From Terfezia claveryi (taxonomy: Eukaryota > Ascomycota > Pezizomycetes > Pezizales > Pezizaceae), in NCBI GenBank assembly GCA_015179025.1, contig WHUX01000236.1, forward strand, positions 1-64,000: a DNA stretch of 64,000 bases. The letters are read 5' to 3'. This document shows, piece after piece, positions 1 to 64,000 of this stretch. The number at the start of each line of letters is the position of its first letter. Position 1 is the stretch's first letter. A program made the position numbers and the translations under genes. The notes beneath the pieces are model-generated. The model made no database searches. It worked only from the letters and a program-made list of their open reading frames with translations, and was not told the DNA's origin.

Positions 1-333
1 CTACCTCAACAATGTATTCTGATACCATGGCCTTCCTGAGTCGATCGTATCCGACCGTGGCCCTCAGTTTACCTCAGAATTCTGGCAAGCCTTCTGCGAA
101 CTTCTGGGGATCAAAGTACACCTGTCAACGGCATATCACCCCCAGACGGACGGCCAATCGGAGAGGATGAACGCCATTATGGAGCAATATCTGCGGGCCT
201 TTGTCAATTACTAGCAGGATAACTAGGTTTCGTTGCTGGCCACCTGCGAATTCGCCGTGAACAACCAGTTCTCGGAATCCTCCAAAACCTCCCCTTTCCT
301 GGCTAATTACGGTTGGCACCCCCGGTTCGTGGA
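1..333 (+). pseudogene. G1 integrase core fragment, interrupted
   Basis: The frame encodes the second half of a retroviral-type integrase core. It contains SDRGPQF with the second catalytic Asp, [16 protein letters not shown] with the catalytic Glu, and the downstream block ending at WHPRFVD. Three in-frame stops are visible: one after the YLNNVF block near the start, and two around 212-227 where intact relatives read NYQQNNWVS. Each is explained by a single transition (TGG to TAG or CAG to TAG). The reading stops where the MITE is inserted and resumes at 1091 with the next residues of the same protein. Confidence 0.9.
326..333. repeat. Target-site duplication of the hAT-like MITE, left
   Basis: The octamer ttcgtgga lies immediately before the left terminal inverted repeat and recurs immediately after the right one at 1083-1090. 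Removing one copy together with the insert restores the FVDALAPL reading frame seen in the other G1 copies. Confidence 0.9.
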
Positions 334-1082
334 TAGGCCTGGGCACGAGCCGAGCCACGAGCCCGAGCCGGCTCGAGCCCAAGGTTACACAGGCTCGAGC
401 CCGGAGGTCGTTGCAACCACGAAATACCGAAGGTACCCGAGGTGTGGAAATCTTCAAAATATGTTGCAGTCCCACCCTTACTCTGTTTTTTTTTCACCTC
501 AATGACACCTCTGCCAAAGTCCACTACACCTCTTGAGAACTACAGTTATACAGTATCTTGCCCTGGATCTTGTTGGTTTAACAACTATCTCTGCATTATC
601 TCTTCTCTACATTTATTAATCGGGAATCTATTCAGGATAGGCTATCGCGTCGCGTATTTATCATTTAAAGTATTTACAAGTGCAATCGCCGACCTTACCG
701 ACCACGCCTACCAACACAAGAAGAGAAACACCAATTAACGCGATGGTTGAAACTTACAAATTGCTCAGTTACTACAATATTGCAGTCCTATGTATCCTTT
801 GATTTCGCTGGGTGATAAGGGTACAAATTGATTCTTTCCTATTTCCATGTCTGTTTATATTAGTATCTTTCATATTTCTGCATCTTTCTTATTTTCCATG
901 GCCTACATAGTTATGTAGCGATGTAGTTCTTGCAATTCTCACGAGCCGGCTCGAGCCTGTATGTGAGCTGGCTCGAGCCTCTTTTCTTAAAGCTCGAGCC
1001 GGCTCAAGCCTCCTTTGTAAAACCACGAGCCGGCTCGAGCCTACCCCTAGGCTCGGCTCGTGCCGGCTCGTGCCCAGGCCTA
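334..1082. mobile_element. hAT-like MITE, 749 bp, 8-bp target duplication
   Basis: The insert begins taggcctgggcacgagccg and ends with its exact reverse complement, giving terminal inverted repeats of at least 19 bp. It is flanked by the direct repeat ttcgtgga at 326-333 and 1083-1090. An 8-bp duplication with a short TIR starting TAGG is the hallmark of the hAT superfamily. Both ends carry clustered subterminal copies of a palindromic gagccggctcg motif, as expected for transposase-binding sites. No transposase is encoded, so it is non-autonomous. It was inserted after the gypsy copy, because it cleanly splits the integrase reading frame. Confidence 0.9.
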
Positions 1083-1090
1083 TTCGTGGA
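1083..1090. repeat. Target-site duplication of the hAT-like MITE, right
   Basis: This is the second copy of the octamer ttcgtgga, immediately after the right inverted repeat of the MITE. Confidence 0.9.
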
Positions 1091-1679
1091 TGCCCTAGCG
1101 CCCTTGCAAAAAGCCCACCCCCCAGCTAAGGAGTTCGCGGTTGGAATCGCTGAACTCCACCGTACCCTGAAAGCCGAGCTGGGATATGCGCAAGCCTGGC
1201 AAGCTGAGTATGCCAATGGATCATGGTTGCCAGCCCCCAGATATCAGCCAGGAGACAAGGTATAGCTTTCTAGCAGACACTTCCAGACAGAACGGCCCTC
1301 CCGTAAGCTGGATCACAAGTTTCTAGGTCCCTACGAGGTGTTAGCGGCTGTGAGCACTCATGCTTACCGACTGAGGTTTCCCAGGGAGATCAAGCGCCAT
1401 CCGGTCGTTCATGTCTCGGAGATCGAGCCAGCCGCCGACGATCCCCTTCCAGGGCAAAAGCACCCCCCCCCTCCTTCCGTGGTGATTGCAGGTGAAGAGG
1501 AGTGGGAGGTTGAGGAGGTACTGGACTCCAGGAAGCGCTATGGGCGAGTTCAGTACAAGGTCAAATGGTTAGGGGACGAGGAGACCACCTGGCAACCAGC
1601 AGAGGATCTGGAAAACGCCCCTGACCTGGTCACCCTATTCCACCAGCGTTACCCTCTCAAGCCTCGCCCAGCTGAATGA
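1091..1679 (+). pseudogene. G1 integrase C-terminus and chromodomain
   Basis: After the MITE the frame continues with the integrase tail. It contains a GPY/F-type module (RKLDHKFLGPYEVL, then RLRFP, HPVVHVSEIEP) and then a chromodomain with EEEWEVEEVLDSRKRYG, YKVKWLG and TWQPAEDLENA. It ends at a TGA at 1677-1679, about 165 bp before the polypurine tract. A single in-frame TAG at 1262 replaces the Trp found in the other copies (PGDKVW), a G-to-A change. Chromodomains of this class bind methylated histone tails and are thought to direct integration to heterochromatin. Confidence 0.92.
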
Positions 1680-1843
1680 TATTTTTGTCTTGTCTTCGTT
1701 GATTTGGAGTTGGAATTATGATTGTTGTTTCTGTTGTTGTCAGGTTGTCCGGCGTTGGGGTTGTGTTATGGGTTATTGGTTATTCGCCTGTCTTGTTTGT
1801 TTGTTTTTTTCGCCTTGCCTTGCGTCGCTGGGGCTCCGAGCCT

Positions 1844-1856
1844 AAAGGGGGGATAG
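1844..1856 (+). other. Polypurine tract of G1 copy 1
   Basis: The purine run aaaggggggatag abuts the TGTCACAACC start of the 3' LTR. This is the expected plus-strand primer site, and it is conserved at 61908-61922 (minus) and near 24135 (minus). Confidence 0.8.
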
Positions 1857-2475
1857 TGTCACAACCGTCCTTTCTTAGCTAGGTTTGAGAGTCAGACGGA
1901 ATTCCGTCCGACTCTCGTTATTGTTGGTTGATATCGTTGTTACCGTCCTTTCCTAGCCAGGTTTGAGAGTCAGACGGGATTCCGTCCGACTCTCGTTATT
2001 GTTGATTGATATCGTTGTTATCTCTGTTCCCGAGATAAGGGGTCTCGGGAACCTTATTCCTTCCGGTGGCCTTGGTCAGGAAGGAAGCCTGTATATATAG
2101 CTTGCTCTCTCCGCCTTCTCGTTGGATCCCTATCCAATGTCTTGTATATCCAATACAGGGCCTTGCTTCTCTCCACGTTGGTGCATCTCCCTTGTGCACC
2201 TCCTTGTCTCGCCTCGACTCTGCAGCCCTGCTGCCTCCCTTGACACACGCGGCAACTGCTTCCGCGTGTCTCGTGTCCCTTGCCCTCTGTCCCTCTTGCC
2301 TCTTGCCATTGCCTCCCGTCTCATCCTTCCCCTGGTCACACACGTAGCATTCCTACGTGTGTCTTACCCTAGCCTTTCCCCCGATCACACACGTAGCGCT
2401 CCTACGTGTGCGATTGCCCCTTGCCACTCCCCTGCGTACCTCTTGGTCGCCTTGTCCCCCAGAGCCCTCATTACA
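1857..2475 (+). repeat. 3' LTR of G1 copy 1 (619 bp)
   Basis: The LTR runs from TGTCACAACC to CATTACA. It contains a TATA-like run (tatatatag, 2092-2100), giving a likely retroelement promoter. Near the 3' side are two hairpins of the form CACACGTAG-loop-CTACGTGTG (2338-2362 and 2388-2410). It is longer than the LTRs at 23571-24134 (564 bp), 29235-29798 (564 bp) and 61367-61907 (541 bp), mainly because about 79 bp near its start are tandemly duplicated (about 1863-2020). Confidence 0.92.
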
Positions 2476-3278
2476 ACTCTTAACTCTAGTTAAGGTACCT
2501 AGTATACGGTCAACCCTTTCAAAATTAACTATGATACCTCACTTAAGAGCAACTATCAATGAAGGGCTCAATTATCTTAAAAAGAGAGTTATTCAATACC
2601 AGATTATTAACCCTGCCTCCCAAGAGCTCAAACAGCTTTGAAACGGTAAAAAAGTAAAGACTTAATCACCAAAGCAAATCTAAGGCCCTCGATCTTTGGA
2701 TCGAGCCTATATTAAAGCCGAAAAAGTACGGATTGCAACTGCTACAGCTCTTAAAGTAGATAAAGCCACAAACTAAGAAGTATGGAGGTTGGCTAAAGAA
2801 GAGAAAGCTAAGGAAGTAAAGAAGGTACCTATAATATTAAAAAGTACTAGAAAGGGTACTCAGGGTACTAGAGAGTGTAGTCACAGGAATGTAGCTTGAT
2901 CAAGAGCTACAAAACGCTTGAAATTTAATACTAAGGAGGCTGATTTACATAGGTTAGAAACTGCGATGTCATTTATGATACTTTATAGTAGGTATATCTC
3001 TATATTCTCTAATTTACTTAAGCTAATTCTAATACATATAATAGAGTAAATATATAGAGAGTCCATAGCTACTAGTAGAGGTTATAGTAGGCTACGTAGT
3101 TGGGGTGGTCAGCATGGCTATGGTAGAGGAGAGGTTTTAGGAGATATTAAGGGTTTGGAGTTATATAGGATTCAGGGTAAATTATGGCATATTAGTACTA
3201 TCATATTCTTTTTTTTTGAGTTATTTTAGTCTATATTCATTGTTTCTTTTGCTAGGATATTGTAAGGGTTGGTGTATT
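2476..3278. other. Decayed transposon-like DNA, no intact gene
   Basis: This stretch becomes increasingly AT- and TpA-rich from left to right. Between about 2560 and 2960 one plus frame reads as a lysine/arginine-rich protein tail broken by several stops. This would suit the C-terminal end of a DNA-transposon transposase, but no catalytic motif is visible, so I do not assign a family. Confidence 0.4.
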
Positions 3279-3622
3279 TATTAAGAGATTACTATATTAG
3301 AGTAGGGAGAACATGTCAATCATCATATAGGTATTAATCATTATATAGTTTAAGACTCTATATATTACAATATATACCAACTAGACTATTATAGTACTAT
3401 GACTACAATTTCCCAATATAACTACTACTAGGTCAAGTATTAAGTAGTATAGTACCTACATGTAATAGTAGGCTAAGTAAGGCTAAGCACTATTATATAA
3501 CCCCTCTTATTATTTATTATCTTATTGTCTTCAGAAAGTCTATATTATTAGCTTTAGTAATCAGGCTTAGCTACTATTATTTTTCAGTATTTATACTTTA
3601 TTTACTTATGCTTTTGATCACA
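3279..3622 (-). repeat. 3' LTR of the TRIM-like element, transition-mutated
   Basis: It aligns with 3816-4188 through shared blocks such as the GACTAC...CCCAATAT region, the block around ATTGAGTAGTACGG (here read as attaagtagtatag) and TTGTCTTCGGAAAGTCTA. Nearly all differences are transitions towards A or T. The lower boundary is inferred from the best alignment and may be off by several bases. Confidence 0.6.
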
Positions 3623-3797
3623 CTTCCCCCCAAACCGCACACAGGGATCAAATCAACAATTACTGCTCCTGGTAAACACCTCAGGGCCAATAAACTTTCA
3701 CAACAAACTGCAGCTGGGGTTTATATTACTGTAAATATCCATAATACCTTTCCTTTTGTCCCAGCGCTCTCTCAGGGAATCGAACTTGTGCTCCATG

Positions 3798-3815
3798 CGC
3801 ACCGGGCTCATAACC
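3798..3815 (-). other. Primer-binding site for half initiator tRNA-Met
   Basis: On the minus strand the bases after the LTR read GGTTATGAGCCCGGTGCG. This is complementary to the GGGCUCAUAACC anticodon stem-loop of fungal initiator tRNA-Met. Copia-type elements such as Drosophila copia and yeast Ty5 are primed by such an internal half-tRNA. The copia element at 51333 has a similar site. Confidence 0.75.
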
Positions 3816-4188
3816 TGTTGGAGAGTGTAACCGCTAGGACAAAACGTGATCACTGTGCTAGGTTTGCCCAAACACTGATAGTATATTGTACGCTCACAGA
3901 AACATATCGCGAAGCACGAACTCCGCATATATCGTAGTGTCGCGACTACGATTGCCCAATATGTCTATTACCAGGCAGCCAACCAGACTAGGCCAGGCAT
4001 TGAGTAGTACGGCACCCGCGTGCGAAAGGGGGCTGAGCGCGTGATCACTGTCATTCTACTTCTCTTGTTATCCCTTATCTCATTGTCTTCGGAAAGTCTA
4101 TATTGTCGGCCTTGGCAACTATCGTTTTCTATATATACTTCCCTTTCCCGGGCTTTTTCCCTTTCCTCGTTATTCCTAGCATCTTACA
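3816..4188 (-). repeat. 5' LTR of the TRIM-like element
   Basis: This is the well-preserved member of the repeat pair. On the minus strand it begins TGTAAGATGC and ends CCAACA, adjoining the primer-binding site. It contains the dispersed motif GCCAACCAGACTAG at 3978-3991. Confidence 0.65.
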
Positions 4189-4228
4189 GCGTAGTCTGGC
4201 TAGCACTAGCCTCTCGTAGAGAGATTAC

Positions 4229-4312
4229 AGCGAGCATTTGAGCGAGTATAAGAGCGAGTAGTAGAGCGAGTATTAGAGCGAGAATTAGAGCGAAGGTTAG
4301 GCCAAGGGTTAG
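4229..4312. repeat. 12-bp tandem repeat, seven units
   Basis: Seven successive 12-bp units of the type agcgagtattag are present, with one to four differences each. No reading frame across them looks coding, so this is a minisatellite. Confidence 0.85.
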
Positions 4313-4589
4313 AGCGCGTGTTGCTGCGCACATGTTCCGTGTATATATCTATTTCTCATTACTTCTCTGTGTATATAATAATTGGCGAATACAATGAATA
4401 TTTCTGCTGCATGCAGATTCAAAGTGTGCAATCCCGGCTACGTAGCTGGCTGGTGTTAGAATGTAGCAGGTGCAAGCTATCAGCGGCTGTGAATAGTAGG
4501 AAAAACAGGCGTAGAACCTATAGCTTTATTAATGTCAATTGAGTTGATGATGCCAAGGGAACAAACTCTAACATCCAGATGTTCAGCTT

Positions 4590-4812
4590 GTGTCAACCAG
4601 CGTCTGGAAGGCTTTTGTTGCCCAAATGGCGTCAGGATGTGTCGCCCCCGTTTGCGGGGGTGTTGTGCCAACCAGACTATCGCGGACCCACCCGGGCGTC
4701 CTGACGGATTTTGTTGCCCAAATGGCATCCTGATTGCCTAGCAACCCAGCCGGGCGTCCAGATTGCCGAGCAAGCTAGCCGGGCGTCCAGACGCACAGGA
4801 CGCGTCCTGACG
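4590..4812. repeat. Small mosaic of direct and inverted repeats
   Basis: The block ttttgttgcccaaatggc occurs twice, about 96 bp apart. A gccgggcgtccaga-like unit occurs two to three times, followed by the opposed ggacgcgtcctgacgc. One copy of the dispersed motif GCCAACCAGACTA lies at 4667-4679. No gene is visible here. Confidence 0.6.
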
Positions 4813-6507
4813 CAGATTTTTTTTTGCTGATGAGTCTTTCTCCTGTTCCCTGTATAATGGTCAGGCTTGGCAGAAAGCTTGGCTATCAGCTGAGAGGGCC
4901 TTATAAGGTTCTTCCTCGGCCATTCTTCCTCTTCTTCCTCTTCCCAAGTCCTTTCTGCTATTCTTACTCTTCCCAAGTCCTTTCCGCCATCCTTAAACAA
5001 CAATAATCTTCCCTCATCATCTCTTCCTTGCTATTCAATACTAGTACCTAAGGTAATTCCTCGACGGTGGTTCCAAAGAGGCTTTACTTGTAAAGAATAG
5101 CAAGGAGCTTAGAGATTTTTGTGGGGGCTTGTACCAAATCAGACCACTCAGAAGTTTAACCGAGTAGTCTCGATCAGACCCTCATAGTTATTGTAGAGGG
5201 TGTAACTACTACCTACAACCCTCTTGATGCTCATAGATGGAAATAAAAATAAGATACAACTGAAAGTAAAAAAAATTTATAAAAATAAAAATTAAAAAAT
5301 TAAAAAAAAAGAAACTTATATGTGTGTGTCTCCGGCACGTGGTGGCATTATTCTCTATTCTCTATTACCAGTCTGTTACAGACTCCGAAATTTTGAAAAG
5401 CCCTTTTGCTCATCCGTAAGGTTCCGCAGCTGGGCATCATCGCTAGTCATCTAATTAGCCCATGACATAGACACCAGTTTCCTATTCTTCTTTGTTCTCA
5501 AAGTAACCAGCATATTCCTATGATTTGGGTATCCTCATTATCTTCCTCAATCCAACAGCGATGCAGCCGTATGTAGAACTACAATTCGTGTCTGCCTTGG
5601 AGGTGTCTGTGTGGTAGGGATGCTGGGGTTAGTACCTGCTGAGGTGTTGGTTGGTTCCTGTGGAGGTTTCGGAAAAGTTGGCGGTGGTCGTTGGCGTACT
5701 TCTTGTTCTTTCCTTGATGTCACTGCCGTTTTGGGGGGGGCGTAGTCTGGGAACTGGGGCCGTTATTGGGGTTCAGTTACGGAAATTTTGTACTGTACAA
5801 TAGCTATTTGGGTATCAAAACATACAGGTAGCAGAAAGGCGGTGGCGAGAAGGCGAAGTAGTTGGATTTGTCTAGTTTAGCTTGTAAACTGAAGGCCAGT
5901 TTTCTTGCCTTTTCTATACTTCCTCCAAATTCTATTGGCTATATTGTTCCCAATTCAAGATATATAACACAGAATCACACACCCACACGCAGTCATTTTA
6001 GACTGTCACCTGAACTCTATAGAGAACATCTACTTAGTCAGAGAGCGGACAATCATTGTACTAGCACTGTTCTATGATAGAAGGGCCTGAGACTGGAGAA
6101 CAGAAAGACAGGATATAATTTGTGCCGGCGTTGGTCGGTGATTGCCTTTGATAGCACCAAGTTGCATATTTGGTATGTATCCTGCGAAATAGGCGGTGCT
6201 AGGTACATGGTTCACGTTTATGCGTTATAGTTACACTGAGTTTTGCGTACCATACTGGAAAATCGCACTCTGAGATTGAAATATGCTATGTAAGTACGCT
6301 TAGCTGCACGGACGGGTGACCAAACCCTCAAGTAGATCATTATCCTCTTAAGGTTCGTTTCTTTGTTGAATTTTGATCTTCTATGCTCCGTTCTCAGTGG
6401 TCGTGAATGACATGAGAAGGCGTGACGATCTTACAATTCAATTGATAAAATCATTCAACATAACCCGAAAGGAAAGAAAAAGTATATCAAGTCGAAGTGT
6501 ATGTCGT
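4813..6507. other. Intergenic, no gene seen
   Basis: I see ordinary-composition DNA with short A-rich and C/T-rich tracts (for example the A/T run at 5265-5310) and no open frame with recognisable protein features. The right end is the 3' flank of the H4 gene. Confidence 0.5.
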
Positions 6508-6963
<456 letters not shown>

Positions 6964-7457
6964 TTAATGTGTATTAAAAAGATGAGCTTTGCTTATGACG
7001 TGAAGGAGAAGACGCGTTGTTGTCGTGTTGTTCGTTTGTTGTCGTTGAAATGCTAAGAGAGAGAAAAAAAGAGAAGAAGAGGGCGGAATGAGTGGGTATT
7101 TTAAAATTCGGCGGGGCGGCTGTTGATGCGAGCAAAATCAATGGAATACACGAAAACCGGGGCTCGGTCATGCTGCCTTGGGGCCAACCTGGTAAGTGTG
7201 CATGCACCATCTTGCGCTAACGCGACAGTAGTTGCGCTGGCTATGAGAGCTCCTATCCCCTAACCCCAACCCCAAGAGGTATTCCAGTCGCCAACCAGCG
7301 TGCCAACCAGACTAAGCAAGCTAGACTAGCCAACCCCCGAATCCCGGGTTAGGGGTGCTTCCAAGACATCCGAGAATTACCCAAAGACGCAATTAGCGAA
7401 AGCCCTAGATTAGTGTACTGCAATAGTCTATTATGCGGAGTATTTGTGAACAGCTTA

Positions 7458-7486
7458 GTCGAGGGGCTTGTGCAAACCAGACTAGG
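7458..7486 (+). repeat. Dispersed 29-bp motif, copy in the H4/H3 spacer
   Basis: This 29-bp segment begins gtcgaggggcttgtgc and ends aaccagactagg. It matches 9500-9528 at all but one position. Shorter forms occur elsewhere in the window. Confidence 0.8.
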
Positions 7487-8339
7487 AACAGCTGTATATC
7501 CTCAGCAGCTCAATAAATAGATAAACGGTGGTGCTCTCGTCAAATATAGCCTCTTGAAGAGTGGGGTGAGACAGAAATGGGATAGCATCGTTAATGCAGG
7601 AGTTATGGTGCGGCTGCACACCTGTCCGAAGTCGCTGTCATATTAAAGGCTGCAGCTTGGGATGAAAAAAACTAGTATGCGTCATCTCTGTGCATAAGTG
7701 TCCCGATTACAGGCGCTATTCTCGCATTTTCCTACGAGGGTCTGATCGAGACTAGCATTTTCCACAGATCGATAGACCATATATTCATATATATACAACT
7801 ATATCAGATCTCTAGGTTGACATAAATACAGTAGGATCTATATTCAGCATGTGACTCATTGATGAGAATACTAAGTAAATAACTTGTACACAAAGTGTTG
7901 TGTGTATGTATCAGTATTGTTAGATATCAATCCTGCTTGCTTTTTTCTCAGGATCCGATATGAAACGCTCATGCCGACTGACCGCTCAAAGAAGCATAGC
8001 AGCGCCTGCGTCCCCAAATCCCAAGCGATTGCACGTCTGGGCCGGAGGCTGGTGTGGGGCGTGCTGGTTGGTGGTAGGCTGCAAGGGCTCCATCACGGCA
8101 GCATCAGCGGCGCTACGGTCTGGGATAAACCGCGCTAGCACCAGGCTTGGCTGGCCATCCGCCAGCGTTTTGCGCTCCAAAATTGGGGCCAGGTTTCCCA
8201 CCAAAAATAAGAGCTGGAAAAGTGAACGGAAAGCGAACATTGCAACGAAGAAAAAAATGTATGTGGAAAAATGGTTGCTTTGGTCTTGCTCCGTCACCCC
8301 TTGATTGATGCGACTCACCGCCCCACGCTAAAATCCTCC

Positions 8340-8346
8340 TATAAAG
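8340..8346 (+). promoter_or_regulatory. Putative TATA box of histone H3
   Basis: TATAAAG sits 106 bp before the H3 start codon, within a pyrimidine-rich leader (ttccttcctttcctttc) that resembles highly expressed fungal promoters. Confidence 0.5.
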
Positions 8347-8451
8347 AGGCACCCGCCCACCTTCCTTCCTTTCCTTTCTTCCATCCACTCGACACAATCA
8401 TTCCCCACTTAAATTAAATCATCAACACATCAACACAGCAACACATCTATA

Positions 8452-9081
8452 ATGGCCCGTACTAAGCAGACTGCCCGTATGTACCTCTTTATTATTATAT
8501 CATCGCGCCTTAATTAACACATCGGCCATAGGTAAATCCACCGGTGGTAAAGCACCCCGTAAGCAGATCAAGCAGCAATTCCAACAGGCTGCCCACAAGG
8601 TCGCTCGCAAGGTCGCTCACACCTCCAACTCTGGGTAAGCCCTTTAGACGTCTTCCTGGTTATTATATCGCGTGTATCCTACAGCAGCAAAAACTAATTC
8701 ATCTTAAATAGTGGTGTCAAGAAACCTCACAGGTATAAGCCTGGTACCGTCGCTCTCCGTGAGATCAGACGTTACCAGAAGTCCACCGAGCTGTTGATCC
8801 GAAAGCTTCCCTTCCAACGTTTGGTCCGTGAGATCGCTCAGGACTTCAAGTCCGATCTCCGCTTCCAGTCTTCTGCCATCGGTGCTCTCCAGGAGTCCGT
8901 TGAGGCTTACCTTGTCTCTCTCTTTGAGGACACCAACTTGTGCGCCATCCATGCCAAGGTAAATATATATTCTCTCTCACCCTTTCCGCATTGCAATGTT
9001 CTTACATTTTTGTCACAGCGTGTCACCATCCAGTCCAAAGATGTCCAACTTGCCCGCAGGCTCCGTGGCGAGCGCTCTTAG
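8452..9081 (+). CDS. Histone H3 with an extended, divergent N-terminal tail
   Basis: There are four exons: 8452-8476, 8532-8634, 8712-8958 and 9019-9081. Introns are 55, 77 and 60 nt, all GT-AG, and codon phases agree throughout. The product is 145 residues including Met, against the usual 136. From the KKPHRYKPG block through to RRLRGERS the fold is essentially canonical, so this is not a CENP-A-type variant. Residues 1-19 (K4, K9, K14, K18) are also canonical. Between Q19 and the GGVKK block there are 22 residues instead of 13: an IKQQFQQ insertion followed by [15 protein letters not shown]. The usual ARKS around K27 is ARKV. Codons in the novel stretch (AAG, CAG, GTC, CGC, ACC) match the rest of the gene. 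Confidence 0.94.
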
Positions 9082-11889
9082 GTGCCTCCCACCGAATAAA
9101 CTCATGTTTCGCAATCCAACCTCTGATCATGTCTACTCTCCGGAGATCAGATTGTGTTGACAGCCTTGTCACGCGAAATTGGGTTATTTGTCTTTAGCAA
9201 AGTTTGTTTAAAATTCTTCGGTCTTACACAATCCGGGTAGGGGGTTCAAGTTTGGTTTGACATGAAATGAAATGGGTCTGCTTTTGTGTTCTTAACGGTT
9301 TCTTTTGCTCGGTTGGGGTTCTTTTTTTTTTCCTGGGCAATACTTACATCTATTTGTTATGGAGTGCCTCTGTAATGGACCTGAGAAGGTGGGGTGACTG
9401 CCACTTGTACTATAGCTAAATCATCTAACGTTCTGTTTACAGAATTTTGACCTCTGGTCTTCCGTTACGATGCTTCTGTGGATGTCCTGGTGTCTCCTGG
9501 TCGAGGGGCTTGTGCCAACCAGACTAGGTGTCTCCCTGCCTTCTCATCTCTTCCGATCATCTGAGTAATGCATAAGACAATGTCAGATCCCGTCTACACA
9601 ATATTTGTTAAACGACCCGAAATACACTTTTACTTGAATTACCGAAGATACTCAAGTTCTTAATATTATCCTAACCTAAGCCCATCAGAACGCCTTGAGG
9701 TTCCGGCTTCTGCTCTTTCACGTGTATTTCTGCTCTTGCTGCTATTCTGTGACCGTCGTAGTGCTCGCCAAAATGCCAATGGATAACTACGTTATGCAAA
9801 TATTTGACTGACTCTTGGTCACCTTAAGCCATTGGTTTCTGCTAGTCAGGTGTGTGACTAGCCCAGGCGATACCGTGCCTTATATGAGACATCTCTTGTT
9901 GCGTCATTGACCTTTCTTCTTCCCTCTCGTACTGAAACCAAGTCAAGGCGAGACTAAATAGCCCTTCGGATGTGAAAGTTGTATTTTGTTGTATTTCGTT
10001 CTATGGCCCTAGTGCTAATACCTAGCTACTTATTATAAGCAGGAATTTCAACTTGCTTATATACTGTCATAAATCCTGGATATGACAATAAACAGCTTAT
10101 ATGTGGTGGTTGCATGATCTACAGAAGTAACTAATTAGTAACAATACTATAAGTGCAAGTGGTCTAGTTAAATACAGATTAACTGTAAGGACTTTACTGT
10201 TTATATAAGTATTTAGTTCTCATGCTAACTAGACTAATTACTAGTAGCTAAGTACATATTTTATATCTACTAGTTTAGTTAGCACTAGCCTGTTATATAT
10301 TAGTCTAGTTGTACAACTACCTCTTACTCTAATAGTAAAAGTAATATTATATAAATAATTAGAGGTTTGGTATAAGACTAATTCTTTATAGACTATAATA
10401 CTAGTACTATACTAATTATAGATTAAGTTATCTTTAACTTATATATATTTGTTATAAACTCTCCTAAACTATAACTATAATCTTGACTTAACTAATAACT
10501 TTAAACTTAATTTTGACTTAGACTATAATATTACTAGCAACTTATATACTTACCTATTTAAGTACTATCACTGATTATATTTAAACTTGTGATATTACTA
10601 TCAAATATTGGTATGACTCTTAACTTATAAACTTTGATACTTACTAGTAACCTATAAAACTTATAATAGTTATACTAGATATTAGCATGAACTTATAATG
10701 TATGAACCTTAATACTCTACCAATAACTTATATATTTACTTATATAAGTATACTAGCTTAAAAAACTTAACTTTGCTCTTGACTAGTATAGCTACTGACT
10801 ATATCTTAAAAAACCTAACTAGATATCTTATTTAATTAAGGGATCTACTAGATCGATCTAGTAAAATAACCTTATATTTCTAGAACCTTATTTTGTACTT
10901 GATTCTATTTTAAGAGTTAAACCAAAACTTATCAAACTCTTAAAAAGGAAACTTTTTAAACTTATATCTATACTTCTACTTTTTTAAACTTCTAGTTTAA
11001 AACTTAAATAGGAATCTGTCTGACTCTTATTCTTATAATATTTATCTTTCATTTATTTATTTTTTCTAGTATATTATAAATTTATTTTCAGAGTTAAACT
11101 AAAACCTATCTAACTCTCAAAAAGAAACCCTCTTTATTTAGTATTTGCCTTATATATTCTAAATATTTATATGTACTTAATTGTATAACCCTTTAATTTA
11201 TACTTAATTGGGATATTTAACAATCATACTAGATATTAGCATAACCCTCAAAATAAGAACTAAATTTTCTATTAAAAGAATCTACTTCTCTACTTTATAT
11301 AGTCTTTTCTTATTATATAATAACTTGTTTACTATTTCTATAAAGAAACTTAAGTTTACTACTAAATAACAGCATACTTATATAATTTCATCCTCAAAGT
11401 CTTGCTTTATCTTCTTCTTTACTTTCTACTTTTCACTATACTCTTTTTTATATCTAGAAAGTAAGATACTTACTACTTCTCATAGTAATCTTTTTGTTTA
11501 TACTACTATTTACTTCTTCTAACTATATCTAGTCTCTTTCATTTACCTTCTAATCTAGAAACTACTCTAGAACCTTAAATTTATAACCTAGCCTGGTATA
11601 TGGACTAGAAGCTATACTACTACTACTAAACTAGCTTGTTTGAATATATCTCTAAATATCTTATATTAGATTTAGAAATAGATAAGTTTAATACTAATAT
11701 ACTTAGTCTATAAGTCCCCCACTCTTACAGACAGCTTGTACTATCTATTTTAACAACTTCCTACCCTACAGGCATCCTTCTTATAGACAAATTTATAGTT
11801 GATTCACTATTCTTATCTCCTATTCTCTTCTGTACTATATTGTATATCTCTAAGAAAAAAGAGATAACTTGAGCTCCTATATCCTCCTC
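9082..11889. other. H3 3' flank, then AT-rich relic without a gene
   Basis: Up to about 9650 the sequence is ordinary and holds the H3 3' flank plus one copy of the dispersed 29-bp motif. From about 10020 it becomes strongly AT- and TpA-rich with almost no CpG, typical of the decayed repeats elsewhere in the window. I recognise no protein motif in 10020-11889. Confidence 0.5.
9500..9528 (+). repeat. Dispersed 29-bp motif, copy 3' of histone H3
   Basis: This copy begins gtcgaggggcttgtgcc and ends aaccagactagg. It is embedded between two gtgtctcc-type words. Confidence 0.8.
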
Positions 11890-12008
11890 CTATATTTTAG
11901 CCTCTACTATTCGCAACCTAGTAGTGATCAGCCACTGTCTTATGACTATCCCTGTAACCATCCAGCAGCAACATCCCCAGCTACATCTTATAATATATTA
12001 TGACTCTG
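11890..12008 (+). repeat. Repeat C, copy 1, left part
   Basis: The block from attcgcaacctagtagtgat to atattatgactctg is repeated in inverted orientation around 22280-22420. It is interrupted after ctctg by gypsy element B and resumes at 20416. The function of repeat C is not recognised. Confidence 0.8.
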
Positions 12009-12746
12009 TGTAAGGAATACTTGTTTTTCTCCTTACTATAAGTCTTGTTTGAATGTTGGAATCTCTTTGGCTATTTTTAGGATTTTCTTTATCTAATGTT
12101 TAGGACGCATTTTACTTGTTTAGGTATTTTCCTCAGTTGGATTAGTATATGGATTACTCATGTATTAGTGTTGTCTTTCTTTAGCACGTTATCTCTTTCC
12201 TTTATCTCTGACTCATTACTGACATGTTTTATGTGGTCAGCAAGCTAACCACTTTCTCCTGTTCCAGTTGCCTATCTTGTTCGGTAACTGATGTCATGTC
12301 TTATTCTCTATTCTATTGTCAGCCTCGTTTCTATTACTTTCTCTGGCATTATCTATGATACAGAACGTATCTAGAATGAGCCATCTTGTATCCATTATGA
12401 TCAGGTATCATAATGAGTCTTGATGATTGTCCTTACATGAGTTCGTTTAGACTCATAGCCTCAGAAATCTAGTGTCTATTAAAGACCTTATTTCCGCGGC
12501 CTCTAGATAGGACAGGATCTCTTTCAGTACCATCTAGTCGAGCAACATCAGAATATACAAGCTACACCGGTAATATTCTTTCTCCAGATCTCCGTGACTC
12601 TCCTGAACACCCCCCAAATACACCAACAGCCAGCCGCTCTTTGGGACTCCTGTATAGGACCTAGACAGTGTGCTTAGCTGCCCAACTACGTTGGTAGAGC
12701 CATGTTCATCTCAGGAACACCTCTACTAACTTGGCCCACACTTACA
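12009..12746 (+). repeat. 5' LTR of element B
   Basis: It begins TGTAAGGAATAC and ends CACTTACA. It differs from the 3' LTR at few positions, mostly single-base indels and transitions. No clear tRNA primer-binding site follows; the next bases are a T run and acctgcaaacc. Confidence 0.93.
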
Positions 12747-13044
12747 TTTTTTTTACCTGCAAACCAGCTTTAAAATTTTTCCTCCTCTTTTGCTAGGGCT
12801 TAATCACCCCTAGTTCCTCTTGAACCTTGTCTAAACACTCTAGACAATTCTTTAGCTACTCCAGCTACTCCAGAACCCGAGCTCAACAAGGCCTATGAAT
12901 TAGTCAGTCACTGTTCTCCCTTGTCATTCCAGAAAAACGCTATCATATTCCTGTCAGCACTAGTTATTCAGTACTAGCCTTTTAGCAACCACACGGTCTC
13001 AGAATCTCAGTAAAAGCCTTGCAAACGAAATTAAGCAAGCCCCA

Positions 13045-14725
13045 ATGGCATCAGAACAACACTCAGTCCTTAGAACCTCTAGCAGACTTTCAGGCCATGA
13101 CCCTGAATTTAGTCCTCTCAAACAGAATCCTAGTTCTAGAACCATATCTAGACAATCATCTAAGGCAGATGAGGAAGAAGAACTCAAACAGGATGATGAT
13201 GAGTTAGAAGAGTATCAAACGGAAGAAGAAACTCCTAAACTATCAACTCAAGGAAAACGTCCAGCAGTAGTTGTTCAGCAACCTACTCCAATCAAGCCTC
13301 AGCAATCCTTTCAGCCTGAACCCAAAGATCAAAATGAATTATTCAATATGATTACGAATATGTCTGCGTTCTATTACCAGCATAAACCAAGAGCTAAAAC
13401 ATTTAGTAATGATTATGAAGGATTTATTCAATTAATCAAAGCTACTTCAGAATTAGCTCAGGAACTTAAGCAACAAAATGTTCCAGGACAATTTCCGATC
13501 ACGCCAGAAAAACTAGCAAGACGTGGATCAGATCATTTAGGAATTCCAACAGCACCACAGAAAACTAAGGAAACTTACCCGAGCTTCCTATCTCATGCAA
13601 AAAAGGAATTCCGTGAAACTTTTTTACCTAAGAATCCTTTAGATATTTTTCGTGGATCTAGTTCCTCCTCTCAATACCCGAAACCACGTTCTCCAGTCTT
13701 TCCGCCTCCAAGAAGCCCTTCAGCCCCTCCTGGATCTCGCATAAACACTAGTACTAAAACTCAGACAACCTCATTTCAGAACCCTGCTAGTACTACTACA
13801 TCTAATACTATGCCACCACCTCAGCAACCTTAACACGTTCCTCCACCTACTCTTAAGCCTCCACAAACACCTAGCAAAACTCCAGCTAAGGTTAGATTGT
13901 CAGCTCCTCCTAGATCCGGTAACCCTGATGATTCAGATGGATCAGACTCTGAATCATCTGAAGGAAATAACAATCGAATTCCTATTGGACGCATTAGAAG
14001 ATCTCAAAGCGTGGATACTACATCAAGTTCAGTCTTTGGAAGCAGCAAACTTAAAGCTCCTAAACTCAAGATGAATAATGGAGCTAGAAAATGGAAAGAA
14101 GCAGCTACCTTTGACAACTGGGTAGATGATGCTAAGGATCTTTTAGATGTGGGAGACCTCGATCCAGACTCTAGAGAAGCTATGATTTGGCTCAGTTGGA
14201 CTTAGAAGGAGACGCAAAAGTTCTACATAGTTCCTACCGAAAAGACGATAAAACTAAGAACAACATAGTGGCTCAATTCCTTGTAGAATTTCGGAAATTC
14301 TGCATTCCCTTTACCAGCAAAGATCAGCTTTGGAACGAATTCCAAGCTATCAGACAGACGCAGAATGGACGCACTAAACCTATCCAACAAGTTGCAAATA
14401 AATTAAGCAGATGCAACTCCTTCTTACTAAGATAACGGATTGGCAGTGTTACCATCAATTGTTGGAAGCTATGGACTCTTCCTTACTCCATAAAGTTAGG
14501 GCTTATATTAATGAAGATATGGATTGGAACAAGATGATTGAACTCTGCAGTAAGCATGATTCAGTTATGCACAACTTCCAAGCCTCAAAAAAAGATTATA
14601 AGCCTAAAAATGGTCAGAAAGTGCGTCAACAATCTCAGACACATCAGACAGGCTTTAATCCTGGACCTTCTAAGACTACATTCAATAAGTCTAAGTCTTT
14701 CAGCAAGCCTGCAACCTCATCCTGA
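13045..14725 (+). pseudogene. Element B gag, capsid part, broken
   Basis: The first frame starts at 13045 and encodes an acidic, proline- and serine-rich N-terminus. An in-frame TAA (13831-13833, explained by CAA to TAA) is followed by continuation in the same frame with a capsid-like block (ARKWKEAATFDNWVDDAKDLL). Frameshifts near 14190 and 14410 separate the further capsid pieces, which end in a basic QT/SK-rich linker. The nucleocapsid zinc knuckle follows in another frame at 14776. Confidence 0.85.
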
Positions 14726-16041
14726 CATTCAAGAAGCTAACTCCAGAAGAAAAAATTGAGCTAGCTAAGAAAGGTGGATGTTTCTATTGTAGAAAGTTAG
14801 GACATCAAGCTACTAACTGTCCAGCCAAGAAGCAACAAATTCGAAGTGCCGCAGGCACTATTGAGCACGCAATCACAGAAGTTAATCACCCAGATAAGAT
14901 TACTTCTGCAGCTCAATTTATTCAAGACCAAGAACCTCCTGCTCTACATACAAAAGGAAAATCAGTAATACCTGTCATTGATGCAGCAAAGGAACACCTC
15001 CTAGTTACTACGAAGATCAACGACCAATCTGCAAAGACTTTAGTTGATCAGCAAACTACAGGTGCCGACCTCATTAGCAGCAAATTCTGTACCTTGCATA
15101 ATTTCCACCTGCAGGCACTAAAAAAACCGATCACCTTGCAGATGACTATGAAAGGATCTAAAGGATCTATTAGCCATTATACTAAGGCAAATTGTGACTG
15201 GTTGGGATGGTCAGAGCAACGAATTTTCTATGTGGCTGCACTCAAAGATTGGGATGTAATCTTAGGGTCTTCATCTCTAAGACATACTAAAGCAGTGATC
15301 AACATGGGTAATATGAGTGTTACTATTCAGCCCCCTGGACATTCTCGATTTACACTAGCCCCATGGACAGTCACACCAGTAACAAAAAATACTAGAAAAA
15401 AGGAGATTAACACTAATCTCCTGATCCCTGCAAAAACCCTTGTTACTCACTTTCCAGACCCACACACACCTCAGAAAATTAATTCGGCTGCAACAACCCT
15501 GCAACCTCATCACAATGTCTTTGATGAGTTCCCTGACGTATTTCCAGCTACGAAAATACTAGACCTACCTCCACTAAAAGAAGGAATGAACCATACGATC
15601 GATTTGAAAGATCCAAATGCAGTATGGAAACCAAGACCAATTAAGCCTAAAGAAAAATTCCTCCCTCAGCTATTGGAAAAACTCAGAGAAGAAGAGAAGA
15701 CAGGACGTGTTTACAGGTCTAATGACACATCTGCATGTGCCATGTTTGTGATTCCCAAAACCGATGACCCTAGCAAAGCAAGATTTCTACATGATTTAGT
15801 AGCACGGAATGCTATGACAATTATGAAACCAAGTCTTATCCCAAGTCAAACGTTGATTAGGAATACAGTGGCACGATACCCCTTCAGGACCAAAGTCGAT
15901 ATCAGCAATGCCTATCATGAGGTCCGAGTTATAGAAGCACATGAACCAAGAACTGTATTTAATACACCATTTGGTGTATTCAGAACACGAGTTATGCAAC
16001 AGGAGACTGCAACCGACTGGCTACTTTCCAGAACGCTATGA
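14695..16041 (+). pseudogene. Element B zinc knuckle, protease and RT N-terminal half
   Basis: One open frame without a start codon begins LTFKKLTPEEKIELAKKGG and runs into the nucleocapsid knuckle CFYCRKLGHQATNC (CX2CX4HX4C). It continues through an aspartic-protease-like block (TLVDQQTTGADLIS, where the usual DS/TG is DQ) to the reverse transcriptase fingers and palm (KPRPIKPKEKFLPQLLEKL, then AMFVIPK and KVDISNAYHEVRV). It ends at 16041 because of a one-base shift near 16000. The YIDD catalytic box follows in the next frame at about 16085. Confidence 0.88.
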
Positions 16042-17163
16042 ACAACTTATTTAAAGAAGAATTAGGAATCTCTGTATATGTTTACATTGATGACATCTTT
16101 ATTTTTAGCAAAACCTATAAGGAACATTTAGAACATGTTCGAAATATTCTAAAGAAACTTAGAAGCACAAGTTCTATGCTAGCAGAGAGAAATCCCAATT
16201 TCTTCCTGACGTTTTACAATGTCTAGGACATGTAATTACTAGAAGAGGTATATCTCCTATACCTAAGTCAATTACTAAAATCCTAGACTGGCCTACTCCT
16301 CAAAATTGAACGCAACTTTAGGCCTATCTAGGCATGGTTAATTACTTCAGTAGCGTCATTCCTCATCTTGCAGTACTTGCAGCACCACTAATGGAAATGG
16401 CTGGATCTACCGCAACATGGGACTGGACCCCTACTCACACCACTTCATTTAGATTAACGAAAGCAGCCCTATCTGCAGATCCGGCAGTCAAACCAATCAA
16501 CTATGAATCAACTGATCCAATCTATCTCATTACGGATGCGAGTTTAATTGGAACTGGTGCATGGTTAGGACAAGGACCCACTTCCTACTAATTATCCCGG
16601 CAGGTTTCCACTCTCGAAAGTTTAATCCAGCGCAAGAAAACTATTCTACTTTCGATAAGGAACTCCTAGCAATTGTGGACGCACTAGAGCACTTTAGAAG
16701 CGAGCTTAGTAGATGTACATTCACTATCCTTACAGATCACAAACCACTAGTCACTTTCCCTTTCCAACATGACCTAACTGGGAAACAAGCTAGATGGCAG
16801 CAAATTATACACCAATTTCAGTGTACAATTCAGCACCTCAAAGGAGACAAAAACGTGATAGCAGATGCTCTCTCTCGAGTGTTTATAAACCCATCACTTG
16901 TCCCTACTCTCTCAGATTTTATTCCACACTCAATCGATACTCCTCAAGCTCCTTATACCTCTAGATTTCCGCACCCTCCTTCTATTCCTTCAGGCTTTAT
17001 TCCTACAAAGGAAGGTCCTACCAGCAGATTCTACGCCTCCGGTTTACCTACAACCACCTCCTCCAGCTCTCATTATGTCTGCTGCAACTACAAGATCATA
17101 AAGCAGAGACAAAACCAAAACCAAATCCGAATCTCCAAGGCCAGGAAGTGGACCCTTAGTTAA
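16038..17163 (+). pseudogene. Element B RT C-terminal half and RNase H, frameshifted
   Basis: The frame from 16038 carries VYVYIDDIFIFSKTYKEHL, the RT catalytic box. Pieces from 16334 give the RT thumb (MVNYFSSVIPHLAVLAAPL) and RNase H (ITDASLIGTGAWLGQ; DKELLAIVDALEHF; FTILTDHKPLVTF). Frameshifts near 16220 and 16575 separate the parts. The tail is followed by a proline-rich linker. Confidence 0.87.
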
Positions 17164-17900
17164 TAATGAGAATACCCCTCCTAAGGCAACATCTGCTCCT
17201 CCAGCAAACCCTCCAGTTATTCCAGATAACAGTACGGCAGAAGCTTTGCTCTCTATGGTGGTTAACAACTCCGCCTTTAAGCAAAGAGTTATTACCCTTC
17301 CAAAACACAATCCGGCCAGTAAAGACTCCGTCAATGCAGCTAGATTCAGGGCTAAGCACGCACTTATGCACTGGACTGCATGCAAAGATGGGGGCTGTTA
17401 CTATCATGATCAGCTCTCATAAATCAGAATAGGACTCCTCATAATAACCACTGCTCATATTGTGATGAACGTGGTCATTATACCTATATTTGCAACATAT
17501 ATCAAGCTGATCAGGATTACTTTCAAGCATCAGCCAAAGCAGCAGAAACTCGTCAACTACTCAGTACCCTCCTCCAGCTTCACCTCTTCTGTCACCAACT
17601 TCACCTCCAGAAATGACTCCAGAAACCTCTCCAAAGTCTACTGGATGGATCAACTTGAGAAGGGAAAAGACAAGGCAATTCTCGATCGAGAATTCTCATC
17701 AGACGAAGACCTAACTGATCTCGAAGATTCATTTATCGTTCTACTATTCCTGTCACTCCTCTAGCCCCTCGAGATAAATCTCCTTCTGTCTCTTCTTATG
17801 CTAGTGATACCATCTCTATTCCTAGCGTTAGCTCTGAGTTACCTACACACCAGTTTATTGTTCCCTATTACGTTCCCAAAGGACCCTTTAAGATCGAGCA
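17080..17900 (+). pseudogene. Element B extra zinc-binding segment between RNase H and integrase
   Basis: About 270 codons separate RNase H from integrase. They begin with a low-complexity stretch (MSAATTRS, then lysine-, serine- and proline-rich). Next comes a short folded-looking block (AEALLSMVVNNSAFKQRV, then RFRAKHALMHWTACKDGGC with a following YYH). In another frame there is a clear knuckle CSYCDERGHYTYIC at 17452-17493, matching CX2CX4HX4C exactly. Downstream pieces are proline-rich, then acidic (SSDEDLTDLED). Frameshifts occur throughout. Gypsy polyproteins normally carry their knuckle only in gag, so the origin could be a captured gag fragment or an added module. Confidence 0.65.
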
Positions 17901-17940
17901 TACTCTGGCATTTAATTCCTCCACTGTTCCAGACCCAGAT

Positions 17941-19364
17941 ATGATTCCGGACCCTTATACCCTCCTCCCCTTTGGTGATGATATGCATTGGCAATGGTTA
18001 TCTCATAATTCCTATAACAACCTGGTGGAACAAGCGTTGGCATTAGGACGAAGCACTTCTGATATTCCTAACCTTATTCCAACTTATGCTCAGTGGGGAA
18101 ACCTCCTCACTGAAGGTTATAAGGCAGATCCTGCATTTTCAAAGATTATCTCATCTCCTCTCCGCAATGGTTATTGTACTCGTCATGGTATTCTTTACTA
18201 TACTTACAATGATCAGGTCGTCTCTGCATCCCTAATACCTGGTTATGCAACCTTCATATCAAGAATATCCTCCTCGAAAAATACCATACATCCCTTGGTC
18301 ATCCTGGATTTACCAAGATGTATCACGCACTCAGCAACAACTTCTTTTGGCCTAAGATGGGAAGAGATATCCGTTTGTACTGTCAGACATGTGCTACATG
18401 TCAAACAACAAAGAACTCGACTCAAAAGCCTTATGGCCTCCTCCATCCTCTTCCTATTCCTAGTAAGCCATTTACACATCTTACTATGGACTTTCTTGCC
18501 CTTCCTCCTGTTAAACTCAGCCCCTCCAATATAGTGGTGGATCACGTTTGACAATAGTATGCCGACTCACCAAGTATACTATTATCATCCCTCTACAAAC
18601 TGGATATACTGCCAACATGTTAGTCAACAACTACATGAATCATGTATATCCTCACTTCGGATATCCAGAAGATATTGTTACAGATCAGGATTTTCTTCAC
18701 CTCTAGTGTTTGGAAGTCATTCTGCCTTATCAACAATATTCATCAATCTATGTCTACCTCCTACACCCGGAATCAGATGGTCAGTCTGAGATTGCTAATA
18801 AAGCAATCTTAACTATCTTATGAGCCAAACAGGAAGAACATGGGGCAGCTGGATGCCAGCTATTCCTCTCGTCATGGAAGCTATCAACAATACCGTGGAT
18901 GCAACTAGGGGCACTACCCCTCATACTCTTGTCTTTCGATTCTCTCCTACTTATCAAGATACTCCAGTTACTCCGATATTCCTACACCAAGGCCAGATGG
19001 TTTAACGCAAGCTTTATGGTCTGCTGTGCAGGAAAAGATGAATACTAGTCGAGTTGAGATGACTAGGCAAGCTAACAAAAAGAGAAGAGCTAGTCCTGAG
19101 TATAAGATCGGTGATCTTGTCAAAATTCATCATTCTGCATTCAGTAGAGAATCTCAGTACTCTAAGTTGGAACCTATCTTCCTCGGTCCCTACAAGATCC
19201 TCGCCATCTATCCAGAATCGACAACTATACTATCGAAACTTCTCTTGCCCCCTCTGGACATATCAAAGTCCATACTTCTCTCCTGCCCATGGCATATTAA
19301 TCCTGATAACACCTTCCCAGCAAGGGCCTTGCCGAAGCCAGGTCCTGTCGAACGGGACTTCTAG
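17941..19364 (+). pseudogene. Element B integrase, frameshifted
   Basis: The region includes the zinc-binding end (YCQTCATCQTTK near 18380), the first catalytic Asp block (FTHLTMDFLALPP) and later pieces (MEAINNTVDATRGTTPHTLVF; YKIGDLVKIHH; KLEPIFLGPYKIL) that are the integrase C-terminal domain with its GPY/F module. At least four frameshifts or stops break it between 18240 and 19260. Confidence 0.85.
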
Positions 19365-19370
19365 GCCCAA

Positions 19371-19520
19371 GGTATGAGTTTGAACGCATTATCAAACACG
19401 TTGTCAAGAAGAATGGTAGTACTTTGTACTTCATTAAGTGGCAAGGTTGGGGAAATGAAGATAATACATGGAACCGGCAGACAATATCCCAGCTGATGCA
19501 GTGCAGAAGTATTGGGAAAA
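19371..19520 (+). pseudogene. Element B chromodomain
   Basis: The frame reads YEFERIIKHVVKKNGSTLYF and then IKWQGWGNEDNTW, a typical chromodomain with its aromatic residues. It continues to about 19520 with one frameshift after NTW. It lies 160 bp before the polypurine tract and 3' LTR. Confidence 0.85.
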
Positions 19521-19681
19521 CTTGTCATTTGCGGTAAGCAGATTAAGAAGCGTAGGTATAGACGTGGGAACAAGCAATAATTTCTTTAGTTTCATTTAGG
19601 TTTGATATTTTCGATATTTTTTTCCTCCTGTTAACTCTATGGCCTATTTTCTAGTAAAGGATTTTCTTAAGAAGGGAAGGA

Positions 19682-20415
19682 TGTAAGGAATACTTGTTTT
19701 CTCCTTACTATAAGTCTTGTTTGAACGTTGGAATCTCTTTGGCTATTTTTAGGATTTTCTTTATCTAATGTTTAGGACGCATTTTACTTGTTTAGGTATT
19801 TCCTCAGTTGGATTAGTATATGGATTACTCATGTATTAGTGTTGTCTTTCTTTAGCACGTTATCTCTTTCCTTTATCTCTGACTCATTACTGACATGTTT
19901 TATGTGGTCAGCAAGCTAACCACTTTCTCCTGTTCCAGTTGCCTATCTTGTTCGGCAACTGATGTCATGTCTTATTCTCTATTCTATTGTCAGCCTCTTT
20001 CTATTACTTTCTCTGGCGTCATCTATGATACAAACGTATCTAGAATGAGCTATCTTGTATCCATTATGATCAGGTATCATAATGAGTCTTGATAATTGTC
20101 CTTACATGAGTTCGTTTAGACTCATAGCCTCAGAAATCTAGTGTCTATTAAAGACCTTATTTCCGCGGCCTCTAGATAGGACAGGATCTCTTTCAGTACC
20201 ATCTAGTCGAGCAACATCAGAATATACAAGCTACACCGGTAATATTCTTTCTCCAGATCTCCGTGACTCTCCCGAACACCCCCCAAATACACCAACAGCC
20301 AGCCGCTCTTTGGGACTCCTGTATAGGACCTAGACAATGTGCTTAGCTGCCCAACCACATTGGTAGAGCCGTGTTCATCTCAGGAACACCTCTACTAACT
20401 TGGCCCACACTTACA
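19682..20415 (+). repeat. 3' LTR of element B
   Basis: It is preceded by the purine run aagaagggaagga, which is the plus-strand primer. It begins TGTAAGGAATAC and ends CACTTACA, followed by the target duplication ctctg. Confidence 0.93.
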
Positions 20416-21135
20416 CTCTGCTGATTCTGGCTATATTTACAACTATAGAAGCAAATATACTCTACAATATGGTTACCCTCACATCCTGCCATATTCAACT
20501 CAATACCCCCAGCATCAGCAAGAAAAAAGTGGCATCGGGACGCCAGGTGGTGTCTCCAGGAGACAGGGTTGTCTCTTGTGTCATTTGTGTTATTTATGTC
20601 TCCTGGGTGTCTCCTGAGTGTCTCCTATGTGTCTCCTGGTGTCTCCCAGTGTCTCCAGGAGACACCAGGAGACATTCTGCCAATCGTGGAGACACATCTT
20701 GTCTCCAGTGGCATTACTGTCTCTAGAGACACTGGAGACAAACTATTTTCTTTCCTGATGTATACCACCTCCTCCAGCATGACCATTGTCATACCCAACC
20801 TCGCCCCCTGAACCCCCCCTAATAGGGCGAGTATCATACAGGTGAACACATGACCATGAGAGGGCCCTTTACCTAATATCTATATTCATGATTAAACAGC
20901 TTCTAGGGCAGCAAGCAACAATATATGCAAATAGTCAGCTATCATTACAAGTCACTCACTGCTCCAAAAATGAGGTATTTTCAGAATTAGGTATATTTGC
21001 ATAATTTATGCTATTATAACGCCCATATACCTCAATCTGCTGCAATACTCTCTTCCCAAATATTCTCACTCTCCGCCAAAAGGTCTTCAATAGCTTTGGG
21101 AGCTCTAATACCCTCCCTTCAAGAATCTTCATACT
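20416..21135 (+). repeat. Repeat C, copy 1, right part
   Basis: Beginning ctctgctgattctggctat, this resumes the repeat interrupted at 12008. It matches, in inverted orientation, 22310 down to about 21880 through shared blocks such as gttaccctcacatcct, gattaaacagcttctagggc and aattaggtatatttg. It carries an extra 250 bp at 20512-20761 that the inverted copy lacks. No protein is recognised. Confidence 0.82.
20512..20761. mobile_element. MITE-like insertion with GTCTCC repeats
   Basis: The inverted copy of repeat C reads straight through caatacccccataccacc. Copy 1 has 250 bp inserted in that word. The insert begins gCATCAGCAAGAAAA and ends with the approximate reverse complement TTTTCTTTCCTGATGt, so it has imperfect terminal inverted repeats of about 15 bp. 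Its interior is a dense set of direct and opposed gtgtctcctgg words. No coding frame is present. The duplication at the junction is at most one or two bases, so the superfamily is unclear. Confidence 0.7.
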
Positions 21136-21880
21136 CCATTAATACCCCTGCCTCTACTTCCTCTGTTGGCCTTATATTGTATGAATAGGCTCAAAACCAT
21201 GAGGAGACCTTTACCTATATCTATAGTAAATTAGTGCTGAAGGTAGAGCATGCTAGTTTGGTTAGTACAGAGCATGCAAAATTACAAATTGCAGGATCTT
21301 AACTCAGCACACTGAGTAAGTTCTAAGAGCTCTTATTCAATCAGCCAAATCCACCCTATCTATGCCCTCCTCAATCCTCTGAGTTCAACACTCCTCTAGA
21401 GTATCCTCAGTAGTCCCAGAGAGGTTACTAATTACTCTGGAGCTACAATACCCCCTCATTTTGGGCTCTAGGTAGTTGCATTAGCCATGGCGGTATGCTG
21501 GCCTTTCTTGAGGCATTTTAAACTCTTTACACCCTCTATAGCTACCAGATCAGCCTAAGCATTACTGATATATACCAGAGCAGGTGTTGAGAGTACACTA
21601 GGTTAGGCACTAGGTTAGACACTATGTTGGTAGTCTGGATACTATATTGGTAGATACTAAGTTGGACACTAAGTATAGCACTAGAACGGCATGAAACTAA
21701 ACAAAGCCCTAGATTAGGTGTTGAGGAATTTAGAGTAGCTAAGTCGACACTGAGTTGGACTCATGAGTGTGGGGTTGCTGTTGGTTGCTGTGAGGCAGTT
21801 GAAATGGCCTTAGAGGAGGGTAACAAAACCTCCTAGATGGAAGCAACCCATGAAGCCCAAAGGAAAGGTATTAGAACTCT
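21136..21880. other. Spacer between inverted copies of repeat C
   Basis: This stretch has no recognised gene. It contains short runs of gttggacac / gttagacac words around 21600-21760 that look like a degraded tandem array, and a second gagacctttacctatatctata word resembling the repeat C interior. Confidence 0.4.
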
Positions 21881-22430
21881 CAGAGCTATTGGAGACCTTT
21901 CGGCAGTGGCTGAGAATGCTTGGGAAGGGAGTATTGTAGCAGATTGAGATATATGAGAGTTATAATAGCATAAATCATAGAAATATACCTAATTCTGAAA
22001 ATAGCTTATTTTTGAAGCAGTGAGCAGCTTGTAATAATAGCTAACTATTTGCATATATTGTTGCTTGCTGCCCTAGAAGCTGTTTAATCATGAATATAGA
22101 TGTTAGGTAAAGGGCCTTCTCGTAGTGATGAGTTCACCTATATGATACTCACCCTATTGGGGGGGATTTGGAGGGAAGGGTTAGGTATGACAAAGATCAT
22201 GCTGGAGAAGGTGGTATGGGGGTATTGAGTTGAATATGGTAGGATGTGAGGGTAACCATGTTGTAGAGCATATTTGCTTCCATAGTAGTGAATATAGCCA
22301 GAATCAGCAGAGTCATAATATATTACGAGATGTGGCCAGGGATGTTGCTGCTGGGGGGTTGCAGGGATTGTCATAAGATAGTGGCTGATCACTACTAGGT
22401 TGCGAATGGTACTATTGTAGCTGTTTTGGG
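21880..22430 (-). repeat. Repeat C, copy 2, inverted
   Basis: On the minus strand it matches copy 1 from attcgcaacctagtagtgat through the uninterrupted site gactctgctgattc to the block ending near the caatagctctgagag word. It is the empty-site reference for both the element B insertion (at ctctg) and the 250-bp MITE. An open minus frame at 22138-22464 shows no known motif and has stops in copy 1, so I do not call it a gene. Confidence 0.8.
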
Positions 22431-22479
22431 CTCTATCTATATTATTGAAATACAATAGGACCACTCTATCTACAATATA

Positions 22480-23565
22480 ATAAATAATGAAAGTAAAGTA
22501 GATATATTTTGTAATAGGGCTGTTAGATAGAAATTATGCAACTACAATACTTTAGTAATCTTTCTTCTTACTATTATTTTCTTTACCTCCCAGGTAGTAG
22601 CTCTTAAAAATATGACTACCTCAAATCAACTAGTAGTTAAAGAACTAAGAGACAATTCTAAATATATTAAAAATAGTATTTATTTCCTTTATTAGTAATT
22701 AAAAAATAATAAGAGGGATATTGAAAGAATCCTTAATGCTCTTTTTATTTACTTATAATAATAGCTTTAATAATAATAGTAATAATAGTAATAGTAATAA
22801 TAACAATAATAACAACAGACTATAAAACATAAAAAAGTAGCTTTCTAATAGTCTCTTTAAGAAAAAACCCCTACTCTATAGGCTACCTCTAAGACTCAAG
22901 TAGATAACTAGATAAAAGTTTAAGGGAAAGGCAAAACAATCTTTGCACAGGCTACAACTATAGCTCCAAAAACACTAGCCTCCTCTTTTCTAAAGAAAAC
23001 TGTACCTCAAGACTAAATAGAAATAGCAATTCCAGCTATAGTAGATAATACAGCTAAAGATATTTCAAAAACCTTACTTTATCTCCATACTATTCTTACT
23101 ACAGACTTAGCTAGATGTAGCAACTACCCTCCCCTTTCTCTCTAAGTATATCTTAGTAAGAAAGATACCATTTTAATTACTATAGCCTCTTATACTCCAG
23201 CTATATTAATTAAGGTAAATATTAAGGCTCTACTTCCCTAAATTTTATTTATCTCTAGAACTACTTGTACTCATATTAATATAAGAAATTCAAAAGTCCT
23301 CTTCCTAATCTATATAGTTCTTGTCCTTATACAAAAACTTACACAATCAACTAATAAATATAAGGAGAAATTTCTTAATATTCTATCTAGCCAAATCACA
23401 GCCAATACAACCTACTCTCTATTTAATATTAAGTTCCTCTATAATAGGAAGTATAAGGAGGCCAGTAAGTCTCAAAGATCTTTTATAACAATTATAGCTA
23501 CCTTCCTCTCTAAACTATACTTTATAATTACAGGTATGAACTTACTAGAAAAAGAAAACTAGTAA
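22480..23565 (+). pseudogene. Tad-like LINE relic, ORF1 part
   Basis: A strongly AT-biased plus-strand region reads, with many stops, like the first ORF of a fungal LINE (gag-like protein with a repeated lysine-rich segment). It ends exactly at the 5-bp target site ctttt of G1 copy 2. The same element continues at 29804 with cysteine-rich and endonuclease blocks, so the two parts are one element split by the gypsy insertion. Confidence 0.6.
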
Positions 23566-23570
23566 CTTTT

Positions 23571-24134
23571 TGTAACGATGGCTCTAGGGACAAGGCGACT
23601 AAGGGGTACACTGGAGCAGTGGTAAGGGGGAATTGCACATGTAGGAGCGCTATGTGTGTGATCTGGGGAAAGGCTAGGGGCAAGGCAAAGGCAGTGCTAG
23701 AGTAATACACACATAGGAACACTACATATATGACCGGGGAAGGCTGGGACGGGGGCAAGGGCAAGAGGCAAGAGAGGCAGAGGGCAAGGGGCATGAGACA
23801 CACGAAGGCAGTTGCCGCGTGTGTTGGAGGGAGGCAGCTATGCTGTAGAGCTATTCATGAGACAAGGGGGTGCACAAGGGAAGTGCATAAGCGTTGGGAG
23901 AGGTAAGGTCCTGTATTGGATATACAAGACATTGGATAGGGATCCAACGATAGGGCGGAGAGAGCAAGCTATATATACAGGCTTCCTTCTTGGCCAAGGC
24001 CACCAGAAGGAATAAGGTTCCCGAGACCCCTTATCTCGGGAACAGAGATAACAATGATATCAGTCAATAATAATGAGAGTCGGATGGAATCCCGTCTGAC
24101 TCTCAAACCTGGCTAGGAAAGGACGGTTGTGACA
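23571..24134 (-). repeat. 3' LTR of G1 copy 2
   Basis: On the minus strand it runs TGTCACAACC to CGTTACA. It contains the TATA-like tatatat run near 23975 and degraded versions of the paired CACACGTAG hairpins near 23640 and 23700. A polypurine tract precedes it. Confidence 0.94.
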
Positions 24135-24329
24135 CTATTCTCCCTTTAGGCTCGGAGCCCCAGCGACGCAAGGCAAGGCGAAAAAACAAACAAACAAGAC
24201 AGGTGAATAACCAATAACCCATAACACAACCCCAACGCTGGAAGTATATACTAACAATAACCATGACAATAATGACAATAACAACCCTAATAACCAATTC
24301 CAGGACGACAAGAACATTATTGGGTGGGG

Positions 24330-24770
24330 CGGGGTTTCTGGAGGTAACGCTAGTGGAACAGGGTGACCAAGTCCTATTCCTTTTTCTAGATCTTCGGCTA
24401 GTTGCCATGTCATCTCCTTGTCCCCCAGCCATTTGACCTTATATTGCAGGCACCCATATCTTCTTTGGGAGTCCAGCACTTCCTCCACCTCCCATTCCTC
24501 CTCACTTTCGATAACTATAGGAGGAGGTGGGGGGTGTTCCTGGCCTGGCAGAGGGTCGCTAGTGGCAGGCTCGATCTCGGAGACATGGATGACTGGGTGT
24601 CGTTTGATGTCCTTGAAGAACCTCAATCGATAGATATGAGTGCCCACAGTAGCCAACACCTTAAATGGACCCAGGAACTTGTGGTCGAGCTTGCGAGATG
24701 GCCGTTCTGTCTGGAAGTGCTGGCTGGAGAGCCACACCTTGTCCCCTGGTTGATATCTGGGGGCTAGCAA
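24330..24770 (-). pseudogene. G1 copy 2 integrase C-terminus and chromodomain
   Basis: The frame carries PRYQPGDKVWLSS, RKLDHKFLGPFKVL, HPVIHVSEIEP and the chromodomain (EEEWEVEEVLDSQRRYG, YKVKWLG, TWQLAEDLE). A frameshift soon after the chromodomain replaces the normal end (compare 1679) with a longer read-through. Confidence 0.92.
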
Positions 24771-26524
24771 CCGTAATCCGTTGGCAAACTCGGTTTGCCT
24801 GGCTTATGTATATTCCAGCTCAGCTTTCAGGGTAGAGTGGAGCTCAGCAATCCCAGCTGCAAACTCCTTGGCTGAGGCATCTTTTTTGGCTTTTTGCAGG
24901 GGCACTAGGGCATCCACGAACCGGGGGTGCCAACCGTAGTTAGCCAGGAAAGGCGAGGTTTTGGAAGATTCTGAGAACTAGTTGTTTGCGGCAAATTTGC
25001 AGGTGGCCAGCAACGAAACCCAGTTATCCTGCTGGTAGTCAATAAAGGCCCACAGATATTGCTCCATAATGACATTCATCCTCTCCAATTGGCCATCCAT
25101 CTGAGGGTGGTATGCGGTTGATAAATATACTTTGATCTCCAAAAGCTTACAGAAGGCTTGCCAGAATTCTGAGGTGAACTGAGGGCCTTGGTTAGATATG
25201 ATGGATTCGGGGAGGCCATGATATCAGAATACATTATTGAGGTAGTGATTGGCTAACTCTGGGGTGGAGAAGGTGTCCCGGCAAGGTATAACATGCCTCA
25301 TTTTCATCAACCGATCTACCACCATCAAGATGGCATTGAACTCTGAATCTTCTGGCAACCCTGTCATAAAGTCTATAGTCAGGTGCAGCCACGGCTGATC
25401 AGGGATATCCAGAGGCTTCAGGGTCCCATACAGGGCATGGTGGACAGACTTAGCAAACTTGCAAACGTGGCAGTTCCATACGTACCACTCCACATCCTTT
25501 CATTGGTCAATCCATGTGTATTCCTTAGCCAGAAGCTCTAATGTTTTAGCCACTCCAGGGTGACCTGCAATCAGGCTGTCATGGTGTTCCTTGATCAATC
25601 GAAAGGGCAGCTCTCCTTCCGACACATACAGCTGTTCGAGGTGGTAGAGGAGGCCTTCCTGGACAGTACACTTGGCTAGGGAGATCTTGGGGTGGCGGCA
25701 CTAGCCAGAATCTACTGTAGTGATAATTTCCTTGGTCAGGGGGTCGTCCTTATATGCCTGTCTCACTAGTTGTTAGAGATCAGCCTCAGCCTCAGCTTCC
25801 GCATCAGCCTTAGCCTCAGCTTCAGCATCAGCCTCAGCATCAGTAAGGACATTGGCCGCCAGGTCAAGGTTTTCGGGCTTCAATACCACCTGATTTTGGT
25901 ATTTTAGCCTTTCATCCCCCCCTTTAGAGAGATCTCCTGATCTTCAGGTTAATGCATTGGGCTTGCCCCCAGCCTTTCCTGGCCAGTATCTGATCTTGAA
26001 GTTGAACCGAGATAAGAACTTTGACCACCTAGCTTGCCTTCGGTTAAGCAGCTTGGTGGTTGTAAAATACTCAAGGTTTTTGTGGTCAGATAATACCTCG
26101 ATGATCCCTTTAGCTGACTCCAGATGTGGTCTCCATTCTTTGAACGCTCGCACAATGGCCATCAGCTCTTTATCATAGATCTCGTAGTTGTACTCAGCCG
26201 GGGAGTGTTTTTTCGAGAAGTAGGCCATGGGGTAGAGGATCCCGTTGACATACTGAGACAAGATCCTCTCGGAGACATAGTCAGAGGCGTCAATTTCAAC
26301 GATACATTCGCTGTCTGGGTCAAAGTGGGCCAGGATTGGTGCTGACAGAAGGCTTCCTTGAGGTTCTAGAAGGCAGATTGGGCTTCTGGATTCCAGTTGA
26401 AACGCCAGTCTTTTTTGCTTAGGGCGGTGAGGGGGGCTATAATCTTTGAATACCCTAGAATGAACCGTCAGTAGAAGTTAGTGAATCCCAGGAAGGCTTG
26501 GACGTCCTTAAGATTTGCTGGGAT
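24771..26524 (-). pseudogene. G1 copy 2 RNase H and integrase, with stops
   Basis: From 26300 downwards come RNase H ([30 protein letters not shown]), an Asp/Ala/Glu-rich linker at 25770-25860, the integrase zinc end (WNCHVCKFAKS), and the core (LTIDFMTGLPEDS). Stops are present at conserved Trp and Gln positions. The acidic linker is longer than in copy 3. Confidence 0.88.
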
Positions 26525-27240
26525 TTACCATTCCTGGACAGTGGTGAGCTTGGTAGGGTCCATCCTGATGCCTTCTGTAGTGATGATTAACCCCAGATAC
26601 TTGACCTCCTGCACATGAAACTCACACTTCTCGGGCTTGAGATACAATCTGGCTTGCTCCAGCTTTTCCAACACCTGCCGGACATGAATCTTGTATTCTG
26701 CTAGGGTATCCGAATAAATCAAAATATCATCGAGGTAAGCCGTGCAGAACATATATAAGAAGTCTCGCAGAGTGTCATTAATAAAGTGTTGGAAAGAGGC
26801 CGGGGCGTTGGTTAAGCCAAAGGGCATGACATTGTACTTGAAGTGGCCATAGTGAGTTCGGAAGGCCGTTTTCTACTCCTCTCCCTCGGCAATCCATACC
26901 AAGTTGTATGCCCCCCTCAAATCCAGTTTGGTGAACCATTTGGCCTTGGAAAGCCTGGCTAATGTCTCCTGGATTAGAGGCAGGGGATACCTGTTCTTGA
27001 TCGTTATCTCGTTCAGCCCCTAATAATCTACACACAACCGTAGAGAACCGTCCAATTTTTTCACAAATAGCACAGGGGCACCCACTGGAGAAGAGCTATG
27101 GCGAATGAAGCTCTTATTGAGGTTTTCCTCTAGGTATTTCTTCAAGGCCTCCAGCTCCACCTGGGACATTCCGTAAAGGGGCCCATAGGGGGGGGTCTTA
27201 CCCTCTACCAGCGGAATTGTGTGGTCATATGGTCAGTGGG
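26525..27240 (-). pseudogene. G1 copy 2 reverse transcriptase
   Basis: The RT reads [49 protein letters not shown] and [18 protein letters not shown], then [10 protein letters not shown], the intact catalytic box near 26735. Stops interrupt the conserved LRLCVDY block and the site after AEGEE. These motifs are those of Ty3/gypsy RT. Confidence 0.92.
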
Positions 27241-27973
27241 GCGCTAGCTTCTCCGCGGCTTTTTCCGAGAACAGATCAATGAACTCATGATATTCATCCG
27301 GGACCATGGACTTCCATTCTTCCTTGGACCATAGCTTATTGATTTTCAGGTTAACTTCGCAGATTGATAAGGTATGGGCTTTCAGCTTGTGCCTTCTGGT
27401 AAGGTAAGTAAAGGCCCCTGCTCTAATGAAGTTGATATCGAGGGATTTTAGTGGGGGGGCTTCTGCCATCACCTGGCTAGGATCCTCTACCGGGGGTGGT
27501 AGGGCACATAATCCTTTAACGGTAGTCTGTGGGGCACCGCAGTGCTTCTCGCAATACCCGCTGTTGAAGTTTAAGGTGTAAGAGCCAAAGTTAATGGAGA
27601 CATCATGCATTCGAAGTCAGGGGATCCCCAGGACAATAGCGTATTTGAGCTTGGTTACAAATATGGGAAGGCTTTCCGAATGGTCTCCAATGGCACTAGG
27701 TAGGCATGTGAAGTCAGTAATAGCCCCGGAAGAGATAGGGCGGCAATAAATAACATCAAGTAGGTGGGGGGTCTTTAGCTTGGCTGTTAGTATCGAATTT
27801 TTATTGACAAAGGTCTGATTAATGAAGGCTATTCCTAAAGCACCACAATCTATGAGAGCTGATATTACCACTGTTTTACCATTGAATTTAACAGTTATTG
27901 GTACTACAAAATGCTTGCCAAACAGGGGAGATTTATCAACAGACAAAGATGCAGGAACAGAAAACGCAGACAA
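27241..27973 (-). pseudogene. G1 copy 2 retroviral-type protease and linker
   Basis: The protease core reads VVISALIDCGALGIAFI. The catalytic Asp is present, but the usual following Ser/Thr is Cys, which may reflect decay. The frame closes with IVLGIP at 27617 and resumes after a stop with MHDVSINFGSYTLNF and a linker to the RT. Confidence 0.8.
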
Positions 27974-28017
27974 AGATAAATGACCTAGAGCTGGTCCCTT
28001 GCTAGTGTCAGTAACTA

Positions 28018-29198
28018 GGCAAGGGACTCTCCTTTTCTCGACTCTTCAACCTCTTCAATCCGTGATTCGGATATGGCGTGGGCAGCCAGGGAGCGGTTCT
28101 TCTGGAGGGGACATGCTACAATGAAGTGGTCCCCCTTTCCGCACGCAATGCACAAACCATTAGTACGGCGGCAGTCCCTTTCTTCCTGAGTGAGGCAGGG
28201 TCTTCCAGACGAGAGATCCCTAGGGGTGGTTCCTCCTGCAACCAATGATGGGTGCGTAGGTTTGTTAGCCGAGGCTGGAACTTGGGCAGGCTTGGGGGTT
28301 GGTTGCTATTGTTGATACTGTTGTGGTGGTTGCTGAGGTGAGCGGGTGGTAGGGTGGAAGGTAGGGTGATGTCTCAACCTAGCCATCCATTGTTCTACCC
28401 TGGATGCCTGGTCGATTAATTCGTTGAGACTCTTAGTCTCTGGGAAGGTGACCATAGCTTGTTGAAGCTTGTCATTTAGTCCCTCCTGGAACTGCTCGAG
28501 CTTTGACTGGTCATTCCACAATACTTCTGCTGCCAGCCTAGAGAACTCTGCCATATATGTGGACAAATCCGAATTATGTTGTTTCAGGGCTCGAAGAGCT
28601 CGGCTAGCCATGTCCACAGCATCGGAGTCCCCAAAAGCCCTGTCTAGAATAGCAAAGAGTGCTGGGATGCCATTCAGCTTAATCCTAGTCTCAAGGACAT
28701 ATGGCTGGATTTGATCTACTGCCTTACCCTCCAGCAAGACAAAGACATAAGCCAATCGGTATTGCTTGGATGGGAATCTAGCTAAGTCCCTATTGAGTTT
28801 GAGGTTTACCGAGTTCTTCCAGACTCGGAGGCGAGCCCTATCTCCATTGAATTTGGGGGGGTTGGAATACTTTCGGTTTTAGCAGTTGGTGTGGAGGGTG
28901 AAGTTGCCGACATAGCGGCCATAGTGCGGTTGAGGGTCTGGATCATAGTTCCCTCGTTGGCCAGATCAATGGTGGCATTGTCGAGGTCGTTTTGGAGTAC
29001 TGTGATTTCTTCATCGGCGGATCTCAGTTTTCGTTCAGCCACGGCTAAGCTATTGCCGAGTTCAGCCCCAATGACATCCATGGCCTCGAAAATGTCGATA
29101 ACCTCTCAATGATAGGCATTCAATTCATTCGGGCCTGAGGGTATAGAGGAGTTCCTCCAGGTTTGAAACCTGACAGCGGGTGGAGGGGTTCCGGACAT
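28018..29198 (-). pseudogene. G1 copy 2 gag
   Basis: The start is MSGTPPPAVRFQTW at 29198, shortly inside the 5' LTR. A TGA at 29106-29108, a frameshift in a run of seven G (28855-28861) and a TAG at 28306-28308 break it. The capsid block follows (RVWKNSVNLKLN, YVFVLLEGKAVDQIQPY, FSRLAAEVLWNDQ). The knuckle CIACGKGDHFIVAC at 28111-28152 fits CX2CX4HX4C. Confidence 0.9.
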
Positions 29199-29234
29199 GA
29201 CAGCGTACCAGTTAGTCGAGAAAATCCAACGTAG

Positions 29235-29798
29235 TATAACGACGGCTCTAGGGACAAGGCGACCAAGAGGTATACTGGGACAGTGGCAAGGGAGAATCGC
29301 ATACATAGGAGTGCTATATGTGTGATCTTGGGAAAGGCTAGGGGCAAGGCAAGGGCAGGACTAGAGTAACACACACATAGGAATGCTACATGTGTGACCG
29401 GGGAAGGCTGGGACAGAGGTAAGGGCAAGAGGCAAGAGAGGCAGAGGGCAAGGGGTACGAAACATGCGGAGGCAGTTGCCACGTGTGTCGGAGGGAGGCA
29501 GCTGTGCTGCAGAGCTGTTCACGAGACAAGGGGGTGCACAAGGGAGGTGTACAAGCATTGGGAAAGGCAAGGTCCTGTATTGGATATACAAGACATTGGA
29601 TGGGGATATAATGAAAGGGCGGAGAGAGTAAGCTATATATACAGGCTTCCTTTCTGGCCAAGGCCACTGGAAGGAATAAGGTTCCCGAGACCCCTTATCT
29701 CAGGAACAGAGATAACAATAATATCAGTCAACAATAACGAGAGTCGGACAGAATCCCGTCTGACTCTCAAACCTAGCTAGGAAAGGACGGTTGTAACA
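29235..29798 (-). repeat. 5' LTR of G1 copy 2
   Basis: It matches 23571-24134 over its whole length. Its internal terminus is TATAAC on the plus strand instead of TGTAAC, one transition. No obvious tRNA-complementary primer site follows it on the minus strand. Confidence 0.93.
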
Positions 29799-29803
29799 CT
29801 TTT

Positions 29804-32290
29804 CAATAAATATTATAAAGCTGAATATATATATCTAGCCTACTACAACTCCATCTATAAGAACTACTTCTAATTTAGACACCTTACTAATATTTGTATA
29901 TATAATGATAAGATTACTAAGTATGTCTATTATATAGGCTACTACTTTTATACTGACTATAAGTGCAATATCTTTAGATGCACTAAAAATTCCTCCTACT
30001 ATTATACTGTCCTTGCCTACACCTTTTATAATAGTTAAGGTAACTACTACTTCTTCAATAAGAAATATCTAATTTGGTTAGTATGATATTCTACCAGTAC
30101 TTTCAGTATAACTTATGTAGCTATAAAAACTAAATTGTGAATAGTTTATAACTAATAAATAACAATATAAGATACTACTTTATCTATATCTTATAATACA
30201 ATATAGGCAAGTTATCTACCACTTTCTAGACTCTTTTTCAAGCAACTACTAAACTAGAATCTAATATTCTCCTAGTTCAAGAACTTCTAATTACAAATAA
30301 GTTACTATCAGATGTACTTGATTTCTATTTATTCTTTTTATAGGGAAATAACTACTATACAGTTATATATATTAGGAGAAATACTTTTTGTTTATCAGTA
30401 ATTATTTTCAAACTATACTATAATTATGTGGTTATCTCTATTATCTTATATAGTAAGGATTATAAACTACAAACTTTTTATATAGCTAATATATACAATA
30501 CTTTTATTTCTTATAACTAGTATATCTATAACACTCCTATATACTTACTTAACTTATTATTCTATGAAATCTTTGTACTATCTAATATAGTGGCTAGCAA
30601 TATGAACAAATACCATCTTAACTAGAACCTAATATACATACTCTTCCAATAGGTATAAAACTTTATTAATATAGTAAAAGAAGCTGAACTACAACTTGCT
30701 AATAAATGAAGTACTTTTACTTCCTTTTTGATTAATAATAAGTTTAAACTAGCTGTTTTAGATTTTATTTTCTTTAATCTAGCTCTCTATTATATTTATA
30801 GCTAGCAAACTTACCTAGACTATATAGTATTTGATCATATTTTAATTTATTTTTCTCTTTCTTTCTTCTATAGCTCTACTCAAACATATTGTAGTTTTAA
30901 TTACAAAAAAACTGACTAGACAGAAATGTCTTTAATACTCCTAATTAAAGTCTTTGTCAACTCTAAATAAGACTTTAATTATCTCTACTATACTATTACT
31001 TCCTACCTAAGAAAATATATATTTAATTGTACTATCTCTAAATAGTCTTAACTATAGTAGAATCCAAATATACCTAATTAAGAATTCCTAGTTTAGAGAA
31101 TTCAGAGCTTAATGTACTAACAAAAATATCTATTATTCTACTTATAATACCTACCTATAAGTAATAGGAAAAGCAATAGTAGATTATTGGAATAAAGTAT
31201 ATAAAAACACTAACCCTTTATTTCTTTAGAATACTGTTTACAAAGTATTCTGAAAACTAGCTACTAGTATCTTAACTATTAGTGGTACAACAATATTTGA
31301 GGATAAAGCAGTAGTTCTTAAGTAGTACCTTTTCTCTTCTCTACCTCTATTAATATCTCATACTCCTTTAATAAATATAATAGGCTATATATTAGTATTA
31401 CTATCAGAAGTCTAAACTACAATTAATATAATATTACTATTTTCTATACCTAGAGACAATATATTCTCTACTTTAGTTTGAAAAGTTCTCTATAATATTT
31501 AACTAAACATTCTTATAATAATGATAAACTGATCTCCCAGCTGCTATATCTTACTTTCTCATCTCTAAAATATCCTATCTATCATTATACCAAAACCTAA
31601 CAAACTAGACTATTTAATCTCTAAAGTATAAAGGATAATTTTTCTATTTCTTATAGTCTCTAAAGTGATTGAACATATTGTACTAAATTGGCTAGTAAAG
31701 TTTATCTCATAATACTTCTTACCTTTTCAGTTTGGAAGTAGAAAAGGTTACTGTCTACTTAATATAGTTTACTTTCTACTAGAAAAGGTAATAAAGGCCT
31801 CACATTAAGGTCTCTTCTTAATTGTACCCTTTTTTGATATTATAAAAGCTTTTAATAAAGTTCTTCATAGCTGACTTACTAAAATTATGATTGAATATAG
31901 TTTTTACTCTTACTTAGCTGACTAAATTCAATTATAGCTTTCTAATAAGTCTGTTAAGACCTCTAATAGTACAGTCTATAAACAATCTTTTACTTCTATT
32001 AGTATTAAAATCCTATAAGGTTTCCCTCTCTTCCTTTTCCTCTTTAATATTTATAGCTCTCAACTCTTCAAATTCAATATATATTATTATATTAACCTTA
32101 ATATCTTCTATATTAATAATTTCTACCTTCTTATCATACTGGCATTATAGGCTATTAATGCTCTTTTCTTCCACAATACTGAGAATAAAATACAGTTTAA
32201 AGCAAACTAAAGTGGTATATATTTTAATATCTTTAAAATAGAACTCTTCCACTTTCCATATAAATAACTTCTCTCTTCTCTTAAGATATA
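29804..32290 (+). pseudogene. Tad-like LINE relic, endonuclease and reverse transcriptase
   Basis: Despite many stops, the plus strand keeps the order of a fungal LINE. It shows a cysteine-rich end of ORF1 (near 29960), an AP-endonuclease-like part (LLVQEL near 30275; ASNMNKYHLN near 30595) and a reverse transcriptase. RT blocks include IIPKPNKLDYLI (31580), PFQFGSRKGYCLLNIVYF (31720) and PFFDIIKAFNKVLHS (31835). The catalytic box reads FYINNFYLL (about 32107), where both Asp have become Asn, the result of GAT to AAT. The element stops near 32290 at another insertion. Confidence 0.78.
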
Positions 32291-34265
32291 TTAGCAAAAG
32301 TTTTTTTTACTTTATAACATGCTTGTAAGTATTGCAATATCAATTTGTCTTTTACATATTGTATGTATTACCAGTGCTTAGCTATGCAGATTCTTTTTAT
32401 ATATGTTACTAACTACATTATATATATATTTTTATTTTTCTTCATAAGTTAGTTTAATATCATTTCTAATACCACATTTTTATGCAATTTATTCCTAACA
32501 AGTTCTTTCCCTACATTATGTCTATTGTCTATACTCTTAAGTATTTTTGACTCTTGAAGTATATACTACTAATACCTCATCTACTAGAACTACTATAATT
32601 CTATTGGACTACTATAATCCTATTAGAGTACTATAATTTAGTTATTACTAACCAAATCCAGTCTATTACTGACTGAATCCAGTTACTAAATCTAGTCTAT
32701 CACTGACTGAATCTAGTTTATTACTGACTGAATCTAGTCTATGTTTATATTTATTACATACAGTTATTTTCTCTACTAAACTAGATAGTGCCTATACCTA
32801 GAGGAGCTCAAACCCAATACTATAAGAATTATTTTAATACTAGCTATAAGCTAATTATTAGATAGCAGAGGCTGGTCCTTAGATAGCAGGAACTAGTTCT
32901 CAAATAGTAGGAGCTAGTTTTAAAATAGTAGGAACTGGTTCTGAGACTACAAGAACTAGATTGGACATTAGAAAGCTTGCAAAAATAGGAGGTATATAGG
33001 TAACCTACTTTAAAAGTATAGCTACCTGGGACTTAGAGTTTTTTTCCTGTCATTACTGTAGAATATTAGTATACACTAATTTCTCTACTTATTTACACTA
33101 TTGTATAGAGGTTGTATACTTGCTTATTTTCTTACTTATTTTCTTACTTATTTGTATACTGAATTCTTAGCTGATTTGCTCACTCAATTCTAGGCTGATT
33201 TTTTCACTTGATTCTCAGCTGATTTGTTTACTCAATTCTAGACTGATTTACTTGCTCAATTCTAGGTTGATTTACTTTCTTGATTTTAGGCTGATTTGCT
33301 TACTTGATTCTAGGCTAATTTGCTTGCTTAATTTTAGGCTGCTTTGCTTACTCTATTCTAAGCTATTTTGCTCCCTATATTCTAGGCTAATTTCCTTGCC
33401 CAATTCTAACCTAATTTGCTTGCTTAATTCTAGGCTAATTTGCTTGCTAGATTTTAGGCTGATTTGAGTAGTAGATTCCAAGATTATTTGGATAGTAGAT
33501 TTTAGGCTGATTTGCATGGTTAGATATATAGGCTATTTGAATACTAATTTCTAGGGCTATTTGGATACTAACTTCTAAGCTATTTGGATACTAACTTCTA
33601 GACTAACTAGATACTAACTTCTAGAGCTATTTGTATACAGATATATGAGCTATTTGCATGCAGATTTCTAAGGCTATTTGTATATAAGTATATAGGCTAT
33701 TTATACACTGATTTCTAGGGTAATTTGTATAGTAGGATGTATAGGCTATTTGTATGGTAATTTTAAGAGTATAATTATAATTGTTTATTTAGCTAGATTT
33801 AGATATTATTATATAAATCAAGATATTTTTAGAAATATATAAAATATAGGTGTAAGAGTAAATAAGTGTAATATTAATAACAATAATAAGGAGAGAGTAT
33901 TGTACCTTCAGATAGTTATAGGTTATGAGCTTACAATTATAACATGAGGAAGGACTAGTCAGCCTTCTAAAGGTCATAAGTAATAGGCTCGCAATCATAA
34001 TATTGAGCTAAGTGAAAGAGTATTAGAAGTAGATATATAAAAAGAAAGATATTAAAAATAGGGTATATAATATCTAATTATATTTTATAAAAGTATGAGA
34101 TAAAATTAAATTATAAGTATTAATATTGTAAAAAGTATATTATATGAAAGAGATCTTATTGTAATATGGAGTTTTATAAATTGGTATTATATATACACTA
34201 TGTATACAATATAAACTAAAATCTTTCTAATATATTAACTATTTAATTTAGTTCTTATATTATTA
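32291..34265. other. 2-kb insert in the LINE, AT-rich with tandem repeats
   Basis: The LINE reverse transcriptase thumb is missing here and resumes at 34266, so this is an insertion of unknown type. It has short direct words such as ctgactgaatctagt (32660-32740) and ctagttctcaaatagtaggag (32870-32960), then the tandem array at 33160-33560. No coding motif is visible. Boundaries are approximate. Confidence 0.5.
33160..33740. repeat. Degenerate tandem array, about 20-25 bp units
   Basis: Successive units resemble ttctaggctgatttgcttac. They become looser after 33530, where the word becomes gctatttggatactaacttct. An apparent 71-codon Leu/Cys-rich frame at 33252-33467 is only the translation of this array. 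Confidence 0.8.
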
Positions 34266-35410
34266 TTAACAATAGAAAATATTGCTAGGTTGGAGTCTTC
34301 TTTAAATCATCTCTAAAACCCAAACTACATATCAAAAAAAGGAGTACTAAAGTATAGAAAACCCTCTACTGCCTAGTATCACTTTTTAAAAAACTCAAAC
34401 CTAAAATAGTATCCTAGCTAATTAAAGCAACAGTCATTCCTACACTTACTTTTAGTATTGAAATCTATACCAGAGCCTATATTAACAATGAAAAAAATAT
34501 TTTTCTTAAGATGTCTATTTATACTACCTCAAAGTTAGTAACTAGTCACTGATAGAAATTAGAAATTTATATGCTCTATACTAAAGTTAGTCTCTTTTCC
34601 TCAAATATATATATTAAGAAATATACAATCTCTAGAGCTGCCTGACTAATTGGTATTGCTCTTGACTACTCTCTTTTTTTCTTTCTCTCTTGAAACTATA
34701 TAAGATCTTATAACTTGAGTATACTAAAAAGAACAAACTATACTTCCTCCTAAACTACTAATATCAACTCTCTAAGACTAACTTACCTCTAATAAGATAG
34801 GGTCCTAAACTATATTGTCCCTCTTAATAAAGACAAATCCTCTCCCTTTAAACTACCAAAAGTAAGTATCAAGGCTTTCATTAATAAATTTATACTCAGT
34901 GACTTTGAAGGCTAGTTAAACTTGCCCTATACTTATCTACTATAGAACCTTACTACTACAGGACCTAAAGAACTCCTTTCTTACTAGTTGTATTACTAGA
35001 TCAGTATAGTCTACTTTAGATATAGCTAGTTTCTATAATACTTACAAAGAATTAGCTAATACTTTAGAAAATGCTTCTAATGCAACTTTCAAGGAGCTAA
35101 CTAACAACATATAATTACTAAGTGTTTGAAAATTTTCTCTCTTATACTTTACTCCTTTTCTTTCACTGAACTCATCTATAATAATAAGAACCTCTTTACT
35201 TTTATTAAAGTTATTACTTCTAATAATATTAGTCTTTGAAAAACAATCAAAGCTAGCCTTATCTCTCTTTGAAAAGGACAAGATGGCCTTCCCCACTATT
35301 TATATATCTAGTGTATTTGTTTTCTGCATTTTTAGGCTATAGCTATAAGGCTGTATACTACTTTTATATATAATAAAAATACAAAAAAAGATTTTAAAAA
35401 AAAAAAAAAA
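34266..35410 (+). pseudogene. Tad-like LINE relic, 3' part
   Basis: The frame resumes with a block typical of the RT thumb in LINEs (VGVFFKSSLKPKLHIKKRST, then IKATVIPTLTFSIEIYTRAY). It decays into AT-rich DNA that could have held an RNase H. An A run of 15 at about 35396-35410 is a plausible remnant of the poly(A) tail. Confidence 0.65.
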
Positions 35411-36279
35411 CTTATTTACTAGCTTTGTCTTTCTTATATTTAAGTATTCTATACAACTATTATCTATATTGCAGGTGATACTTAGACCTTTCTCATTTTT
35501 AGTATAGCTTAAACTACCTTATACCTCTTTAACTCTAGTTTTACCTAAGTCTTCTATATTCTTGACTTTCTATTACCTATAATATAGGTAATATTTAGAT
35601 TAGTTCTTAATATTAGTCTAGTTGATACTTAAACAGAATTCTACTCAATTGTCATATTGTTATTCCTTAGTTACCTCCTAGTTATTACTTTAATATATAT
35701 TGCTTATTACTTATAATATAGATAATACTTAGGCTAGTTTATAACTTATACTCTTTGTTACTTATGATATAGATAATACTTAAACTAGTCTATAACTTGT
35801 ACCTTTCTCTCTATCATCTATGATATAAGTAATACTAAGATCAATTTACAATACTTTATTATATTGACTTATAGTCTCTGCTAACTTATATATTTAATTT
35901 AGCTATGAGTTCAGTATCTTTTAGTAATAATATATTATAATATGCAACTCCTCTCACAAATTATAACAATAATAGCTAAAGAACATTAGTAACTGCTTTT
36001 TAAGCTATAACTTTAATACTTTTAGCTCTACTCTATATTCTTGTAAGTACTCTTACCTACTTCTTTACTACTATTTATTAAGCTTATAGAGCTAGTATAC
36101 AAACTATATATAGAGTTTCTATTATATTTAGTAAACCTACTATAAAAACTACTACCTTAACTAAGTGTTATGAGCTATATTATAACTAAGGTTATTAGTA
36201 TAGCCAGCCTTTTCATTACTAACTAGTCTTCTTAACCCTCTTAGACTTTTAAAATTTATTATAGCTCAGGTAAGGAACC
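35411..36279. other. AT-rich relic, no gene
   Basis: TpA-rich DNA with a recurring word like acttataatataggtaatact (35570-35850, at least four degenerate copies). No protein motif could be read. Confidence 0.45.
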
Positions 36280-36882
36280 TGTTGTGGTATATATTCTATG
36301 TGTTCTAATATCATTATTCTTTCCTATTTTGGTATATATCTTACTACTATATTATTATATATTTCTTTATTATAATATCTTCTTTTACTTTTTTCTATCT
36401 AGTTCTATTATAAGTATCTATATTATGTCTTATATACAGCTTACTCTATACTGTCACTCTGATATGCTTATATATCTATGCTTGTTATTTCTATACTATC
36501 TTACTATGACCTCTTTTATATAGTATACTACCTTCTAGTATATTATCCTTTATTATATTTATTTCTTTAGTTATTAGATCTTAGAGGAGTATAAATAGGC
36601 CACTAGATTCCCTCTAGAATCTACATACAAGAACTAAGTAAGTATCTACTAGCAAGTTTATATACCAATTAAATTAAGTTTATATAGCTTAAATAGTACA
36701 AATTTATATAAGATAAATTATACTAAATAATTACTATTCTCTAGTAGAATATCTTATATAGTAATCGATCTATTCTTCTGAGGTTTTATCTCAGTACAAC
36801 CGAAATATATAAATGTCTATGCCTATGAATATAGATTATATATATAGTACCAAATAAATACTGTCTAGTACTATTTATTACA
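36280..36882 (+). repeat. 5' LTR of destroyed family A element
   Basis: The second half, from gacctcttttatatagtatac to tatttattaca, aligns well with 44740-45125 and with the inverted copies at 59072 and 59998. The first half is poorly alignable, so the start is approximate. Confidence 0.65.
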
Positions 36883-37679
36883 TTTTTTTTAACTTACTTA
36901 CTTAATCTTTACTCTTAAATCTAAAGCTTAATTAACCTTCAAATACTTTTATTATACTCATGCAAGTATATACAATTCAATATATATATATATATAAAAA
37001 CAATATTATTATTCAACTAGCTAGCTAATAAAATAATTTAATAATGAGATATCACACTCTCAAGTATAGTATATTAATAAAAGACTTAGAAGCAAGCTAA
37101 GTAGAGCTCTAATAGGCTATGGTACCCTATATTAAATAATCTTACCCTTATTTACAATACTTTTTTCAATAAGATTAACAAATAATTTTGTACTTCTAGT
37201 AACCACCATTATATCTATACCTGTAGTACTAGTATATTATAGAAAAACTAGCCCTCTAAGTCCTAGAAGTAATTAGTCTAAACAACCAAGTATCACTATT
37301 CTAAAGCTCAAATCTCACTACCTCCACTATAGCCATTTCCTTCAGAAAAGAATTATCTCTATCAAAATTTTTCTTGAGCTTAGATATTTTTACCAATATC
37401 TTTATGCTACTAATATCTATCTTAATATACTAATCAGAAAAAGTAATACTCTTACTAGAAGAACTAGAACTAGATTCTAGACTAGTAGACAAAGATAAAC
37501 TAGGACCATAAGAAATATTAGGATCCTAACATCTAGTCTTACTAACTGAGTAAGTCATTAAGTTAATCAAACTATTAGTTGAATAAAAATCAAAAATATT
37601 ATCAGCTACTATACCATTAGTACAGTAAGGTACTAAAGAAGAAAAGTAACTCAATGATTATATCATATAACTACCTATA

Positions 37680-40600
37680 TTTTATTGTAAACAAATAATA
37701 AAATTAAATATTAATGGCATCTATACTTAGTAAGAAGACTAAGAGGTTGAGGCAGTTAACTATATTATCTAAAAATATTAAGAAAATAGTATATCAAACT
37801 TCTAGAAAGACTAAATTTATAGTTTCTAATATTAAGGAGAAATAAAGCTATCTATAGATATAGAAATAGGAGAAGTCAGCAGAGTGGGAACTAAACTATA
37901 TTTTAGTATAGTATTATCTCTTATATTAGAAGAATTTTAAAATAGATATCTCTCAATAGTTGAGGAAATTTTTAAATATACTCACTTAATAGGATATGCC
38001 TAATAATATTATCCTAAAGATACTTGACTTTTAATGAAAGCTATAGTAAAATACTATTTGTAGCTAACACTATACCTATTTAAAGAAAAAGACTTAGAAA
38101 TGAATGTATTTTTAAGTAAGAAATTAAAGAAACCTATTGTTCTTCTTTTAAGAAAACCGAATTAGGTAATAGTAAACTAAAAAGAAATAATAGCATTTAT
38201 GATAAGTAGTACTTATATAGAAGAATTAGTATATACTTTAGAAGATTTTTTCAATCCTAGCAATAAGCTTCTAGAATTGTTTCTGAGAATACTAAAGAAT
38301 CAATTAAAAGGCAAAGGTTAAGTACTTAAGACACTTGAAAGAAGGACTGGGTCAGCTAAAGAACTAGATAATAAAGACTAACTACTAAAAGATATAAAAT
38401 TACTAGAAGATAATGATAATCTTAATATAGGACTAGACCAATAAAAATAGAAACTCTAAAGAGGAGGACATAATTCTGATAATAGTAGAGATAATAGCTT
38501 GGACTTTAATAAAGTATTATTAGTTGTAAGTTAACCTTTAATAAAAAATGCCAAATGAGGAAAATTAATTAAATACCAGTAATAGAAATTTACCATAGAA
38601 ATAGTTACCATAGGTAACTATAAAGTAACAAATATTTTGAAAGAAATAAAGATTGATCTACTAGAAAAAATAAGAGAAGAAGACAAAACATAGCAAGACT
38701 TATAGTATTTTAACTTTTAGGTTATAGTAATATAATATTAGTTGCTTATGAAAAAAATAAATTTAGAAAGTACTTCAACTTTAGAAATTAATAGATTCAG
38801 AACAAAAGAAAGCGTACTTACTACTTATAATTAATTCCTAAGAGAAAAAAGAAAGAATATATAAATTCTTTAGCTTTATACTAGTACTAAAAGATTTTTT
38901 ATTCTCTTTACTAGTAAGGATCTTTTGTAGAAATGATAGGAGATAGCTATACCATATAAAAATAGATATTACATGGGAATTAAATAGTTTACCAACTAGC
39001 TTACTAAAATATATATCAAATTAATTAATAAAAATAGTAAACAATCAATATTATAGGAAGTAAAAAGAAGAAAGTTTTTTAATTACCTACTACTATATAT
39101 ATTAGTAACATTAATTCCTTTAATTAAAGAAGAATAGTTATATGATTAGCTTATATATTAAGTAGAGTTATATAAAGCTTCAAAAAAAGATATTGCCCCA
39201 CTACTCATACTAAATACATTCTGATAACAATATTCTTAGAATAAAAATTGGAATTATAGTCTATGCAAGGACCAGAATCAATGACAAAAAATAGGATTTA
39301 ATCCTAGCAGCAATCTCAATACTAAACTTAATATAGAAAAATAGAAGAACTCAGATTGGGACACTATCATAAAAAAATTAAATTACAAGATAAAGATGTA
39401 ATTAATTAAAGATAAGAAATATCTATAGTATGGGAATTTTAGATACTCTTATAAAGATTATAGGAAGCAACAAAATAAGGTACTCATATATATAGCTGTA
39501 TAAGACTTAGCTATTCTAATAGCTATTAAGAATAAAAACAATAAAAATAAAATTAAGGAATAAGTTTTATCAAGACAAGTACTAGATTTTAGTAAGGTAT
39601 TTATTAAAGCTAACAAACACTCTATACTAGCTTTAATTGATCTCCAAATAAAGGGAAAAGACTTAATTAATTTTCAATTTATATACCTAAACAAGATACC
39701 AACTAAAAGTATTAAGAATAAATTATTAAATACAGTAATTAAAGGCTCAAAAGGAATAATAAACAAAGCTTATACTATCAAATTAGACTAGATAGGTTAT
39801 GTAGAAGAATGAATATTCTATATAGCTCATTTGACTGGATAGGATATAATACTAGTGGAACTTGCTCTCAGCAAAGTATGAGTAATAATTTTTGCTTAAC
39901 AGAAACTAGTTACTATTTAACTAGAAATTTTTCTTCAATTCTAGCTAAGTATATAGAAGAGATCTAGAACTATAGTAAATGGTATAAGGTCAATATATAT
40001 TCAAATCAGGTATAAATTAGTTACCGATTATAGTGAACTAGATAATTAGGAAAATATTTGTAATACAGAAGATACTAATCTAGAAAGAAAACTTGTAACA
40101 GCTATTTCTACAATACAGAAACAATTTAACTCTGTAATAGAGTTTTCCTTATTATTTTTAAAGATAATTCTAAGGGAATTACAGTTACTAAGAAAAATTA
40201 ATTACTCTATCAAACCCAAAGCCAAAGCTACTTAGCTACCGAAATGGCAACCTTAAGGATATTGATTTAGACAATAAATCTATAATAAATTAGTCAAAGA
40301 AGAAGAATTAGATTATATATATAGAGTAAGAAATAATATAAATGCTATAGTCATGTTCACTATCTATAAATAAGATAAACTAAAACAAGTTAGATACATC
40401 AAAAACTATTGAGAATACAATTTAGCCATTAAACTAAACCATACCCTATTGTCAGATATTAATAAAGCAATTGAACTAGTAGTAGAGAATCCTATTTAGA
40501 CTAAACTCAACTTAGCCAATAGATTTTTTAATATTAGAAATAATAAAGAATTAGAGCAATACTCTACTTTCTATACTATGTAGGATATTTTAGAAGTAGA

Positions 40601-43600
40601 GTTATGCTACAAAGGGATTGTAATGTACTAGCTACTATGATTTATATTATATATAAAATTTTTAAAAATATAGTCTATAAAAGTTTAATCATCAATATTG
40701 ATAATATTATTTTTTTTTCCAAAACATATAAAGAACATATAGAATTATTAAAGAAAGTACTTTAACATTTATAGGATAAGAAATTCTATCTTAAAAAAAG
40801 CAAATGCTAGTTCTTTACTCTAAGATTGGAAATCTTAAGACATGTTTTGATATCAGATAGATTATATATAGATCCAAAGAAAAAGACTATTATATTAATA
40901 TTTCTAACTCTTACTCAAAAAAAGGATCTTAGGAGATTCTTTAGAATTGTTAATTATCTCAGCAGATTTATTCTTGACTTAGCATCATATATAAGTACTC
41001 TATCAGAACTACAATGAAAAATAAAAAAATAGGAATGGACAGATACTCATAATATAGCATTTAAAAAACTTAAGAAACTTATAAATTCTCTAGATATTTT
41101 AAAATCCTAGAATAATAAATCTACTAAACCTAAATATTTAGTCTATGATACTAGTAATATAGGACTAGGATTAAAGGTAGGTCAAGAACTATTAATATAT
41201 ATTAGACTATTATGCTTTTACTTAAGAAAATTTAATCTACTACAACTCAATTATCCTACCTTTTAAAAGGAATTATTAGTAATTATTAACTCATTAAAAT
41301 TTTTTAAAGCATAATTAAGAGGTTATAAGTTTACTATCCTTACTAACTAGAAACCATTAGTAACCTTTTATACTCAAATATCTATAAGTTAGAAATTGAA
41401 ATGATACTAAGATTATCTAATAGAATTTGATATAGATATATAGTATACTATAGAAAAAGAAAATTTGATAGTAGATACTTTATTAAGAAAGTATAAATAC
41501 TTGAACACCTCTACTATTAAGGCTAATTATATTTCTAATAACATTAATCCTTCTAACTATACCTATAACCATAATATTTCTACCAATATCTTAAGAACTT
41601 TCTACTTACCAAAAACCTCTACTTAGAACAAAATAGTTTCTTATAGAGCTATAAACTTTAAGTATATTAACTACAACTTCAATAAATATTATAGAAGAGC
41701 TAAAGAACTTAGATACCATATCTTTTATCTATACTTTAAGGGTATCCAGGATAAAGAAAGTGAATATAATATTACTATAGAAGAAAAGTCTTTAAATAAT
41801 AAGATTTTATCTACTATTCTAAAAGAGGTTTTTAGCAAGTATAATTATGTACCTACTATAAATAAGAATAAACCTTTAACAGTTCTTAGATTGAAATATA
41901 GGCTTCTTCCTTCTAAAGTTGCTTAACAAAATACAATTGCTTCTAAAGAAGTAAAGGAAATTGCTATTAATCTAGCTTATAGCAACTAGTAATACTATAA
42001 AAGGATATATTGGCCCTTTTGTTGAAACTTTTACTATTCTACTTATAGCAGTTTCTATGCTATAAACAACTATATATTTACTATTAAAATATGTTTAATC
42101 TACAACTAATATATATATAGTAGTATGAATTGTAACTTGTCAGTATCAGTTATTAAGAAGGAGAAAGAATTCCTTAAGACTTATATTGTATATTTCATAT
42201 TTGCAAATAACTTTTATGAGGAACTAGTACTAGTACAACTAATACTAGCATATCTACTTCTTTAAGCTTTCTCTCGTAAAGAATTTATTTATGAAATCAA
42301 GAAATAAATAAAGAGACGAAATATCAACAAGCTAATATATTCCTCTCTCTACTCAAATATCCTATTCAGTAACCCTACTGAACTAATAAGTATTTAACAA
42401 ATAGAATAAGAGATCAAAGATACTTCTGTCACCTCTCAATAACTATGAAATATACCTCAAAAACTAGCTACAACTGCTAGTAGTAGTGATACAATTTCAA
42501 TTAAAACTACTACCATTATTACTTATTCCTAAAAGCAAGTAACTATTAATAAAGACTTAGTACCCTCCTTTATTCAAATACCAAGACTCCTAGATAGTAT
42601 TATAGCTTTTATAAGTACATAAAACATAATAGTTCTATATATAAGAAGAAGAAACCTACCATCAATAACTTTAACTAAAGGATTGAACCGACCCTTAATA
42701 AGCTTATTGAATAGAAATACATTAGCAATAGATAGAAAGATAATAAAGACTACTTCATCATATAATGACTAGAGTAAGATATAGGTATAAAAGCCATATA
42801 TAAATTATATATAATAGTACATCCTATCTGAAAGAATTATTATGATTCTTTTATAAATAGTAAGGATCATAAAAGAAAAATCAGACTTTTATATATTAAA
42901 GACTGATAAAGACAATAGAGATTAGTATTACTCTTTATCTTTAATATTAAAGGTAAGAACTATCTTGAATTAGTTATTAAAGATATATATAAAGCAACTA
43001 TTTATAGTAGCATTAAAAAAACAATAAAATATCTTACTAACTAATATAATTGCCAGTCTTTTACAGAACCAATTAAAGACTATATCAAAAATTATAATAC
43101 TTATTAATGAACAAAGTATTTCAATAAGATACTACTTAGACTCGTAACTCCATTATATATATTAAGTAAGCTATAAACAAATATATCAATAGATTTTCTT
43201 ATGTTAGTATCTGTTTTTACTAAGAATTTAATTTTGTACCTAAATATTCCTATTGAAAAAGATTATATAGTTTGTATTTCATAACTTTGGACAATTGTTG
43301 ATAGACAATCAGAATTTAAATTTCTTATTCCTATCTTAAATAATTTTACAATATAATAATATATTGCTACTTTTAATATTTATATAGTTCTAACTATAGA
43401 ATACCCTTTTTGTATTGTTTTTAATTAAGACATTTTTTTTATATTAATATATTTTTAAGATTGGGCTAGAAATAAAGGAATCAAGTTGAAGCCATCTATT
43501 AGATATTATCTACATATAGATAAATAATCAGAAATTGTAAATAAAGAAATTCTGCAAGTAGTAAAAGCCTATAAAATTAAAGGATTTAATTAACTATAAT

Positions 43601-44300
43601 AACTATTAAAAATACAGTTAAAATATAACTCTAGGTATAATACTACGAAATAGAATAACCTCTATTCTATACTATTTGGATTTAATACATATCTTGGTAT
43701 ATTAATACTTCAATATTCTATTAATATATATATACTAGCAAACAAATATTATAAAGTAATATCTAAAAACCTATATAATGCTAAAAAGACTAAGTATTTT
43801 AAATGAACAAATAACTATCCTATACAACCAAATTTTAGTTAGACAACAAGTTATACTTTCTTCAAAAAATATCAACTTATTAAATATTTTATCTAAACTC
43901 AAACTAAGATAGCTAGACCTAGTTGATATTATCTCTAGTAATTAGAAATACAATAATTATAGCTTAGACTTTTTTAGTTAACTTGACCTTAACTTCATAT
44001 ATAATCTTTTTTATATTAACAAACTCAAACCCTATCATAAAAACAATCCTACTTAGTTCCTTCATAAACAAACTTAAGAACTAGGACCAATTTAGGATAA
44101 TTATTATAAAGTTGAAAAGGTATTAGAATTCAAAATAGCTTCTTGAACTAGAAAAAGACAATATAATATTATATAGTTAGAATACTCTTCTATATATAAT
44201 TCCTGAGTAAATACTAAGGATATTTTTACTAAAATTCTTCTAGACTTCTGAATGACTAGAAGTTTAAAATATATATTTAAGAAATAATCAACAATAAGAG
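37680..44300 (+). pseudogene. Family A gag-pol relic
   Basis: Recognisable blocks are a protease-like ALIDLQIKGKDLINF (39625) and an RT box IINIDNIIFFSKTYKEHIE (40680), where the expected IDD is IDN. The RT thumb follows (RRFFRIVNYLSRFILDLASY, 40930), then RNase H (VYDTSNIGLGL, 41150; FTILTN and KPLVTF, 41330). The C-terminal chromodomain (YYKVEKVLEF..., 44100-44280) aligns residue by residue with the relatively intact copy at 60830-61080. The comparison shows changes at CpG, CpC and CpA sites, so the mutator was not strictly CpA-specific. The gag portion is not readable. Confidence 0.75.
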
Positions 44301-44498
44301 AAAAACAAAGACCATAAACTAGAGATAAGACCTGAGCTTTTATCTAATAAGAATAAGAAAAAGTCATAAGTCAAAGAAACACTAAGGATATTTATATTAA
44401 TACTAATATATTAATAATGTATTAAATTTTAGGATGTATAGAAACCAATTTAGTAGAATAAGAGAAGTAAAAATAGGAAATCTTTCTATATAGAGAAA

Positions 44499-45125
44499 TA
44501 TAATGAAGAATATGATTTTATTGTTTATATAATTATTTATATACTTTTGTATTTTCTATATTACTATTATATTATATAATTAAGCCTTTTGGTTAAAAGA
44601 CTAGCCTTTTACTATTTCCTACTACTTTATAAGTATCTTTAGCATACAAAAATTACTATAGAAAATTCTATAGAACTTGCCATATGAGCATACTCTTATT
44701 ATAGCTACATGACTATTGTTTTAAGCAATATGACCATTATTATAGCTATATAACCTCTTTTATATAGTATACTACCTCCTGATATACTACTCTTTATTAT
44801 ATTTATTTACTTAGTTGTCAGATCTCAGAGAAGTATAAATAGGATACTAGATTCTCTTTGGAATTTAAATACAAAAACTAAGCAAGTATCTACTGGCAAG
44901 CCTATATACTATTCAGATTAAGATTATATAGCTTAATAGTATAACTTCATATAAGATAAATTATACTAGTTAATTACTATTTTCTAGCAGAATGTCCTAT
45001 ATAGTAATTTCCCTACCTTTTTATGATTTTATCTCAGTAGAACTAAAATACACAAATATCTATGCTATAGATATAGATTGTATAAATAGTATTAAATAAA
45101 TACTATCTAGTACTATTCATTACCA
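44499..45125 (+). repeat. 3' LTR of destroyed family A element
   Basis: It starts tataatgaagaatatg, corresponding to TGTAATGGAGAACG in the preserved LTR, and ends cattacc for CATTACA. All differences named here but the final base are G-to-A or C-to-T. Confidence 0.8.
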
Positions 45126-46065
45126 TTTATTATATCAATAATATTCTAGTACTTGCTTTAAACTATAAATTAACTTCTTCAGAAGATAAACCTTTTTTTT
45201 AATCTTTAACCTTTTAGGAAATATTATATATATTTGTTTGTAAAGAGTACTATATAAAAACATAGTTTTAATATTTAACTATATAATTTCTAGTACTTAT
45301 ACTAATACAAATTTTACAACTAGTATAAAAGTCTTTTTAAAGTTAAGATCTACTTACTACTTATATTTTTTAACAACTAGTTTTGTTTTATATTAAAGAG
45401 TTCTATTAGTATTGGTCTTAAACTTAAATACTTACTTATTTTTAAAGAGTTTTTTATTAACCAAAATCTTAATTTAATCTTTTATAACTTAAATATAATT
45501 CTCAAGTAATAAATTCTATTTTTTCTTGATAGCTTACTACAAATAAATAAAATTCTTACTAGATATAGCCTCTTTATATATTGAAGGCTCTAATAGTGAA
45601 CTTTTTTTACTATATCTATTGACCAATACTTATATTTTTAGTAATATAGTAGTAGAACTTAATTGTATTGGTATAGTAATATTATCTACAATAGATCTAA
45701 AATCTATAGAATTATTTACTACCTTAGACTAAGAGTTACTTATATTTAGTTTACTAAATATATTTTTATCAAAAATATAATTAGTTGTAATTGTCTGTCT
45801 TTAAGTTTTAAGATCTTAAACTCTCTAGATATTCTTTACTTCTATAATATATCTAAGTATAATATGATATTTTATCTTACTCTTAAACTTAGTTTACTTC
45901 TTATTAGATACATATATCCAAATATTATATTTAAAAGGTCTAATATAATCTAATATTAGATAAGATCTATAAAATTAATTATAAAATATATAATATCAAT
46001 ATTTCTTATCTTTAAATATAGATACTATTGAAAATCTATTCTATAAATATACTATAGTATTTCTA

Positions 46066-46345
46066 TTATAGTATAAAGTAGATAGAGGTAAGGATATATG
46101 AATTATTATGGAACATATAATATATTATGATTTAGTAGATTAGAAGCCTGATAAATTTCCCCTTCTATATATACATATATATCCTATATCTAGCTTTTAG
46201 CTTTCTAAGCAATATTCTAAGTTTAAGTTGCACTAGTAGTTAGACTTGAGCTATGTGATTTTGCTTTTATATACTAATAATCTTCTAAATACTTATATTT
46301 TAATAATATTGCCTTAATTATCTAATTCACCTCTAACATTATATT
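46066..46345 (+). repeat. Direct repeat pair, left (possible LTR)
   Basis: This block, around gtaaggatatatgaattatta and ctatatctagcttttag, recurs at 48547-48845 in the same orientation, 2.5 kb away. It could be the LTR of a small decayed element or two copies of a dispersed repeat. Confidence 0.6.
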
Positions 46346-46639
46346 ACTCCTAACTCTCAAAACTAGTAATATTGCTCTATTTGTCTCTTTTATCTCTTAA
46401 CTGTCAAAACTCCTTCTAGAGCACTTTAGAAGCAATATTACTTTACTTATATAGAGTCTAATTAGCCCTACTTATTTATACTCTATCAAACAACCTCTAA
46501 ATCAATACAATATAGCTAAAGAAATATCATTAGATTATTTAGCTATATGAGTGATATCAAAAATAATTATTTTCTTCTTCTATATACTTATTGGCTTATT
46601 CTAAATGACCTACTAATTCTATATTAAGATCTCTAAAAC

Positions 46640-47060
46640 TATAAAGTCTTAGATATTAAGTATTAAGTCTATAAAGCCCTAAATAAGCTTATAAGTCCCT
46701 AAACAAATTTATAAGGCTTTGAATAAGCCTATAAAGCCTTAAACAAGCTTATAAGCTCTCTAATAAGTAAGCAAGCTTATAAGCTCTTCAATAAGTAAGC
46801 AAGTATATAAGCCTCCTAATAAGTAAGTAAAGTTATAAGCCCTTTAAAGAGTAAGCAAGCTTATAAGCCCCCTAATAAGTGAGTAACTATATAAGCCCCC
46901 ACCAAGAGAGCAAGCTTATAAGCCTAAGCTTATAAGTCTCCTAACAAGTGAGTAAGTTTATAAGTACTCTAGCAAGCTTATAATATACCTAACAAATAAG
47001 CAAAGTATTTAAGTGAGCAATGCCTTTAAGTAAGTAAAGTTATAAGCTTTGCAACCTCCA
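46640..47060. repeat. Degenerate tandem array, AAGCTTATAAG type
   Basis: About 15 units contain aagcttataagc(c)cc(t)aataagtaagc, with spacing of 25-35 bp. It ends at a run of T near 47100. Related agataagctt words recur at 47690-47820 and 49500-49740. Confidence 0.75.
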
Positions 47061-48546
47061 AATGAGCCTAATGAGTTCTATAACCTATCAAAATGAGGTT
47101 TTTTTTTTTTTTCTCTGTACTATAAGGATTGTAGAGAGGGAGTTATTAGTTAGAATACCTAATTAAAAATAGAAGTAGTACTAGAGTAGATATCTATACC
47201 TAACAACAACTAGATATTAGTATGTAAAGCCTAGTACAAGCTAGATAAAGCACCATAACTCAGATTCTCCCTTGCTTTAAACAACAAATATCAACAAAAA
47301 GTTTTTTTGAGCTATTAAGCTCTCCAAGACCTTATTGAAGCTATAAAAGCTCAAAGACCTTTCCTTTAAGAGAAGACCTAAGCTAGCACTATAAGTATTA
47401 AAGAACTAAATAAGTACTCTAAGTGTATAAATAAATAAGACACCTTTTTGTACTAGCAAGTTAGGTTAGATAGTTAGGAAGGCTGTATTACTTGAGGTTA
47501 CTAAGTTAATATATACTATTCTATAACTATATTATCAGGAAAAATAATTAGGATATTATTTTAGTTGAAGTGCCTAAAATAGGGAGTAGGTTATAGCTTA
47601 CCTCTTAAATAAGCTTATATATATCTGTACAAACTTACAGATGAGCTTATTACCAGTTATATGAGCTAAATAAGCTCTTCAACTTCTGAATGAGTAGAAT
47701 AAGTTAAACAAGTTCACTTCTAGTAATATAAGCTAGATCGCTCACCTCTAACAATATAAGCTAGATAAGCTTATCTCTAGTAATATAAGCTAGATAAGTT
47801 TATCCTTTATATTATAAGCTAATTAAGCTACAGAAAAAATATTAAGTTAATCAATAGATAATGATATAGTATCTTTACCTTCCTACTTAGTATATTTTCC
47901 CTATAGGTTTTTTAATGAGAGATTTAGTTTTTAATAGCTATAGTATATATATATAGGTATACTAGTCTTATAGTATCCTATACTATAGGGATAGAAGTAT
48001 CTTATTAAGAATGGTATTATTCTTGCTACTACAGTTACTTGAGTCATTATTAATACTTATCTCCTTTATAGTTAGAAAGACTTGTATTCACTTAAGAATA
48101 GCTACTTTAAAATAAGGAGTAATATTATAGCTCAAGTAAGGGACCTATCTTTTTGAGGGCTAAACTAATACCCTATTATAATGCTAATTATGAAATAGCC
48201 TGATCAACTATATAGATATAGTAGTATAAATAAAGGAATTAGTATATAAAAGTATATGATCTCTAATATTAAATCTTATATATGTATTTCTTTTCTTGTT
48301 TTTATTATATTCTAAACTACCTTATAGGCTATTATGCAGCCAAATATAGAATACAGTTAAGGTGCCTATATTTTAATTAGGCTAAATAACCAATATACTT
48401 GAGTAAAGAGATATATAATACTATTAGAGTTTCTGCTTTTATATAGAGTAGAGTAAAAACCTTAGAGTATAAGTGTATAATTATATTATCAATAAAAGTT
48501 AGTAAAGTTAGTTAGTCAGAATAACCTTTTAGAAAAGAGAAAGTAC

Positions 48547-48845
48547 TATAATAGTATAAGATAGATAGGGGTAAGGAATATGTGAATTATTATAAGATAT
48601 ATAATATATTATAATTTATTAGATTGGAGGCCTAATAAACTCTACTTTCTATAGATATATATATATTCTATATCTAGCTTTTAGTTCTCTAAATAATATT
48701 CTAAGTTCGAAGTTTAATTTTAAGTTCAAGTTATACCTGCAGTTGAGTTTGAGCTATATGATCTTGCTTTCACTTGCTAATAATGCTCTAAATACTTGTA
48801 TTCTAATAATATTATTTTAATCACCTAGCTCACTTCTCACAATTT
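48547..48845 (+). repeat. Direct repeat pair, right (possible LTR)
   Basis: This is the second copy of the block at 46066-46345, somewhat less mutated in places (it keeps ttggaggcctaataaac). Confidence 0.6.
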
Positions 48846-50768
48846 TCTACTTTACTCTAAAAAACTTTCAGTAATTTACTATTCTATAATATACTTTAAA
48901 TTATATTATTAATTTATCTAATATATTATTTACTTATACTATTTTGATATTAGGTATAAGAAGTATATAGTTTATAGATAATATTCTACTTTTATAAGAG
49001 TTACTAAAAAATAGTATTATAGTATTTACCAATTCTATTATTATTATAGAATCTTTAAATTTTTACTTTAGAATATTGAGTTTCTAGTAAGATTTAAAAC
49101 TTTTAGAATCTAAGAAATACTTTATTAGTAGTCTTAGTTTTAATAAAATAAATCTAGATATAATAGCTCTAATCATTAATATATATAATATAGTATTAAT
49201 ATCTACTATATAAAGAAGTACTAATAAGACTATATATATTAAAGTAGATAAAACTTTTAAAGTATTTAGTTTTTTTATTTAAGTCCTTATTAATATTTAT
49301 ATATTATTTCTTTTAAAGGTAAAAAATATATATATGATATTAGTAATTATAATTCTTCCAATTAATATGAATATTCTCAACTAAAATTTTTGTAAGTTAA
49401 GTAATATCTTCTTTATTAAGATGTCTAAGTCTTCAATATTAAATCTCTATTAATAGTACTAATATACTTATTATTTATAAACTTTGTATAAGTTAAGCTT
49501 AAACTCTAAGTTTTATAGATTAAGCTTTTATAAATTGTACTTAAGATTGAAAACTATAATTAACTAATAATTTTTGAGCTAAATAAGTATGAGTAGATTA
49601 AGGTAAAGTAAGTTAAGATTAAATAGATTAAGTTTAAGCTCTTATAAATTAAGCTTAAGCTTTTATAAATTGAGCTTGAGCTTTTATAGATTAAGTTTAG
49701 GCTCTTATAAGTTGAGTTTAAGTTTGAACTTATATAGGTAGAATAACTTTATATATTTTATTTTAGTATTTAGCCCTTAAAACAACTTCTGCAAGCAAAA
49801 AAACAATATCTATATTAAGTAAAAAAGAAACTCCAAAATTATATTGAAATAATTAATTGACAGAAATTAAATTAGTACCTAACTATAGAATATAAAGAAT
49901 AGAATAGAAATATAAAACTTAAGATTTATAGATATAAACTATACTTTAACTAGTAGTAAGAATAAAATAGTTATTTCTTATAAAAATCTTGATTAGAGTT
50001 TAAAGATACTTAATATCTAAGAAATAAAATAAATTAAAATATAAATAATTACTAGCTCTAGGTAGTAAGAAAAGAAAGAGAGGCAGGAATTTAATTTAAA
50101 TGTACTTGTAGAATTAATATTAAAAATAAGAACTTTCTGTAGATATATTTAGTGTTCTTAAGTATTAGTATTAATATTATATATTTTTTATAAACTTTTT
50201 CCTTTTCTCAATTTTATTACTTTCTCTTTTAGAAAGCAATTTTGCTAATAGAGTCTAAACTTTATATAATACTAGCATATATTCTTTTTTTTAGATAATA
50301 ATCCTACCTAAAACTCTCAAGTATTTTCAAATCTTCAAGTCCTTTGAGTGCTTCCAAATGTCTTATTATTAAATCTTCTTAATCCAAGTCGGTTTTTCCC
50401 AAAGCCTGAGAATAACCCTCAAGTTACTGTACTATCTCCAGCACCACCAGTTGTATTTGAGAGCGCTTCTAGCTAAACAATCTCTACATGTCAGCGTAGT
50501 GCAGTGATAGCTATCACAATAGTTCTATCAGGCTAATTGAAGATTATTTCTTTCACCACATGGTAAGCAGGAGGTAAAGCCATTAGGAGCTTGGTAATAA
50601 TGTCTTCATCTGGTAACTTCTGCTTTGTATAGCCAGGCGCTCTTGATAAGAAAGAATACGACTTATATAGAGATCGATTGTGTCATTTGGACCGAAGGAT
50701 TCATGGTGGAACTTGTCTCTCATATGTGACGATCTAAACTCATTCTATACAATGTCCATCATCTTAGA

Positions 50769-51308
50769 TTAAGTCGCCCACATCTCTGCAGCGTCAGTTA
50801 AGCCAGCGACATAAGTTTGGATCACTAGGGTTATAGATCCATATATGACCGATACTACCTTATTTGCTCTCTTCATATATTTCTTCATTTCTTCATTATC
50901 TTCAGGAACGCTCGGAGGCTTTTCGGTGCCTATCACAATCCCCCAGCAATTCATCCCAATAAGTGTATACTTAACAGCATTTGCCCAGGCAGCAAAGTTT
51001 CCATGCGTGAGTCTCGGAACCGACCCCACTTTAGTAACATAGTAATCAGATGGCAATGGATTGGACATTGGAAAGGTTGCGAGTGTAGAGAGAGCTTGTG
51101 AGCGTAGAGAGAGCTTTTGCGATGAGAGAGCTTGCGAGAAAGCTTGCGAGAGAGCTTGCGAGAGAGAGAGCTTGCGATGAGAGAGAGCTTGCGATGAGAG
51201 AGAGCTTGCGATGAGAGAGCTTGCGATGAGAGAGCTTGCGATGAGAGAGCTTGCGATGAGAGAGCTTGCGATGAGAGAGCTTGCGATGAGAGAGCTTGCG
51301 ATGATCAA
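50769..51308 (-). pseudogene. Copia gag N-terminal part with IASSL repeats
   Basis: The frame starts at 51308 and encodes a repetitive N-terminus (IASSL units and related SQAL words), then a copia-type gag domain: SVPRLTHGNFAAWANAVKY, GMNCWGIVIGTEKPP, YMKRANKVVSVIYGSITLV. A TAA stops it at 50769. Further gag homology (FGPNDTIDLYISRILSYQER) continues downstream with frameshifts to about 50400. The family function is capsid formation. The repeat expansion at the start is unusual. Confidence 0.8.
51102..51305 (-). repeat. 15-bp minisatellite inside copia gag
   Basis: Units of gcgatgagagagctt are repeated about 8 times almost perfectly at 51180-51305, then degrade towards 51102. Because the unit is 15 bp it preserves the reading frame and encodes the pentapeptide IASSL. 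Confidence 0.92.
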
Positions 51309-51317
51309 GTGTGCTAA

Positions 51318-51332
51318 CCGGAGCTCATTACC
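51318..51332 (-). other. Primer-binding site of the copia element
   Basis: Directly inside the LTR the minus strand reads GGTAATGAGCTCCGG. This resembles the half-tRNA initiator-Met site at 3798-3815 (GGTTATGAGCCCGG), with two differences over 14 bases. Confidence 0.65.
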
Positions 51333-51681
51333 TGTTGTAAAACTACAGCAAGAATGAGTTCATATGCAGCGGAAGATTATTGCTTGTGTCTCTTAATATG
51401 TATAGACTTATTGATCGATATAGACAGGACTTTTGACTGCTTTAAATAAACCACACACACTGAGCAAGAAAGTTACGACAGCAACAGTAGAACACAGACA
51501 GCGATAGGCAATAGCAGAGTAGCGACAGCAGAAAGTAGTGACAGCAGACAATAATGACGACACACAATAGTAAGGTCTGCAGGACAAAGGATAACAAAGA
51601 AGTTGTGCAGAACAATTAACAATCAAGTTGATCAACACGGTGATCGACATTAGTGACGCAAGCATATACATTTACATTACA
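51333..51681 (-). repeat. 5' LTR of the copia element (349 bp)
   Basis: On the minus strand it begins TGTAATGTAAATG and ends TTTTACAACA, abutting the primer site. The outer boundary is inferred from the TG...CA rule, and no second LTR was found for comparison. Confidence 0.65.
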
Positions 51682-51735
51682 TTGTATATAAAAATCACAC
51701 GTGATTTGGGCCCTTGTTGCACCCCACCAGATTTC

Positions 51736-51749
51736 CTAGTCTGGTTGGC
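51736..51749 (-). repeat. Dispersed motif copy upstream of PRMT3
   Basis: On the minus strand it reads GCCAACCAGACTAG, the core of the 29-bp repeat found at 7458 and 9500. It lies 130 bp before the PRMT3 start codon. Confidence 0.75.
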
Positions 51750-51880
51750 ACCAAATGCTTCACCAAAATAATTCTCCTGTGAGCTCTAGGTTAATTCCAC
51801 CACTAGCAGCTTCCAATTTATTGCCCACCAGACAACCTGAGCTCAATTACCCAGAGAGGAAGTACCGATTGGGCGTATAA

Positions 51881-53908
<2,028 letters not shown>

Positions 53909-54039
53909 TAGATTAGAGTGCTACCTCAGGGAAAGCCATTAGTTTTATCGAGTTGTCTTGGAGATCCCGGGACTTGTTATGAAATGCTCCCAGCGTTGTA
54001 TGTACCATCTTAGTACTTGATGGATGTCACGTGGGTAGG

Positions 54040-54056
54040 TACGTGAAATTCACGTA
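54040..54056. promoter_or_regulatory. ACGTG palindrome near an E-box
   Basis: TACGTGAAATTCACGTA is a perfect palindrome around a central A. It has ACGTG half-sites typical of bHLH or bZIP binding and lies 7 bp after a CACGTG E-box. Confidence 0.5.
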
Positions 54057-54085
54057 GTGACTAACTATACATTGGTTTCTGCCAG

Positions 54086-54108
54086 TAGTCTGTTGGCACA
54101 AGCCCTCG
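54086..54108 (-). repeat. Dispersed motif copy between PRMT3 and SNF12
   Basis: On the minus strand it reads cgagggcttgtgccaac and then agactac. It matches the longer form at 9500-9528 except for one missing base and two to three substitutions. Confidence 0.65.
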
Positions 54109-54518
54109 CTGCCAGTTGTACATATCCGTACTTAGCGTTCAAGATACGGTATCTCGTCCGTCTCCAGCAAACGGTGCATGGTAAATGCGGCTATCGGTAT
54201 TATCCTATCATAACTACAAATCCAGATCCAGAAAGCAATCCATCGACAGCACAGCGGCCGGTACCTGATCGGAGGCAGGGCGAACGAGGTTTTCCACCAA
54301 TTTTTATATTTCGACTCGGCTGCTGAGGTCAGAGTTTGGGTCTGTAGATATCCTACGGTGCCGCCACAGCACGCTCAGGGAGCCGGCCTCTAACTGGGCG
54401 TCTGGGATACCATTGGCTGGGCCTGTTTCCATATTCCGGCGTGCCAAACCCGATCAGCCCCGTAGTCTGATATCGCAGCGAGACTAGAAGGGAGCGCCCT
54501 AGCCCGAAGTTTCTCACC

Positions 54519-56144
54519 ATGAATAATACACCGCACTACCGCCCGTCTCCCGGCATTCCCTCTCATCGCTCTCCAACACAGGCACAACCGCGGAGAGGAC
54601 CAGGCCCAATGGTCGCCCCTTCAGCAAACAATCCCCACCAGCCGCCTAATCCCCAGCAGCTCCAACAGGCACAGGTTGCTGCTCAACAGGAGCGGGAGCT
54701 AGCAAAACGACGGGCTAAGAAGCCGACGGATAAGACAATTCCCGAGAGTTTGGAAAAATTGGTGCCGAATGTGAAGCTGTACAACGATTTGAGAGACCTG
54801 GAGAGGAGGTATGATGCAACAATGATGCGGAAGAGGTTAGATATACAGGACGCAGTCAATAGAAATGTGAAGGTATGTAGTGGCGTATATGACTTGTATT
54901 TCCCTAACATCAGAGCTAGCTTTTCAAAACACTCAGAATATGGATTTCGAATACGGCCAAGGACCAGCCATGGCAAAATAGCGATAGGCCTCTCGATGAG
55001 AACGCGTTCGACTTTGAAACTGGCCAGATCCCCACATTCCGGGTACGCATCGAAGGCAGAATACTGGATGACGAGGCTGAGAATGAGCTCGATGCAGATG
55101 TCGATCTCGAACTGGGGGCTGAGCGCGGCTCCGCAAAGCCTGAAACTACCCCGACTCTAGTGCAGAAGCCTGTTCGAAAATTCTCCTCGTTCTTCAAGAG
55201 CATCGTGGTGGAACTGGATCGAAGTAACAACCTTTATCCAGAAGGCAACATCATCGAATGGCGGAGACCACCTCCTATGCCACATCAACCAGGTGCCCCC
55301 ATCCCGCCACCCTCTCAGGTCAGCGAGTTCGACGGGTTTGAATTTGAAAGGAAGGGGGATGTGGACGTTATGTGTACCATTAAGTTAGAGCGGAATGAAA
55401 CGCCAGATAGATATCGGCTCAGTCCACAGCTTGCTGAATTGTTGGACACGAAAGAGGATACCAGGGCAGGGATAGTAATGGGGCTATGGGAGTATGTTAG
55501 GAAGAATAAACTACAAGACCCAGATGAAAGGAGGACCGTCAACTGTGATGCTGCGCTGAGGGCTGTCAGTATCACCGTGAATGGGGGGAATTATTGCCAA
55601 TTGATTATGATGCTGACTTGGATTTGCTTAGATCTTTAAACAAGAACGTCTTTATTTCCCTCAAATACCCGATCTTACGGTTCCACATCTACAACCCCTC
55701 GAACCTATTACTTTACAGTACAGAATTCGCGTCGACAAAGCCTCGCACACAGCCCAATACGCTTACGACGTCGCAGTGCCCATCGATGACCCAATTCGCG
55801 CAGAAATGGCGGCCATACTTGCCTCTCCTCACTATGCTCAGCAAACTCGTGAGATCCTGGCGATTGATGATCAGATCGCTGTGATTGTGCAGGCTATCAA
55901 TCATAGCAAAGCAAAGCGGGATTTTTGGATGAACCTGGCGTTGGATCCCAAGGGTTTCGTGGACAGGTGGGTTGCAAGTCAGAAGCGGGATTTGGAGGTC
56001 ATACTAGGCGATACCGTCGGCGTGGAAACGGAGGAGGCGAGGAGGCATGTATTCTATGAGCGGGCGCTGGGCGAGGGAGTCCTCGCGCTTTTGCAAAAGC
56101 AGCAGCAACAAGTGGCGATGCAAGGGCAAGTGCCGCCAATGTAG
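54519..56144 (+). CDS. SNF12: SWI/SNF-type remodelling subunit with SWIB domain (SNF12/Rsc6/SMARCD family)
   Basis: Three exons (54519-54872, 54920-55564, 55632-56144) give 503 residues. The N-terminus is Pro/Gln-rich, followed by a basic helix and the family block KLFKTLRIWISNTA, then KFSSFFKSIVVELD. A SWIB/MDM2-like domain spans about 256-345 (DGFEFERKGDVDVMCTIKLE; GLWEYVRKNKLQDPDERRTV). The C-terminus is helical. The protein is a core subunit of nuclear ATP-dependent nucleosome remodellers; sequence alone does not separate SWI/SNF from RSC. The first intron is only 47 nt. The second uses a weak GTCAGT donor; an alternative in-phase donor 15 nt downstream would add five residues. Confidence 0.92.
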
Positions 56145-57640
56145 TAGAAACAGGATTACATGCGCATTATTCTCCACGGATGTCAGAAATCATGTCAAGC
56201 AACACATTTTTCTCCTCTATTTGGTTATTTTTCTCGGGGTTATTTTCTTCTATTCTGGTTAGAATCTTATAATTTTTTTGGTACACAGCTCAATGCATTT
56301 ATGCTGCATTATAGCATGGGATGCAGTAAACTCCAATCATAACACATACAGGCAAACCTGGCTATAATGAAGTGCAGAAATCCGGCCAATCTGTTCACTA
56401 TAGCCAGGTTTCACTATAGAGTAATTCAGAAAAAGCGGGGTGAGAAAAAGATTAATTTTGCATTGTGTACATACCTTTCCAGAGGTCGCCCTGAGCCCTG
56501 ATCTCGTGTTCGGTTGCCCAATCTACCTATTACTCAGTCGCCCAATCTACCTATTACTTGATTACTATCAGGCTCGACAACAGCCAGGCCAGCAAGCGGG
56601 AGATGAAACTAGAGGAGTTTTGGAAGCTATTTCCAAACCCCGATGGAAATCCTATGCTATAATTAACAATGTCTGTAATTTTGAAGCAAAGTGGCAATGA
56701 TCTTGAGTCTTTTGAAGCTGATACTTTATCTATACTACCACTGCTTATTAGTAGTTCTAGAGCTCTTACTTTTCTTCAAGATTTTACACATTACTTTTAT
56801 ACACTTCTAGTTTCTTCTCTACTACTAGTTTCTAGATCTGCTTCTATTAATATTTCTGATCTTGTAAAATTATTATTTAATACCTATTGATTTTTTAATC
56901 AGTATTTAGAAATACAAAAGAAAAAGCAATCTGACTTTATTGGTCTTAATTCTTTTGTTTTATTAAGTTCTATATCTATATTTATATAATAATACTATAT
57001 ACTTTAAGTATAGTAAAATTAATAAATTACTAAAAAGCCTTTACTATTAGAAGGATTTCGCAACTAGGATTCTTATTAGTTTTTGTGTTAGAACCCAACA
57101 ACTTCCGATATTACCATAGCAATACTAAAATAGTAAATAAAAATTCTTTCACGATTCTTGCTATTTACTACAAATACCTACTGCTCTTGTACTCACTCTC
57201 TCTTCTTTAGTAATTATTAAAACAACTCTAAACTTAAGATATAACTCCTCATGATTAAGTTATTATAAATAGTTTAGAGTATATATTACCTATTGAGATA
57301 GAACAAGCTTAAAAGGCTATTTCTGAACACTCTATTTTAAGCAATAGAACTCTAAGTGATAGAAGTAGTGGATCTGTAACTCTAGCTCTAGGTAGTAGAA
57401 GAGCTAGGCTTACGGAGGAAGAGAAAGTTAAACTATTATATCTTTATATTTTATATTAGAAAGATTATCAATATAGTAATAAAAAGTCTTTTACCTTCGT
57501 ATGCGAGATTTATTATAAAAAAAGACTAGAAAAGAGCTACGAGATCCATAATAGGTAGTAAATATCTTAGTTACATAGTTCCAAAGTCAAATTAAAAAGG
57601 AGGAGAAGAAGTTAGATATGTAATACTAAAAGTATATCAT
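56145..57640. other. Flank of SNF12 grading into decayed DNA
   Basis: After the SNF12 3' end come a short pogo-like inverted repeat (56353-56418) and then AT-rich DNA. Frames around 56670-56890 and 57340-57560 look like pieces of one protein (a leucine/serine-rich start, later SGSVTLALGSRRARLTEEEK) broken by many stops. I do not recognise the family; a transposase or DNA-binding protein is possible. Confidence 0.45.
56353..56418. repeat. Short inverted repeat resembling pogo/Tc1 termini
   Basis: The word aaacctggctataatgaa on the left is opposed by ttcactatagccaggttt on the right, within 66 bp, with TA dinucleotides at both edges. AAACCTGGCTATA is similar to terminal repeats of fungal pogo/Fot-type elements. 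This is either a tiny MITE or the fused ends left by a deletion. Confidence 0.55.
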
Positions 57641-57802
57641 ATAGTAACTTCAACTAATATCCAAATAGGTAAGCTTTTAGAGATAAATATATACTTCTCT
57701 ATAGTATATTATCTCTAGATAGATAGATAGTCCAAGCAAATAAATGCAATCATAAAGCAGTAATTAAGAGTATATGTGAATTACTAGCAAAACAAGTGGG
57801 TT

Positions 57803-58485
57803 TTGCTACTTATAACCTATAAGTTTATAGCTAATAACTATTTCTCTGAAACTCTAAAAAACTCCTTATACTTGGCCAATTATAGCTGGCACTCTTATTT
57901 TATGGAATTTCTAGCACCTCTGTATAAGGCTACTAGAGAGAACACTTTAGCTAAGGAGTTTACCATAGAGATTGCTGAGTTGTACTCTACTCTAAGAGCT
58001 GCACTAAAATAGATCTAAACTAGGCAAGTAGAGTATACTGATGGATCCTGATTGCTAGCCCTCAAATACTAACTAGGAGACTAAGTATAGCTATCTAGTA
58101 GACACTTCTAAACAGAATGACTATTATGTAAACTAGATTATAAGTTCTTAGAGCTATATAAGGTACTGGGAAGTGTAGGCACTCATGCTTAATAGCTAAC
58201 ATTTCCTAAAGATATTAAGCTTTATCTTATTGTCTATATCTCAAAGATCGAACCAGCTACTAATAATCCTCTTCCAAGGCAAAAGCATCTCCTACCTCTT
58301 CCCATAGTGATTACAAGTAAAGAGGAGTGAGAGGTTAAGGAGGTACTAGACTCCAGAAAGTGCTATGAGTAAGTTAAGTATAAGGTTAAATAGGTAAATG
58401 ATGAAAAGGCTACCTGACAACCTGCAGAGTACTTAGAAAATACATAGGACTTAGTTACCTTGTTCCACCAACAATATATTAAGAA
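57803..58485 (+). pseudogene. G1 copy 4 integrase tail and chromodomain relic
   Basis: An open stretch (57803-58012) keeps NNYFSETLKNSLYLANYSWH and KEFTIEIAELYSTLRAALK. Thereafter the frame matches copy 1 codon by codon, with stops wherever copy 1 has Trp, Gln or Arg. Confidence 0.82.
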
Positions 58486-58642
58486 ACCTCACCCAGTTGG
58501 CTAATATCATGACTTTATATCTTTATTATTGTTTGAAGTTAGAGTACTTATTTTTATACTTATTATTGTTTTCTATATTTATTTGCTTATTATTATATCT
58601 AGGCCTTCTTGTTACTGGAGCTCCACTCTAAAGGGGAGATAG

Positions 58643-59071
58643 TGTTACAATAGCATACTTAGTTGTCTTTATTATTACCTCTGATTGCAAGTCATAGGGT
58701 ATTGCCTTAGTCTAGTTTGATACTTAGACAGGATCCTACATAAGTGTCATATTATTGTTTATTAGTTATCTTCTTGTTATTACTCTAGGTATCACCTATG
58801 ATATAGGTAATAGATTATTACCTGTAATATAGATAATAGGTTATTGCTATCCTGCTTAGCTCTTAAGATAAAGATCTTAGGAAACTTATTCTATCTAATT
58901 GTTCTAGCCCAAAATTATATATATATAGCCCTTGTCCCTAGTACTATTATTAGATCCCTATCTAACATCTTATATATCTAATGTAGGATCTTGCTTCCCT
59001 TAGCACTAGTATACCTTCTCTGTATACCCCTATTGCCTTGTGAATAACTCTGCAGCATAGCTGCCTCCTTT
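58643..59071 (+). repeat. G1 copy 4 LTR, interrupted
   Basis: It aligns with 1857-2260, including the tatatatatag run near 58925 and the word ctctgcagcatagctgcctcc. The rest of the LTR is not found immediately beyond, because the family A LTR starts at 59072 and its left end would lie after the window. Confidence 0.8.
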
Positions 59072-59829
59072 TGTAATGAATGGTACTAGACAGTATTTAT
59101 TCGGTACCGTTTATACAATCTATATCTGTAGGTATGGACGTTTGTGTATTTCAGTTCTGCTGAGGTAAAACCTCAGAAGGATAGAGAGATTACTATGTGG
59201 GACATTCTCGGAGGGAACAGTAATTTATTCAGTACCGTTTATACAATCTATATCTGTAGGCATGGACGTTTGTGTATTTCAGTTCTGCTGAGGTAAAACC
59301 TCAGAAGGATAGAGAGATTACTATGTGGGACATTCTCGGAGGGAACAGTAATTAACTGGTATAATCTATCTTATATGATGGATGCTATCTAAGCTATATG
59401 ATCTTGATCTGATTGGAATATAGGCTTGCTTGCCCTATGTGCTTACTTGTTGCTTCTTATGGATTCTAGAGGGAATCTAGTGGCCTATTTATACTCCTCT
59501 GAGATCTGATGACTAAGGAAAATAAATACAATAAAGGGTGGCATATCAGAAGGTGGTACGCTGTACAAAAGGGGTCATGTGGCCATACTAATGAGTCACA
59601 CGCCTTAAACAGAGGTCATGCGGCCATAATGAGGATGTCTTTATATAGCAAGTACTATGGAACTTTCTATGGCAAATTTCGCGTGCTGTGGACACTTATA
59701 AAGTAATAGGAGGTGGTTGAAGGCTAGTCCTTCTACCGAGAGGCTTAGTTATATAATATAGTAGTAATATAGGAAATACAAAAGTATATAATCAATTATA
59801 TAAGCAATGAAATAACGTTCTCCATTACA
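59072..59829 (-). repeat. Family A LTR, distal copy (758 bp)
   Basis: Minus-strand ends are TGTAATGGAG and CATTACA. It carries an internal 128-bp tandem duplication (59096-59223 and 59224-59351) that the neighbouring LTR lacks. Confidence 0.9.
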
Positions 59830-59997
59830 CTTCCCCATATAGAAGGATTTCCTATTCTTACTTCTCTCACTCTACCATATTGGTTTCTATACGTCCTAAG
59901 ATTTAATGCATTGTTAATACATTTGCATTAACATAAATATCCTTAGGGTTTCTATAACTCATGATTCTATCTTGTTCTTGTTGGATGAGAGCTTAGG

Positions 59998-60666
59998 TGT
60001 AATGAATGGTACTAGACAGTATTCATTCGGTACCGTTTATACAATCTATATCCGTAGGCATGGACGTTTGTGTATTTCGGTTCTGCTGAGGTAAGACCTC
60101 AGAAGGGTAGGGAGATTACTATGTGGGACGTTCCCGAAGGGAACAGTAATTAACTGGTGTAATCTATCTTATATGATTTGTGCTATCTAAGCTATATGAT
60201 CTTGATTTGATCGGAATATAGGCTTGCTTGCTCTGAGTGCTTGTTGCTTCTGTCTGTAGATTCTAGAGGGAATCCAGCGGCCTATTTATACTCCTCTGAG
60301 ATCTGATGACTAAGGAAATAAATACAATAAAGGGTGGCACACCAGAAGGTGGTGTGCTGTACAAAAAGGGTCATGTGGCCATAGTAATGAGTCACACGCC
60401 ATAAACAAAGGTCATGTGGCCATAGTAATGAGTCACATGCCTTAAACAGAGATCAGGCGGCCATAATGAGGGTGTCTTCATATGGCAAGTGCCATGGGAC
60501 TTCCCATGGCAAATTCCACGTGCTATGGATGCTTATAAAGCAATAGGAGGTGGTTGAAGGCTAGTCCTTCAACTGAGAGGCTTAGTTATATAACATAGTT
60601 GTAATATAGGAAATACAAAAGTATATAATCAATTATATAAGCAATGAAACAACGTTCTCCATTACA
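59998..60666 (-). repeat. Family A LTR, proximal copy (669 bp)
   Basis: It has the same termini as the distal copy. It lacks the 128-bp duplication but has a roughly 40-bp duplication around catgtggccatagtaatgag (60370-60450). A TATA-like tataaataggc lies near 60285. Confidence 0.9.
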
Positions 60667-61366
60667 CTTTCCCATATAGATGGATTTCCTATCCTTACTT
60701 CTTTCATTCTGCCATATTGGTTTCTATACGTCCTAAGATTTGATGCATTGTTAATACATTAGCATTAACATAAATATCCTTAGTGTTTCCTTGACTTATG
60801 ATTCTATCTCATTCTTGTTGGATGAGAGCTCGGGTCTTATCTCTGGTTCATGGTCCTTGTTTTCCTTTCATCCTTAGATGTCTCTTGAATGTGTCTTCCA
60901 TACTTCCGGTCGTCCAGAAGTCTTGAAGAATTTCGGTTGTGATGTCCTTGGCATTTACCCAGGAATCATATTTAGGAGAGTATCCTAGCCATCTGACCTT
61001 ATATTGTCTTTCTCCAGTTCGAGGAGCTGTTCTAAATTCTAATATCTTTTCAACTTCATAATGATCTTCTTAAATTGGTCCTGGTTCCTAAGATTGTCTA
61101 TAAGGGAACTGGGTAGGATCGTTTTTATAGTAGGGTTTAAGTTTACTAATATGAAAAGTATTATATATGAGGTGGAGGTCAGATTGACTGGATAGGTCTA
61201 GGCTATAGTTATTGCGTTTCCGATTACTAGAAATAATAGGAAATGGGCCTAGCCATTTTGGTTTGAGTTTGGGTAAGACGTTCGATAGGTTGATATTTTC
61301 TGAGGAAAGCATAACTTGTTGTCCGACTGAAAATTTGGCTGTATTGGGTAGTCGTTTGTTCGCTTG
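60667..61366 (-). pseudogene. Family A integrase end and chromodomain
   Basis: The frame at 61312-61088 holds the GPY/F module (KLKPKWLGPFPI) and HISKLKPYYKND. Further down, in another frame, lies a chromodomain: HYEVEKILEFRTAPRTGE, QYKVRWLGYSPKYDSW, then ILQDFWTTGSMED. A TAA just before HYEVE is also a stop in the destroyed copy at 44090. It is cut at 61366 by G1 copy 3. Confidence 0.87.
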
Positions 61367-61907
61367 TGTAATGACGGCTCTAGGGACAAGGCGACCAAGG
61401 GGTACGCCGGGGCAGTGGCAAGGGGGAATCGCACACGTAGGAGCGCTATGTATGTGATCTGGGGAAAAGCTAGGGGCAAGGCAAGGGCAGGGCTAGGGTA
61501 ATACACACGTAGGAACACTACGTGTGTGACTGGGTAGGGCTGGGACAGGGGCAAGGGCAAGAGGCACGAGACACGCGGAGGCAGTTGCCACGTGTGTCGG
61601 AGGGAGGCAGCTGTGCTGCAGAGCTGTTTACGAGACAAGGGGGTACACAAGGGAGGTGCACAAGCGTTGGAAGAGGCAAGGTCCTGTATTGGATATACAA
61701 GACATTGGATGGGGATCCAACGAGAGGGCGGAGAGAGCAAGCTATATATACAGGCTTCTTTCCTGGCCAAGGCCACCGGAAGGAATAAGATTCCTGAGAC
61801 CCCTTATCTCGGGAACAGAGATAACAATGATATCAATCAACAATAACGAAAGTCGGACGGAATCCTGTCCGACTCTCAAACCTGGCTAGGAAAGGACTGT
61901 TGTGACA
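61367..61907 (-). repeat. 3' LTR of G1 copy 3
   Basis: Minus-strand ends are TGTCACAACAG and CATTACA. Both LTR hairpins survive: cacgtaggaacactacgtg near 61505 and a version with one arm changed near 61432. Confidence 0.92.
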
Positions 61908-61937
61908 CTATCCCCCCTTTAGGCTCGGAGCTCCAGC

Positions 61938-61966
61938 GACTAGGAGGCCTGGGCACGATAACCGGC
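61938..61966. other. hAT-MITE-like end near the G1 copy 3 LTR
   Basis: Here the sequence departs from the other G1 copies. After cagcgac comes taggaggcctgggcacga, which resembles the hAT-MITE terminus taggcctgggcacgag plus two extra bases. About 90 bp of the normal G1 3' untranslated sequence is replaced. It may be a remnant of excision or deletion. Confidence 0.45.
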
Positions 61967-62031
61967 AAAATCAACACAGGAAACAACAATCATAATTCCA
62001 ACTCCAAATCAACGAAGACAAGACAAAAATA

Positions 62032-64000
62032 TCATTCAGCTGGGCGAGGCTTGAGAGGGTAACGCTGGTGGAATAGGGTGACCAGGTCAGGGGCGTTTTC
62101 CAGATCCTCTGCTGGTTGCCAGGTGGTCTCCTCATCCCCTAACCATTTGACCTTGTACTGAACTCGTCCATAGCGCTTCCTGGAGTCCAGTACCTCCTCA
62201 ACCTCCCACTCCTCTTCTCCTGCAATCACTACGGGAGGAGGTGGCGGATGCCTTTGACCTGGAAGAGGATCGTCCGCGGCTGGCTCGATCTCCGAGATGT
62301 GAACGACCGGGTGGCATTTGATGTCCTTGGGAAACCTCAATCGATAGGCATGAGTGCTTACAGTGCCTAGCACCTCGAAGGGGCCTAAGAACTTATGGTC
62401 CAGTTTGCGGGAGGGCCGTTCTGTTCGGAAGTGTCTGCTGGATAGCCATACTTGGTCCCCTGGGTGGTATTTAGGAGCTGGCAACTAGGACTCATTGGCA
62501 TACTCCGCTTGCCTGGCTTGGGCGTAGGCCAACTCAGCCTTCAAGGTAGCATGGAGTTTTGTGATCTCTATTGCGAAGTCCTTGGCTGGGGCATTCTCTC
62601 TGGCCTTGCGCAGAGGTGCCAGGGAGTCTACGAACTGAGGGTGCCAGCCATAATTGGCCAGGAATGGGGAGGTCTTCAGGGTCTCGGAGAAGTGGTTGTT
62701 GGCGGAGAACTCGCAGGTCGCCAGCAACGAAACCCAGTTATTCTGCTGATAATTGATGTACGCCCTCAGGTACTTCTCCATGATGGCGTTCATGCGTTCT
62801 GACTGGCCATCATTCTGAGGGTGGTATGCCGTGGACAGGTGTACTTCAATACCCAGCAGCTCACAGAAGGTTCTCCAGAAGTCGGCGACGAACTGAGGGC
62901 TGCGGTCTGAGACAACCGATGCCGGGAGGCCATGGTAACGGAAGACATTATTCAGGTAAAGGGATGCCAATTCAGGGGCTGAGCAGGTGTCTCGACAGGG
63001 TATCACATGCCTCATCTTTGTCAACCGATCCACTACTATTAAGATGGCATTGAATCCCGAGTCTTCTGGCAATCCGGTGACGAAGTCTATAGTCAGGTGT
63101 TGCCAGGGTTGTTCTGGGACTTCTAGGGGCTTTAGGGTACCATAAGGAGCATGGCAGGTGGGTTTGGCACACTTGCAGACATGGCAATTCCGTATGTACC
63201 GTTCCACATCTTTCCGCTGATCGATCCAGGTGTATTGCCTAGTTAGCAGCTCTAGGGTTTTAGCTACTCCAGGGTGGCCAGCGGCTAAAGTGTCATGGTG
63301 TTCCCTGATCAGGCTGAGGCGCAAGTCCCCTTCCGGTACGTATAGTCGATCCAAGTGGTATAGAAGGCCATCCTGAACGGTGCATTCAGCCAGGGAGATC
63401 TTGACATGACGGCGCTGTCCAGATTCCACCGCGGCGATTATATTCTTAACCAGGTCGTCCTCCGCATATGCCTGTCGTATCCGCAGGAGGGGATCTGCTT
63501 CGGGGTCCGCTTCAGCTTCAGCATCCGTATCCGCAAGGGTATTGGCCGCTAGGTCGAGATTTTCAGGTTTCAGTACCACCTGATTCTGGTACTTCAGCCT
63601 TTCATCCCCCCCTTTAGGAAGATCTCCTGATCTTCTGGTCAGTGCATCCGGTTTCCCACCAGCCTTGCCTGGCCGGTATTTGATCTTGAAGTTGAACCGA
63701 GATAAGAACTCCGACCACCTGGCCTGCCGTCGGTTAAGCAGTTTGGTGGTGGTGAAATACTCAAGGTTCTTATGATCGGACAACACCTCGATAATCCCCT
63801 TGGCTGACTCCAGGTGAGGCCTCCATTCCTCAAAAGCTCGGACAATGGCCATTAATTCCTTATCATAGATCTCGTAATTACACTCCGCCGGGGAGTGCTT
63901 TTTGGAGAAATAGGCCACCGGGTGGAGGACTCCATTGACATACTGGGACAGGATTCCGGCGGAGACATAGTCGGAGGTATCCGTTTCCACGATACACTCG
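62032..64000 (-). pseudogene. G1 copy 3 RNase H, integrase and chromodomain (partial)
   Basis: From the right edge the frame reads RNase H ([27 protein letters not shown]), an acidic linker (DTDAEAEADPEADP) and the integrase zinc end (H-H-C-C, with IRNCHVCKCAK). The core follows with all three catalytic residues (LTIDFVTGLP, VVSDRSPQF, GQSERMN), then ETLKTSPFLANYGWH. A TAG at 62482-62484 replaces the Trp of SWLPAP in copy 1. The rest (62481-62032) is the GPY/F module and a chromodomain ending PRPAE. Integrase inserts the cDNA and the chromodomain selects the site. Only the one stop prevents this part from being open. Confidence 0.95.

Follow-up and report, generated by a model that had tools for sequence, protein, structure and literature searches.

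An elongated, variable tail segment around K27 in the histone H3 of Terfezia claveryi, shared across sampled Pezizaceae

Introduction

Histone H3 is normally among the most unchanging proteins known, and H3 tails are usually regarded as fixed.

Departures from this pattern have been described at some distance from the case reported here. A passage in a survey of H3 evolution (PMC2939574) gives the K9 and K27 motifs as absent from two dinoflagellate H3s, so that divergent tails are already known in protists. In Pyrenophora tritici-repentis, the part of PMC3538342 dealing with H3L presents it as an H3-like protein borne on hAT elements and carrying insertions in its tail. The centromeric variant CENP-A (CenH3) retains the histone fold, while its core and tail have diverged.

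We have analysed a 64-kb stretch of DNA from Terfezia claveryi (here called the window, which lies on contig C153 of the assembly) that carries an H3 gene with an altered tail. The predicted protein agrees with canonical fungal H3 in its core, in the residues up to Q19, in the sequence from GGVKKPHR onward and in the pairing of its gene with H4. It departs from it between Q19 and GGVKK, where 22 residues replace the canonical 13, in having Val in place of S28 (residues 25–28 read ARKV, not ARKS), in the distance from K27 to K36, which is 11 instead of 9, and in one additional lysine. With the Pyrenophora H3L it shares the H3-like nature and the insertions in the tail; however, as far as the same part of PMC3538342 describes it, H3L is repeat-borne and has a diverged core, whereas the H3 of the window is a single-locus housekeeping gene. 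With CENP-A it has the histone fold in common. The Terfezia H3 is an undescribed form of a well-known protein and occurs throughout a group of related fungi; what is special about it is the combination, within filamentous fungi, of a canonical core with a single fast-changing spacer.

Structure of the H3 gene and its H4 neighbour

Reading of the DNA and joining at GT-AG borders predicts an H3 of 145 aa, encoded by four exons between positions 8452 and 9081 of the plus strand, with the frame open throughout. The elements of the locus are as follows (window positions).

6508..6963 (outer limits approximate), minus strand: H4 gene with introns, divergent from H3
6964..8451, no strand: intergenic region shared by H4 and H3, about 1.5 kb, from the DNA
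8452..8476, plus strand: H3 exon 1 (MARTKQTA and the first base of the R8 codon), donor GTATGT
8532..8634, plus strand: H3 exon 2, holding the rewritten segment, acceptor ATAG, donor GTAAGC
8567..8587, plus strand: IKQQFQQ codons immediately 3' of Q19, including the extra lysine, from DNA and alignment
8588..8632, plus strand: remaining codons of the rewritten segment, after IKQQFQQ, from DNA and alignment
8597-8599, plus strand: K23-equivalent codon
8609-8611, plus strand: K27-equivalent codon
8612-8614, plus strand: S28-equivalent codon, encoding Val
8712..8958, plus strand: H3 exon 3 (GVKKPHR to HAK), canonical core, from DNA and alignment
9019..9081, plus strand: H3 exon 4, ending in the stop codon, from DNA and alignment

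The Pfam Histone family matches the protein with 153.3 bits. An initial annotation of the locus had described a canonical fold, a tail canonical up to Q19 and, before GGVKK, a rewritten stretch nine residues longer than normal that holds K23, K27 and S28, with ARK kept, S28 replaced by Val, the spacing to K36 altered and the gene paired divergently with H4. The DNA reading, an alignment of 13 elongated H3s and an H4 query (see below) bear out these points. Splicing out of the insert was considered and rejected, as the sole donor-like and CAG pair spotted by eye in exon 2 would remove 29 nt and is out-of-frame.

Two copies of the motif GAGGGGCTTGTGCNAACCAGACTAG lie on the same strand of the window (7461-7485 and 9503-9527), one about 1 kb upstream of H3 and the other about 0.4 kb downstream; the expected count of the motif is 0, a figure to be read with the fact that the motif was chosen after both copies had been seen.

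Search for further H3 genes

When the whole assembly (72,558,070 bases in 794 contigs) was searched with an H3 core query, 63 matches were obtained. The best was the window gene (168.1 bits) and the second (100.6 bits) a CENP-A-like gene on contig C773, assigned from its sequence, with an open frame of 227 aa; the other 61 were weak, at 29.1 bits or less. Of 18 weak matches that were inspected, frames were read for 11, which belong to a single dispersed H3-like family (described at the end of this report); the remaining 7 are on the opposite strand. A query with the H3 tail retrieved the window gene and, weakly, the CENP-A-like gene, and nothing else. As a control, an H4 query retrieved the paired gene, another H4 encoded by a single open frame on C446, and diverged H4-like pieces on C787. 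Across the whole 72.6-Mb assembly, the core and tail queries found no canonical-type H3 besides that of the window. Together with the H4 pairing, this agrees with the initial annotation, which had taken the gene for the main H3 and not for a stray variant.

Two other identities were tried for the gene and rejected: it is not a CENP-A, as its core is canonical and a CENP-A-like gene lies elsewhere, and it is not a transposon-borne H3L, as it occupies a single locus and is not part of a multi-copy repeat.

The H4-like pieces at C787:171222-171523 belong to a diverged protein that is 53-56% identical to H4.

Distribution and variability of the segment

The elongated tail is not special to Terfezia claveryi. 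An identical sequence is listed as histone H3 for T. claveryi (NCBI) and T. boudieri (UniRef); the database entry comprises 3 sequences and 8 contigs, and the letter-by-letter identity of every member is assumed. The H3 of Tirmania nivea is 99% identical to that of Terfezia, and elongated segments recur in Peziza echinospora and Kalaharituber pfeilii, so that all 5 named Pezizaceae species in the homologue listing, and 9 further entries, have elongated, mostly different H3s of 141-145 aa. Family membership follows NCBI taxonomy, T. boudieri being placed by its genus; a passage in PMC10455484 assigns Terfezia to the Terfeziaceae. Judged from these protein sequences, the rewritten segment is common to the Pezizaceae sampled.

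For a closer comparison, 21 of the 120 listed homologues were aligned with P0001. Of the resulting 22 sequences, 13 are of the elongated type; the nine rows that were dropped (P0046, P0069, P0072, P0074, P0076, P0080, P0084, P0089 and P0092) include some with smaller additions. Variation among the 13 is concentrated in the segment, where 19 of 23 columns are variable against 1 of 123 elsewhere (hypergeometric P 5e-19, a descriptive value only, since an elongated segment was the criterion by which the 13 had been chosen). The segment sequence varies from genus to genus, and the Terfezia and Tirmania proteins are the longest of the set.

Within this variable stretch, K23, A25, R26 and K27 are the only residues invariant in all 13 forms, and the distance from K23 to K27 is always 4. 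The flanking distances are extended: K18 and K23 are 8-12 apart (canonical 5), and K27 and K36 are 11 apart in 11 forms and 12 apart in the other two (canonical 9). Every form has three lysines in the segment, where canonical H3 has two; the extra one lies two or three residues after Q19. Seven forms have V at position 28, 2 have T, and I, S, H and N occur in one each; S28 is lost in 12 of the 13, and a phosphorylatable residue in 10. At position 30, H is found in 7 (Terfezia included), Q in 1 and P in 5, which amounts to loss of P30 in 8 of 13.

Comparison with other H3 proteins

A set of 129 listed H3-type proteins, of which 117 were parsed and 12 were not, served to judge how unusual this is; the listing is ordered by similarity to the query and is no fair sample of eukaryotic H3. 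Between Q19 and GGVKK, 95 of the 117 have the 13-residue segment. A segment of at least 18 residues combined with a K27-K36 distance of 11-12 occurs, among the 117 parsed matches listed, solely in the 13 Pezizaceae-type forms, and a second homologue search, run with the alignment of the 13, brought up no other H3 with a segment of 18-22 residues and this distance among the 120 matches listed. The longer distance is not in itself unique: four other listed fungal-type H3s, P0076, P0080, P0092 (Nadsonia) and P0094 (Melampsora), share the span of 11-12 with Terfezia by way of 2-3 extra residues from K27 to K36. They differ from it in keeping S28, in a segment of 15-16 residues and in having nothing added before K23. 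Conversely, P0033 and P0074 have a long segment with a normal span.

The full-text literature on this tail and on desert-truffle chromatin, a scope mostly outside subscription papers, yielded no description of such an H3 tail.

Some of the listed proteins show peculiarities of their own. P0074 (ENA) is a 154-aa H3 in which an internal duplication has produced two K9-like and two K14-like stretches. In P0069 (Golovinomyces cichoracearum) a three-residue insertion precedes ARKS, LASKADKKARKSAPST. S28 is replaced by Ala (P0072, P0089) or Gly (P0098) in canonical-length H3s of Onygenales.

The K27 methylation machinery

A search of the assembly with the SET domain of human EZH2 identified an E(z)-type gene on contig C76, a relative of KMT6/EZH2. 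Its predicted CXC-SET region, with exons intact, has EZH1 and EZH2 as best PDB matches (E 7e-64 and 6e-63), followed at a distance by the next SET family (4e-21); the call covers these CXC-SET exons. The Kalaharituber E(z) is 77% identical to that of Terfezia over the part that aligns, its gene model being without the CXC and part of the SET domain. Loss of PRC2 as the cause of the rewriting is not supported, as the E(z) gene is present.

Rhizina has the NHS motif of the SET domain, where Terfezia and Kalaharituber have NHY. We considered whether this might reflect co-evolution of E(z) with the altered H3 and rejected it, as the motif varies among E(z) relatives: the 111 of 120 listed that fit the NHS-type pattern have NHS (83), NNS (13), NHA (11), NHQ (2), NHR (1) and NHY (1), the other 9 being unmatched by it.

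The candidates for the other subunits are weaker than E(z). A SUZ12-like VEFS-box match on C723 reaches 25.3 bits (Pfam cut-off 23); it is short (36 of 137 positions) and has a stop in frame, and the Zn_SUZ12 match of this candidate is below cut-off. A passage of PMC9018016 reports PHD-bearing VEFS-box proteins from across the Pezizomycetes. A putative EED-like piece, an exon-sized match on C457, is 59% identical over 58 aa to an approximate fungal-like probe, for which it ranked first; with a human EED probe, generic WD40 matches come out on top and the C457 candidate is weak, at rank 21 of 40.

The VEFS-box stretch is found on C720 as well as on C723, with the same score, and one of these may be a duplicated or second-haplotype contig.

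The K27 context and its recognition

The initial annotation had concluded that, with Val at position 28, the mark recognised by K27 methyltransferases and readers is gone. This is not supported. In its passage on substrate preference, PMC9255955 describes A25-R26-K27-S28 as the core sequence that the SET domain reads, and gives F, Y or H as the residues that human PRC2 prefers at position 28, so by this list Ser is not required at this position. Measured against that preference list, which consists of data for human PRC2, the Terfezia positions 24, 25, 26 and 29 fit and position 28 is a misfit, as it is in canonical H3; both proteins obtain the same score. A Ser at the position following the methylated lysine is likewise unneeded for reading, as EED binds Jarid2 K116me3 with Phe there (a passage in PMC4352895). 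The same passage reports that F117A abolished binding; this residue thus matters to EED in Jarid2, and Val at this position may or may not be accepted.

Structural data on human PRC2 bear on the residues beyond K27. The section of PMC7725500 on the H3 tail describes it as extended from R26 to K37, with K36 at the EZH2-DNA interface and contacts to A29/P30 and V35, and terms G33/G34 a likely unrecognised flexible hinge. The five EZH2 residues that it lists as contacting A29/P30 (F667, A697, V699, I708 and F724) are all retained in Terfezia E(z). At the V35 contact (human F542, F557 and P558) Terfezia E(z) has M, W and R, at 569/570 near K36 it has T and A, and at the R26 contacts Q648/D652 it has N and E. 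At most of these sites the E(z)s of Geoglossum and Lipomyces, the two other fungal ones that cover them, depart from human as well. Given these changes at the V35 and R26 contacts and near K36, the human geometry may not carry over. The loss of P30 in 8 of 13 forms would also speak against an unchanged PRC2 grip.

With the A25-R26-K27 core in all 13 forms and an E(z) gene in its genome, Terfezia probably retains K27 methylation. The initial annotation had further argued that K27-type silencing would have to differ in this fungus if this is its only H3. The premise agrees with our search, and the K27 context is indeed changed; the change is shared with related fungi and is not peculiar to Terfezia. 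As far as the aligned proteins tell, what really differs is the lost S28 phosphorylation site, the K27-K36 spacing and one extra lysine.

Discussion

Of several possible explanations, we favour one that we consider probable as a whole, namely that the window encodes the bulk (replication-type) H3, that the Q19-G33 stretch of this protein is a spacer of variable length and sequence in the sampled Pezizaceae, and that PRC2 still methylates the K27-equivalent. The core and the known modifiable lysines K4, K9, K14, K18, K23, K27, K36 and K37 remain in place. The additions lie in parts of the tail for which no grip by human PRC2 is described: 2-3 residues between P30 and G33, adjoining the G33/G34 hinge, and the rest before K23, outside the human model. 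Loss of S28 would remove a phosphorylation switch, the longer K27-K36 span may loosen the coupling of K36 methylation to PRC2, the surroundings of K27 would become less like the ARKS motif at K9, and one additional lysine would be gained after Q19. For Terfezia itself we infer K27 methylation, an altered coupling to K36 and a loss of phospho-switching.

A further-reaching proposal would be that the only bulk H3 has been re-engineered around K27, with A-R-K frozen, the distance to K36 increased by 2-3, the S28 switch removed in most forms and a new lysine fixed after Q19. Neither K36 methylation nor S28 phosphorylation would then be coupled to K27 silencing, and PRC2 would have a geometry unlike that of the model PRC2s studied. 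We put this forward tentatively, as it is rather unlikely to be correct. Both this proposal and the favoured explanation lose a little weight through the longer K27-K36 spans of other H3s and the altered E(z) contact residues.

The many substitutions and indels in the segment, together with the frequent loss of S28, of any phosphorylatable residue at 28 and of P30, could also be read as relaxed constraint, in which Pezizaceae PRC2 no longer acts on H3K27, because it works elsewhere or is dispensable, and the segment drifts without function. The three Onygenales entries with Ala or Gly at 28 point in the same direction, as this is an order of the Eurotiomycetes, in several species of which E(z) has been lost according to a passage in PMC9692433; that report applies at class level, and the species of the three entries may or may not be among those concerned. 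Drift is difficult to reconcile, however, with K23, A25, R26 and K27 being strictly kept at constant K23-K27 spacing in all 13 forms, and with the persistence of an E(z) with intact CXC-SET exons that has a relative in Kalaharituber, 77% identical over the part that aligns. We therefore consider relaxed constraint unlikely.

Selection could instead have favoured the longer span and the loss of S28, either for PRC2 activity on K36-methylated or phosphorylated chromatin or for a separation of K9 and K27 readers. The extended span is found in all 13 forms, human PRC2 is described as positioning K27 via contacts back to K36 along an extended tail (the section of PMC7725500 cited above), and S28 phosphorylation is described in PMC9255955, in the part on this residue, as diminishing K27 methylation. 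Yet the four other listed H3s with spans of 11-12 keep S28, which suggests that hinge additions may be merely tolerated; the NHY change in E(z) is no special signal, and the argument is one from protein comparison. To such an adaptive decoupling we assign a low probability.

It is very improbable that the window gene is a specialised variant and that the main canonical H3 is absent from the assembly. The latter is in 794 contigs and comes with no completeness statement, but it does yield two H4 genes and the CENP-A-like gene, the core and tail queries brought up no further H3 of canonical type, and the window gene sits in a divergent H4-H3 pair. An assembly or gene-model artefact, of which the initial annotation had been wary, is extremely unlikely: the gene model was read from DNA, its borders are GT-AG and its frame is open, the sequence has database records as histone H3 under two Terfezia species names and recurs at 99% in Tirmania, and other entries provide a graded series of related tails.

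These fungi offer a natural series in which the K18-K36 spacing varies within one family while the target lysines and the E(z) gene are kept. K27-K36 spans of 9, 11 and 12 are a ready-made set for asking if PRC2 uses K36 as the point from which it measures K27, while position 28, with S, T, V, I, H or N, lends itself to asking if S28 is a needed switch. On a practical level, an absent H3K27me3 signal in these fungi could mislead, as antibodies directed at the canonical K27 peptide may not work there.

A dispersed H3-like repeat and the remaining window content

The dispersed family encountered in the H3 core search is a repeat of at least about 4.6 kb that carries an H3-like ORF beside two ORFs of about 170 and about 300 aa.

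L003-L020, L030-L052 and L072-L075: H3-like repeat (example L075:1234-6489)
L075:4682: start of the tail (MAGTKQRAR) of the H3-like ORF
L075:4846-5151: histone fold of the H3-like ORF
C153:71996-72550: ORF fragment of the repeat, on the same contig beyond the window

There are up to 61 H3-like places, part of which were inspected, and the 300-aa ORF gives 132 match rows, which are fragments and not copies, many with stops. Four loci that were compared are 66-96% identical in their DNA. The repeat resembles the hAT-borne H3L of Pyrenophora tritici-repentis as portrayed in that part of PMC3538342, and may represent another instance of a mobile histone H3, larger than the first. The hAT family was not found in the five repeat ORF pieces scanned, the ~170- and ~300-aa ORFs match no Pfam family over cut-off, and a search for convincing terminal repeats found none; one 19-bp inverted pair of 84% identity spans the unit (L075:1365-1383 and 5847-5865).

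In the 64-kb window itself, tRNA and Rfam scans returned nothing. It contains 16 open frames of at least 160 aa, several of which match gypsy- or copia-type retroelement families, while two match a PRMT3-like protein and one a SWIB domain. Between 30 and 50 kb there are AT-rich stretches with a GC content of about 0.21-0.29.
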